Positions 1-51,829 of a stretch of 51,829 bases of DNA are shown in pieces; the first letter of the stretch is position 1; each line of letters begins with the position of its first letter. Below the pieces are notes generated by a model. It was not told where the DNA came from, did not search any database, and saw nothing but the letters and a program-made list of their open reading frames with translations. This stretch comes from an uncultured Gammaproteobacteria bacterium (GTDB taxonomy: Bacteria > Pseudomonadota > Gammaproteobacteria > Pseudomonadales > Pseudohongiellaceae). Location of the stretch: the NCBI GenBank assembly GCA_913058135.1, contig CAJXPR010000012.1, positions 1 to 51,829 on the forward strand, read 5' to 3'. Both the position numbers and the translations under genes were made by a program.

Positions 1-38
1 GTAGATCGTCGGCAGCGTCAGATGTGTATAAGAGACAG
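1..38. other. Untrimmed Nextera (Tn5) adapter, left end
   Basis: Bases 6-38 are the Illumina Nextera read-1 adapter, ending in the 19-bp Tn5 mosaic end AGATGTGTATAAGAGACAG at 20-38. Bases 1-5 (GTAGA) match the last five bases of the i5 index seen complete at the other end. This is synthetic sequence. Reading frames that begin here acquire the artefactual N-terminus MYKRQ. Native DNA starts at base 39. Confidence 0.98.
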
Positions 39-1712
39 AGCGAGAGCTTTGCTGATCTATTTGAAGAAAGTTTAAAAACCATTGATATGAAGCCCGGTTC
101 AATTGTGACCGGTGTGGTTATTGATATCGACAGCGACTGGGTAACGGTCCACGCTGGTTTGAAGTCAGAAGGCGTTATTCCACGTGACCAGTTCTTTTCC
201 GAAAGCGGCGAATTTAGCCTGCAAATCGGTGACGAAGTGCAGGTTGCTCTGGAATCTGTAGAAGATGGTTTTGGTGAGACTAAATTGTCTCGCGAAAAAG
301 CCAAGCGTGCTGAAGCATGGACTACTCTTGAAGCTGCCTATGAAGCTGAAGAAACCGTTATCGGTATCATCAATGGCAAGGTAAAAGGTGGTTTTACTGT
401 CGACATCAACAGCATCCGTGCCTTCCTGCCCGGTTCATTGGTTGACGTTCGTCCGGTTCGCGATACTGCGCACCTCGAAGGCAAAGAACTCGAATTCAAA
501 GTCATTAAGCTGGACCAGAAGCGCAACAACGTTGTGGTTTCCCGTCGCGCAGTTCTGGAAGCAGTCAGCTCGGAAGAGCGTGATGAACTGTTGGCCAGCC
601 TGCAGGAAGGCCTGGTTATAAAAGGTATCGTCAAAAACCTCACCGACTACGGTGCATTCGTTGATCTGGGCGGCGTTGATGGCCTGCTGCACATTACTGA
701 CATGTCCTGGAAGCGTATCAAGCATCCAAGTGAAATCGTTAATGTCGGCGATGAGATCAAGGTCAAGGTGCTGAAGTACGACCGTGAGCGCAATCGCGTT
801 TCCCTCGGACTCAAGCAGCTGGGCGAAGATCCGTGGGTTGATATCAAAGCCCGTTACCCGGAAGAAACCAAGGTCAAGGCACGCGTTACCAATCTGACAG
901 ACTACGGCTGTTTTGCCGAACTGGAGGAGGGCGTTGAAGGCCTGGTTCACGTTTCCGAAATGGACTGGACCAACAAGAATGTTCACCCATCCAAGATTGT
1001 CCAGCTGGGTGATGAAGTTGAAGTAATGATTCTGGATATCGACGAAGAACGTCGTCGTATTTCTCTGGGTATCAAGCAGTGCTTCCAGAACCCATGGGAT
1101 CGTTTCGCCGAGCAGTTCAAGAAAGGCGACAAGATTTCCGGCAGCATCAAGTCAATCACTGACTTCGGTATCTTTATTGGTCTGGACGGCAACATTGACG
1201 GCCTGGTTCACCTGTCTGACATCTCCTGGGATGAGTCCGGTGAAGATGCGGTCCGTGCCTACAAGAAGGGAGACGAGATCGAAACCGTTATCCTGTCTGT
1301 TGACCCGGAACGTGAACGTATCTCTCTGGGTATCAAGCAGTTGTCCGACGATCCGTTTGCCAACTACGTGGGCGAGTTCGAAAAAGGCAGCATAGTGAAA
1401 GCCACGGTTACTTCTGTGGAAGCGAAGTCTGCTGCTGTGGATCTGGGTAACGGTGTTGAAGGCCTGCTGCGCGCATCGGAAATCAGCCGCGACAAGGTTG
1501 AAGATGCCCGTAATGTGCTCAAGGAAGGCGACCAGATAGACGTGAAAGTGGTCAGTGTTGACCGCAAGAACCGCGTTCTTGGCGTCTCTGTGAAAGCTAT
1601 CGAGATGGATGACGAGAAAGCAGCAATCCAGGATCACAAGAACCAGGATACTGCAGCTTCCGGGCCAACCACTATCGGTGACCTGATCAAAGCGCAGATG
1701 GACAAGCAATAA
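39..1712 (+). CDS. rpsA: 30S ribosomal protein bS1 (start codon missing)
   Basis: Ribosomal protein S1 binds mRNA on the 30S platform and helps unfold and dock leaders during initiation. Six consecutive S1/OB-fold repeats are readable, at about residues 20-87, 105-171, 190-260, 277-347, 364-434 and 450-520 of 557. Characteristic stretches include [19 protein letters not shown] and DTPG-free S1 cores ending in RISLGIKQ. The native protein begins [11 protein letters not shown] directly after adapter sequence. Compared with the usual M(T/S)ESFA start, only the initiator codon appears lost, so the gene is essentially complete. Length matches the family (about 557 residues). ihfB follows after 19 nt, the usual rpsA-ihfB pairing; the upstream partner cmk, if present, is off the window. 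Confidence 0.97.
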
Positions 1713-1731
1713 TCAACTCAAGGAACCTGTC

Positions 1732-2022
1732 ATGACAAAGTCTGAGCTTATCGAGCGCATTGCCGCCAAACAGACGCAGTTATCAGCAAAAGATTGCGAG
1801 TTTGCCGTCAAGGCGGTCATTGAGTATATGTCTGAGGCTTTGTCAGAAGGCGGCCGGATTGAAATTCGTGGATTCGGCAGTTTTTCCCTGCACTATCGTG
1901 TGCCCCGGATCGGGCGCAATCCCAAAACCGGGACACCGGTAGCGCTGAGCGGAAAACATGTGCCACATTTCAAGCCTGGTAAGGAGTTGAGAGACCGTGT
2001 CAACAACACGCTGGACCACTGA
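1732..2022 (+). CDS. ihfB: Integration host factor subunit beta
   Basis: IHF-beta pairs with IHF-alpha (encoded here at 16964-17269) to make the sequence-specific DNA-bending heterodimer used in recombination, replication and promoter architecture. The 96-residue product has the HU/IHF fold: dimerising N-terminal helices, then the DNA-clamping arm with GRNPKTG at about residues 62-68 and the [15 protein letters not shown]-terminal signature. It starts [10 protein letters not shown], the normal start, with AAGGAAC a few bases upstream. It lies 19 nt after rpsA and is followed by a strong terminator at 2067-2106, so rpsA-ihfB is likely one transcript. Confidence 0.97.
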
Positions 2023-2066
2023 CCATAAAAGTCCGGTCTGACCCGGTTTGCTGGTGACACTGATAT

Positions 2067-2106
2067 AAAAAACGGCGTATTCGCAAGAATGACGCCGTTT
2101 TTTATT
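2067..2106 (+). terminator. Rho-independent terminator after ihfB
   Basis: A perfect 12-bp stem, AAAAAACGGCGT (2067-2078) pairing with ACGCCGTTTTTT (2092-2103), encloses a 13-nt loop. The A and T runs make it potentially bidirectional. It separates rpsA-ihfB from lapA, whose start codon is only 44 nt further on. Confidence 0.9.
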
Positions 2107-2149
2107 TGTGCTCCACACTATGGCGATTGCCCATCGGGAGTTACCGATT

Positions 2150-2440
2150 ATGCAGCGATTCAAACGTTGGTTAATATTTCTATTGCTGTTACTGATTTTT
2201 GTTCTCAGCGTAGGGTTTTCCATGTGGAATACTACGCCCGTTACGTTATCATTCGGATTTCATGAGTTTTCCGCCCGGCCCATGTCGTTCTGGCTGATCA
2301 TTACGTTCTGCATAGGCGGATTGATTGGCATAACAGTTGGCGCCGGTATAGTCCGCGATGCACGCCTGCGTCGTCGTATAAAGGCGCTGGAGAAGGAGCT
2401 GGAGAAACGGCCCCGGTTCAAGGCCAGTGAGATCGACTGA
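2150..2440 (+). CDS. lapA: LapA-family inner-membrane protein
   Basis: LapA (YciS) is a small inner-membrane protein that works with LapB in lipopolysaccharide assembly and LpxC turnover in enterobacteria. The 96-residue product has two hydrophobic helices (about residues 8-25 and 46-66) and a basic coiled tail (RDARLRRRIKALEKELEK), the standard LapA layout. The ATG at 2150 is chosen because GGGAG lies 9 nt upstream; in-frame starts further upstream fall next to or inside the terminator. In many gammaproteobacteria the order is ihfB-lapA-lapB-pyrF, but here pyrF follows directly and lapB is missing. The intervening terminator implies a separate promoter or partial read-through. Confidence 0.88.
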   Translation: MQRFKRWLIFLLLLLIFVLSVGFSMWNTTPVTLSFGFHEFSARPMSFWLIITFCIGGLIGITVGAGIVRDARLRRRIKALEKELEKRPRFKASEID

Positions 2441-2468
2441 TTTTCAAAATTGCCAGGGAGAGATCATC

Positions 2469-3173
2469 GTGCAGGAACAGAACAGAATTATTATTGCGCT
2501 GGATATGGCCAGTACAGACGAGGTTATGGCACTGCTGCAGCAACTGGACCCGGCCTCCTGCAGGGTCAAGGTTGGCAAAGAACTGTTTACCCGTTTTGGG
2601 CCGGAGCTGGTTCGCAAAATCAGCGACATGGGGTTCGACATTTTTCTGGACCTTAAATTCCATGACATACCCAATACCGTGCACAAGGCTGTAGCTGCCG
2701 CTGCAGAGCTGGGCGTCTGGATGCTGACACTGCATGCTTCGGGGGGAGCGGACATGTTGCGCGCTGCCCGTGATGCGATTGCCGACCTGGAGCATAAGCC
2801 GCTTCTGGTGGCAGTGACATTGTTGACCAGTCTGGAAGAGGATGATCTGATTGTACAGGGAGTACAACGTTCACCGCTTGAGCAGGTGCAGCGATTGGCA
2901 TCGCTGGCCCAGGAATGCGGCATGGATGGCGTTGTGTGCTCGGCTGCCGAGGCCGGCGAACTGAGAAAGCTGCTGCGGAAGGATTTTTTGCTGGTGACGC
3001 CTGGCATCAGACCACAGGGTGACCGCGCCGACGACCAGAAACGCATCGTGACACCTGCCGCTGCTGTCAGGGAAGGCAGTGACTACCTGGTAATAGGCAG
3101 ACCTATCACCCGTGCGCGTGAACCACTGGAAAAGCTTGCATCGATCCAGAAAGAAATTTCGGGTGTGAACTGA
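2469..3173 (+). CDS. pyrF: Orotidine 5'-phosphate decarboxylase
   Basis: This enzyme catalyses the last step of de novo UMP synthesis, decarboxylation of orotidylate to UMP. The product is a single TIM barrel of 234 residues. Visible signatures are IIIALD near the N-terminus, the catalytic Asp-Lys array in DLKFHDIPNT (about residues 61-70), and the phosphate-binding LVTPGIRP and YLVIGRPIT near the C-terminus. The GTG at 2469 is preferred because GGGAG sits 8 nt upstream. A longer frame reaching back to 2427 would overlap lapA and adds residues absent from the family. It lies 28 nt after lapA, consistent with co-transcription. Confidence 0.96.
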   Translation: MQEQNRIIIALDMASTDEVMALLQQLDPASCRVKVGKELFTRFGPELVRKISDMGFDIFLDLKFHDIPNTVHKAVAAAAELGVWMLTLHASGGADMLRAARDAIADLEHKPLLVAVTLLTSLEEDDLIVQGVQRSPLEQVQRLASLAQECGMDGVVCSAAEAGELRKLLRKDFLLVTPGIRPQGDRADDQKRIVTPAAAVREGSDYLVIGRPITRAREPLEKLASIQKEISGVN

Positions 3174-3198
3174 AATTTGTGCTAAAAACAGGTCAGTG

Positions 3199-3217
3199 CC
3201 TGTCAGAATTTGACAGG
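3199..3217. promoter_or_regulatory. Palindrome overlapping a TTGACA box upstream of the ComEA-like gene
   Basis: CCTGTCAGAATTTGACAGG is a perfect 7-bp inverted repeat with a 5-nt centre. Its right arm overlaps a consensus-like -35 element TTGACA (3210-3215). No good -10 is visible at 16-18 bp. It could be an operator or a weak pyrF-distal hairpin without a U-tract. Confidence 0.35.
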
Positions 3218-3260
3218 AGACTGTACGTAAATGTGTTCAATCAGGAAAAGGAGTTTCCAT

Positions 3261-3608
3261 ATGCAAGCAGCAAAGCGTTTTATCCGGCTCGGTCTCAAAT
3301 CTTTTTTGTTCTGCCTGGCAACCAGCGCCGCAGTGTTGTCGGTGTCGCTCGGTGCCATCGCGCAGGAATCGCCTGCGCCTGCCGAAATAAGTGTTGAAGA
3401 GCGGGTGAATATCAACACCGCTGACGCCGAAACACTGGCACTGGCACTTGATGGTGTGGGTATGACCAGGGCGATGGATATCATCGCCTACCGTGAAAAA
3501 AATGGCGAATTCGAGACAGTTGAGCAGTTGCAGGAGGTCACTGGCATCGGACCAGCAACACTGGAACGAAACCGATCGCGTATTTTACTTTCAGATCCAA
3601 CCGAGTAA
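3261..3608 (+). CDS. Secreted ComEA-like helix-hairpin-helix protein
   Basis: A 115-residue protein with an N-terminal signal sequence (hydrophobic core about residues 11-33, probable cleavage after AIA, residue 34) followed by a ComEA-type double helix-hairpin-helix DNA-binding domain (about 48-110). The domain signature is VNINTADAETLALALDGVG, then FETVEQLQEVTGIGPATLERN. Such periplasmic proteins bind incoming double-stranded DNA in competent bacteria, although many gammaproteobacterial relatives have no proven role in uptake. The ATG at 3261 has AAAGGAG 7 nt upstream. In Pseudomonas a homologue sits beside wbpM near uvrB, and a similar neighbourhood is seen here. It is followed by an inverted repeat at 3638-3660. 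Confidence 0.85.
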   Translation: MQAAKRFIRLGLKSFLFCLATSAAVLSVSLGAIAQESPAPAEISVEERVNINTADAETLALALDGVGMTRAMDIIAYREKNGEFETVEQLQEVTGIGPATLERNRSRILLSDPTE

Positions 3609-3637
3609 CGACTCGGGCCACCCACATACGGTAGAAT

Positions 3638-3660
3638 GGGAGCCCTGTTTCGGGGCTCCC
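3638..3660 (+). terminator. GC-rich hairpin after the ComEA-like gene
   Basis: GGGAGCCC (3638-3645) pairs with GGGCTCCC (3653-3660) around a 7-nt loop. The stem is strong but no T-run follows, so it is at best a weak or factor-assisted terminator. A second small repeat (CCGAG/CTCGG, 3600-3616) surrounds the stop codon. Confidence 0.5.
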
Positions 3661-3735
3661 TGATGGCCGGCGCCGATTGACACTACAAGTGGCTGCTGCC
3701 TTCATTGGCAGCCGGCGATTGATGATGGGTTCAAT

Positions 3736-4773
3736 ATGTGGGTTTGGTTGGCATTGCCAGGTGCCTTTCTGCTGTCCTGGTTTATCAGTGCGTTGCTTGT
3801 TCGTCGCGGCGGCAGCTGGTTGCTGGATGTGCCTGTCGAACGCAGTGCGCATCACCGGGCAACACCTCGCGGTGGCGGTATCGCCATTGTCATCAGTACG
3901 TACAGTTTTCTTATTATCCTTGCCAGTCAGGGTTTCCTGAACCTGTTTCAGTTCAGTGTCCTGCTCTGCGCGTTGCCGGTGGCCGTCACTGGTTTCGCCG
4001 ATGACATACGTTCGCTTTCGGTGAAAGTCCGCTTGCCGGTACATCTATTGGCGGCATCCATTGCTCTGTTTCTGTTGGGACCGGTGCCCGAGCCTTTTTT
4101 CAGCGGCCTGGTCGAATTGCCCTATATCCTGATGTCAGCATTGCTGATGATAGCCCTTGTATGGCTGCTCAACCTGTATAATTTCATGGACGGTATCGAC
4201 ACGCTGGCGGCGGGCCAGTGCCTGTTTGTCAGCGGCGCCGCGGCGATACTGTTGCCTGACACACAGGTCGCACTGGTTTGGGTCTGCGCAGGTCTGTTTG
4301 TCGCGACACTGGGGTTCTTCCTGTGGAATCTACCCCCGGCCAGGTTGTTCATGGGTGATGTCGGTAGTACCTTCCTGGGTTTCTTTCTGGGACTGCTGGG
4401 ATTGCTCAGCCACTTTGATGGCAGTCTTTCAGTCTGGGTCTGGGTGCTCTTGATGGGCGTGTTTATCGCGGACACTACCTGTACGCTTTTACGACGCTGG
4501 GCTTCGGGTTTCAGCGTGACCCAGGGCCACAGTACACATGCCTATCAGCACCTCGCGCGCCGCCTGGGCAGCCACAGCCAGGTCGCCTGGTTGTTGACTG
4601 CCGTCAATGTGGTGTGGCTGCTGCCACTGGCCTGGCTTGCCGCCGAACACCCCGAATACGGGGTGGCACTGGCATTCTCTGGTATAGTACCGTTAATGAT
4701 TGCAGCTGCCTTACTGGGAGCAGGGACTGAAGCTATCGCCAACGCGGTCGCCGACACAAAGGATCAGGCATGA
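3736..4773 (+). CDS. wbpL: WbpL/WecA-type undecaprenyl-phosphate sugar-1-phosphate transferase
   Basis: A polytopic glycosyltransferase of the GT4/MraY-WecA superfamily that moves a HexNAc-1-phosphate from a UDP-sugar to undecaprenyl phosphate, starting O-antigen or other surface glycan synthesis at the inner membrane. The 345-residue product has about ten hydrophobic segments. Family motifs are GFADDIRS (Asp89-Asp90), NLYNFMDGID (146-155), RLFMGDVGS (203-211) and the His-rich cytoplasmic loop GHSTHAYQHLARR typical of the WbpL/Fuc4NAc subgroup. Its stop overlaps the start of the next gene (ATGA, 4770-4773), so the two are translationally coupled. In Pseudomonas wbpL and wbpM end the O-antigen cluster between ihfB and uvrB. 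The exact donor sugar cannot be told. Confidence 0.88.
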   Translation: MWVWLALPGAFLLSWFISALLVRRGGSWLLDVPVERSAHHRATPRGGGIAIVISTYSFLIILASQGFLNLFQFSVLLCALPVAVTGFADDIRSLSVKVRLPVHLLAASIALFLLGPVPEPFFSGLVELPYILMSALLMIALVWLLNLYNFMDGIDTLAAGQCLFVSGAAAILLPDTQVALVWVCAGLFVATLGFFLWNLPPARLFMGDVGSTFLGFFLGLLGLLSHFDGSLSVWVWVLLMGVFIADTTCTLLRRWASGFSVTQGHSTHAYQHLARRLGSHSQVAWLLTAVNVVWLLPLAWLAAEHPEYGVALAFSGIVPLMIAAALLGAGTEAIANAVADTKDQA

Positions 4774-6773
4774 ATTTGTATACCATACCGTTATCACGAA
4801 CCGTCAAGCAGGTGTTACTGATGCTGGTCGACGGATTCATGCTTGCCCTGGCTGCATGGTTGTCGTTCAACATGCTGGACATCAATGCCGGTGCGCTTGC
4901 CGACCGTATGGTGCTGTTCACCGGGCTGGCCATCCTGCTCAGTGTGCTGGGTTTTTTCCGCATCGGCTTGTACCGCGCGCTGCTTTTGTACATGGGCGTG
5001 CAATCAGGATTTATTGTGCTGCAGGGGGTAACCATTGCCGCAGGATTGTTCGGGGCAGTGTACTACTTTGTGTTGTCGCCCCAGGAGCTCAAGAACTCAG
5101 TAGTGCCCATTTTCTGGATGCTTGCTCTGCTGTTTATCGGGGGTAGCCGGTTTGTCGCCAAGCTGGCTCTGCAAAGCCTTATTCAGAACTTTCGTCCCAA
5201 AGAGCCCGTCATAATCTATGGAGCCGGCAGCTCAGGTATGCAACTGGTGGCCGCCCTGCAAAATGGTGATCAGTATCTGCCTGTCGCATTTGTTGATGAC
5301 AGTCGGCATATCGTAGGCAGTATCGTTCACGGCATCCGCGTATACAGCCCTTCGGCACTGACCGACCTGATCAACAATTTTTCCGTGCGTCAGATTCTGC
5401 TGGCCATGCCTTCGGCCAGCCATGCCGAGCGCAAAGAAATTCTCAACCGTCTGGAGCATCTGCCGGTGCATGTCAAAACCGTGCCAGAGCTGTTTGATAT
5501 GCGTTCAGGCAAAGTGCACGTAGATGAAGTGCGCGATATTGACATTGAAGACCTGCTGGGTCGAGACATCGTGCCGCCAGATCCGGGCCTGATGGGAGCC
5601 TGCATCACGGGCAAGTCAGTGCTGGTTACAGGCGCCGCAGGATCCATTGGCTCAGAACTGTGCCGGCAGATCGTAGCCCTGCGCCCGGCCCGGCTGGTAC
5701 TGCTGGACAGCTTCGAATTCGGACTGTATGACGTCGAGCTGGAGCTGCAGGTATTGCGCGACTCGCTGCCCGAGGCAGATGGCGCCGTCGATTCCGAGAT
5801 TATTGCACTGCTGGGCAATGTCTGTAATCGTGGCCTGATGGAAGCGGTGATGAACCGGTTCGGTGTCAATACTGTTTACCATGTGGCCGCCTACAAACAA
5901 GTACCCATGGTAGAAAAGAATGTTGTCGAAGGTGTACAAAACAATGTGTTCGGCACTGCGGTGTCCGCAATGGCGGCGCAAAAATGCGGCGTCGAGCATT
6001 TTGTACTTATTTCCACGGACAAGGCCGTGCGGCCCACCAACGTCATGGGGGCCACCAAGCGCTTTGCTGAACAGGTGCTGCAGGCGCTCACCGTAACGCG
6101 GGCCAGTAGTACCTGTTTCAGCATGGTGCGGTTCGGCAATGTGCTGGGCTCATCAGGTTCGGTTGTGCCACTGTTCCGGCGACAGATCAGCGAAGGAGGG
6201 CCGGTAACGGTTACTCACCCTGAAGTAACGCGTTATTTCATGACAGTTGAAGAGGCTGCCCAGCTTGTTATTCAGGCTGGCTCCATGGCTAGCGGCGGCG
6301 ACGTATTTGTGCTCGACATGCATGACCCGATCAAGATTGTCGACCTGGCGAGGAAAATGATCCACCTGATGGGCTATGACGTCCGTGACGAAAATTCCTA
6401 TCGCGGCGACATCGCGATTGAGTACACCGGGCTGCGTCCTGGGGAAAAACTGTTTGAAGAATTGCTGATTGGGGAATCTGTGACTGGCACGGAACATCCC
6501 AAAATCATGAGAGCAGAGGAAGACTATCTGCCCTGGGAAACTCTGGAGCCGATGCTGAACGAACTGCAGGCGGCATGCTCAGCCATGGACCTGGCCGGTA
6601 TACGGCACATTCTCATGCGGGCCGTGGACGGTTTCGAACCGGATACCCTGGCGGATGATCCATTGTGGCTGAGTAAGCCAGTCACCATTGCTGCACCGTC
6701 AGAGGGCGCACGAGCAGAGACAGTTCCTTCGCGTACTGCCTCTGCCAATGTGACACCGTTGCACAAACGCTAG
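4770..6773 (+). CDS. wbpM: WbpM/CapD/PglF-type nucleotide-sugar 4,6-dehydratase
   Basis: A membrane-anchored dehydratase that converts UDP-GlcNAc to a 4-keto-6-deoxy sugar, precursor of QuiNAc, FucNAc or bacillosamine-type residues. The 667-residue product has four N-terminal transmembrane helices (within 1-135), a first CoA-binding-like Rossmann domain (VIIYGAGSSGMQ, 148-158), and a catalytic short-chain dehydrogenase domain with TGAAGSIGSE (287-296), HVAAYKQVPMVEKN and STDKAVRPTNVMGATKR. The usual catalytic Tyr of YxxxK is Met (Met426-xxx-Lys430), as known for the WbpM/PglF branch. It is coupled by overlap to the transferase upstream. No reductase or epimerase for the product is next door. 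A convergent gene begins 17 nt beyond the stop. Confidence 0.92.
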   Translation: MNLYTIPLSRTVKQVLLMLVDGFMLALAAWLSFNMLDINAGALADRMVLFTGLAILLSVLGFFRIGLYRALLLYMGVQSGFIVLQGVTIAAGLFGAVYYFVLSPQELKNSVVPIFWMLALLFIGGSRFVAKLALQSLIQNFRPKEPVIIYGAGSSGMQLVAALQNGDQYLPVAFVDDSRHIVGSIVHGIRVYSPSALTDLINNFSVRQILLAMPSASHAERKEILNRLEHLPVHVKTVPELFDMRSGKVHVDEVRDIDIEDLLGRDIVPPDPGLMGACITGKSVLVTGAAGSIGSELCRQIVALRPARLVLLDSFEFGLYDVELELQVLRDSLPEADGAVDSEIIALLGNVCNRGLMEAVMNRFGVNTVYHVAAYKQVPMVEKNVVEGVQNNVFGTAVSAMAAQKCGVEHFVLISTDKAVRPTNVMGATKRFAEQVLQALTVTRASSTCFSMVRFGNVLGSSGSVVPLFRRQISEGGPVTVTHPEVTRYFMTVEEAAQLVIQAGSMASGGDVFVLDMHDPIKIVDLARKMIHLMGYDVRDENSYRGDIAIEYTGLRPGEKLFEELLIGESVTGTEHPKIMRAEEDYLPWETLEPMLNELQAACSAMDLAGIRHILMRAVDGFEPDTLADDPLWLSKPVTIAAPSEGARAETVPSRTASANVTPLHKR

Positions 6774-6790
6774 CTAGCGACTGCCTTACG

Positions 6791-7495
6791 TCAACGACGG
6801 GTAACCGACTCGATAATGACCGGCTCAACAGGCACATTCTGGTGCTGGTTACGATTGCCGGTCTCGACAGTGGCAATTTCGTCAACAACGTCCATGCCAC
6901 TGATGACTTCGCCAAACACCGCATAACCAAACTGCTGAGGCGTGGTTCCGGTCTGGTTAAGGAAGTCATTGTCTACCAGATTAATGAAGAACTGACTGGT
7001 GGCGCTGTCGACCACGTTGGTGCGTGCCATGGCCAGCGTGCCACGGTCATTCTGCAATGACGGGTCGGCCTCGTTAGTGATTGGCGGGTACCCGGACATT
7101 TCCACAAAATCGCTGTCATAGCCACCTCCCTGGATCATGAAACCCGGAATAACCCGGTGGAAGGTGAGGTTGTCGTACAGGCCGTTGTCAACATAACGCA
7201 GGAAGTTTTCCACTGAAATGGGTGCGCGATCTTCCCATAATTCGATTTCTATGCTGCCCATGCTGGTTTCCATGACCACCACCGGGTTGCCATCCATCTC
7301 GTCACTGATGGTATCAACGGCGTCTGAGGCCGCTTCGCTAACAGCTTCTGCCGCCTCAGTGGCGGTATCCGCTGCCTGCTCAGCCATGGATTCAAGATCA
7401 GCCGGCGCGTCGCTCTCACCCGAACAGGCGCCCAGAACCAGGGTGCCACCCAGCAACATGGCCACGAAAAGGTGTTTATAGCTTTTTGCAATCAT
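6791..7495 (-). CDS. Cyclophilin-type peptidyl-prolyl isomerase lipoprotein
   Basis: A 234-residue outer-envelope lipoprotein. Residues 1-24 form a lipoprotein signal (lipobox LGAC, acylated Cys24; Ser at +2 predicts outer-membrane sorting). Residues 25-65 are an Ala/Glu/Asp-rich, low-complexity, probably helical linker. Residues 66-234 form a cyclophilin domain with [13 protein letters not shown] and a catalytic Arg in FHR. It would catalyse prolyl cis-trans isomerisation of periplasmic proteins. The ATG at 7495 is chosen because AGGA lies 7 nt upstream on this strand; starts further upstream would give an unusually long signal. It is convergent with wbpM and downstream of tRNA-Asn on the same strand. 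Confidence 0.92.
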
Positions 7496-7658
7496 AATCA
7501 TATCCTGCATAGTCGTACTCAAGAAGGTTCGAGTCAGTTTTGCCCGAGCCACCGATTATAACCGGAGATATAAAGGATACCAGTGTTTGCTTGCCGCACC
7601 ATGACGGAAGGCCGTGGGGTAATGGGCAAGGGGTAATGATACGACAGGGGGGGGGAAT

Positions 7659-7733
7659 TGGCTGCCCAACCAGGACTCGAACCTGGAACCAAGTGATTAA
7701 CAGTCACCTACTCTACCATTGAGCTATTGGGCA
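7659..7733 (-). tRNA. tRNA-Asn (GTT)
   Basis: A complete cloverleaf reads on the minus strand. Acceptor TGCCCAA (from 7733) pairs with TTGGGCA, discriminator G, and CCA is encoded (7661-7659). The anticodon loop is CTGTTAA with anticodon GTT, and the T-loop is GGTTCGAGTCC. In Pseudomonas a tRNA-Asn also lies between wbpM and uvrB, supporting the conserved neighbourhood. Confidence 0.97.
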
Positions 7734-7771
7734 ATCGTGTTGGTCATCTGCGTGACCCCAACAGGACGCGT

Positions 7772-7800
7772 ATACTAATGAGATTTTCAGATAGGGTCAA
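7772..7800 (-). promoter_or_regulatory. Sigma-70 promoter of tRNA-Asn
   Basis: On the minus strand TTGACC (7800-7795), a 17-bp spacer and TAGTAT (7777-7772) form a strong promoter. A GC-rich discriminator (ACGCGTCC) follows, typical of stable-RNA promoters under stringent control. Transcription would start near 7765, about 30 nt before the tRNA. Confidence 0.75.
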
Positions 7801-7920
7801 CCCTTCTTTACCAACTTTTGGCGGCCTGCAGTAATGTCGCCTGCAAGAGCCGGGCAGTCCGGTAATGCCGTTGATTGTGTCCGTCGCAAAGCCGGACGGC
7901 AACGGTGTATACTTCGGCGC

Positions 7921-9966
7921 ATGAGCAATCAATTTAAAATGGCTTCACCGTTCCAGCCTGCCGGCGATCAGCCAGCGGCCATTGCGGCATTGGTCGATGG
8001 TCTGGAAGAAGGGCTGTTGGCGCAAACCTTGTTGGGTGTTACCGGCTCCGGAAAGACCTTTACCATTGCCAATGTCATTGAAAGAACCCAGCGGCCGGCA
8101 CTGGTCATGGCACCCAACAAAACGCTGGCGGCGCAACTGTATGGCGAATTCGCCGAGTTTTTCCCCGATAACGCGGTTGAATACTTTGTTTCATACTATG
8201 ACTATTATCAGCCTGAGGCATATGTACCGTCTTCAGATCTCTACATTGAGAAAGACTCATCGATAAACGAGCATATAGAACAGATGCGCTTGTCGGCGAC
8301 CAAGGCGTTGCTCGAACGACGCGACGTTATCGTGGTCGCGACGGTATCGGCAATTTATGGCCTGGGCGATCCGGGGTCGTATCTGAAAATGGTTCTTCAC
8401 CTTGATCGCGGTGACAAGGTCGATCAACGATACATTTTGCGTCGGCTGGCTGATATGCAGTACACCCGCAACGACATGGAGCTGCAACGGGCAACATACA
8501 GGGTTCGCGGTGATGTCATTGATGTCTACCCGGCGGACTCGGAAAAATATGCCGTGCGCATCGAGCTGTTTGATGACGAGATCGAAAACCTGGCGTTCTT
8601 TGATCCGCTGACCGGTGAGATTGCCAGGAAGGTACCGCGTCTCACTATATTTCCGAAATCTCACTACGTAACGCCCAGGGAAAAAGTGCTGGATGCGCTG
8701 GAACAGATTAAAGTTGAACTCAACGAGCGGGTGTTGCAACTGGAGAGCAACCATCAGCTGGTTGAAGCGCAGCGCCTGTCGCAGCGGACAAAATTCGACC
8801 TGGAAATGATGAATGAACTGGGCTACTGCACCGGCATAGAGAATTACTCCCGTTATCTGTCAGGTCGCCAGGCTGGTCAGCCGCCACCGACACTGTTTGA
8901 TTATCTGCCACCTGACGCATTGGTCATTGTTGATGAATCGCATGTCTCTATCCCGCAGATTGGCGCGATGTACAAGGGTGATCGCTCTCGCAAGGAAACG
9001 CTGGTGCAATATGGTTTCCGGTTGCCGTCCGCGCTGGACAACAGGCCACTGCGTTTTGAAGAGTGGGAGTCACTGACGCCGCAACTGATATTTGTGTCAG
9101 CCACGCCAGGACCCTACGAAGCGGAGCGTGCCGGTCAGACCGTGCGTCAGGTCGTGCGGCCCACCGGGCTTATTGACCCGGCCGTGGAGGTGCGTCCGGC
9201 GGGCACCCAAGTCGATGATCTGCTGTCGGAGATTCGCCATGTAGTGGCCAGACAGGAACGTGTGCTGGTCACTGTATTAACCAAACGTATGGCAGAGGAC
9301 CTGACCGACTACCTGATGGATCATGATGTGCGTGTGCGGTATCTGCACTCGGACATAGATACTGTTGAGCGCTCCGAAATCATCCGCGACCTGCGGCTGG
9401 GAAATTTTGATGTGTTGGTGGGCATCAACCTGTTGCGCGAGGGGCTGGACATACCGGAGGTATCACTGGTGGCCATTCTGGATGCTGACAAGGAGGGTTT
9501 TTTGCGCTCCGAACGCTCACTGATTCAGACCATGGGCCGGGCCGCAAGAAATATTCGGGGCAGAGCCATTCTGTATGCCGATCGTATTACCGGTTCGATG
9601 CAGCGCGCCATGGATGAAGGCGACCGGCGCCGCGAAACCCAGATTGCTTTTAATACGGCCAATAATATTACCCCCGCCGGTGTCAGTAAAAGCATCATGG
9701 ATGTGATGGAGGGTGCCTACGGCGGCGCCAATGGTGAAGGCAAGGGGCGCAAACGAAACCGGCAGGGCGCTTCCGTGGCGGAAAAAATTGCAGCCTACGG
9801 CACCGGGGCGCAGATTGATGCGCCCATGGATGCCAAAGCCATCAGCCGGGAAATTTCCCGTCTTGAGGCCAGAATGCTGGAGCTGGCAAGGAACCTCGAG
9901 TTTGAGGAGGCAGCTACCTTGCGCGACAAGGTTACAATCTTGCGCAAACAACTGCTGCAGGTCTGA
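7921..9966 (+). CDS. uvrB: Excinuclease ABC subunit B
   Basis: UvrB is the damage-verifying helicase of nucleotide excision repair. It is loaded by UvrA and recruits UvrC. The 681-residue product shows Walker A GVTGSGKT (39-46), the beta-hairpin segment [12 protein letters not shown] that clamps one DNA strand, a DESH Walker-B box (338-341), helicase motifs [11 protein letters not shown] and QTMGRAARN, and a C-terminal UVR coiled coil (about 640-675) that contacts UvrC. The ATG at 7921 is chosen over upstream GTGs because the product then begins [16 protein letters not shown], as in the family. I looked for a LexA box (CTGT-N8-ACAG) in 7740-7920 and saw none. It lies between tRNA-Asn and tRNA-Val. 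Confidence 0.97.
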
Positions 9967-9982
9967 TAGCAACAGTTGCTAT
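9966..9982 (+). other. Short perfect inverted repeat after uvrB
   Basis: ATAGCAAC and GTTGCTAT flank one base directly at the uvrB stop, with TGTAGTTTT following. It may act as a weak terminator. It also abuts the -35 of the tRNA-Val promoter, so an operator is possible. Confidence 0.35.
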
Positions 9983-10010
9983 TGTAGTTTTGGCTCACTG
10001 CCCCTATAAT
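9982..10010 (+). promoter_or_regulatory. Sigma-70 promoter of tRNA-Val
   Basis: TTGTAG (9982-9987), a 17-bp spacer and a perfect TATAAT (10005-10010) lie 74 bp upstream of the tRNA. It may also supply read-through transcription of thrS, since no other clear promoter is seen before thrS. Confidence 0.7.
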
Positions 10011-10083
10011 CGCCAACCTTGATTAAAGCACCCTCGCAGCAGTTTGGTCGGCGATTTCTGTAAGCAGTTGCAAAGCGATTTAC

Positions 10084-10160
<77 letters not shown>

Positions 10161-10188
10161 CCTTTCTGCCCACAGGCTGGTTTTTCAT

Positions 10189-10215
10189 AAGCCGCTTGTT
10201 GCGGTGCTTTTCTTT
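10189..10215 (+). terminator. Possible imperfect terminator between tRNA-Val and thrS
   Basis: AAGC-CGC and GCG-(GT)-GCTT can pair with a 2-nt bulge around TTGTT and are followed by a T-rich TTTTCTTT. It could end the tRNA transcript or act as a partial attenuator ahead of thrS. Confidence 0.4.
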
Positions 10216-10248
10216 AAACAGACCCATAACTGACAAACACTTCATCCT

Positions 10249-12168
10249 ATGCCCGCAATTACTCTTCCTGACGGCAGTCAACGCCAATTTGATGCGGCTG
10301 TAACCGTTGCTCAAGTGGCCGAATCCATCGGCGCCGGCCTTGCCAAGGCGGCTCTCGCCGGACGCGTCAATGGCACGCTGGTAGATACGTCGTATCAGAT
10401 AACTGACGATGCAGAGCTGGCAATCATCACCGAGCGTGACCCGGAAGGCCTGGATGTGATCCGCCATTCCTGTGCACATTTGATGGCACAGGCTGTTCAG
10501 CGGCTGTTTCCTGATGCCCAGGTCACCATTGGTCCGGTGATTGAGGATGGATTTTTCTACGACTTCGCCTACGAGCGTGCCTTCACCCCGGAAGATCTGG
10601 AGCAGATCGAAAAGGTGATGGGAGATATCGTCAAGGAAAATCTGCCGGTGTCGCGTGAAGTGATGAGTCGTAATGACGCCATCGCCATGTTTGACAGCAT
10701 GGGAGAAAAGTACAAGGTTCAGATCATCAAGGATATCCCGGGCAACGAAGAGCTGTCGTTTTACCGCCAGGGTGATTTCATTGATCTGTGCCGGGGCCCG
10801 CATGTGCCCAATACCGGCAAGTTCAAGGCGTTCAAGCTGACGTCGGTGGCCGGGGCTTACTGGCGCGGTGACTCAAACAACGAAATGCTGCAGCGGATTT
10901 ATGGTACTGCCTGGGGTGACAAGAAGGCGCTGGCCGATTATCTGTTCCGCCTGGAAGAAGCGCAGAAGCGCGATCATCGTAAAATCGGCAAGAAGCTGAA
11001 CCTGTTCCACTTCCAGGAAGAAGCGCCCGGCATGGTATTCTGGCATCCCAAGGGCTGGAGCATTTACCAGACCATCCAGCACTACATGCAAAAATTGCAG
11101 AATGACAATGGATACCAGGAAATTCGCACCCCGCAACTGGTCGATTACACCTTGTGGGAAAAGTCCGGCCATGCTGACAAATTCGCTGACGAGATGTTCA
11201 GCGTCGAGTCGGAAAACCGCATGTACGCTATCAAACCGATGAACTGCCCCTGCCATGTGCAGGTGTTCAATCAGGGCTTGAAGAGCTACCGCGACTTGCC
11301 CTTACGTCTGGCCGAATTCGGTTCATGTCACCGTTTTGAGCCGTCGGGCTCCATGCATGGCCTGATGCGGGTGCGCAGCTTTACCCAGGACGATGCGCAC
11401 ATTTTCTGCGCCGAAGCCGCGATACAGGAAGAAGTGGCGCAGTTTATGGAGCTGCTGTTCCGGGTCTACAAGGATTTTGGCTTTGACGAGATCATTCTGC
11501 GCCTCTCTACGCGCCCCGAAAAGCGTGTCGGTAGTGATGAGATGTGGGACAAGGCCGAAGATGCCTTGCGTCAGGCCCTCAACAACAGTGGCCTGGCGTG
11601 GGAGTTGCTGCCCGGCGAAGGTGCCTTCTACGGACCCAAAATCGAATTTTCGCTGAAAGACTGCATGGGCCGGGTACAGCAGTGTGGCACCATTCAGGTG
11701 GATTTCTCGATGCCCGAACGCCTGGGTGCACAGTATGTGGCCGAAGACGGCAACCGCAAGGTACCGGTCATGTTGCATCGCGCGATTCTGGGTTCATTTG
11801 AGCGGTTTATTGGCGTTCTGATTGAACATTACGCCGGCGCCTTGCCAGTGTGGCTGGCCCCTGAACAGGTGGTAATTCTCAATATTACCGACAAACAGGG
11901 TGATTATTGTGAAAAAGTGCGCAAAATATTGGCAGAAAAGGGTTTTCGTGTCAGTGCGGACTTGAGAAATGAGAAGATCGGCTTTAAAATCCGCGAGCAC
12001 ACAATGCAGAAGGTACCGTTCCTTCTGGTGGCCGGTGACCGGGAAATGGAAAACGGTCAGATTTCCGTCCGCACGCAGGACGGCCAGGACCTGGGTACGA
12101 TGACCATTGAGGCATTTGCTGACCATCTGTCAGCAGCGGTCGCACGTTTGGGTCGTACCGGCAACTGA
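10249..12168 (+). CDS. thrS: Threonyl-tRNA synthetase
   Basis: A class II synthetase that charges tRNA-Thr and edits mischarged Ser. The 639-residue product has an N-terminal TGS domain (1-62), an editing domain with HSCAH (His73, His77) and the distal DLCRGPHVP Cys/His pair, the catalytic core with zinc-ligand Cys333 in the MNCPCH motif, motif 3 [13 protein letters not shown], and a C-terminal anticodon-binding domain ([16 protein letters not shown]). A second Cys lies two residues after the zinc-ligand Cys, where E. coli has Gly; I believe this is common in pseudomonads. It begins [10 protein letters not shown] exactly like the family. It heads the thrS-infC-rpmI-rplT-pheST-ihfA block. Confidence 0.97.
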
Positions 12169-12211
12169 AGGTCGCAAGGCCGCCTATTTACTTTACGCAG
12201 GAGAGAAGACG

Positions 12212-12751
12212 CTGTCGAATATGAAAAGCAGTTCCAAAAAACCCGTCATTAACGAGAACATTGAAGCCACGGAAGTGCGATTGGTACTGGCCGATGGTGA
12301 ACAAAAGGGTGTTGTGACGATTGAGGAAGCACGAGCCGAGGCCGCAGAGGTCAAGCTCGACCTGGTGTTGATCGCCCCTGATGCTGAACCACCAGTCTGC
12401 AAGATCATGGATTACGGCAAACATGTCTTTGATATCAAAAAGCAGAAGGCTGCCAGCAAGAAAAAGCAGCGCAAGACTCAGATTAAAGAAATCAAGTTTC
12501 GACCAGGGACGGAAGAAGGGGATTATCAGGTAAAACTACGCAACCTGATACGTTTCCTAGAAGATGGGGACAAGGCCAAGGTATCGTTAAGATTCCGCGG
12601 ACGCGAACTCGCCCATCAGCATCTTGGCCTCGAACTGGTACAGCGGATCGCTAAGGATCTGGAAGACTACGGTACCGTCGAGCAGGAGCCCAAGATGGAA
12701 GGTCGTCAGATCGTTATGGTTCTGGCACCGACGAAGAAGAAGAAGGTCTGA
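12212..12751 (+). CDS. infC: Translation initiation factor IF-3, probable CTG start
   Basis: IF3 binds the 30S subunit, prevents premature 50S joining and rejects non-canonical start codons. It has an N-terminal domain ([13 protein letters not shown] around residues 60-72), a lysine-rich linker and a C-terminal domain ([26 protein letters not shown]). I place the start at CTG 12212: AGGAGAG (12199-12205) lies 6 nt upstream, and the resulting 179-residue protein matches the 180-residue E. coli length. The first ATG is at 12221, 15 nt from the same Shine-Dalgarno. Rare infC starts (AUU in E. coli) are known to allow autorepression by IF3. If ATG is used instead, only three residues are lost. 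Confidence 0.93.
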
Positions 12752-12820
12752 CACCAGTCAGATCTTCGTTATCTAAACTGTATCGCCAGTGATGGCTGAT
12801 AAATGCGGAGTAATACCCGA

Positions 12821-13015
12821 ATGAGCAAGATGAAGACCCACAGTGGCGCCTCCAAGCGCTTCAAGAAAACAGCCACTGGCTGGAAGTGCAAAAGCGCCAA
12901 CAAGAGCCACATCCTCACTAAAATGACTACCAAGCGCAAACGTCATCTTCGTGGTACGTCACTGGTTGCTGCCAGCGACAAACCGTTGATCGACCGTATG
13001 TTGCGTAAAATTTAA
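12821..13015 (+). CDS. rpmI: 50S ribosomal protein bL35
   Basis: A small basic large-subunit protein of 64 residues. The sequence [20 protein letters not shown] and the downstream [17 protein letters not shown] are bL35 signatures. The ATG at 12821 is chosen by alignment to the family, with GGAG about 10 nt upstream. It lies between infC and rplT in the classical IF3-L35-L20 operon, which in E. coli is translationally repressed by L20 binding upstream of rpmI. Whether the 69-nt infC-rpmI gap folds into the L20 site is not obvious by eye. Confidence 0.96.
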
Positions 13016-13041
13016 TCATTTAGGATACCGAGGAGACTGAT

Positions 13042-13398
13042 ATGGCCCGAGTTAAACGAGGCGTAACGGCACGTCGCCGTCACAAAAAAATTCTGAAAGC
13101 GGCAAAAGGTTACTACGGTGCCCGTAGCCGTGTGTATCGCGTTGCATTCCAGGCGGTTATCAAAGCCGGCCAGTATGCCTACCGTGACCGTCGTACCAAG
13201 AAACGGGTCTTCCGTTCGCTGTGGATTACGCGTATCAACGCACAGTCCCGTGTCAACGGCATGACCTACAGCCAACTGATTGCTGGTTTGAAGAAAGCCA
13301 ACATTGCAGTGGATCGCCGTGTCATGGCCGATCTGGCTGTTCACGACAAAGCGGCCTTTGCCGCGCTGGTGAATCAGGCGAAAGCCGCACTGGCGTAA
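13042..13398 (+). CDS. rplT: 50S ribosomal protein bL20
   Basis: The 118-residue product is L20, an early 23S rRNA-binding assembly protein that in enterobacteria also represses its own operon. Signatures are [19 protein letters not shown] and [27 protein letters not shown] lies 6-12 nt before the ATG. It is followed at 13421-13458 by a hairpin with a T-rich tail that partly insulates it from pheS. Confidence 0.97.
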
Positions 13399-13420
13399 GT
13401 AAAAACGTTACCTTTTGCAG

Positions 13421-13458
13421 AGCCGGTCCGGGTTTTCCTACGTCCCGTTCCGGCTTTG
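13421..13458 (+). terminator. Terminator or attenuator between rplT and pheS
   Basis: AGCCGG-TC-CGGG (13421-13432) pairs with CCCG-TT-CCGGCT (13444-13455) with a 2x2 internal loop and a TTTGTGCTTTC tail. In E. coli a pheM leader peptide attenuates pheST here. I see no leader ORF rich in Phe codons in this 88-nt gap, so simple partial termination is more likely. Confidence 0.65.
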
Positions 13459-13483
13459 TGCTTTCATGGTATAAGCGGATTAA

Positions 13484-14503
<1,020 letters not shown>

Positions 14504-14546
14504 ATCAGGTAAACCCAAGCGGCACCGTACTAAAGAGCATTGATAC

Positions 14547-16961
14547 ATGATCTTCACACAACAATGGATTCGCGAGTGGCTGGGTGACAGCGTTGATGCG
14601 GCACTGCTGGCGCCAGAACGGCTGGTATCGCAACTCACCATGGCCGGTCTTGAAGTGGACGCGCACGGGCCGGTTGCTGCCGCGTTCAGTGGTGTGCTGG
14701 TAGCCGAGGTGCTTGATGTGCAGCCACATCCGGATGCAGACAAGTTGCGTGTTTGCAGGGTGAATGATGGCAACCAGACGATCCAGGTTGTCTGTGGCGC
14801 GCCCAATGTGCGTGCGGGCCTGAAAGTGCCCTATGCAACAATTGGAGCTGAACTGCCGGGCGCCGAAGCAGGCAAGTCCTTCCGGATAAAAAAAGCAAAG
14901 CTGCGCGGTATCGAATCCAGCGGCATGCTGTGCTCGGCGGCAGAGCTGGGATTGTCAGAGGCCGCTGACGGCTTGTACGAACTGCCAGCCGAGGCCCCCA
15001 TCGGTGTCGATATTCGGGATTACCTGGAACTGAACGATACCTTCTATGAACTGGATCTGACGCCCAATCGGGGCGACTGTCTGGGCATCCGCGGTATTGC
15101 TCGTGAGATCGCCGCGCTTAATGGCGTCACCGCCATATCGCCACAGATGCCAGTGGTAACTGCCTCGATCAAGGACACATTCCCGGTGCGCATCAGCGCC
15201 CCGCAAGCCTGCCCACGTTATCTGGGACGGGTCGTACGCAATATTGACATCTCGGCACCCACACCATTATGGATGCAGGAAAAACTGCGTCGCTGCGGCC
15301 TTCGCAGTATTGATCCGGTCGTTGATATCACCAATTTTGTGCTGCTGGAACTGGGTCAGCCAATGCACGCATTTGACCTGCAACAGCTGGATCAGGAAAT
15401 TTGCGTGCGAATGGCAGCGTCGGCCGATGAACTGGTACTGCTAGACGGCAAGACTGTGCAACCCGACGCCGATACCCTGCTGATTACCGATGCCAAAGGT
15501 CCGCTGGCCCTGGCAGGCATCATGGGAGGCGAAAACAGTGGTGTCACCCAGGCCACGCGTGACGTATTCCTGGAATGCGCCTATTTTGCGCCTTTGGCTG
15601 TTGCCGGGCGAGCGCGCCGTTATGGTCTTCATACGGATGCTTCGCACCGCTATGAGCGCGGCGTGGACTTTGAATTGCAGGCAATGGCCATGGAGCGCGC
15701 CACAGCGCTGTTGCTGGAGATTTGTGGCGGTCAGGCCGGACCGGTCACAGAAGCACTGGGCGAACTGCCTGACAGGCGCGAGGTTTCGCTGAAGGCGGCA
15801 AACGTATCGCGTCTGCTGGGCATGACCATGACGGACGAGCAGATTGTCAGCATCCTTGGCGGACTGGGCATATCTATGCTGACGCAGAACGGCGATACGA
15901 TGCGCTTTGCTGTGCCGTCGTTCCGGTTTGATATCAGCATTGAGGCCGATCTCATCGAGGAGCTGGCGCGTGTGCATGGCTATGACAATTTGCCGGTTAC
16001 ACGTCCGGCCGTGCGCATGCAGTTACCCGAACAGCCCGAATCGGCTGTGGGGATGTCGCGACTGCGCGAACGTCTGGTGACCCTGGGTTACCAGCAGGTT
16101 ATCAGTTACAGCTTTGTTGAACCGGGCCTTATGACTGCCATACAGGCGAGTCCGCCGCCGGTACCGTTGCTGAATCCGATATCTGCTGATATGTCAGTTA
16201 TGCGGACCAGCTTGTGGCCGGGCCTGATCAGCACACTCAGGTACAATGTCAATCGTCAGCAGTCCCGCGTACGCCTGTTTGAGACCGGTCAGGTATTTCT
16301 GCGCCGTGAGGGCGACCACGAGCAGACAATCCGCCAGCCAGAGATGCTTGCTGGTCTGATCTACGGCAGCCGGTATCCCACCGACTGGTCGCAGGGCAGG
16401 GAGCCGGCAGATTTCTTTGACCTGAAGGGGGATATTGAAACCCTGCTGGGACTGACCGGCCGCGCGGAGACCTTCACTTTTGAGTGCACCCGGCACCAGG
16501 CAATGCATGATGGGCAATGTGCCAGAATAGTTGTCAACGGCCGTCATGTGGGCCTGATGGGGGCACTGGATCCACGACTGCAGCGAGAGTTGGACATCAG
16601 CCAACGTGTGCTGCTTTTTGAGATTGAACTGGATGCATTGCTGGCTGCAAAAGTGCCAACTTTCAAGCCCTTATCGCGCTTTCCTGAGGTTGGTCGTGAT
16701 CTTGCCGTTGTGCTTGATCAGGAAGTCTCTGCACAGGCGCTGCGCGAGTTGTTGCAGGCGGAAGCCGGCGAATTCCTCGTTGGATTACGAATATTTGATG
16801 TATTTCAAGGTGATGCGCTGGGTAAAAACAAAAAAAGTGTGGCCTTGGGCTTGACCTGGCAGCATCCTTCGCGCACTCTAGGCGACGACGATATCAATGT
16901 GATAATTGAGCGTTGTGTCAAAGGCCTGGAAGATAAATTTAATGCAAAGTTAAGGAAATGA
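14547..16961 (+). CDS. pheT: Phenylalanyl-tRNA synthetase beta subunit
   Basis: The tRNA-binding and editing subunit of PheRS. The 804 residues contain an EMAP-type OB domain (about 39-150, [18 protein letters not shown]), the B3/B4 editing domain (HAFDLQQL region), B5, a degenerate class II core, and a C-terminal FDX-ACB anticodon domain ([16 protein letters not shown] onward). Length matches the family at about 795 residues. Its stop overlaps an ATGAGCATG cluster immediately before ihfA, so ihfA is translationally coupled. Confidence 0.97.
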
Positions 16962-16963
16962 GC

Positions 16964-17269
16964 ATGGAGAAGGGCGCACTGACAAAAGCCGAGATGGCGG
17001 AACGCCTGTTTGATGAGCTGGGTGTCAACAAACGCGAAGCCAAGGAGCTGGTCGAGCAGTTTTTTGAAGAGATACGTCTGGCTCTGGAAAGCAGCGAACA
17101 GGTCAAGTTGTCAGGCTTCGGTAATTTTGATCTGCGTGACAAGAAACAGCGACCAGGCCGCAACCCCAAGACTGGTGAAGAAATTCCGATCAAGGCACGA
17201 CGTGTTGTGACATTCCGGCCAGGCCAGAAGCTGAAGGCACGGGTAGAAAAGTATGCTGGAACCCAATAG
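16964..17269 (+). CDS. ihfA: Integration host factor subunit alpha
   Basis: The partner of IHF-beta (1732-2022). The 101-residue product shows [29 protein letters not shown] and [23 protein letters not shown], all standard IHF-alpha. Two in-frame ATGs lie close together (16958 and 16964). AAGGA (16952-16956) is 7 nt from the second but only 1 nt from the first, so 16964 is preferred. It follows pheT directly, the conserved pheST-ihfA order that feeds ihfA from the translation operon. Confidence 0.96.
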
Positions 17270-17606
17270 CACCAAGGAACTGCCACCTATTCCGGCGAAA
17301 CGCTACTTCACTATCGGTGAGGTGGGGGAGCTTTGCACGGTAAAACCACACGTGCTGCGTTACTGGGAGCAGGAGTTCCCGCAACTCAAGCCGGTCAAGC
17401 GGCGCGGCAACAGACGTTATTATCAGCGTGAAGACGTACTGCTTATCCGTCAGATCAAATCACTTCTTTACGAGCAGGGTTTCACTATCGGCGGGGCCCG
17501 ACAGCGCATGAACGGTCACCAGGAAGCACCAACCGGCCCGGCAGTTGAATCCGGTGAGCTCAGACAAATGATCAGGGAACTGGAAGAAGCACTGGCTTTG
17601 CTCTGA
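17253..17606 (+). CDS. MerR-family transcriptional regulator
   Basis: A 117-residue regulator with an N-terminal winged helix-turn-helix (about 18-85): [25 protein letters not shown], then [30 protein letters not shown]. The C-terminal region is a short dimerisation helix without the Cys ligands of metal-sensing MerR proteins. Its start overlaps ihfA by 17 nt. A MerR gene directly after ihfA and before tRNA-Pro is conserved in pseudomonads; its targets are generally unknown. Confidence 0.92.
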
Positions 17607-17701
17607 CCGCTGCAACCACACCGTCAATCCCCATTTGCACCTTTATGGTGCCATATCGAACACTCGTCCGGTAAAAAGTGGCATTATTGGCCATTCCCGT
17701 C

Positions 17702-17729
17702 TTTACATCATTCCCCGCGGTGATATAGT
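17702..17729 (+). promoter_or_regulatory. Candidate promoter of the TonB-dependent receptor
   Basis: TTTACA (17702-17707), a 16-bp spacer and TATAGT (17724-17729) lie about 130 bp before the receptor ATG. The gap 17607-17857 holds no gene; besides this promoter it contains the inverted repeat at 17797-17821. Confidence 0.45.
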
Positions 17730-17796
17730 CCATAATCGATTCGAGGGTGCCCCGGCACGTTTGTATCGAAAAAAGGCAAAAGATATTGCCACACAG

Positions 17797-17821
17797 TGCC
17801 ATGCACACCATCAGCATGGCA
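17797..17821 (+). promoter_or_regulatory. Perfect 8-bp inverted repeat in the receptor leader
   Basis: TGCCATGC (17797-17804) and GCATGGCA (17814-17821) flank a 9-nt loop, 36 nt before the start codon and downstream of the candidate promoter. It could be an operator for a dimeric regulator or an mRNA hairpin affecting translation. Confidence 0.45.
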
Positions 17822-17857
17822 GACCGAAAATCATAATAAACATCTAGAGGTCTATGG

Positions 17858-20752
17858 ATGAAACCACAATCTGTTTTTACCTACAGAGTCAGCCTGCTGT
17901 CCGCAGCCATTGCTGCGAGTCTGCTCATACCCACAGGCGCTGTCATGGCGCAGCAAGAACCTGAAGTCGAAGAAGTCGTTGTAACCGGCTCCTTTATCCG
18001 CCGAACCGAAGGTTTCCAGGCGGCTTCGCCAATCCTTCAGTTTGATGCCGAAGATATCGCCACCGAAGGCACACCGAACATGGGTGATGTCATCAACAGC
18101 CTGAGCTTCAACCAGGGCTCCTCCATCACCCAGAACTCCCTGACGGGCGCATCAAGCACCGCGACATCAATCAACCTGCGAGGACTGGGAGCAGGTGCCA
18201 CATTGAACCTGGTCGATGGCATGCGGGTTATCGGTACCAACGTCAATACCTTCCTGCCGCAAATCGCCATCGGCCGGATGGACATTGTGACAGATGGCGC
18301 TGCCGCACTCTACGGTTCCCAGGCGGTTGCCGGCGTGGTCAACTTTGTACCGCGCAAGTCCTATGATGGCGTGCGTGTTGAAGTATATCGCCAGGGCGAT
18401 GATCGTGGTGACTACACCGATGATCAGGTCAGCCTGCTTGCCGGTACCGAATGGAACGGTTTTGACATCGTTGTTGCCGGTGAATACCGCACCAATGGCC
18501 GTTTGCGCATGATCGATCGACCGGATCAGATGAATGCCGGTCTGACCTCGTCAAGCACGCCCAACCCGGGTCGCTACCGCGTACCTGTCCGCGATGCAAA
18601 CGGCGAGCTCACCGGTGCCACGCGCGTGCTATCTGACCCCAACTGTGGCGGCGTGCGTCAGGATCCTACTCAGGTTGGTAACAACCCCAATGGTTTCACC
18701 TTTGGTGGTCAGTGCTGGTATGACTTTGGTGAGTTCTGGGACTACCGGGCGGCACAGGATTCCGCTCAGGCCTTCACACACCTCACCTACGATGTCAGCT
18801 CAGACCTGACCCTGTCCGGCCAGTGGAGCTACTACAAGCGCTGGACTGCCAACCGCGGTTCACCCTCCAACCCGGGTGGCCGTACCGGCGAGTTGCCCAT
18901 AATCCGTGGCGAGCTGCCCGGTAACCCGTTCCGCGCGGTTGATGGCAGCGGCAACCCATTGTTCGCGCTTGATTCCAATGGCGATGGCGTGCCAGATCGC
19001 AATCAGAGTGGCCAGGTGGTTCTGGATCCCAATGGCATCCCGTTCAACGAAGACGTGGCATTTTCAGCATGGCGTCCCTGGGGTAAGCACGGCACATTGC
19101 CATCACAACTCGGACCAGACGGAGCAACCATCGGTGCCGGCCTGCTATTCGGCTTCCGTACCGCACTCACCGCGGAGTTCACCGTACCTTATGTTGAAGG
19201 TTGGGACGGACGTGCCACGTACATGTACGCGCGCTCCACTGACAACAGCCGGGCCAACAACTTTAGCCTGGGCATGCTGACACAGGGCCTGAACTGTGAC
19301 GTGGTCAATGACCGTGACGCCTGTTTCAACCCGTTTGTGTCGCCGGATGGCAACAATCTGAACACCCAGGCGGTGGCAGACTCCACTTACGTGCAGAATC
19401 GCGTCGACGACGTTGATACCCTGCAGACCTTTGATCTCGTATTCAATGGCACCATCGCACCCGGTGGTTTTGAACTGCCAGGCGGCCAGATTGGCGCGGC
19501 GATTGGCTATCAGCGACGTGAAGACCGTTTCGATAACACGCCCAGTCTGCACAGCCTGACGGGTGATGTGTTCATTGGCACGCAGTTGTTCCCGTTCAGC
19601 GATGGCCGCTCAGCGGATGCGTTCTTTGGCGAACTGGCATTGCCGGTACTGGATAACCTGGAGCTTCAGGTTGCCCTGCGTAACGAAGAGTACAGCACAG
19701 GTCAGAGTTCAACCGACCCCAAATTCGGCCTGATCTATCTGCCCACCGACTGGTTGTCTGTTCGTGCCACCAAGGGTACGTCGTTCATCGCGCCGTCCCT
19801 TAACCAGTTGAACGCGCCGCAGTCCTGTGGCCTGACCAACGTGGCGGACCCCTTCACCACGTTTGCTGCCTTCACCGCCAACTGCTCGCAGGGTAACCCT
19901 GACCTGGTACCGGAATCAGCAGATACCATGGGCGTGGGTATTACACTGAACCTGCTGGAAGGCATGACTCTGGATATCGACTACAGCGAAACCGACTTCA
20001 CTGATCGGATTATTTCGTCGACAACTGCCGATATTCTCGCGTCTGACTTCTTCAACTTCCGTCAGGCTACCGGTTACTCAGGATCCGGCACACCGCCAGT
20101 AGATATGGTCCGGGCCTGGGTTGCCAGTCCGCAATCGGACAAACGAATCCAGCGTGACCCAAACAACGTGGCACAGATTGACCGTATTATCAGCAGCGAC
20201 ACCAATGCATCGAGCATGCTGGTGGAAGCGATTGATATCAAGTTCGATTATCTGTTCCCTGTTGCTGACCTGGGCATGTTCAATGTAGGCGTTGATGCTA
20301 CATTCGTGGATACCTACCAGTATCAGCTGTCGCCAGACCGGGACGTTGTGGAAGCCGTGGGCAATCAGAACGCGCTCACAGGCGCAGTACCGCCGATGCC
20401 GGAATGGAAGGCCAATGTGCGTCTGGGCTGGTCGCGTGATCAGCACAGCGTCAATGTCATCGTGCGTTACCTGGACGAAATGACGTTCGACGCAAGCAAG
20501 TTCGAGTTCCAGCGCTTCCTGCCGTTCAGCAACTATCGTGACGTGGATGTGCTGCGTGCGTCGACCATCACCGATGCCAGCTACAACTACCGTGGCCTGG
20601 CTGCCTTTGGCGGTGAGTTCTCGTTTACCGTCGGTGCTCGCAACCTGTTTGACCGGTTGCCGCAGAAGGTTCCGTTGCTGGGCGGTATGGAGTCATTCCT
20701 GTATGACCCGACCGGCCGCATGGTCTATGGCCGTGTGACGTTCGAGATGTAA
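17858..20752 (+). CDS. TonB-dependent outer-membrane receptor
   Basis: A 964-residue outer-membrane active transporter. Residues 1-31 are a signal peptide. EEVVVTGS (38-45) is a TonB-box-like segment. The plug (about 50-165) contains NLRGLGAGATLNLVDGMR and DGAAALYGSQAVAGVVNFVPRK. The rest forms the 22-strand barrel and ends in FEM with a terminal hydrophobic residue. An extracellular-loop segment near residue 372 (DSNGDGVPDRN) resembles a calcium-binding EF-hand-like loop. AGAGG lies 7 nt upstream of the ATG. It has its own promoter candidate and a strong terminator, and sits alone between merR and tRNA-Pro, which are adjacent in Pseudomonas. The substrate cannot be inferred; the subtype is common in marine heterotrophs. 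Confidence 0.93.
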   Translation: MKPQSVFTYRVSLLSAAIAASLLIPTGAVMAQQEPEVEEVVVTGSFIRRTEGFQAASPILQFDAEDIATEGTPNMGDVINSLSFNQGSSITQNSLTGASSTATSINLRGLGAGATLNLVDGMRVIGTNVNTFLPQIAIGRMDIVTDGAAALYGSQAVAGVVNFVPRKSYDGVRVEVYRQGDDRGDYTDDQVSLLAGTEWNGFDIVVAGEYRTNGRLRMIDRPDQMNAGLTSSSTPNPGRYRVPVRDANGELTGATRVLSDPNCGGVRQDPTQVGNNPNGFTFGGQCWYDFGEFWDYRAAQDSAQAFTHLTYDVSSDLTLSGQWSYYKRWTANRGSPSNPGGRTGELPIIRGELPGNPFRAVDGSGNPLFALDSNGDGVPDRNQSGQVVLDPNGIPFNEDVAFSAWRPWGKHGTLPSQLGPDGATIGAGLLFGFRTALTAEFTVPYVEGWDGRATYMYARSTDNSRANNFSLGMLTQGLNCDVVNDRDACFNPFVSPDGNNLNTQAVADSTYVQNRVDDVDTLQTFDLVFNGTIAPGGFELPGGQIGAAIGYQRREDRFDNTPSLHSLTGDVFIGTQLFPFSDGRSADAFFGELALPVLDNLELQVALRNEEYSTGQSSTDPKFGLIYLPTDWLSVRATKGTSFIAPSLNQLNAPQSCGLTNVADPFTTFAAFTANCSQGNPDLVPESADTMGVGITLNLLEGMTLDIDYSETDFTDRIISSTTADILASDFFNFRQATGYSGSGTPPVDMVRAWVASPQSDKRIQRDPNNVAQIDRIISSDTNASSMLVEAIDIKFDYLFPVADLGMFNVGVDATFVDTYQYQLSPDRDVVEAVGNQNALTGAVPPMPEWKANVRLGWSRDQHSVNVIVRYLDEMTFDASKFEFQRFLPFSNYRDVDVLRASTITDASYNYRGLAAFGGEFSFTVGARNLFDRLPQKVPLLGGMESFLYDPTGRMVYGRVTFEM

Positions 20753-20803
20753 ATGCTGCCAGTGCCGGCAGCGATGCCGGTATCTGTATGTAGATGACAA
20801 TAA

Positions 20804-20840
20804 AGAAGGCGGCCGGGTTTCCCCCGGACCGCCTTTTTTA
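20804..20840 (+). terminator. Strong terminator after the TonB-dependent receptor
   Basis: AAGGCGGCCGGG (20806-20817) pairs with CCCGG-A-CCGCCTT (20823-20835), with one bulged A, followed by six Ts. Confidence 0.92.
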
Positions 20841-20853
20841 TCATCTGTCGGGC

Positions 20854-20881
20854 TTGCAAGCCGGCACAGGGCAAGTATAAT
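20854..20881 (+). promoter_or_regulatory. Sigma-70 promoter of tRNA-Pro
   Basis: TTGCAA (20854-20859), a 16-bp spacer and TATAAT (20876-20881) directly follow the receptor terminator and end 15 bp before the tRNA. Confidence 0.75.
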
Positions 20882-20896
20882 GCCAGCTCGATTTTT

Positions 20897-20973
20897 CGGG
20901 GCGTAGCGCAGTCTGGTAGCGCACTACACTGGGGGTGTAGGGGTCGCAGGTTCAAATCCTGCCGTTCCGACCA
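20897..20973 (+). tRNA. tRNA-Pro (GGG)
   Basis: A 77-nt cloverleaf with encoded CCA. Acceptor CGGGGCG pairs with CGTTCCG (two G-T pairs). Anticodon stem CTACA/TGTAG encloses CTGGGGG, with anticodon GGG. The T-loop is GGTTCAAATCC. Confidence 0.97.
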
Positions 20974-21011
20974 ATTACGGGTTATACGGGTGTTCTGGCC
21001 CGGCCCATCTG

Positions 21012-21046
21012 AAGAGAGCACGCCTTTGGCCTGCTCTCTTTTTTTA
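21012..21046 (+). terminator. Terminator after tRNA-Pro
   Basis: AAGAGAGCA (21012-21020) pairs with TGCTCTCTT (21032-21040) around 11 nt, followed by seven Ts. Confidence 0.93.
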
Positions 21047-21168
21047 TTTCCGCCAGTTCTCGCCAGGGCCGCCTTTATACCCTTGTGTTTCAGACGCTTG
21101 GCTGCTGGTGTTGAGCAACGATCCATCGTAAACTCTGGACATGAATCCGACATCCGAAAGCCCTTAAT

Positions 21169-22494
21169 GTGAAAGAAAAACCTGACCACAGTGCCGCGCC
21201 TGCGCCCGAAACGTCATCCGATCCCGCTGGGTCGGCTGCAGTGCAGGCTGTGGTATCCGGACTGGATCCCGTTGAGGCCCTTCAGGTTGAGAAGTTATAC
21301 CGCGCCGGCGAAGTCATCATGTTGCAGGATGAACCTGGTGATTGTGCCTACTTTGTGCAAAGCGGGCGTGTCGAAATTGTTCGCCAGCGACCTGATGGCA
21401 GCGAGATTGAGGTCGGTCGCCGGGGCCCGGGAACACTGATCGGGGAAATGGCCATCGTCGATGACGGACCTCGCAGCGCAACCGTTCGCGCTCTGGAGGA
21501 TTGCCGGCTGCTGGAAATATCCAAGGCCGACTTCAGTCGCGCCGTCAAAAACGCCAATCCAATTGTGGGACTGGTGACAAAACTGATTCTGATGCGTTAC
21601 CGGGATATTCTGCAGCGCTCGGAAAATGTCCGGGAATTCGCTGGCGTGACCACCATGCTGGAGCAACAGGAACGTTACCACGCCGAAGAAAGCAGGGTGC
21701 TTGATGCGGTCAGAATGGCGAATGAGTTCAAGGGTGCGGTCGCCCGACAAGAGTTGTTCCTGGAGTATCAGCCTTTTATCCAGATCGACACAGGCCGCGT
21801 AATCGGTTTTGAAGCGCTCATGCGCTGGCATCATCCGGTCAGCGGCCGCATGCGCCCCGACCTGTTTATTCCCATGGCCGAAGATACCGGACTGATTGTT
21901 GAAGCAACCCGCTGGGCATTCCGCGAGTCCTGTAAAACACTGAAGCGACTGATTACGCACACTGGCGATTCCGCACTGTTTATCAGTGTCAATTTTTCGG
22001 CCCAGGATTTTGATGATCCGGGGTTTCCCGATGAGATGCTGTTCATTTTGCACGAAACCGGCATTCACCCGTCTCAGATACACCTCGAAATCACCGAGCG
22101 TCTGCTGTTGCGACAGTCAGAACAGGTTAAACAAATTCTGCTGCAATGCCGGCAATATGATATGCAGATAGCCATTGACGATTTTGGTACGGGTTATTCG
22201 TCATTGAGTTATTTGCATCAGTACCCGGTAACAACCCTGAAAATCGACCAGAGCTTTGTGCGCAACATGACCAGCGACGAGGGCGCATTGGGCCTGGTCA
22301 AGTCAATTCTGTCGTTAAGCGAAAACATGGGCCTGTCCATCATCGCTGAAGGGGTTGAGACACAGCAGCAGGTGGATATGTTGAAATCATTGAAGTGCCA
22401 GGTTGCACAAGGGTTTTTCTTTGCCCGGCCAATGTCTGAACAGGATGCCGCCAGGCTGTTGACAATGCAACGGACTCATCATGACCGAGCTTAG
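21169..22494 (+). CDS. Cyclic-nucleotide-binding / EAL-domain phosphodiesterase
   Basis: A 441-residue soluble protein joining a cyclic-nucleotide-binding domain (about 35-145) to a c-di-GMP phosphodiesterase EAL domain (about 190-432). The first keeps the phosphate-binding cassette (GEMAIVDDGPRSATVRA, 92-108, with Arg102), so it probably binds cAMP or cGMP. The second keeps the catalytic set: EALMRW (215-220), Asn275, Glu307 in LEITE, Asp337-Asp338 in DDFGTGYSS, Lys358 and Glu394 in AEGVE. It should therefore hydrolyse c-di-GMP, possibly gated by a second nucleotide. No GGDEF domain is present. Translation probably starts at GTG 21169, but the ribosome site is weak. It overlaps the next gene by 14 nt. 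Confidence 0.93.
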   Translation: MKEKPDHSAAPAPETSSDPAGSAAVQAVVSGLDPVEALQVEKLYRAGEVIMLQDEPGDCAYFVQSGRVEIVRQRPDGSEIEVGRRGPGTLIGEMAIVDDGPRSATVRALEDCRLLEISKADFSRAVKNANPIVGLVTKLILMRYRDILQRSENVREFAGVTTMLEQQERYHAEESRVLDAVRMANEFKGAVARQELFLEYQPFIQIDTGRVIGFEALMRWHHPVSGRMRPDLFIPMAEDTGLIVEATRWAFRESCKTLKRLITHTGDSALFISVNFSAQDFDDPGFPDEMLFILHETGIHPSQIHLEITERLLLRQSEQVKQILLQCRQYDMQIAIDDFGTGYSSLSYLHQYPVTTLKIDQSFVRNMTSDEGALGLVKSILSLSENMGLSIIAEGVETQQQVDMLKSLKCQVAQGFFFARPMSEQDAARLLTMQRTHHDRA

Positions 22495-22945
22495 CATTCG
22501 CTTGCTGAGCACTGTGCCGGGCCTGCCGCCCGTGCTGCAAACGGTACATTTGCTGGGGCTGGCGATGCTGATGGCCTCCGCTGTGATGATGGATTTGCGA
22601 CTGCTCAGTCTGGCGGGGCGTGGTCAGCAGGTGCAGGAGATGTTGCAGCGCCTGTTCCCCTGGCTGTTCTGGGCGCTGCCAATCATGCTGCTCAGTGGGC
22701 TGCCGTTTTTGCTGGCCCGCCCTCAGCGCTACTTTAATAATCCGGTATTTGCCTACAAAGCCGGTTTTTTGTGTCTGGCGCTGTTGGCCACGCTTTTGTT
22801 GTGGATTGCTTTCCGCCGGGGCGCGACGCAACAACCAGCCTGGCCAATAAAAAGCCTGGCCCTGGTCTCGCTCGCGGCGTGGTTAATGACAGCCATGTCT
22901 GGCCGCTGGATTGCCTACGCTGACTACCTGTTCTGGCCAGGATAA
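22481..22945 (+). CDS. Small four-helix membrane protein (first of a related pair)
   Basis: I do not recognise a characterised function. The 154-residue product has four hydrophobic segments (about 20-46, 62-80, 89-108 and 124-141). It has a His in the first helix (VLQTVHLLGLAMLMAS), followed by MMDLRLL, and GRWIAYAD near the end. The gene downstream shows the same pattern, so the two look paralogous. The arrangement resembles families annotated as DUF6644/DUF2214-like; membrane His residues could ligate haem, but this is inference. It overlaps the EAL gene by 14 nt and the next start lies 4 nt after its stop. Confidence 0.75.
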   Translation: MTELSIRLLSTVPGLPPVLQTVHLLGLAMLMASAVMMDLRLLSLAGRGQQVQEMLQRLFPWLFWALPIMLLSGLPFLLARPQRYFNNPVFAYKAGFLCLALLATLLLWIAFRRGATQQPAWPIKSLALVSLAAWLMTAMSGRWIAYADYLFWPG

Positions 22946-22949
22946 GTTT

Positions 22950-23438
22950 ATGCTGCAACACGAATTCTGGTTGAACCTTGAATACACCTGGCTGGCGGAA
23001 CAGATTGGCGCCACCTGGCTTTTCCCGCTGTTCAACTCCCTGCATGTGCTGAGCATTACCCTGATGCTGGGAGCGTTGCTCATGCTGGATCTTCGCCTTG
23101 CTGGCTTCGCCGCCAGAGTTTACCCCTACCGAACGCTGAGCCGTGATTTTCTGCCCTGGATCTGGCTGGCTTTTTTGGTGGCGGTGCTGACAGGTGCGGG
23201 ATTGTTCATTACCCGCGCCAGTGCCCACGTGCTCAACCCGGCATTTCAGTGGAAAATGCTGTTGATGGTGCTGGCAGGGCTGAACATGCTGATTTTCCAC
23301 TATCGCCATCACCGACTCGCTAACGGCTGGGATCAGCAACACTCCGTGCGCTGGTCACTGCGCATCACGGGTATGACTTCCTTGCTGTTGTGGGCCGGTG
23401 TTATGCTGGGCGGACGCTGGATGGGACACATTATTTGA
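22950..23438 (+). CDS. Small four-helix membrane protein (second of a related pair)
   Basis: A 162-residue polytopic protein paralogous in layout to its upstream neighbour: His in helix 1 (LFNSLHVLSITLMLGA), then LMLDLRLAGFA, and a closing LGGRWMGH. It also carries a His-rich loop HYRHHR after helix 3. The ATG at 22950 is chosen with AGGATAAG just upstream; an earlier in-frame start would overlap the previous gene. No known function. Possibly the pair forms a heterodimeric membrane unit co-expressed with the EAL protein. Confidence 0.75.
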   Translation: MLQHEFWLNLEYTWLAEQIGATWLFPLFNSLHVLSITLMLGALLMLDLRLAGFAARVYPYRTLSRDFLPWIWLAFLVAVLTGAGLFITRASAHVLNPAFQWKMLLMVLAGLNMLIFHYRHHRLANGWDQQHSVRWSLRITGMTSLLLWAGVMLGGRWMGHII

Positions 23439-23452
23439 CAACGGAGAGGGAT

Positions 23453-24640
23453 ATGGGCGAAGCATATATCGTGGCTGCTGTGCGCACTGCATGCGGACGT
23501 CGAAATGGCAGGCTCAGCGGCATTCATCCGATCGACCTGGGCGCCGCGGTCGTGGACGAGTTGCTGGACCGTACTGCCTTGCCAACCGACGCCGTGGACG
23601 ATGTTATTTTTGGTTGTGTCAGTCAGGTCGGCGCCCAGGCTGGCAACCTGGCCCGCAATGTCGCGCTGGCTTCACGCCTGGATGTATCGGTGCCCGGCGT
23701 CACCGTGGACCGTCAATGCGGCTCCTCTCTGCAAGCCATTCACTTTGGCGCCCAGGCTGTCATGTCCGGCACCCAGGACCTGGTTATTTGCGGGGGCGTG
23801 GAAAGTATGAGCCTGGTGCCGATCGGGTCCAATATCAATGACACTCTGGACAAGGGGCGGGGCGTCCCGCGCGGGGAACGCATCGACGAATTGTACCCCG
23901 GCATTGAATTCAGTCAGTTCAACGGCGCCGAGCTGCTGGCCCAGAAATATCATATCAGTCGCAAAGAGCTGGACAAATTCGGGGTCCTCAGCCACCAGCG
24001 GGCAGCTGCAGCAACGCGTGACGGGCATTTCCGCCGCGAAGTTGTTCCGGTAGAAGTTACACTGCCAGACGGCAGTATCGACACACATGTCCTGGATGAG
24101 GGCATCCGTTATGATGCCAGCCTCGAGTCGATGCAGGGACTGAAGACCCTGTTCGAAGATGGCGTGATCACGGCCGGGACCGCCAGTCAGATCGCCGACG
24201 GGTCAGCAGCGTTGCTGATTGCCAGTCGTCGGGCGGTGGAAAAATACAATCTGCCGGTGAGGGCACGCATCCACACCCTGGTCGTTGTGGGTTCCGATCC
24301 CGAGATTATGCTGGAGGGGCCCATCCCGGCCACCGAGAAGTTACTCGACAGAGCTGATCTGACGATTGACGATATTGATCTATATGAGGTTAACGAGGCC
24401 TTTGGCTCAGTACCCCTGGCGTGGGCCAAGGCCCTGGGCGCCGATTTGCGCCGACTCAATGTCAATGGCGGAGCGCAGGCACTGGGCCATCCGTTGGGCG
24501 CCACCGGTGCCAAACTGATGACGACCTTGCTGCATGAACTGGAACGTCGCGAGGCCCGTTACGGCCTGGTGGCGATTTGTGAAGGTGGCGGTACTGCCAA
24601 TGCCACGCTTATTGAGCGGATAGATGGCGTTGACTGGTAA
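23453..24640 (+). CDS. Thiolase (acetyl-CoA C-acyltransferase)
   Basis: A 395-residue thiolase that condenses or cleaves acyl-CoA. The acyl-accepting Cys89 is in DRQCGSS, NEAF precedes the C-terminal half, the general-base His346 is in GGAQALGHPLGATGAK, and the second catalytic Cys376 is in CEGGGTANATL. The final motif has TANA where biosynthetic thiolases usually have QG, which suggests a beta-oxidation or acetyl-CoA acetyltransferase subgroup of the FadI/steroid type rather than PhaA. GGAGAGGG precedes the ATG at 23453. It lies 14 nt after the membrane-protein gene and overlaps selO by 17 nt. Confidence 0.93.
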   Translation: MGEAYIVAAVRTACGRRNGRLSGIHPIDLGAAVVDELLDRTALPTDAVDDVIFGCVSQVGAQAGNLARNVALASRLDVSVPGVTVDRQCGSSLQAIHFGAQAVMSGTQDLVICGGVESMSLVPIGSNINDTLDKGRGVPRGERIDELYPGIEFSQFNGAELLAQKYHISRKELDKFGVLSHQRAAAATRDGHFRREVVPVEVTLPDGSIDTHVLDEGIRYDASLESMQGLKTLFEDGVITAGTASQIADGSAALLIASRRAVEKYNLPVRARIHTLVVVGSDPEIMLEGPIPATEKLLDRADLTIDDIDLYEVNEAFGSVPLAWAKALGADLRRLNVNGGAQALGHPLGATGAKLMTTLLHELERREARYGLVAICEGGGTANATLIERIDGVDW

Positions 24641-26300
24641 GCCCTGCGGATTGGAGCAGCTGCGCTTCAGCAATCGTTTTACGCGTGCGTTGCCAGCCGA
24701 CCCGATCACTGACAATTACTGCCGGCAGGTCAGTGGCGCCCTGTATTCACGGGTGTCGCCAACACCGGTCAAGGCACCCCATGTGCTCGCCATCACGGAC
24801 GAGGTTGCACAACTGATCGGTCTGCACGCCGGTGAGTGTGATGAAGCCCGGCTGGCCGAGGTCCTGTCCGGTAACCAGCAACTGGCAGATATGGACCCCC
24901 ACGCCAGCGTCTATGGCGGCCATCAGTTCGGACACTGGGCGGGCCAGCTGGGTGATGGCCGGGCCATTAATCTGGGTGAGGTGCTGGGACTCGATGACAC
25001 TGCCTGGACTCTGCAGCTAAAGGGCGCCGGGGTCACGCCGTATTCCCGCCACGCAGACGGCAGGGCCGTGCTCAGGTCATCAGTCCGTGAATTTCTTTGC
25101 AGCGAAGCCATGCATCATCTGGGCGTGCCAACGACGCGTGCCCTGAGTCTGGTGCTGACCGGTGAAACTGTGGTCCGCGACATGTTTTACGATGGCAACC
25201 CCCGGGCGGAGGCCGGCGCGGTGGTGTGCCGGGTGGCGCCATCGTTTGTCCGTTTTGGCCATTTTGAATTGCCCGCCGCGCGCGGCGATCTGGCACTGCT
25301 TGAAAAACTGCTGGAGTTTGTGATCAGCACCGACCGGCCTGATCTGGCCACAAGAGTCACCGACAGCAGTCCCGGCGAGCGCCGCTCAGCCTATCTGGAC
25401 TGGTTTGCGGGTGTTTGCCAGGCTACCCAGCATATGGTCCTGCAGTGGATGCGCGTCGGCTTTGTGCATGGCGTCATGAACACCGACAATATGTCCGTGC
25501 TGGGGTTGACCATCGACTATGGCCCTTACGGCTGGATAGACGATTACAATCCGGACTGGACGCCCAATACCACCGATGCGGAACAACGTCGTTATCGTTT
25601 CGGGCAACAGGCTGCCGTGGCGCGCTGGAATCTCTATCAACTGGCAAACGCGCTGTACCCCGTTGTGCAGGATGCCGATGCCCTGCAGGAAATTCTTAAT
25701 GGCCTGCCGGCCGCCTATAAGGACGCCCGACAAATAATGCTGGCAACCAAACTGGGGCTTCCGGACGATGCCGCGGCAGACCCGGCGTTCAGCGAACTGG
25801 CGGATAAACTGGAGCGCCTGCTGTGTTGCCAGCCAATAGATATGACTCTCTTTTACCGGCGTCTGATTGACTTTGCCTGTCAGGTCGATTCCGCATCCAC
25901 CGGCGATGCCATGTCGAACGGATCTCTGACTGATGCCATCACGGCGTCGATTTATCCCGGTGCAGGCAATGCCGAGAGTGGAATTGCCGCAGATAACCTA
26001 CCGCTTTTCCAGCATTGGGAAACATCCTATCGACAGTTTTTGCAGACTTATCCGTTAACTCCCGAGAGCAGGCGCGCAAAAATGGCTGCCGTCAATCCGG
26101 CCTTTGTATTACGCAATTATCTGGTGCAGCAGGCGATTGACGGATTAGAGCAGGGCGACAGAAGCGAGTTCGATGCGTTGTCCCGGTTACTGAAACGACC
26201 GTATGAAGACCTCGCCAAAGCCGATGAACGCTTTGCCGCACGTCGTCCGGAATGGGCGACCAACCGGGCAGGATGCTCCATGCTGTCCTGCAGTTCATAA
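24624..26300 (+). CDS. selO: Protein adenylyltransferase SelO (YdiU)
   Basis: SelO is a pseudokinase-fold enzyme that transfers AMP to Ser, Thr or Tyr of metabolic and redox proteins. The 558-residue product shows YGGHQFGHWAGQLGDGRA (about 90-108), LKGAGVTPYSRHADGRAVLRSS with the nucleotide-binding Lys, the catalytic HGVMNTDNMSVLGLTIDYGPYG (about 281-302), and the conserved C-terminal tail GCSMLSCSS, the position occupied by selenocysteine in some eukaryotic forms. The length is slightly above the E. coli protein (478) because of an insertion before the C-terminal region. It overlaps the thiolase by 17 nt. Confidence 0.95.
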   Translation: MALTGKPCGLEQLRFSNRFTRALPADPITDNYCRQVSGALYSRVSPTPVKAPHVLAITDEVAQLIGLHAGECDEARLAEVLSGNQQLADMDPHASVYGGHQFGHWAGQLGDGRAINLGEVLGLDDTAWTLQLKGAGVTPYSRHADGRAVLRSSVREFLCSEAMHHLGVPTTRALSLVLTGETVVRDMFYDGNPRAEAGAVVCRVAPSFVRFGHFELPAARGDLALLEKLLEFVISTDRPDLATRVTDSSPGERRSAYLDWFAGVCQATQHMVLQWMRVGFVHGVMNTDNMSVLGLTIDYGPYGWIDDYNPDWTPNTTDAEQRRYRFGQQAAVARWNLYQLANALYPVVQDADALQEILNGLPAAYKDARQIMLATKLGLPDDAAADPAFSELADKLERLLCCQPIDMTLFYRRLIDFACQVDSASTGDAMSNGSLTDAITASIYPGAGNAESGIAADNLPLFQHWETSYRQFLQTYPLTPESRRAKMAAVNPAFVLRNYLVQQAIDGLEQGDRSEFDALSRLLKRPYEDLAKADERFAARRPEWATNRAGCSMLSCSS

Positions 26301-26486
26301 GTGCGCAGATCTGCATCGGGTTGCCTGTCGTATTTACTACGTTGTTCGCCGCATATGCGGGCTTTGGTAACACTTTGTCACTGTTGAAGCTTGCCAGGAA
26401 TCGGGCTTTCGCGGATGCTACGCGATAGCCGAATTTACCTTCAACCCCGCTATTCAGTGCGGCCATACAGGCCCGGGAGCTGGAAC

Positions 26487-27614
26487 TTGCGATTTATCCT
26501 GCGACATCCCTTGTTGATCCTGTTTATCGTCGCGGCGATAGCATTGACCTACGGCGTTTATTCACGCCTTACCCAAGAGCCCGCCGGCGGCGCCGGCATG
26601 ATGCGCGGGGGTGGTATGGGGCCAGTGTCAGTCACCGTGACCGAAGTGATCCGGCAACAACTGGCCGACGAAGTTGAATCCGTCGGCACCGCGCAGGCCA
26701 ATGAGTCTGTCAATCTGACCGCAAAAGTTTCGGACACTGTGACTGCCGTGCATTTTGAGGATGGTGACCTGGTAGAGCAGGGCGACATTCTGGTGGAGTT
26801 GACCAACAGTGCCGAAGCAGCACGACTGTCAGAAGTGCAGTCTGAAGTCGATGATGCCCGACGCCAGTACGAACGCTTGCAGAGCCTGATCGAGACCAAT
26901 CTTATTTCCCAGACTGACCTGGAAGTGGCGCGCACCCGATATGACACTGCCAGGGCCAGACTTGAAGGCGTCATCGCAAACATGGATGACCGGCTGATTC
27001 GCGCGCCGTTCTCCGGCATGCTTGGATTCCGGAATATAAGCGAAGGCACACTGGTCACTCCCAACACCGTCATCACCACCCTGGATGACATCTCCACCAT
27101 CAAACTTGACTTCAATATTGCTGAAGTATTTTTTGCCCAATTGCAGCCGGGGCTCACGGTAACGGCCAATAGCATTGTCTATCGTGGTCGCGCTTTTGAA
27201 GGCGTGGTTCAGAATATCGGCTCGCGCATTGATGAGGTTACACGCTCAGTTCAGGTGCGGGCCGTGATCGACAACAGCGACCGGGTACTGCGTCCGGGCA
27301 TGTTATTGACCGTTGGCCTGACACTGAATGAGCGCGACACCGTGGTGGTGCCGGAGGCGGCACTGGTGCCGAGCCAGGGCAGGCAATATGTATTCGTGGT
27401 AGATGAAGAGAGTATCGCGCGCCGTGTCGAAGTTGAAGTAGGCCGCCGACGTCCCGGGTTGGCCGAGATAGTGTCCGGCCTGGTGCCGGGCCAACGCGTA
27501 GTCACAGAGGGCATCGCACAGGTCCGACCGGGTCAACCGGTTCGCATCATGAACAGTGGTGAATCCAGCACCAGTGCCGCCGGCAATACCGCAGCGAGAC
27601 AAGGTCAGTCCTGA
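26487..27614 (+). CDS. RND efflux periplasmic adaptor (membrane fusion protein)
   Basis: The adaptor that links an inner-membrane RND pump to an outer-membrane channel. A single N-terminal helix (about residues 8-22) is followed by a Gly/Met-rich linker, a lipoyl-type half (ESVNLTAKVSDTVTAVHFEDGD), a coiled-coil hairpin (about 110-165), the second lipoyl half (RLIRAPFSGMLGFRNISEGTLV) and beta-barrel domains. I prefer TTG 26487 (375 residues) because GGGAG lies 7 nt before it. An in-frame ATG at 26415 lacks a visible Shine-Dalgarno and would add 24 residues. It is followed after 57 nt by the pump gene. Confidence 0.92.
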   Translation: MRFILRHPLLILFIVAAIALTYGVYSRLTQEPAGGAGMMRGGGMGPVSVTVTEVIRQQLADEVESVGTAQANESVNLTAKVSDTVTAVHFEDGDLVEQGDILVELTNSAEAARLSEVQSEVDDARRQYERLQSLIETNLISQTDLEVARTRYDTARARLEGVIANMDDRLIRAPFSGMLGFRNISEGTLVTPNTVITTLDDISTIKLDFNIAEVFFAQLQPGLTVTANSIVYRGRAFEGVVQNIGSRIDEVTRSVQVRAVIDNSDRVLRPGMLLTVGLTLNERDTVVVPEAALVPSQGRQYVFVVDEESIARRVEVEVGRRRPGLAEIVSGLVPGQRVVTEGIAQVRPGQPVRIMNSGESSTSAAGNTAARQGQS

Positions 27615-27629
27615 GCCGGTGACGGCGAT

Positions 27630-27649
27630 GCTGCGGAACATTCCGCAGC
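27630..27649 (+). other. Intercistronic hairpin between adaptor and pump genes
   Basis: GCTGCGGAA (27630-27638) and TTCCGCAGC (27641-27649) form a perfect stem with a tight centre, 23 nt before the pump start and without a T-run. It may influence mRNA processing or the adaptor:pump ratio. Confidence 0.45.
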
Positions 27650-27671
27650 GCTTTCCAGAGGATAACGCACA

Positions 27672-30600
27672 ATGATATTGTCAGACGTTTCAGTCAAGCG
27701 TCCGGTGTTTGCCGCGGTCATCAGCCTGTTGCTGGTCGCTTTTGGCATTCTGTCCTTTATGGAGCTGCCGGTACGGGAATATCCGGATACCAGCCCGCCA
27801 GTCGTTTCGGTCAGTACCAGTTATCCCGGTGCCTCAGCAGAAATTGTCGAGGCGCAGATTACCCAGCTCATTGAGGACCAGATCAACGGCGTTGAAGGTG
27901 TGCAGACCATCAGCTCGTCAAGCAGCGATGGCAGTTCGCGGGTTTCGGTGGAGTTTGCGGTCGGACGCGATATCGATCAGGCAGCCAATGATATTCGCGA
28001 CAAGGTGTCGCGTGTCACACGGCGCTTGCCGGAGGGCGTCGATCCGCCAGAGATCGCCAAGGCGGATTCCGATGCACGCCCCATGGCGTTCTACAATCTG
28101 CAAAGCACGCAGATGAGCTTTCTGGAACTTAACGATTACGCAGAACGTTATATCGTTGACCAATTCGCTGTGGTTGACGGAGTGGCGAGTGTGTCTGTGA
28201 GAGGCACCGGTGGTTATGCCATGCGTGTCTGGCTTGACCGCGTGGCCCTGGCCGCCAGGGGACTGGCCGTCACCGATGTTGAATCAGCATTGCGCCGGCA
28301 GAACATTGAATTACCGGCGGGGCGTGTCGATTCACTGGATCGGGAGTTCAGTGTCCGGGTGGATCGCATCTATCAGACCCCTGAGGATTTCCGTGGACTG
28401 GTTATCAGCCGTGGTGAAGACGGACATCTGGTGACCCTGGGCGAGGTTGCACGCGTAGAGCTGGGTGCGGCCAGTAACAGGGCGGTATTCCGCGGCAACG
28501 GCGTCGATGCTGTGGGGCTCGGTATCGTACGCCAGTCAACTGCCAACAGCCTGCAGATTCTGCGCGATACCATTGCTGTCGCCGAACGCATCAATGCAAC
28601 CTTGCCGGATCACATGGTGCTGGAGCTGTCCAACAGCGACGCCGAGTTTATTGAGTACGCCATCGACTCGGTGTACAGCACCATCATTATGACCGTCATT
28701 CTGGTCAGCCTGGTCATCTACATGTTTCTGGGCTCCTTCCGCAGCATGCTGATCCCCGCCGTGACTATCCCGGTATGTCTGCTGTCGGCGTTCATGGTGA
28801 TGCTGCTGTTTGGTCTGACCATCAACCTGATCACATTACTGGCACTGGTACTGTGTGTTGGGCTTATCGTAGATGATTCGATCGTCGTGCTGGAGAATAT
28901 CCAGCGGCGGGTAGAGGCGGGCGAACCGCCCTTGCTGGCGGCGTATAACGGCGCACGGCAGGTGGGTTTCGCAGTGGTCGCCACCACGCTGGTACTGTTG
29001 GCGGTGTTCGTGCCGGTTGTCTTCATGGAAGGCAATATGGGCATCCTGTTTTACGAGCTGGCCATCACCATCGGCGGCGCCGTCATTATTTCGACAATTC
29101 TGGCCCTGTCACTGACACCCATGATGAGTTCCAAACTGCTCAACAGTCATTCGCACGAAAGCTTCCTGACGCGAATTGTTGACCGGGTGTTCCGCTGGTT
29201 GCAGCGGGGATATCACGCGGCCCTGGAAGTTGCGTTGCAGGCAAGATACCTGATCCTGGCAAGCCTGGTGCTGGTTGGTGTGGGTGTCTATTTCCTGTGG
29301 CAGCAGGTGCCTTCTGAATTCGCCCCGCAGGAAGATCAGGGTGTGTTCATGGCCCGCATCAGCGGGCCGGAAGGCGCCAGCATGAGCTACATGCAGGAAC
29401 AGACCAATACCATGCAGGAAAGTGTGACACCGTTTCTTGAAAATGGAGAAATCCGTAGCATAGTAACCATTCTGCCGGGGTTTGGTGGCGGCAGTGGAGT
29501 CAGCGGCGGGATGGCCATTGTCGCGTTGGCTGATTGGGAAGTGCGCGAGAAACCCACCCAACAGGTGATGAACGAACTTGCCGCAGACTGGCAAAACCTG
29601 CCTGGTCTTGAAGTCAATATGTTCATGCGCTCCGGCCTGGTCCGTGGCGGCGGCGGCATGCCGGTACAGTTTGTGATCGGTGGTCGCACCTATGAAGAAC
29701 TGGCGCAATGGCGCGACATATTGATCGAGCGGGGCGAGGCCAGCGGACTGTTTACCCGTATGAACTCGGATTTCCTGGAAACCCGGCCAAGCCTGACGAT
29801 CACCGTCGACAAGACCCGGGCCGCGGATCTGGGCGTATCCATTCAGTCCATCGGGCGCACTTTGCAGGCAATGATGAGTGAAAGCAGGGTCACAACATTC
29901 GCCGACCGCGGTGAGGAATATGACGTCATCCTGCAGGCTGAGGAGAGTCAGCGCGCCTCTCCTGATGACCTGACCAACATCTATGTCAGGTCGGAAAGCA
30001 GTGGCCAGTTGATCCCGCTATCAAACCTGATTGTGGTTGAGAACACCTCGTCACCGAACTCTCTGAACCGTTACATGCGCATGCGTGCAATAACGGTCAG
30101 CGCCGGTCTGCAACCAGGCGTGACGCTGGAGCAGGGACTGGATTTCCTGGAGCAGACAGTACTGACTGAACTGCCGGAACACGCCCAGATCAATTACAAA
30201 GGGGAGTCGCTGGAGCTCAAGGAAGCCAGTGGCGGCCTGGCATTCATTTTTGGCATGTCGCTGCTGGTGGTGTTTCTGGTACTGGCTGCCCAGTTTGAGA
30301 GCTTTGTTCATCCTCTGGTCATCATGACCACTGTACCGCTGGCGATTTTCGGCGCGCTGATCGGGTTATTGCTTACCGGCGGTACCCTGAATATCTATAC
30401 CAACATTGGCCTGATCATCCTGGTGGGTATCGCCAGCAAGAACGGAATCCTGATTGTTGAATTCGCCAATCAGTTGCGTGATGAAGGCAAACCCTTTCGC
30501 GAAGCCCTGGTCGAAGCCTGCGATATGCGCCTGCGACCGGTACTGATGACGGCACTGTCGACCATCATGGGCTCATTGCCCCTGATACTTGCCACCGGTG

Positions 30601-30854
30601 CCGGCTCGGAAAGCCGGGTTTTGCTGGGCACCGTCATTTTCTCCGGCGTGCTTATGACCACGCTGATGACTCTGTTTGTCGTCCCGGTGGTTTATGACCT
30701 GCTGGCCAGAAATACCGGTTCACCGCAAACAGTGACTCGCTTGCTTAACAAGCTGCAAAGCAAATACACTGACGGGACAAAACCTGCCGGCACCGGCGCA
30801 GGCGGCACTGGCGGCGAAGGCCAGGTTGTCAACCAGCGCCGGCAAGACATCTGA
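27672..30854 (+). CDS. RND efflux pump, HAE1 family inner-membrane permease
   Basis: A proton-driven trimeric drug/solute exporter of 1060 residues. Twelve transmembrane helices and two large periplasmic loops are evident. The N-terminus DVSVKRPVFAAVISLLLVAFG is typical, TM4 carries the proton-relay Asp pair in GLIVDDSIVVLENI, and the Lys of TM10 is in GIASKNGILIVEFANQ. The C-terminus carries a Gly-rich, apparently disordered cytoplasmic tail of about 35 residues. AGAGGA lies 10 nt before the ATG. No outer-membrane factor is adjacent, so a shared TolC-like channel elsewhere is presumed. Substrates cannot be predicted, though drug-type HAE1 relatives are most similar in appearance. Confidence 0.95.
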   Translation: MILSDVSVKRPVFAAVISLLLVAFGILSFMELPVREYPDTSPPVVSVSTSYPGASAEIVEAQITQLIEDQINGVEGVQTISSSSSDGSSRVSVEFAVGRDIDQAANDIRDKVSRVTRRLPEGVDPPEIAKADSDARPMAFYNLQSTQMSFLELNDYAERYIVDQFAVVDGVASVSVRGTGGYAMRVWLDRVALAARGLAVTDVESALRRQNIELPAGRVDSLDREFSVRVDRIYQTPEDFRGLVISRGEDGHLVTLGEVARVELGAASNRAVFRGNGVDAVGLGIVRQSTANSLQILRDTIAVAERINATLPDHMVLELSNSDAEFIEYAIDSVYSTIIMTVILVSLVIYMFLGSFRSMLIPAVTIPVCLLSAFMVMLLFGLTINLITLLALVLCVGLIVDDSIVVLENIQRRVEAGEPPLLAAYNGARQVGFAVVATTLVLLAVFVPVVFMEGNMGILFYELAITIGGAVIISTILALSLTPMMSSKLLNSHSHESFLTRIVDRVFRWLQRGYHAALEVALQARYLILASLVLVGVGVYFLWQQVPSEFAPQEDQGVFMARISGPEGASMSYMQEQTNTMQESVTPFLENGEIRSIVTILPGFGGGSGVSGGMAIVALADWEVREKPTQQVMNELAADWQNLPGLEVNMFMRSGLVRGGGGMPVQFVIGGRTYEELAQWRDILIERGEASGLFTRMNSDFLETRPSLTITVDKTRAADLGVSIQSIGRTLQAMMSESRVTTFADRGEEYDVILQAEESQRASPDDLTNIYVRSESSGQLIPLSNLIVVENTSSPNSLNRYMRMRAITVSAGLQPGVTLEQGLDFLEQTVLTELPEHAQINYKGESLELKEASGGLAFIFGMSLLVVFLVLAAQFESFVHPLVIMTTVPLAIFGALIGLLLTGGTLNIYTNIGLIILVGIASKNGILIVEFANQLRDEGKPFREALVEACDMRLRPVLMTALSTIMGSLPLILATGAGSESRVLLGTVIFSGVLMTTLMTLFVVPVVYDLLARNTGSPQTVTRLLNKLQSKYTDGTKPAGTGAGGTGGEGQVVNQRRQDI

Positions 30855-30919
30855 TCGCCTGATACCCGTCTGCCGGTTAACGGCAGTCGGCTATCGGATC
30901 GACACGGGAGAAACAGTGT

Positions 30920-31516
30920 ATGGAAGTGACAACCATCGTGATGCTGGTCATCGTTGCCGTGCTGGTGTTTTACGGCATCGGCATTTTCAATCAACTGGTC
31001 AGTTTGCGTAATCGCTACCAGAATGCTTTTGCCCAGATCGAAGTTCAGTTAAAACGGCGTTACGACCTGATCCCGAATCTGGTAGAAACCGCCAAAGCCT
31101 ATATGTCACACGAGCGCGAAACCCTGGAGTCGGTCATATCAGCGCGCAATGCAGCGGCGCAGGGTCTGAGTGACGCGGCGGCAAAACCCGGCGATGCGGC
31201 AGCGATGCAGGCATTGGCGGCCCGTGAAGGGGCGCTGGGAGGTGCCCTGGGCCGACTTAATGTGGTGATGGAAGCCTACCCAGATCTGAAAGCCAGTCAG
31301 AATATGATGCAGTTGACCGAAGAACTTACCAGCACTGAAAACAAGGTAGCCTTTGCCCGACAGGCGTTCAATGACCAGGTCATGGCATACAACACATACA
31401 AGCAGAGCTTCCCGCCGGTCGTGTTCGCCGGTGTATTTGGCCACGGTGCCGATGCGTCGCTACTGGAGTTTGCGGATAGCGAACAGATACAGGAAGCTCC
31501 CAAAGTCAATTTCTGA
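30920..31516 (+). CDS. lemA: LemA-family protein
   Basis: A 198-residue LemA protein: one N-terminal transmembrane helix (about 5-25, N-out in the family) and a helical bundle containing [44 protein letters not shown]. The molecular role of LemA proteins is poorly defined; they often pair with M48 metalloproteases or TPM-domain proteins. Here the M48 protease starts 18 nt downstream, so a two-gene envelope quality-control unit is likely. GGGAG lies 9 nt before the ATG. Confidence 0.94.
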
Positions 31517-31533
31517 ACGTTACCGGAGAAACC

Positions 31534-33447
31534 ATGGATTTTTTCCGGGCGCAGGATATTGCCCGTCGTAAAACCGGACGGTTGGTACTGCTTTTTGTGC
31601 TGGCGGTCATCAGCCTGATCATCATAACCAATGTACTGGTGCTGCTTACTCTGGGTCTGGCGTCGGCTGACGGCAGCGGCGCACCCATGCTCACCGAGAT
31701 TAATCCAGGTGTGTTTGTTGCCATCAGTGTAGCGGTCGTTGCTGTCGTTGGCTTTGGCAGTCTCTATAAAATGGCGAGTCTGCGCGGCGGCGGGGCGCGT
31801 GTAGCTGAATCGCTGGGAGGGCGGCTGCTGGTGTCGGGCAGCGGCGACATTCATGAACAGCGCGTCCTGAATGTCGTTGAAGAAATGGCTATTGCGTCAT
31901 CCACACCCGTACCTCCCGTCTATCTGCTCGATGAAGATGCCATCAACGCTTTTGCAGCCGGTTTCTCGCCATCCGACGCAGTGATTGGCGTCACTCGTGG
32001 CACCATTGTCAAATTGTCCCGTGAAGAGCTGCAGGGCGTCATTGCCCACGAATTCAGTCATATCCTGCATGGCGACATGCGTCTGAATATTCGCCTGATC
32101 GGGTTGTTGCACGGCATCCTGATACTCGGTCTGATGGGTTACTATCTGATGCGGACTGCCGGAATCAGCAGGCGCGGCAAAAACGGCAACGGTATCGTTT
32201 TTCTGGGCCTCGGTCTTATCATTATTGGCGCCGCCGGCACCTTTTTTGGCAATCTGATCAAATCGGCTGTCAGCCGTCAACGTGAATTCCTGGCAGATGC
32301 CTCGGCAGTGCAGTTTACCCGCAGCGCCGATGGAATAGCCGGCGCCCTTAAACGCATAGGCGGAGACACTGCCGGATCGCAGCTGAATAACCCCGGGGCA
32401 CGCGAGATCAGTCATGCGCTGTTCAGTCAGGGTGTGCATACATCCTTTGCTGCGCTGTTTGCCACACATCCACCGCTGGAGCAAAGAATCAGGCGGTTGC
32501 AGCCACAGTGGGATGGCGAATATGCAGAGTCGCCGGCGCCGGCGGTTGCCGCCAGGGAGTCTGGCAGTGCACCGCCACCAGACACCCGTCAACGCAGCGA
32601 TGTCGCACTGGGCGTAGCCGCGATCGCGGCGATGCAACGCGCCGGGGCACCCGATTCCGCAGATCTGCAGGAAGCCAGTCGCATTCGTCAACAGCTCGCC
32701 CCGGTTTTCCTGCAAGCGGCCCATGAACCCCATGGTGCAAGAGCCCTGATGTATTTTCTGCTGATTAATGCCGGGCCCGACGGTGCCGTTGCCGGCCGAG
32801 CCGCTGCACAATACGAATATCTCGCCCATCACGCAGATGCGGGCGTCTACCAGGAACTGATAATACTCAACGAAAACTGCCACCTGCTGGCAGCGACTGA
32901 CCGGCTGGCGCTGATCAATATCGCCCTGTCAGCATTGCACCAGCTAAGCCTGGCGCAATACCACATGTTTGAAAAGAACATGCTGGCAGTAGTGCAATTG
33001 TCACCGGAAAATTCGCTGATGGCCTGGGTGTACCACTTTCTGATACTCAAGCATCTGCGTCCGGTTTTTGGCGGAAGCGTCAGCAGGACCGGCAAACGAC
33101 GCCTGGAAGGTTGTGCAGCGGCTTGTCAGATAAGTCTGTCCGCCCTCGCGCATCTTGGCCAGCAAGGAGAAGCAGCGGCGATTGCCTTCTCCGCTGCCGG
33201 AAACCAGCTACAGGAACGTTTGCCCGAACTGGCTGAAGCGCAGCTAATGGCAGTGAGCGATCTGGATCGTCACATTCTGCAGGACTCCCTCGCCGAGCTG
33301 CAGCAATTGGATTTGCGTGATAAACAGGCATTTTTGCTGGCGGCCACCGCCTGCATCCAGTCTGACGGCAAACTCACCGCTGCCGAACAGGCACTGTTTC
33401 AGACCTGGGCCGAAATACTCGACTGTCCGACGCCTGCGCTGTTCTGA
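31534..33447 (+). CDS. M48-family membrane metalloprotease with C-terminal TerB-like tail
   Basis: A 637-residue HtpX/Ste24-related zinc protease. Transmembrane segments lie at about 17-42, 58-78, 184-206 and 220-240. The zinc site is HEFSH (His172, His176) with Glu173 catalytic and Glu251 of REFLADASAVQ as third ligand. It is about twice the size of HtpX. The extra C-terminal half (about 320-637) is soluble, mostly helical and Ala-rich, and ends in DKQAFLLAATACIQSDGKLTAAEQALF, which resembles a TerB-type domain. The active site probably faces the cytoplasm or membrane surface, but topology is inferred. It is co-transcribed with lemA and converges with ygfZ, 22 nt beyond. Confidence 0.92.
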   Translation: MDFFRAQDIARRKTGRLVLLFVLAVISLIIITNVLVLLTLGLASADGSGAPMLTEINPGVFVAISVAVVAVVGFGSLYKMASLRGGGARVAESLGGRLLVSGSGDIHEQRVLNVVEEMAIASSTPVPPVYLLDEDAINAFAAGFSPSDAVIGVTRGTIVKLSREELQGVIAHEFSHILHGDMRLNIRLIGLLHGILILGLMGYYLMRTAGISRRGKNGNGIVFLGLGLIIIGAAGTFFGNLIKSAVSRQREFLADASAVQFTRSADGIAGALKRIGGDTAGSQLNNPGAREISHALFSQGVHTSFAALFATHPPLEQRIRRLQPQWDGEYAESPAPAVAARESGSAPPPDTRQRSDVALGVAAIAAMQRAGAPDSADLQEASRIRQQLAPVFLQAAHEPHGARALMYFLLINAGPDGAVAGRAAAQYEYLAHHADAGVYQELIILNENCHLLAATDRLALINIALSALHQLSLAQYHMFEKNMLAVVQLSPENSLMAWVYHFLILKHLRPVFGGSVSRTGKRRLEGCAAACQISLSALAHLGQQGEAAAIAFSAAGNQLQERLPELAEAQLMAVSDLDRHILQDSLAELQQLDLRDKQAFLLAATACIQSDGKLTAAEQALFQTWAEILDCPTPALF

Positions 33448-33469
33448 GAGGGTTGCAGAGGCGTAAGGT

Positions 33470-34366
33470 TTATCCGGCCATCACCGGCAGAATAACCAAT
33501 GCCTCGGTCAGCCCGCTGGCTCGTTTAATGGAATCAACAAGCTCCGCGTTTTCCGGCAGAGGTTGTGCGTCCGGCACAGTGATATGCTGCAGTCGTTTCT
33601 TGGCCTCTGCGCGATAATACATACGAGCCACTACCTCCTGACCGGTGTAGCAGCCTTTCCTGAAGTCTATGACGCCGTTGATGTCATAGTTCAGAACCTG
33701 CGGCGTATACAGCTCCTGCTGACCAGGGCGAATATGCGCGATGCCGGCGACGATATCTGCCAGACGCCAGTCCTGCTCGGTCCCGGTCTCACACCGCGAC
33801 GACAGTGCAGCTGCCAGCTCGCCGTGCGCGCCACTCAGTATGCAATAAAACCGCGCGGGGGACTCCTGCACACGCACAATGACCGCGCCATGGGCCGTTG
33901 TGCACGCATCCATGGCTCCCGGCGGCTGCACGCCACTGGCACTGAGCGCCTGTACACATGCTTTGCCAGCGATACCGAGCGCGACATACTGCTCACTGAC
34001 AACCTGTAGTTCGGTCTTGAAAAAGACTTTGTACTTGTTAAGGGTGTTCAACACCACATCCGCCATCCCGGCACTGCAGATCAGCAGGATACGGTCTTCG
34101 TGCCTCAGCACACGCAGATCAGCCACGACCCGACCCTTGAGGTTGCATAGCGCTGCGCGGAGTGACTGGGTAGCAGTAAGGCGTGACATATCGCAGCTCA
34201 GCTGGCCCTGCAAAAAGCGTTCGCTGTCTGGTCCGGTCACGGCTATCACGTCGGTATCGGCCAGCTGTGCCAGCCATGATTGTCGGTCTGGCTCGAAGCC
34301 ATCAGCAGGGTTATCTGCGCCGGCGCTCGCCGATGCTGCTGTTTCCGGTTCGTTAGGGTATGACAT
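33470..34366 (-). CDS. ygfZ: YgfZ/GcvT-domain folate-dependent Fe-S cluster protein
   Basis: YgfZ supports assembly or repair of certain Fe-S enzymes using folate and resembles the GcvT fold. The 298-residue product has the family hallmark KGCYTGQEVVARM (237-249) with the essential Cys239, preceded by the GPDSERFLQGQLSCDM start of the domain. The first 30 residues are acidic and low-complexity. It is divergent from sdhE across 83 nt, the same arrangement as in E. coli and Pseudomonas, linking flavin and Fe-S maturation factors. Confidence 0.94.
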   Translation of the reverse strand: MSYPNEPETAASASAGADNPADGFEPDRQSWLAQLADTDVIAVTGPDSERFLQGQLSCDMSRLTATQSLRAALCNLKGRVVADLRVLRHEDRILLICSAGMADVVLNTLNKYKVFFKTELQVVSEQYVALGIAGKACVQALSASGVQPPGAMDACTTAHGAVIVRVQESPARFYCILSGAHGELAAALSSRCETGTEQDWRLADIVAGIAHIRPGQQELYTPQVLNYDINGVIDFRKGCYTGQEVVARMYYRAEAKKRLQHITVPDAQPLPENAELVDSIKRASGLTEALVILPVMAG

Positions 34367-34449
34367 GGTATGTTAATCCGGTAAAACGCGATGATTTCAG
34401 TTAAAATCCCCGTATGGTCAAGCTAATGGCTCATCAGACAGGAATAATC

Positions 34450-34719
34450 ATGTTATCAGATATTGCCTACAAGAAAATGCTCTGGCACAGCCGTCGTGGT
34501 ATGTGGGAGCTGGATATTTTGTTGCTGCCGTTTGCCGAGAACCGGCTTCGTGAATTGGTGCCTGCTGACCAGGTGCTCTACGAACGATTGCTGGAGGAAG
34601 AAGACCAGGATCTGTTCGCCTGCCTGGTTGAACGCGCCTCGCATCCCGATCCGGACATTCAGTCGCTGGTCGTCCGCATCCGGGAATACGCAGCCTCTGG
34701 TGTGCGCCGTCCCCACTAG
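34450..34719 (+). CDS. sdhE: Succinate dehydrogenase flavinylation factor SdhE
   Basis: SdhE helps attach FAD covalently to SdhA and fumarate reductase. The 89-residue helical protein contains the defining RRGMWELDILL (RGxxE motif, about residues 12-22). AGGA lies 6 nt before the ATG at 34450. Longer in-frame starts from 34414 are not needed and lack a ribosome site. It is divergent from ygfZ and followed by the ygfX-like gene, as in E. coli (cptB-cptA). Confidence 0.94.
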   Translation: MLSDIAYKKMLWHSRRGMWELDILLLPFAENRLRELVPADQVLYERLLEEEDQDLFACLVERASHPDPDIQSLVVRIREYAASGVRRPH

Positions 34720-34774
34720 TGCATGGCCACTGACGTCCAGCCGCTAATGTCCAGTCTCTGGTGTTCTGTCCCTG

Positions 34775-35227
34775 ATGTACAGTCCGTTCTGCTTCAATCG
34801 CTCGTATGGCCTGGCCATATTTTATGGCGCAGTGCATGTGGCCGCTCTGTTAGCGCTGGTAGCCAGCGCCTTACCGCTGCCCGCATTGCTGCCGATGGCT
34901 GCCCTGCTGATAGTGCACGGTGCCGGTCTGCTGAGACGCGCCCTGATGGCGGACGGTGACGCGCCCGCCGTACTGTACGCAGAAGACACCGAAGTCCTGC
35001 TGACACTTGCCAACGGGCGCAAAATTCCCGTTACCCCGTGGGGTATTTACTGTACCTCTTGGCTACAGGTAGTTCATTTCCGGCGCAGGGGGACTGTTAC
35101 AGGCCCGGGGTTCTGGCTGACGGTCGTAGCCGGTAGCACAGACTCGGACAGCCACCGGCTGTTGCGGGCATGGTTACTGAGCACGCGGTTAGGGCAGGGC
35201 AGGGAGACGGATCAGGATCGTGATTGA
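34775..35227 (+). CDS. YgfX/CptA-like small membrane protein
   Basis: A 150-residue protein with two adjacent N-terminal helices (about 12-30 and 35-50) and a soluble beta-rich tail, the layout of YgfX. In E. coli YgfX was proposed as a toxin countered by SdhE (CptB), although this role is debated. Sequence similarity is weak by eye; the call rests on position directly after sdhE and topology. The ATG at 34775 has no strong Shine-Dalgarno. Its 3' end overlaps the convergent nadB by 16 nt. Confidence 0.65.
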
Positions 35228-36852
35228 TCCGGGGTCAACACCGTATCACGGGCGACCTCCAGCATGTCTGGATAATCCAGAGTGAAGTGCAGGCCGCGAC
35301 TTTCCTTTCGTAACAGTGCCGACTCAATGATAAGTCGCGCCACGAGTACCAGATTACGAAGTTCCAACAGGTCCCTGCTAATCATATGGTGCCGATAATG
35401 TTCCTGGATTTCCTGCTCGAGCAACTGGATACGTTTGTGCGCACGCTGCAGACGCCGGTCACTTCTGACAATGCCGACGTAGTCCCACATCATGCGTCTC
35501 AGCTCATCCCAGTTATGCGAAACTACCACTTCTTCATGAGAGCGGGTAACACGACTGTCGTCCCAGTCAGGTATCGAATCAGGAGGCGCTGGCGTTGTGG
35601 CCATACCTGTCTGAATATCATCTGCAGCGCCGAACGCCAGCACAAAACACTCGAGCAGTGAATTACTGGCCATTCGATTGGCGCCGTGCAGGCCCGTGCA
35701 ACTGGTTTCACCGATAGCGTACAGATTGGCGATACCGGTTCGTCCCAGTTTATCGACGACTACACCTCCACAGGTATAATGCGCCGCCGGCACGACCGGA
35801 ATTCTGTCACGGGTGATATCGATACCAAAATCAAGACACCTGGAATAAATGGTCGGGAAGTGCGTCCTGACGAATTCGGCAGGTTTGTGAGTAATGTTCA
35901 GGTAAACGCAGTCGCAGCCAAGCCGTTTCATCTCATGGTCGATAGCCCGCGCCACGATATCGCGCGGCGCCAGTTCTCCCCGGCTGTCAAACGCTGGCAT
36001 AAAGCGAGTGCCATCGGGCAACTCAAGAGTCGCTCCCTCGCCGCGTAACGCTTCGGTGATCAGGAATGACCGTGCATGCGGGTGATACAGACAGGTAGGA
36101 TGGAACTGGTTGAACTCCATGTTGGCAACCTGGCAACCGGCACGCCAGGCCATGGCGATACCATCTCCGGTCGCGCTGTCCGGGTTGGTAGTATACAGGT
36201 AGGCTTTACTGGCGCCGCCACTGGCAAGCACAACAAAGCGGGCACGAAAAAGTTCCACCTGCTCCTTTTCTTTGGAATAAACATAGGCACCAACGCAGCC
36301 ACCGCCTGGCAGGCCGAGCTTTTCCCGGGTGATCACGTCAACCGCCAGGCGGTTCTCAAACAGCGATATACCCGGATGGCTTAGAGCGCGATCCCTCAGC
36401 GTTTCAAACACGGCCCGACCGGTGGCGTCAGTGGCGTGGATGATACGTCGGTGACTGTGACCGCCTTCCTGGGTCAGGTGGAGGGGTTTCAGATTGTCCC
36501 GATGCAATGGCTGCGACGCCGCGCCGGTGCCCGCTTCATCGGCGCTCTGCAACGTGAAGGGCACCCCCTGTTCGACAAGCCAGGCTATGGCGCCCTGGCT
36601 CTGTTCCACAATGTGCCGGACCATGTCTTCGTTGCACAGTCCCGCCCCGGAATCGAGCGTATCGGCAATGTGCGCATCAACGCTATCATTTTCATCGAGC
36701 ACAGCGGCGATGCCGCCTTGCGCCCAATAGGTAGCGCCCTGGCTCAGGGTGCCTTTACTCAGCACAGCGACACGGGCAAACTCGGCGGTTCTGAGCGCCA
36801 GGCTAAGCCCGGCGGCACCACTGCCGATGATCAGGATATCGAAGTCATACAC
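35212..36852 (-). CDS. nadB: L-aspartate oxidase
   Basis: A flavoenzyme that oxidises aspartate to iminoaspartate, the first step of NAD biosynthesis. The 546-residue product shows the FAD dinucleotide fold [14 protein letters not shown] (8-21), [19 protein letters not shown], the catalytic [16 protein letters not shown] and [12 protein letters not shown], then [18 protein letters not shown] 36852 is the preferred start: it begins right at the FAD-binding strand, matches E. coli length (540), and lies downstream of a candidate promoter. A TTG at 36948 would place the coding start upstream of that promoter. It is divergent from rpoE. Confidence 0.95.
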
Positions 36853-36887
36853 GATGTGTGGGTATCCGAGTGGTGCGAGGGACAAGA

Positions 36888-36915
36888 ATTCTATAGACTC
36901 TGAGAACTTTTGCAA
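36888..36915 (-). promoter_or_regulatory. Candidate sigma-70 promoter of nadB
   Basis: On the minus strand TTGCAA (36915-36910), a 16-bp spacer and TAGAAT (36893-36888) precede GTG 36852 by about 35 nt. It overlaps the candidate sigma-E promoter of the divergent rpoE. Confidence 0.45.
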
Positions 36916-36930
36916 ATCCCGGTGGTCTTT
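36904..36930 (+). promoter_or_regulatory. Candidate sigma-E autoregulatory promoter of rpoE
   Basis: GAACTT (36904-36909) matches the sigma-E -35 core, followed by 16 bp and TCTTT (36926-36930), a partial -10 match. The site is about 130 nt upstream of rpoE, and sigma-E genes are typically autoregulated. Confidence 0.4.
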
Positions 36931-37056
36931 TGTTGTTGGGCTATACAACCGATATACGGGGCATCTGGATGCTCAGACCACGATTGTCATGACGATGAAG
37001 TCAAAATTCCGGGAGCCGGGAATGCCAGCGGTTTTATTCAGGCTCATAATGGACGT

Positions 37057-37635
37057 ATGAAAAATCAGGATACAGATAATCAACTGGTCGAGCGGGTTCT
37101 CAAGGAAGACAAGCAGGCATTCACGCTGCTGGTGTTGCGTTATCAGCACAAGGTTCTGGGATTGATAAGCCGCTTTGTAAAAGACCCCCACGAAGCCGAA
37201 GATGTCGCCCAGGAGGCCTTTCTGAAAGCCTACCGGGCACTGCCCAGTTTTCGTGGTGACAGCCAGTTTTACACCTGGCTGTACCGCATCGCTGTGAACA
37301 CTGCCAAAAACTATCTCGTGTCACGCGGTCGCAGACCGCCCAGCACCGATGTGGACATGGAGGACGCACAGCAGGTCGACGACACCAGCATGTTACGGGA
37401 AATGGACACACCGGATGCCAACCTGGAAAAAGAGGATATGCGACGGGTGATCAACAAGGCCATCGAAGAGTTGCCGGAAGAGTTGCGAACAGCCTTTACC
37501 CTACGCGAATTCTCCGGACTCAGTTATGAGGACATTACCGAAATCATGGATTGCCCGGTTGGCACCGTTCGGTCTCGCATATTCCGCGCCCGGGAATCGA
37601 TAGACAAGCGCATAAAAGAGCTGCTAAGTACTTAA
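37057..37635 (+). CDS. rpoE: RNA polymerase sigma-E factor (AlgU/RpoE)
   Basis: An ECF sigma factor that directs envelope-stress transcription. The 192-residue product has region 2 (LVLRYQHKVLGLISRFVKDPHEAEDVAQEAFLKAYRALPSFRG, about 25-70, and FYTWLYRIAVNTAKNYLVSRGRRPP) and region 4 (ELPEELRTAFTLREFSGLSYEDITEIMDCPVGTVRSRIFRARE, about 135-180). It is nearly collinear with E. coli RpoE. The ATG at 37057 is the family start although an open frame extends upstream. It is followed by rseA. Divergent nadB, as in Pseudomonas, supports the assignment. Confidence 0.96.
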   Translation: MKNQDTDNQLVERVLKEDKQAFTLLVLRYQHKVLGLISRFVKDPHEAEDVAQEAFLKAYRALPSFRGDSQFYTWLYRIAVNTAKNYLVSRGRRPPSTDVDMEDAQQVDDTSMLREMDTPDANLEKEDMRRVINKAIEELPEELRTAFTLREFSGLSYEDITEIMDCPVGTVRSRIFRARESIDKRIKELLST

Positions 37636-37753
37636 ATGCACAATAAATATGGCGATATGTCAGATTTCGAACAGATTTCTCCCCAATTCGGGAACTCGGC
37701 GCAGGGTTCATGGTCGAAGGGGTATGGCAAAAACAGGTAAGGTGGGCTTTTGC

Positions 37754-38407
37754 ATGAAACATAACGATACCACGCACCACGAGCTAAGTGAGCAGGAAAT
37801 CCAGGATCGGCTCGACCGGGAGGCCCTGTCGGCCCTCATGGACGACGAACTCAGCGATTTTGAGCTGCGACGCCTGCTCAAGCGCCTCGAGTCCAGGCCC
37901 GCGCTGCTCGCAGAATGGGAGCGTCTGGGACTGGTTCGTGCCGCCTTGCAGCCCGATCCGTTCCGCTTGCCAACGTCATCGGATTTTGCCGGCCGTGTGC
38001 TCGCAAACATCGAGCAGTCAATCGCCCAGGAAGGCCCGCTACCGGCCGGTGATGACCGTTCTGCAGGCTGGGCACGCAATCTGACCCGGTTTGCCGTCGC
38101 GGCGTCCGTCACATTCGCGGTTTTCCTGGGGATGCAGGCCGTTCTGCAGAGCCCAGGTACCGGAGACTCGCAGCCGGCATTAGCCACTGACAGTGGTACA
38201 GCCGTCCCGGGGTCGCGCAATCAGCAACTGGCAGTTGACGCCGAAGCCCAGCAACGACTCAACGATTACATTCGTAGCGTCACCATTCCGGCCCGCGTAG
38301 AGTCACAGTCGGCACCTTACAATGTCCTGCTGGACTCGCCGCAATTGCGCCCGGTTTCTGACCGGGAACTGCTGGACGAGGTGGAACGCGCGCCGCAGCA
38401 GCCCTGA
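37754..38407 (+). CDS. rseA: Anti-sigma-E factor RseA/MucA
   Basis: A single-pass inner-membrane anti-sigma factor. The 217-residue product has an N-terminal cytoplasmic RseA domain (about 18-85: REALSALMDDELSDFELRRLLKRLES), one transmembrane helix (about 110-128, RFAVAASVTFAVFLGMQAV), and a periplasmic tail that ends in a disordered, Gln-rich region. Regulated proteolysis of such proteins (DegS, RseP) frees sigma-E. ATG 37754 is chosen with AAGGTGGG about 9 nt upstream; an ATG at 37724 has a ribosome site too close. It lies 118 nt after rpoE. rseB and rseC, normally next, are absent. Confidence 0.92.
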   Translation: MKHNDTTHHELSEQEIQDRLDREALSALMDDELSDFELRRLLKRLESRPALLAEWERLGLVRAALQPDPFRLPTSSDFAGRVLANIEQSIAQEGPLPAGDDRSAGWARNLTRFAVAASVTFAVFLGMQAVLQSPGTGDSQPALATDSGTAVPGSRNQQLAVDAEAQQRLNDYIRSVTIPARVESQSAPYNVLLDSPQLRPVSDRELLDEVERAPQQP

Positions 38408-38435
38408 GCGTTGTAAGCGATCCTGATTGAACACA

Positions 38436-38507
38436 AAAAAGCCCCGAACGGGTCTCTGATTGTGTGGGCATTGCGCCCTCACAACCGGCGTCCGGACGGG
38501 GCTTTTT
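38436..38507 (+). terminator. Branched terminator between rseA and mucD
   Basis: An 11-bp outer stem, AAAAAGCCCCG (38436-38446) with CGGGGCTTTTT (38497-38507), encloses a 10-bp hairpin (TTGTGTGGGC 38459-38468 with GCCCTCACAA 38475-38484, one mismatch) and a small CCGG-CGT-CCGG hairpin (38485-38495). The T-run and A-run make it bidirectional. It is unusually elaborate for a terminator. Confidence 0.8.
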
Positions 38508-38578
38508 GCTGTTCGCCGGCTTTTCTCCGTTGAACCCCGCGACACAAAGCGGTATGTTTGCTTCATGGTTGTTCTCTG

Positions 38579-38605
38579 GCGCCGTTGACCAATAGTCAGC
38601 GGCGC
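38579..38605 (+). promoter_or_regulatory. 11-bp hairpin in the mucD leader
   Basis: GCGCCGTTGAC (38579-38589) pairs with GTCAGCGGCGC (38595-38605), one G-T pair, loop CAATA. It ends 7 nt before the GGAG ribosome site (38613-38616), so it might shield or stabilise the leader. Confidence 0.5.
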
Positions 38606-38623
38606 AGTTACTGGAGTGTGTAA

Positions 38624-40018
38624 ATGAAAAAATTCCTGATGATGTACGTGCTGTTCATGACAGCCGCGCTGAGTGTGCCGGTGAGTGCAAATCTGCCTGA
38701 TTTTGCAACACTGGTGGCAGAGAACTCCGTGTCAATCGTCAATATTACAACCCGTCAACAGGCACCCCAGCGTTCCAGCGCCGAGCAGCGCGACCTGGAG
38801 GAGCTGCTGCGACAATTGCGTCCGGACGGGGCTCCCATCGAGCCCGATGCCGTCCCCGGTCGTCCGCGCGGTGGGGTAGGTTCGGGTTTTGTCATGAGCA
38901 GTGACGGATACATCATCACCAACCATCATGTGGTTGCCAATGCAGACTCGATCACCGTTACGCTGACTGATCGGCGGGAATATACCGCGGAAATCATTGG
39001 CACCGACGAGTTATCGGATGTCGCTTTGATCAAGATAGAGGCGGAAGGCCTGCGGGCGGTCCGCTTCGGTGATTCGGAAAAAGTTCGCGTCGGCGAATGG
39101 GTGCTGGCCATTGGCTCGCCGTTTGGGCTCGAATTTTCTGCCGCAGCCGGCATTGTCAGCGCGAAGTCGCGTAATGTGCCATCTCGCGGTCCTGCCAATT
39201 ATGTGTCGTTTATCCAGACTGATGTGGCTATTAATCAGGGTAATTCAGGTGGCCCCCTGTTCAATCTCGATGGCGAAGTTATCGGTATCAATTCCCAGAT
39301 ACTCAGCAGCACCGGCGGTTCCAATGGTATTTCGTTTGCTATACCCAGCAACATGGCTCTTAACGTTCTGGAGCAATTGCGGGAAACCGGTTCGGTGAGC
39401 CGCGGGCTACTGGGTGTGCTGATCAAGGATGTTGATCATGCGCTGTCCATGGCGTTTGACATGCCCCGACCTTACGGTGCCTTTGTGGATGATGTGCAAC
39501 CCGGCAGCCCGGCGGAGGAGGCCGGCGTGCAGAACAACGACATCATTCTCGCCTTTAACGGCATCACCATTGAGCAATCTTCCCAATTGCCGTTCTACGT
39601 CGGTCAGATCCGCCCCGGCTCATCAGCAGAATTAACCATCATGCGTGACGGTGAAACACTGGAATTGCCGGTAGTGGTGGGCGCCCTGCCGGGCAACGAT
39701 CAGGCCTTTGGCAATGAACGACCATCGACGCCACGGGGCAATAGTCTGGCCCTGAGCGTGGGTGAACTTGACCCCGGCCTGCAACAGGAGGTGCCAGCGC
39801 TGGCACAGGGTGGTGTTCAGATCGAACAGTTGCGCGACGGCCCGGGCCGACGCGCCGGGCTGGCTACCGGCGATGCCATTGTTGCACTCAATCACCAACC
39901 GGTGCGCAGTGTTGACGATTTCAATCGCATCATGGAGTCGTTGCCCGAAACCGGGTTCATTCCCATCAGAGTGGTTCGTGATGGCCGGGGCACGACCCTG
40001 GTACTGGAGCTGAACTGA
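38624..40018 (+). CDS. mucD: Periplasmic serine protease/chaperone MucD (DegP/DegQ family)
   Basis: A 464-residue HtrA protease. Residues 1-22 are a signal peptide. The trypsin-like domain has catalytic His102 (TNHHVV), Asp132 (SDVALIKI) and Ser208 (GNSGGPLF). Two PDZ domains follow (about 262-350 and 370-460). It degrades or refolds damaged periplasmic proteins. Placement after rpoE-rseA matches the MucD position in Pseudomonas algU-mucABCD, so it is called mucD rather than degP. GGAG lies 7 nt before the ATG. A terminator separates it from rseA, implying its own promoter or regulated read-through. Confidence 0.95.
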   Translation: MKKFLMMYVLFMTAALSVPVSANLPDFATLVAENSVSIVNITTRQQAPQRSSAEQRDLEELLRQLRPDGAPIEPDAVPGRPRGGVGSGFVMSSDGYIITNHHVVANADSITVTLTDRREYTAEIIGTDELSDVALIKIEAEGLRAVRFGDSEKVRVGEWVLAIGSPFGLEFSAAAGIVSAKSRNVPSRGPANYVSFIQTDVAINQGNSGGPLFNLDGEVIGINSQILSSTGGSNGISFAIPSNMALNVLEQLRETGSVSRGLLGVLIKDVDHALSMAFDMPRPYGAFVDDVQPGSPAEEAGVQNNDIILAFNGITIEQSSQLPFYVGQIRPGSSAELTIMRDGETLELPVVVGALPGNDQAFGNERPSTPRGNSLALSVGELDPGLQQEVPALAQGGVQIEQLRDGPGRRAGLATGDAIVALNHQPVRSVDDFNRIMESLPETGFIPIRVVRDGRGTTLVLELN

Positions 40019-40125
40019 GGCTTTCCCGGTCCCTTTTGCTGCCGTGTTTCTGGTCGAAATCCCCTGACAGGACACGGCAGATCATGTAGACTTGGCGCCT
40101 CTCGATTGACTGGTGATTCCTTTAA

Positions 40126-41925
40126 GTGACTGATTTAAGCCGTATCCGCAACTTTTCCATTATCGCGCATATTGACCACGGCAAGTCCACCCTGGCAGAC
40201 CGCTTCATCCAACATTGTGGCGGTTTGACGCAGCGTGAGATGGCCGAGCAGGTGCTGGACTCTCTCGATATCGAACGTGAGCGCGGTATAACCATCAAAG
40301 CGCAAAGCGTCACGCTGTTCTACGAAGCCAGGGACGGGCAGCGCTACCAGCTGAATTTTATTGATACACCCGGTCACGTGGATTTTTCCTACGAAGTGTC
40401 TCGCTCGCTGGCTGCCTGCGAAGGCGCACTGCTGGTCGTCGATGCCGGGCAGGGCGTGGAGGCGCAATCGGTAGCCACTTGTTACACTGCCATTGAACAG
40501 GGACTGGAAGTGATTCCGGTGCTCAACAAGATGGATCTCCCGCAGGCCGATCCGGACAAGGTACGCAAGGAAATCGAGGAAATCATAGGTATTGATGCAT
40601 CGGGCGCCGTCAGCGCCAGTGCCAAGACCGGGATGGGCATTACCGATATTCTGGAAGAGCTGATTCGCCTGGTGCCGGCACCGGTCGGTGATCGCGACGC
40701 GCCTTTGCAGGCCCTGATCATTGATTCCTGGTTCGACAACTACCTCGGCGTTGTGTCTCTGGTCCGGGTCAAACAGGGTACCCTGAAAAAAGGCGATAAA
40801 ATCATCGCCAAAACCATTGGCAAGGCCCATCTGGTTGATCATGTCGGCTATTTTGATCCCAAACGCCATGACCTGCCCATGCTGCAGGCCGGTGAAGTGG
40901 GATACATCATTGCCGGCATCAAAGAGATCCAGGGCGCACCCGTTGGCGATACCATTACCCACGCCTCAACACCAGATGCGCCCATGTTGCCCGGTTTCCG
41001 TCGAATTCAGCCGCAAGTCTACGCCGGGCTGTACCCGGTATCGGCAGATGATTTTGAGGATTTCCGTGATGCCCTTGCGAAACTGACACTCAATGACGCC
41101 TCGCTGTTTTACGAGCCGGAGAGTTCCGACGCGCTGGGTTTTGGATTTCGCTGCGGCTTCCTGGGCATGCTGCATATGGAAATCATCCAGGAGCGGCTGG
41201 AGCGTGAATACGATATCGACCTGATCACCACTGCGCCGACGGTGGTGTACGAAGTGGTCATGCGCAATGGCGAAGTGGTGCGCGTGGAAAGTCCATCGTC
41301 ACTGCCGCCAGTGGCATCCATTGTCGAGACCCGCGAGCCGATTGTGCTCGCCAGCATGCTGGTGCCGCAGGAATATCTGGGCAATATCATCAATCTGTGT
41401 GTGGCGCGCCGGGGTGTGCAGCGTGACATGCTGTTTATCGGCAATCAGGTCTCACTGAGCTACGAGTTGCCTATGGCCGAAGTGGTCATGGATTTCTTCG
41501 ACAAGCTCAAATCTGCCAGCCGCGGCTATGCGTCGCTGGATTACCATTTTATACGTTTCCAGACTGCCAGCCTGGTGCGCCTGGATGTGCTGATCAACAG
41601 CGACCGGGTGGACGCTCTGGCGCTGATTGTGCATCGCGATCAGGCACAAAGCAAAGGCCGGTCACTGGTCGAAAAAATGAAGGAACTTATTCCGCGCCAG
41701 ATGTTTGATGTGGCCATCCAGGCGGCCGTTGGCGGTCAGATTGTAGCCCGGCAAACGGTCAAAGCCTTGCGCAAAAACGTCACTGCCAAGTGTTATGGCG
41801 GGGATATCACACGAAAGAAGAAGCTGCTGGAGAAACAGAAGGCCGGCAAAAAACGTATGAAACAGGTAGGCAATGTGGAAGTTCCGCAGGAAGCGTTCCT
41901 CGCCGTACTGAAAATAGACAGTTAA
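40126..41925 (+). CDS. lepA: Elongation factor 4 (LepA)
   Basis: A translational GTPase that acts on the ribosome during early elongation, back-translocation and 30S maturation. The 599-residue product has G1 AHIDHGKST (14-22), the switch segment [16 protein letters not shown]3 DTPGHVDF, G4 NKMDLPQ, and the LepA-specific C-terminal domain ([34 protein letters not shown]). The GTG at 40126 is the family-like start, with a weak ribosome site. lepB follows after 13 nt, the classical lepAB pair. Confidence 0.97.
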
Positions 41926-41938
41926 AGGTGAACAGGTA

Positions 41939-42712
41939 ATGGATATCGATTTTTCGCTGGTGCTGGTCATCCTGGTTGCCATCTGCGGCTTCATCTGGTT
42001 GCTGGACGCGCTGCTGTTTGCCAAAGCGCGCAGGCAGGCCAACAACACCGAGGAACCGGTGGTTGTTGAATACGCCAAGTCATTCTTCCCGGTCCTGTTT
42101 ATAGTCCTGATGCTACGCTCCTTTCTGGTCGAGCCTTTCCAGATACCCTCTGGCTCGATGATTCCCACGCTTGAAGTCGGCGATTTCATACTGGTCAATA
42201 AATATCATTATGGCCTGCGATTGCCGGTGGTAGGTACCAAGATTGTCGCCAACAATGAGCCCGAACGGGGCGAAGTGATGGTCTTTATTCCCCCACATGA
42301 CCAGTCCTATTTTATCAAGCGGGTAGTGGGCCTGCCCGGTGACACCATTGAATATGAAAACAAGGTGCTGCGGGTCAATGGCGAAGTCGTGGACGTGGAA
42401 ATTATTGACGATGTGGCGATAGAAACGGCAGGTGGCATGCGTCCTGGCGTGCTGTTCAACGAAACGCTGGGCGATGTTGCCCACCAGGCCCAGATCATCA
42501 CACAGGGTACTCGCAGCCGTGGCAGAACCAGTTGGACGGTGCCGCCGGGGCATTACTTCATGATGGGCGACAACCGCGACAATAGCGCTGACAGTCGCGT
42601 CTGGGGCCCGGTACCGGAAGAGAACATCGTCGGCAAAGCCTTTGCCATCTGGATGCATAAAGAGCCCGGGTTTAATTTGCCGACCTTCAGTCGCAACCAG
42701 CGCATTTACTGA
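41939..42712 (+). CDS. lepB: Signal peptidase I
   Basis: Removes signal peptides from exported proteins at the outer face of the inner membrane by a Ser/Lys dyad. The 257 residues have two transmembrane helices (about 6-28 and 48-62), catalytic Ser73 in PSGSM, Lys127 in YFIKRVVGLPGD, and the later MGDNRDNSADSRVWGPVP box. It lies between lepA and rnc; a repeat tract fills the 62-nt gap to rnc. Confidence 0.97.
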   Translation: MDIDFSLVLVILVAICGFIWLLDALLFAKARRQANNTEEPVVVEYAKSFFPVLFIVLMLRSFLVEPFQIPSGSMIPTLEVGDFILVNKYHYGLRLPVVGTKIVANNEPERGEVMVFIPPHDQSYFIKRVVGLPGDTIEYENKVLRVNGEVVDVEIIDDVAIETAGGMRPGVLFNETLGDVAHQAQIITQGTRSRGRTSWTVPPGHYFMMGDNRDNSADSRVWGPVPEENIVGKAFAIWMHKEPGFNLPTFSRNQRIY

Positions 42713-42720
42713 CCGACAAT

Positions 42721-42776
42721 TTTGGCGGGACCATTTCTGCGGGACTATATCGGCGGGGCCATAGCGGTAAGACTAT
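42721..42776 (+). repeat. Four degenerate 14-bp tandem repeats before rnc
   Basis: Four consecutive 14-bp units occupy 42721-42734, 42735-42748, 42749-42762 and 42763-42776. Each has the core GCGG(G/T)(A/G)(A/G)(G/A)(A/C)C(C/T)AT; the clearest units read TTTGGCGGGACCAT and ATCGGCGGGGCCAT. Period and the conserved terminal AT are exact. The rnc start codon begins inside the last unit. Confidence 0.75.
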
Positions 42777-43482
42777 GCGAATTTCCAGGCAAGCACTATT
42801 AGCCTTGCAAACACGATTGGGCTACCACTTCCGCACTGATGATTTGCTGGCGCTGGCGCTGACGCACCGCAGTGCGGAGAAAAATCACAATCAGCGCCTC
42901 GAATTCCTGGGTGATGCCGTGCTTGGTTTCGTTGTGGCCGAGGCGCTTTATCAACGCTTTCCCGACGCGCCAGAAGGCGACCTGAGCCAATTACGTGCTG
43001 CTCTGGTCAACCGCGAGACGCTCGCCGGCCTTGCGCGTGAGCTGGACCTTGGCGGTTTACTGGTGCTGGGGCAGGGGGAGCGCAAAAGCGGTGGTCACCA
43101 GCGCGACTCAATACTGTGTGATGCCATGGAAGCTGTGCTGGGCGCGATCTACCTGGATGGTGGTGCTGATGCCTGTCGCGGGTGTATCCTGAAGCTTCTG
43201 CAGGACCACATGGAACATAATCCTGCCGACGGGAGCAGTAAGGATGCCAAGACGCGCTTGCAGGAACTGATGCAGGCCGGTGGTCACGCACTGCCGGACT
43301 ACCAGGTGGTCGCCATCCGGGGCGAGGAACACGAGCAGGAATTTGAAGTGTCCTGCTCAATAGCACTACTTGATCAGCGTAGCAGTGGCATCGGGCGCAC
43401 GCGACGGCTCGCGGAGCAACAGGCTGCCAGCCAGGCCTTGCGACTGCTGCAGCACGCGCAAACACAGGACAAAAACAAATGA
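42775..43482 (+). CDS. rnc: Ribonuclease III
   Basis: Processes rRNA precursors and other double-stranded RNA. The 235 residues have the RNase III signature [12 protein letters not shown] (Glu43, Asp47), catalytic Asp116 and Glu119 in [16 protein letters not shown], and a C-terminal double-stranded-RNA-binding domain (about 155-225). Its stop overlaps the era start (ATGA at 43479-43482), the conserved rnc-era coupling. In E. coli RNase III cuts its own leader; here the leader holds the repeats at 42721-42776. Confidence 0.97.
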
Positions 43483-44372
43483 TGGCAGAACATGAAGTGA
43501 CCCGTTGCGGATTCATCGCTATTGTCGGGCGACCCAATGTAGGCAAGTCCACCTTGCTTAATCATCTGCTGGAACAGAAGATCAGTATTACCTCGCGCAA
43601 ACCGCAAACTACCCGTCATCGCATCACCGGCATCAAAACCACCGGTGACACACAGTTCATTTACGTTGACACGCCGGGCTTGCACAAGAACCAGAAAAAG
43701 GCGCTTAACCGGGCAATGAATGCCACCGTTACTGAGGTATTAAAAGACGTCGATGTTGTGCTGTTTATGGTGGAACGCCTGGTGTTTAACGAAGAGGACG
43801 AAATGGTCCTGCAGGCACTTGAACAGATAAAAGTGCCCGTATTATTGCTGATCAACAAGTGTGATCAGGTTGAAAACCGCGAACGTCTATTGCCACACAT
43901 ACAACAGTTGGCCACTCGTCGCCAGTTTGCCGAGATCATTCCTCTGGCTGTGTTGACCGGTCACAATATGAGCACGGTAGAGAACTGCGTCGCCAAGTAC
44001 CTTCCCGAAGGCCCGTTCATGTTTCCCGAAGATCAGGTAACCGATCGCAGCTCACGCTTTCTCGCCGCTGAGCTGATCCGGGAAAAGATAACCCGTCAGC
44101 TGGGTGATGAGTTGCCTTATGAAGTCAGCGTGGAAATAGAAAAATTCGTGCAGGAAGGGGCCGTGCTGCACATTCACGGCCTTATTCTGGTCGACAAGGC
44201 GGGACAAAAACAGATCATCATAGGTCATCAGGGCGATCGCCTGAAAACCATTGGTAAAGCCGCACGCCTGGATATGGAAAACGCATTTGACAGCAAAGTC
44301 ATGCTGAATCTTTGGGTCAAGGTCAAATCCGGTTGGGCCGACGATGAGCGGGCCCTGCAGAGTCTGAACTGA
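43479..44372 (+). CDS. era: GTPase Era
   Basis: A ribosome-assembly GTPase that binds the 3' end of 16S rRNA. The 297-residue product has G1 GRPNVGKST (17-25), G3 DTPGLH, G4 NKCD and a C-terminal KH domain ([30 protein letters not shown]). It is translationally coupled to rnc and lies 10 nt before recO. Confidence 0.97.
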
Positions 44373-44382
44373 CTCGCTCACT

Positions 44383-45174
44383 GTGAAACGAATTGATCTG
44401 CAACCAGCTTATGTACTGCACACCCGGCCATACCGGGATACCAGCGCACTGGTTGACCTGCTCAGTCTGGATTATGGCCTGCTGCGGGCAGTGGCGCGCG
44501 GAGTTCGTGGCAAAACGTCGCGCAAACGCTCAGCCATTCAGGCGTTTCAGCCATTACTGGTCAGTCTGTCAGGTCGCGGGGAATTGCTCAGTCTCAATCA
44601 GGCCGAGCATGCGGCACCGGGCTTCCACTTACAAGGCGATCGTCTGTTCAGCGCCCTTTATCTGAATGAATTGTTGATGCGCCTGCTACACGCCCAGGAC
44701 GCCCAGCCCGGCATATACAGGCTGTACCAGCAGGCACTGATCCGCCTGCAACAGCAGGGCCCGCTTGAAACCTGCCTGCGCTGTTTCGAATTCATGCTGC
44801 TCCAGGAGCTGGGCTATGCCTGGGACCTGCATGTCGATGCCATTAGCGGGGAGGCGTTGCAACCGCAGCTCGATTACCTGTTTGACCCTGCCCATGGGTA
44901 CCAGGCCCTGCTTTCACCACCCACTGAACGCGCTCAGAACCTGTTTACGGGGGCGGAACTGATTCAGTTCGCTACCGTTATTACCCAGGCTGAAGACGGT
45001 CAAGCTGCCGCCGACAACGCCGCCAAAAGATTGATGCGACAGGCCTTGCGCCCGCACCTGGGAGCCAAACCCCTGCTCAGTCGCTCGCTGTTTGCAGCAA
45101 AAACCGCCCCCCGGACATTATCCGATGCGGACACAGCCGGTAGTGTCCTACCCCCCGAGGACAATAAAGGGTAA
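44383..45174 (+). CDS. recO: DNA repair protein RecO
   Basis: A RecFOR mediator that loads RecA onto SSB-coated single strands and anneals DNA. The 263 residues have an N-terminal OB fold (about 1-85: PAYVLHTRPYRDTSALVDLLS, then RGKTSRKRSAIQAFQPLLVS) and a helical C-terminal region containing LRCFEFMLLQELGY. Zinc-binding cysteines of the Gram-positive type are absent, as usual in proteobacteria. GTG 44383 is the start. pdxJ, which often follows recO in this operon, is missing; cysM comes next. Confidence 0.94.
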   Translation: MKRIDLQPAYVLHTRPYRDTSALVDLLSLDYGLLRAVARGVRGKTSRKRSAIQAFQPLLVSLSGRGELLSLNQAEHAAPGFHLQGDRLFSALYLNELLMRLLHAQDAQPGIYRLYQQALIRLQQQGPLETCLRCFEFMLLQELGYAWDLHVDAISGEALQPQLDYLFDPAHGYQALLSPPTERAQNLFTGAELIQFATVITQAEDGQAAADNAAKRLMRQALRPHLGAKPLLSRSLFAAKTAPRTLSDADTAGSVLPPEDNKG

Positions 45175-45198
45175 AATTGCGCCTCTTTCGGCCACAGC

Positions 45199-46140
45199 AT
45201 GATTGAACCCATGAATCATTCCAGTACCGGGTCTTCACAGACCAGACAATCCAGCACATTCCCCGCAGTCGACAGCCAGATCGGAAATACACCGTTGGTA
45301 CGATTACAACGATTGGCGGGTGACACCAGCAACACGATTCTGCTCAAGCTTGAAGGCAATAATCCGGCGGGCTCAGTCAAGGATCGACCTGCGTTTAACA
45401 TGATCCTGCAGGCCGAACTGCGAGGCGACATCAAACCCGGAGATACGCTGATTGAAGCGACCAGTGGCAACACCGGCATCGCGCTGGCCATGGTGGCAGC
45501 AATCAAGGGTTATCGCATGATACTGGTGATGCCGGAAACCATGTCGGAAGAACGCAAAGCGTCGATGTCTGCCTACGGCGCCGAACTGGTGTTGGTCAGC
45601 GATGCCGAGGGCATGGAAGGCGCACGCGATCTGGCTGAAAAAATGTCACGCGAGGGCAAGGGTAAAATTCTTGACCAGTTTGCCAATCCTGATAATCCTG
45701 CTGCACATTACTTGACCACCGGACCGGAAATCTGGCGCGACACACATGGCTCGGTCACGCATTTTGTCGCGTCCATGGGAACCACCGGCACTATCATGGG
45801 TGTGTCACGCTACCTCAAGGAACAGAATCCGACTATCGGCATCGTTGGCCTGCAGCCGCAGGACGGTTCCAAAATCCCCGGGATACGTCGCTGGCCACAG
45901 GAATACCTGCCGCGCATTTTTGAGCCCGCCCGTGTCGATCGTGTTATTGATATTGCACAAAGTGATGCGGAAAACACTATGCGAGCATTGGCCAGAGAAG
46001 AGGGCATTTTTTGCGGCGTCTCCTCCGGCGGTTCCGTATATGGCGCACTGCAGCTTAGCCGCGAACTCGAAAACGCCGTAATTGTGGCGATCATCTGTGA
46101 CCGCGGCGACCGTTACCTTTCTACTGGCGTATTTTCCTGA
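45199..46140 (+). CDS. cysM: O-phosphoserine/O-acetylserine sulfhydrylase CysM
   Basis: A PLP enzyme making cysteine or S-sulfocysteine. The 313-residue product has IGNTPLVRLQRL, the PLP Schiff-base lysine Lys61 in NPAGSVKDR, the substrate loop EATSGNTGIALA, the PLP-phosphate loop SMGTTGTIMGV, and the CysM-type ending ICDRGDRYLSTGVFS, close to E. coli CysM. The start could be 45199 or the ATG at 45211; neither has a strong ribosome site. It opens the cysM-rlmD-relA-mazG block known from Pseudomonas. Confidence 0.95.
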   Translation: MIEPMNHSSTGSSQTRQSSTFPAVDSQIGNTPLVRLQRLAGDTSNTILLKLEGNNPAGSVKDRPAFNMILQAELRGDIKPGDTLIEATSGNTGIALAMVAAIKGYRMILVMPETMSEERKASMSAYGAELVLVSDAEGMEGARDLAEKMSREGKGKILDQFANPDNPAAHYLTTGPEIWRDTHGSVTHFVASMGTTGTIMGVSRYLKEQNPTIGIVGLQPQDGSKIPGIRRWPQEYLPRIFEPARVDRVIDIAQSDAENTMRALAREEGIFCGVSSGGSVYGALQLSRELENAVIVAIICDRGDRYLSTGVFS

Positions 46141-46149
46141 GTTAATGTT

Positions 46150-47544
46150 ATGAGCAAATCCCGACGCCGTCGGCAGAAACTGCCTGCCGAAGCGGTTACC
46201 ATCTGTATTGAGCGCCTGAGCCATGAGGGCCGGGGTGTGGGCAAAATCGACGGCAAAATAGCCTTTGTTGATGGCGCACTGCCGGGCGAACAGGTCACTG
46301 CGGTTTACACATCACAGCGTAGCCAGTATGACGAGCTTAAAGTACAGGATATTTTGCTGGCCTCCCCGCAACGAGTGACGCCCCCGTGCGCGGTGGCATC
46401 GATATGCGGTGGCTGTGTGCTGCAGCACCTGTCACCGATGGCCCAGCTTGAACTCAAGCAGCAGGTGCTGACCGACCAGCTCAAACACAGTGGTGGAATC
46501 AGCGAATTTACCGTGTTGCCGGCGATGGCGGGAGACACTGAACATTATCGTCGCAAGGCGCGTCTTGCCGTGCGCTACGTACACAAAAAAGCGGATGTTC
46601 TGGTAGGGTTCCGTGAGGCTGCCAATACCTTTATCACGGATATGCAGCATTGCTCCGTACTGGTCAGACCCGTCGCCGATCTGATCAGCCCATTGCGTGT
46701 GCTGATCCTGTCGCTCGATGCCTGCCGTGACATACCGCAGATTGAAGTGGCCGTGGGCGAAACCCGTTGTGTCCCTTCCGAGCAATTGTCGCAGGCGCTA
46801 CGTGTGGCACTGGTATTGCGCCACCTTGCGCCTTTGGGCGATGCGGATCGACAACGTTTGCAACAGTTCGCGGACCTGCATGGTATCGAATGGTTCCTGC
46901 AGTCAGGCGGCCCGGATACGGTGCAGAAATTCTGGCCCGAAGACGACAATACATCGCTGTTCTATTATTTACCACAACGCACCGACAGCGGTTTGCCAGC
47001 GATTACCATGGAGTTTCAGCCGGGTGACTTCACTCAGGTAAATGCGGGCATCAATCGCCTGATGATTGATCAGGCACTGGATCTGCTGGATCTGCAGCCA
47101 CAGGATCAGGTGTTGGATCTGTTTTGCGGACTGGGTAATTTTACGCTTGCCATCGCCCAGCGGTGCCGGACGGTGACCGGCGTAGAAGGCAGCGACGATA
47201 TGGTTAAACGTGCCGCCCTGAATGCGCAGCGAAACGGGATCACCAACGCCAGTTTTCATGCAGCGGACCTGTTCACGGATTTTGATCAGCAAACCTGGGC
47301 AAAACCTGCTTACGACAAACTTCTGCTGGACCCGCCGCGCTCCGGTGCAATCGAGATCGTTAGCCGGATTCGGGAGCTGTTGCCACGGAAAATTGTCTAT
47401 GTGTCGTGTAACCCGGCCACGTTGGCAAGGGACGCTGCCGAATTGCACCGCCAAGGGTACGACCTGACATGCGCCGGTGTTATGGATATGTTTCCGCATA
47501 CCGGCCATGTAGAATCCATGGCGCTATTTGTTCTCAGGACATAA
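46150..47544 (+). CDS. rlmD: 23S rRNA (uracil-1939-C5)-methyltransferase RlmD
   Basis: Adds a methyl group to U1939 of 23S rRNA. The 464-residue product has an N-terminal TRAM domain (about 12-70), a 4Fe-4S site formed by Cys80, Cys86, Cys89 (CAVASICGGC) and Cys168 (MQHC), and an AdoMet-dependent domain (LDLFCGLGNFTLAIA) with the catalytic Cys in YVSCNPATLARD. It lies 9 nt after cysM and 8 nt before relA. Confidence 0.95.
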   Translation: MSKSRRRRQKLPAEAVTICIERLSHEGRGVGKIDGKIAFVDGALPGEQVTAVYTSQRSQYDELKVQDILLASPQRVTPPCAVASICGGCVLQHLSPMAQLELKQQVLTDQLKHSGGISEFTVLPAMAGDTEHYRRKARLAVRYVHKKADVLVGFREAANTFITDMQHCSVLVRPVADLISPLRVLILSLDACRDIPQIEVAVGETRCVPSEQLSQALRVALVLRHLAPLGDADRQRLQQFADLHGIEWFLQSGGPDTVQKFWPEDDNTSLFYYLPQRTDSGLPAITMEFQPGDFTQVNAGINRLMIDQALDLLDLQPQDQVLDLFCGLGNFTLAIAQRCRTVTGVEGSDDMVKRAALNAQRNGITNASFHAADLFTDFDQQTWAKPAYDKLLLDPPRSGAIEIVSRIRELLPRKIVYVSCNPATLARDAAELHRQGYDLTCAGVMDMFPHTGHVESMALFVLRT

Positions 47545-47552
47545 ACCAGATT

Positions 47553-49595
47553 ATGGTCCAGGTACGCGAAGAATATTCTTTCAATTCCGACGGCAGTGTC
47601 AACTTTGAGCAATGGCTGGCACGCCTGGAAAGCTATGTCAGTTTATCCCGACATGAAGATATCCGTCGCGCCTGCCAGTTGAGTTGGCAGGTAGAGTGTC
47701 ATGCCATCGCTGCCAGCAATGCCTGGTCTCCGGGTGTCAGCGCTTACCGCACTGGTCTGGAGATGGCCGAAATTCTCGCACAATTGCATCTGGACAGCGA
47801 AGCCATCATCGTTGCGCTACTTTATCGCCCGGTCCGGGAGTCGAGGTTGCCACTGGAACAGGTGCGGGAAACCTTTGATCCGAACATTGCCACACTGCTC
47901 GAAGGTGTGCTGCGCATGGCGGCAATTAATGAAACCGACACCAGCAAGACACGGGTTCTGGGCCAAAGCCAGGACCAGATGGAAAACGTCCGCAAAATGC
48001 TGCTGGCCATGGTGGACGATGTTCGCGTCGCATTGATCAAACTGGCAGAGCGTACCTGTGCGATTCGATCCGTGAAAACGGCCAGTCAGGAAAAACGACT
48101 GCGGGTCGCCCGAGAAGTATTTGATATCTACGCGCCGCTGGCTCATCGCCTGGGAATCGGTCAGCTCAAATGGGAGCTGGAAGACCTGTCATTTCGTTAT
48201 TTACAGGCGGAAAATTACAAACGCATTGCCGGACTGATAGATGAACGCCGCGTTGATCGCGAACGTTTCATTACCGAAGTCACCGAAGAACTGCGCCGCC
48301 AGTTCAGCCGCGCGGGTATCGATGCGGAAATTAATGGTCGGGCCAAGAGCATTTACAGTATCTGGCGAAAAATGCAGCGCAAGCATCTCGATTTCTCGCA
48401 AATATTTGATATACGTGCAGTGCGTGTGCTGGTGCCGGATATCAGAGACTGTTACGCCGCACTCGGTATTGTCCACAATCTGTGGCGGGTGATACCCAAC
48501 GAGTTTGATGATTACATTGCCAATCCCAAGGAAAATGGTTACCAGTCTTTGCATACCGCAGTAATTGGTCCTGATAACAAGGTTTTCGAGATCCAGATCC
48601 GCACCTTTGCCATGGATGACGACGCGGAGCTCGGTGTTTGTGCACACTGGCGTTACAAAGAGGGGATTGTGGACCCCGACTACCGCGATGGATTTGATGA
48701 CAAAATTGAATGGCTGCGACAGGTGCTCGCCTGGCACGATGAGATGGGCATGGTGGGCGGTCTGGCAGAACAACTACGCAGCGATGCGAGCGCCGACGAT
48801 CGTGTTTATGTGTTTACGCCGGAAGGGCATGTGGTGGACCTGATGGCCGGCGCGACGCCGCTGGACTTTGCTTACTATGTCCACACACAGGTCGGCAATC
48901 ACTGTTCCGGCGCCCGGGTCAACGACAAGATCGTGGCACTGAACTATCAGCTAAAGACCGGCGACCGGGTGGAAATTCTATCCAGCGAACTGAATGAACC
49001 CAGCCGCGACTGGTTGAAACCACACTTGGGTTACGCCAACACTCCCCGGGCACGCGCCAAGTTGGTGCAGTGGTTCAAAACCCAGGATCGCGGACAGAAT
49101 ATTGCCTATGGCAAACAATGGCTGGAGACCGAACTTAAACGGCTGGCGATTCGCCAGCTGCCATATGAGGAGGTATCGCGGCGACTTGGTTGTCGAAATG
49201 CCGAAGGGCTGTTTGTGTCGATAGGCACCGGCGCGATAGAAGTGCACGAGGTGATTGACACGGCACAGCAGTTGTCGCTGCTATCCGGCAAGCAGGATCT
49301 GTTTAGCGATGAAATGTCTGAAAATCGCTTGACTGACAACAGTCCGGTAACCGTTCATGTGCTGGTTATTGCGCGGGACCGGGCGGGTCTGTTGCGTGAC
49401 GTGACCACCATTCTCGCCAACGAAGCTGTTTACGTGCTGGCGGTTAACACCCGCAGCGACAAACGCGACGCAACAGCCTCCATACAACTGGAAATTGAAA
49501 TCTCTTCATTTCACAGTCTGGCGCGGGCACTCGACCGCCTGAACGACCTCGACAGTGTGATAGAAGCTCGACGATTGGAGGAGGATGACCTGTGA
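47553..49595 (+). CDS. relA: (p)ppGpp synthetase RelA lacking the zinc-finger domain
   Basis: Ribosome-associated stringent-response enzyme. Residues 1-180 are a degenerate HD domain with no HD motif. The synthetase domain (about 235-365) has EFDDYIANPKENGYQSLHT: EFDD marks the RelA type and predicts a monofunctional synthetase. A TGS domain (about 415-477) and a helical region (480-575) follow. In E. coli the next region is the conserved-cysteine domain (HHIARCCxPIPGD). Here residues 575-597 (SLLSGKQDLFSDEMSENRL) replace it and lead directly to ACT (598-678, ARDRAGLLRDVTTILANE). The protein has 680 residues against 744 in E. coli. ATG 47553 is the family start. mazG overlaps the stop. Confidence 0.95.
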   Translation: MVQVREEYSFNSDGSVNFEQWLARLESYVSLSRHEDIRRACQLSWQVECHAIAASNAWSPGVSAYRTGLEMAEILAQLHLDSEAIIVALLYRPVRESRLPLEQVRETFDPNIATLLEGVLRMAAINETDTSKTRVLGQSQDQMENVRKMLLAMVDDVRVALIKLAERTCAIRSVKTASQEKRLRVAREVFDIYAPLAHRLGIGQLKWELEDLSFRYLQAENYKRIAGLIDERRVDRERFITEVTEELRRQFSRAGIDAEINGRAKSIYSIWRKMQRKHLDFSQIFDIRAVRVLVPDIRDCYAALGIVHNLWRVIPNEFDDYIANPKENGYQSLHTAVIGPDNKVFEIQIRTFAMDDDAELGVCAHWRYKEGIVDPDYRDGFDDKIEWLRQVLAWHDEMGMVGGLAEQLRSDASADDRVYVFTPEGHVVDLMAGATPLDFAYYVHTQVGNHCSGARVNDKIVALNYQLKTGDRVEILSSELNEPSRDWLKPHLGYANTPRARAKLVQWFKTQDRGQNIAYGKQWLETELKRLAIRQLPYEEVSRRLGCRNAEGLFVSIGTGAIEVHEVIDTAQQLSLLSGKQDLFSDEMSENRLTDNSPVTVHVLVIARDRAGLLRDVTTILANEAVYVLAVNTRSDKRDATASIQLEIEISSFHSLARALDRLNDLDSVIEARRLEEDDL

Positions 49596-50446
49596 CAGAT
49601 CAGCAAGACAACAGATATGCTGCGTCGGTGGCCCAACTGGCACACCTGATGGCCTGCCTGCGTGACCCGGTCCACGGTTGTGCCTGGGATCGCAAACAAA
49701 CACTGTCGTCGCTTACCCGCCACACCCTGGAAGAAGTGTACGAGGTCATTGATGCAGTCGAGCAAGGTAATCCTGACAAGATCTGTGATGAGTTGGGAGA
49801 TCTACTTTTCCAGGTCGTATTCTACGCGCGCATAGCGGAAGAAGATGGAAAATTCGATCTTGGCGCAGTTGCAGACACCATCACCAGGAAACTTCTGCAC
49901 CGTCATCCACATATATTTCCAGATGGCAGCCTGGCCAGTTTTGGACAGCCGTCAGGGCTTTCCGCAGAAGAAGTAGAGCGTAACTGGGAACTGATCAAGA
50001 ACGCTGAACGCGAAGCATCTACCAGCAGCGATGAGCCAGTGAGCGTGATGGACGATGTTGCCAGTGCGATGCCAGCGATTGAGCGGGCGGGCAAACTGCA
50101 AAAAAGGGCAGCATCAGTTGGATTTGACTGGCAGCACACCAGCGACGTGCTGGCCTGTCTTCAGGAAGAAATAGGCGAGTTGCAGCAAGCACTGGAGGGC
50201 AATGACACACAGGCTCAGGAACATGAGTTGGGCGATGTGCTGTTTACCTGTGTTAATCTCGCCCGACATTTGCGAGCCGATCCCGAAAGCGCACTGCGTT
50301 TGGCCAATCAACGTTTTGAACGCAGGTTTCGTGATATAGAGCAGCGAGCTCGCCTGGCTGGCAGTAGTGTCGCCGACAGTGATGCTGCGACCCTGGATCG
50401 ATATTGGCAGGCGGCCAAAGAATTCGAGAACAAGAACGATTACTGA
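49592..50446 (+). CDS. mazG: Nucleoside triphosphate pyrophosphohydrolase MazG
   Basis: Hydrolyses NTPs to NMPs and limits aberrant or excess nucleotides; in E. coli it tempers (p)ppGpp after starvation. The 284-residue product has two MazG repeats: the first LEEVYEVIDAVEQG with ELGDLLFQVVFYA (about 46-80), the second LQEEIGELQQALE with ELGDVLFTCVNLARH (about 190-225). Both carry the EExxE metal sites and an ELGD element. GTG 49592 overlaps the relA stop by 4 nt and has a strong GGAGGAGG site upstream. The relA-mazG coupling supports a shared role in nucleotide stress; mazE and mazF are absent. Confidence 0.96.
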   Translation: MTDQQDNRYAASVAQLAHLMACLRDPVHGCAWDRKQTLSSLTRHTLEEVYEVIDAVEQGNPDKICDELGDLLFQVVFYARIAEEDGKFDLGAVADTITRKLLHRHPHIFPDGSLASFGQPSGLSAEEVERNWELIKNAEREASTSSDEPVSVMDDVASAMPAIERAGKLQKRAASVGFDWQHTSDVLACLQEEIGELQQALEGNDTQAQEHELGDVLFTCVNLARHLRADPESALRLANQRFERRFRDIEQRARLAGSSVADSDAATLDRYWQAAKEFENKNDY

Positions 50447-51133
<687 letters not shown>

Positions 51134-51177
51134 TCCGGTTTTTGACAGGACAATTCCAGTAAAAAAATAACCTGAAA

Positions 51178-51207
51178 TTGATGCATATTACTGTATGGTA
51201 TTATATT
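51178..51207 (+). promoter_or_regulatory. Candidate promoter of the histone-like gene
   Basis: TTGATG (51178-51183), an 18-bp spacer and TATATT (51202-51207) lie about 89 nt before the next start codon. The gap 51134-51295 (162 nt, AT-richer than the surroundings) holds no other feature that I can see. Confidence 0.5.
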
Positions 51208-51295
51208 TTTGTGTTATCGTGCCGCTCAAACGTGGCGAAGTTTCGCGTTGAAAGTCGAAGGTGGTTTTTTTCCACAGTCTTGGAGAGATAAAAGT

Positions 51296-51783
51296 ATGGC
51301 CAAAGTTAAAGCTAAAAAGAAGACGTCTGCCACATCAGCGGTCAAAAAGATTAAAGACGCTGGCCTGGCAAAAGCTCAAGCATCTCTGGCAAAATTAGAG
51401 AAGGAAGCAGCAGCCAACAAGAAGAAGTTCGAAGCAGCTGAAGCAAAAGCGAAAGCGGCGGTTACCAAAGCTTCCAAGAACGCTACTGCGACCAGCAAGA
51501 AAGCCAAGGCAAGTGCCCAGGCCGCAGCCAAAAAGGCCGCAGCCAACCTGACGGCCGTCAACGCCAAACTCAGAACAGCCCAGGCTCAAGCCAAAGCCGC
51601 AGCAGCTGCTGCGCGCGCCAAAGCAGCAGCAGAGGCCAGAAAGCAGGCTGAAGAAAAGCGTAAAGCTGATCTGGCTGCCAAGGCTGACGCCGATCTGCAG
51701 AAAGCCGTTAAGGCATTCTCCGCGCAGTGGATGAAGAAGCGCAAGAAAGCAGACGCAGCCAAAGAAGCGGCTCGCATCAAGAA
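51296..51783 (+). CDS. Lys/Ala-rich histone H1-like (AlgP-type) protein, 3' truncated
   Basis: The first 162 codons of a very basic, Lys/Ala-rich protein (MAKVKAKKKTSATSAVKKIK, then many AxAKA, AAKKAAA and ARAKAAAE repeats). Composition and repeat style resemble AlgP and other bacterial histone-H1-like C-terminal domains, which bind DNA non-specifically. Some long helices (for example AKLEKEAAANKKKFEAAEAK) look coiled-coil-like. GGAGAG lies about 10 nt before the ATG. Native sequence stops at 51783, where adapter begins, so the end of the gene is unknown. A minus-strand frame here is an adapter artefact. Confidence 0.75.
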
Positions 51784-51829
51784 CTGTCTCTTATACACAT
51801 CTGACGCTGCCGACGATCTACTCTGTGTA
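51784..51829. other. Untrimmed Nextera (Tn5) adapter, right end
   Basis: The mosaic end CTGTCTCTTATACACATCT (51784-51802) continues as the reverse complement of the read-1 adapter to 51816. Then come TCTACTCT (51817-51824), the reverse complement of i5 index AGAGTAGA, and GTGTA, the start of the flow-cell segment. It mirrors the left end and is synthetic. Confidence 0.98.

Follow-up and report, generated by a model that had tools for sequence, protein, structure and literature searches.

RelA proteins without the RIS domain in an uncultured gammaproteobacterium and its relatives

The RelA encoded in the window, i.e., the whole analysed stretch of 51,829 nucleotides from an uncultured gammaproteobacterium of the family Pseudohongiellaceae (assembly GCA_913058135.1, contig CAJXPR010000012.1), lacks the domain that corresponds to residues ~585-660 of E. 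coli RelA, and this absence was confirmed. The missing domain is named RIS (Loveland et al., 2016, PMC4974054) or CC (Atkinson et al., 2011, PMC3153485), and ZFD elsewhere. The short protein is kept under purifying selection, and the same domain has been lost separately in a second family.

Results

A short linker replaces the RIS domain in the window RelA

The gene order at the locus is cysM-rlmD-relA-mazG-adk, and relA is a single intact frame with zero frameshifts. The features of the locus are:

46150 to 47544, + strand: rlmD, upstream neighbour of relA; the rlmD-relA order is as in E. coli
47553 to 49595, + strand: relA, gene of a predicted RIS-less (p)ppGpp synthetase, 680 sense codons plus stop (ORF, Pfam, alignment)
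47697 to 48158, + strand: pseudo-hydrolase HD domain (HD_4), residues 49-202 (Pfam, alignment)
48336 to 48665, + strand: synthetase domain (RelA_SpoT) of the EFDD type, residues 262-371 (Pfam, alignment)
48804 to 48980, + strand: TGS domain, residues 418-476 (Pfam, alignment)
49044 to 49286, + strand: helical (AH) domain including the terminal linker helix 2, residues 498-578 (profile search, structure model)
49287 to 49346, + strand: 20-residue linker, residues 579-598, in place of the E. coli RIS/ZFD (alignment, model)
49347 to 49574, + strand: ACT domain (ACT_4), residues 599-674 (Pfam, alignment, structure model)
49592 to 50446, + strand: mazG, downstream neighbour of relA, which directly follows rlmD in RelA-less relatives

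E. coli RelA (NP_417264.1), a six-domain long RSH, occupies the same slot after rlmD and shares with the window RelA the EXDD synthetase, a dead HD domain, the TGS domain with His432, the helical domain, and ACT, but it has residues ~585-660 (RIS/ZFD/CC) where the window RelA has only the linker. The HD domain of the window RelA is without the HDxxED motif and reads YRPVRE where SpoT reads HDVIED in the alignment. E. coli His432, the residue of TGS that contacts the tRNA CCA end, corresponds to His444, and Asp675 in ACT corresponds to Asp609. The ACT domain was recognized by PF13291 with 53.4 bits (cut-off 27), and in the structure model its strands and helices follow each other as in ACT-like folds. 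The complete protein passed the cut-off of the subfamily model TIGR00691 (512.3 bits vs 499.2) and scored under the curated cut-off of the NCBIfam RelA equivalog PRK10872 (685.3 bits vs 728). SpoT of the same genome bin is a separate gene with 35% identity, and the window RelA falls with the RelAs of its own order in RelA trees, from which SpoT was left out. Locus position and similarity thus point to an orthologous RelA, and the kept residues predict an active synthetase of the EXDD type.

The absence of RIS was evident from several comparisons. A phmmer search against E. coli RelA aligned residues 11-573 of the query with residues 10-562 and residues 600-676 with residues 666-742. The Pfam model RelA_AH_RIS (PF19296) matched E. 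coli RelA at model positions 4-180 of 185, and the window RelA at positions 5-83 only, which is the helical half. As this model also stops at positions 6-84 in a RIS-bearing sister sequence (L047), i.e., misses a diverged RIS, it cannot decide on the presence of the domain alone, and the alignments do so. The stretch that separates E. coli columns 561 and 667 comprises 26-28 residues in 15 RIS-less sequences of the family and 10-35 in the RIS-less RelAs of the second family (f177, see below), as against 91-92 in the sister clade that has RIS and 95-107 in 18 further RelAs. The characteristic CC...HxxxC feature of the domain is not present in the window RelA, and a search of the complete genome bin did not turn up a RIS encoded on its own, SpoT being the only other PF19296 match. 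In the AlphaFold model, the helical domain ends with a helix at residues 564-578 and the ACT domain is well predicted, with a pLDDT under 50 at linker residues 585-595. The structure models had good confidence within domains but a pTM of only 0.49 and 0.53, and the arrangement of the domains was therefore left uninterpreted.

The original prediction had described relA at 47553-49595 as one frame of 680 codons, frameshift-free at the junction, in which the helical region passes through about 20 residues into ACT with the Cys domain absent. The ORF reading, Pfam, phmmer, and the alignments all agree with this description, and its coordinates and residue numbers were correct to within a few residues. 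Its view that synthetase, TGS, and ACT are intact and that the EFDD type is kept is likewise in line with the Pfam domains found and with the catalytic residues, which are kept in 15/15 RIS-less sequences of the family. Its inference that ribosome docking or autoinhibition of this RelA must differ was supported in part, as nothing in the present data shows a changed autoinhibition.

The same junction occurs in relatives

As the source genome is a fragmented bin of 188 contigs and as transposon-adapter sequence is found at both contig ends, an assembly deletion or a frameshift artefact confined to one genome could have been suspected. This explanation has practically no probability left and was rejected, as it is refuted by relatives: the same RIS-less RelA junction is found in 14 of the 15 genomes of the window's genus (g1), its own included, and in the one genome of genus g7, and the carriers comprise isolates and a one-contig genome (G009). 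The two checks proposed with the original prediction, one for the same clean gap in close relatives and one for an assembly deletion, hence both came out in its favour. The only genome of the genus that gave no RelA match is a bin of 72% completeness, and none of the 14 matching genomes of the genus has an internal stop. The isolate records with a RIS-less RelA are LSUCC0112, Pseudohongiella sp. O18, and P. nitratireducens SCS-49, and the named relatives at at least 74% identity include records titled Pseudohongiella.

The adapter itself is an exact 19-base sequence, presumably of the Nextera type, at window positions 20-38 (- strand) and 51784-51802 (+ strand), with 0 occurrences expected by chance. 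The final ORF, which runs from 51209 up to the window's end, enters this adapter, and its C-terminal letters are therefore non-genomic.

RelA is absent from other genera of the family

RelA-level matches were obtained in 28 of the 137 genomes of the family that were searched. Besides g1 and g7, they occur in 13 of 14 genomes of genus g5, whose frames comprise 745-795 residues with a main match ending at 577-599. The 107 genomes of the genera g2, g3, g4, g6, and g8, some of which are incomplete, had SpoT-level matches at most, with 7 being matchless, and SpoT was the only long RSH found in these RelA-less genera. At all 21 RelA-less loci examined (L186-L192, L194-L207), mazG directly follows rlmD, and relA is missing. 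In a species tree calculated from seven S10-operon proteins, the RelA-less groups (g2,g3,g8) and (g4,g6) are successive branches below g5+(g1,g7), with supports of 94 and 100 for g1+g7+g5+g4+g6 and of 95 and 99 for g1+g7+g5; here and in the RelA trees, supports were read split by split. This branching order implies that relA was either lost twice or lost once and later regained in its old slot.

The SpoT proteins of the family have HDxxED and a RIS with CC in 19/19 cases examined, with RFKD (15) or KFKD (4) as synthetase motif and, counted from the alignment, GRG (17), GKG (1), or ERG (1) in the RIS loop. With HDxxED, RIS, and RFKD/KFKD kept, a bifunctional-looking partner is present.

The short RelA is under purifying selection

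We compared 15 unique RIS-less RelAs (clade A), 13 RIS-bearing RelAs of the sister clade (clade B), and 65 other RelAs (set C). In four pooled pairs of clade A (dS 0.08, 0.15, 0.16, and 1.08), the whole gene had a dN/dS of 0.036, with domain values of 0.013 (SYNTH), 0.017 (TGS), 0.057 (helical domain), and 0.061 (ACT); linker helix 2 together with the linker reached 0.159. For clade B, three pairs yielded 0.051 overall and 0.052 in ACT. The short RelA is thus under purifying selection. For f177, a dN/dS of 0.10 was obtained in each of the two least diverged RIS-less pairs, with 0.22 and 0.21 for ACT, and the 60 RIS-less pairs were mostly near saturation (0.38), so that their dN/dS was set aside.

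G251, D275, R280, Y319, H323, and E335 (E. coli numbering) are kept in 15/15 sequences of clade A, and the same holds for H432, P411, and D675. R670 is found in 0/15 of clade A and in only 5/65 of the other RelAs, and its absence in clade A therefore says little. Tree lengths relative to SYNTH were 4.1 in A vs 2.5 in B for ACT, 3.6 vs 2.5 for the helical domain, and 1.4 vs 1.0 for TGS, which is a sign of a constraint on the C-terminal half of A that is altered and not absent. The faster helical, ACT, and, to a lesser degree, TGS domains of clade A, together with an ACT conservation that in f177 is lower in RIS-less than in RIS-bearing sequences, would fit a C-terminal half on which constraint is somewhat relaxed.

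The RIS loop of the sister clade is eroded

In clade B, C612, C613, H634, D637, and C638 of RIS are kept in 13/13 sequences each, but R629 is replaced by Asn, G630 by Gln, His, or Glu, and F624 by Cys, again in 13/13 each. The residues of set C at these positions are R629 in 60/65 (2 more have Lys), G630 in 65/65, and an aromatic residue at 624 in 65/65. In the E. coli complex, R629 and C612/C613 sit at the A-site finger, with R629 near the 23S phosphates at A885-A887, and the toxic effect of an RRM-less RelA is countered by the exchanges R629E and C612A C613A (Takada et al., 2020, PMC7058999). The supports were 97 for A, 100 for B, and 100 for A+B in a focused RelA tree, and 70 for A, 100 for A minus the g7 sequence, 100 for B, and 100 for A+B in a wider RelA tree. 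The Arg629-Gly630 loop is mostly eroded in the RIS-bearing relatives of both families; as the loop state in the ancestor of A is not visible, the view that erosion came first rests on these relatives.

RIS was lost separately in a second family

Among 145 genomes sampled across the order, a RelA running continuously into ACT was found in 4 genomes of the window's family, in 5 genomes of f177, and in 0 elsewhere, and these 5 were all f177 members of the sample. According to match coordinates, 48 of 120 f177 genomes, spread over many genera, have a RIS-less RelA. We aligned 28 of these 48 and 37 f177 RelAs of normal length. In L311, an N run covers RIS, which leaves 36 readable longer sequences, and L277 with an in-frame TAA was dropped before the counts; G496, one of the 48 matches, also carries an in-frame TAA and lies outside the fetched set. 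H432 and P411 are kept in 28/28 RIS-less sequences, and D675 is kept in 19/28 and replaced by Asn in 9/28. In the longer RelAs, C612 and C613 are kept in 36/36, but R629 in only 2/36. Of the 66 f177 loci retrieved, 54 have the gene flanked by rlmD and adk, and a further 11 show only adk.

In the wider tree, all 65 sequences from f177 group together (support 100), and A+B is a distinct clade (100), which indicates that RIS was lost separately in the two families. Within f177, the RIS-bearing L310 (G443) is nested inside the RIS-less clade, and the RIS-bearing L313 (G419) with a canonical GRG, unlike nearly all of its relatives in f177, adjoins it (98), so that RIS was either lost more than once in f177 or regained there. 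Recombination, regain, or contamination (6% in G419) may account for the placement of L310 and L313. The two families are neighbours at weak support, 66 in the RelA tree and 63 in the S10-operon tree, and the loop may therefore have eroded once in a common ancestor before RIS was deleted in each family separately. The rpsC locus of the f177 genome G458 (L326) groups with another family (G053, support 100); we took this as contamination and excluded G458 from f177 in the S10-operon tree.

Among the matches listed for a class-wide sample of 140 genomes, the window's own RelA was the only one with a helical domain running into ACT. RIS was seen in 19/19 shorter or odd RelAs that were retrieved, in 17 of them by motif; L226 and L231 (KCCKA) had failed the motif, L226 because of the position filter, and RIS was confirmed there by reading the sequences. 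L222 (G256) and L224 (G202) stop at RIS or shortly behind it, with ACT unseen, and resemble reported ACT-less RelAs. Genome G042 of family f9 has an ACT-like stretch in a 292-residue frame (contig 4, 86191-86415, - strand) without a full RelA match; its relA is possibly broken or split, with RelA-level matches present in other f9 genomes. G315 and G345 of family f180 have two RelA-level matches each, ~180 kb apart, on contigs C4 and C3, respectively.

The ribosomal contact sites are essentially unchanged in the genomes compared

In E. coli, the docking sites of RIS are the A-site finger and S19, and RIS is described as the major ribosome-binding domain of RelA; ACT contacts the A-site finger (A896) and L16 (R50, R51), linker helix 2 packs on ACT, and His432 of TGS holds the tRNA CCA end (Loveland et al., 2016). 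On ribosomes without A-site tRNA, RIS and ACT together serve as anchor (Loveland et al., 2016). The residues R50-R51 of L16 were kept in 28/28 genomes, a set outside of which the window's own bin lies. 23S matches were obtained for 12 of 35 genomes, with none for the window's own bin and 6 g5 genomes. The A-site-finger contacts 883-887, 892-894, and 896 were as in E. coli in 11/12 genomes with one locus each, including 5/5 genomes of the window's genus with a 23S match, and G048 differed at two positions. F60 of S19 is Ser in 3/10 genomes of the genus, but as it varies in relatives too, this is uninformative. A ribosome-side change accompanying the loss of RIS was thus rejected, as L16 and the finger nucleotides are essentially unchanged in the genomes covered.

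Discussion

We consider it probable that the window RelA is a functional enzyme minus RIS that would still sense A-site deacyl-tRNA and would bind unstarved ribosomes weakly or not at all. This reading is drawn from sequences: H432, P411, and D675 are kept, as are the L16 and finger contacts, and published work points in the same direction. An E. coli strain without the A-site finger passes the SMG test, with residual RelA function (Kudrin et al., 2018, PMC5829649), and the ZFD mutants C612G, D637R, and C638F complement fully at low copy (Turnbull et al., 2019, PMC6719525). From these data together, we infer that the trigger by deacyl-tRNA is kept and that anchoring is lost. The E. coli and B. 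subtilis data of Takada et al. (2020), which make RIS contacts matter, stand against this reading; in that study, B. subtilis Rel without RRM and ZFD is non-toxic.

Mechanistically, docking of RIS on the A-site finger would have decayed first, with the domain being deleted afterwards. As RIS is an insert between linker helix 2 and ACT, which pack together in ribosome-bound E. coli RelA, the rest of the protein could keep its fold without it. Uncharged tRNA would be sensed by TGS on the CCA end, by the helical domain on the tRNA, and by ACT on the A-site finger and L16. The anchoring that does not depend on tRNA would be gone, and with unstarved ribosomes bound weakly or not at all, we propose that recruitment is brought about mostly by deacyl-tRNA itself. 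SpoT, which looks bifunctional and has an intact RIS, could cover the rest of (p)ppGpp metabolism. In a more tentative extension, for which we see a somewhat less than even chance, RIS-less RelAs form a recurrent, anchor-free class that evolved at least twice in the order from enzymes with a failed loop and that is recruited in a tRNA-first manner. The order of events assumed in both readings, loop erosion and then deletion, is unclean in f177 because of L310 and L313.

A rather unlikely alternative is that RelA has been uncoupled from the ribosome and is now a constitutive low-level synthetase or one triggered otherwise, e.g., by an ACT ligand or a partner. The loss of what Loveland et al. 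(2016) describe as the major ribosome-binding domain would fit such an enzyme, as would the loss of R629 in the sister clade, the dispensability of relA, which was lost outright in the same family with SpoT being kept, and the higher relative tree length of TGS in A than in B. However, the dN/dS of TGS is close to that of SYNTH, and H432 and P411, for which a ribosome-free enzyme has no obvious need, are kept in all 43 RIS-less sequences (43/43). D675 in ACT is also invariant in clade A, though not in f177.

It is improbable that relA is decaying, i.e., that the protein is of little use and that the loss of RIS was a step towards complete relA loss. The RelA-less branches below the RelA-bearing clade, the gap between rlmD and mazG at all RelA-less loci examined, and the lack of a RelA-level match in 107 genomes (0/107, some incomplete) of five genera would all be expected from such a trend, but every domain has a dN/dS far under 1 in the four pairs, the genus genomes are free of internal stops, the catalytic residues are invariant, and the RIS-less state persists over two genera here and over many in f177. 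More improbable still is a takeover of the docking job of RIS by a changed linker or helical domain, by a partner in trans, or by the RIS of SpoT: an intact SpoT RIS is available in all family genomes examined, but no stand-alone RIS was found in the bin, the segment of linker helix 2 and linker is short, differs in length between sequences, and evolves fast, and the sequence offers no sign of a replacement.

Natural departures from the six-domain architecture have been described before. The RelA of Francisella tularensis likewise has a naturally shortened C-terminus but is the mirror image of the window RelA, as it is without ACT and keeps the conserved cysteines (Wilkinson et al., 2015, PMC4708007). 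It was weakly activated by stalled complexes, with ribosomes of other species (Wilkinson et al., 2015), and Takada et al. (2020) call this activation potent. The SpoT proteins of Haemophilus ducreyi and Actinobacillus pleuropneumoniae also have an internal deletion upstream of a kept ACT (Atkinson et al., 2011), but they lost the helical domain and CC, whereas the window protein is a RelA with the helical domain kept. In plant Rsh1, TGS, helical domain, and ACT remain as here and CC/RIS is unconserved (Atkinson et al., 2011); this protein belongs to another RSH group, and its CC is described as unconserved rather than removed. In engineered RSH truncations, ZFD is likewise absent or point-mutated, but in the parts of these reports available to us it is removed only along with RRM/ACT, and a deletion of RIS only was not met there (Takada et al., 2020; Turnbull et al., 2019). 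The rare exceptions named by Atkinson et al. (2011) are ACT-less RelA, RshC, Salinispora RshA, the two SpoTs, and plant Rsh1, and a RelA minus CC alone is not among them in the accessible portion of that paper. A limited search of open-licence full text found no description of a RelA minus RIS alone.

For annotation, the sub-threshold score with PRK10872 means that full-length RelA models may miss RIS-less RelAs. For the biology, arguments on the roles of the RIS anchor and of tRNA sensing in the control of RelA draw on mutants of E. coli and B. subtilis. The present data suggest that the RIS anchor is dispensable in an enzyme that is still kept by selection. If true, a tRNA-first mode would separate pre-docking by RIS from sensing by TGS, helical domain, and ACT, which are combined in E. 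coli. With a natural removal of RIS only in two families, and with relatives that have an eroded loop or no relA, nature provides a panel on the need for pre-docking.
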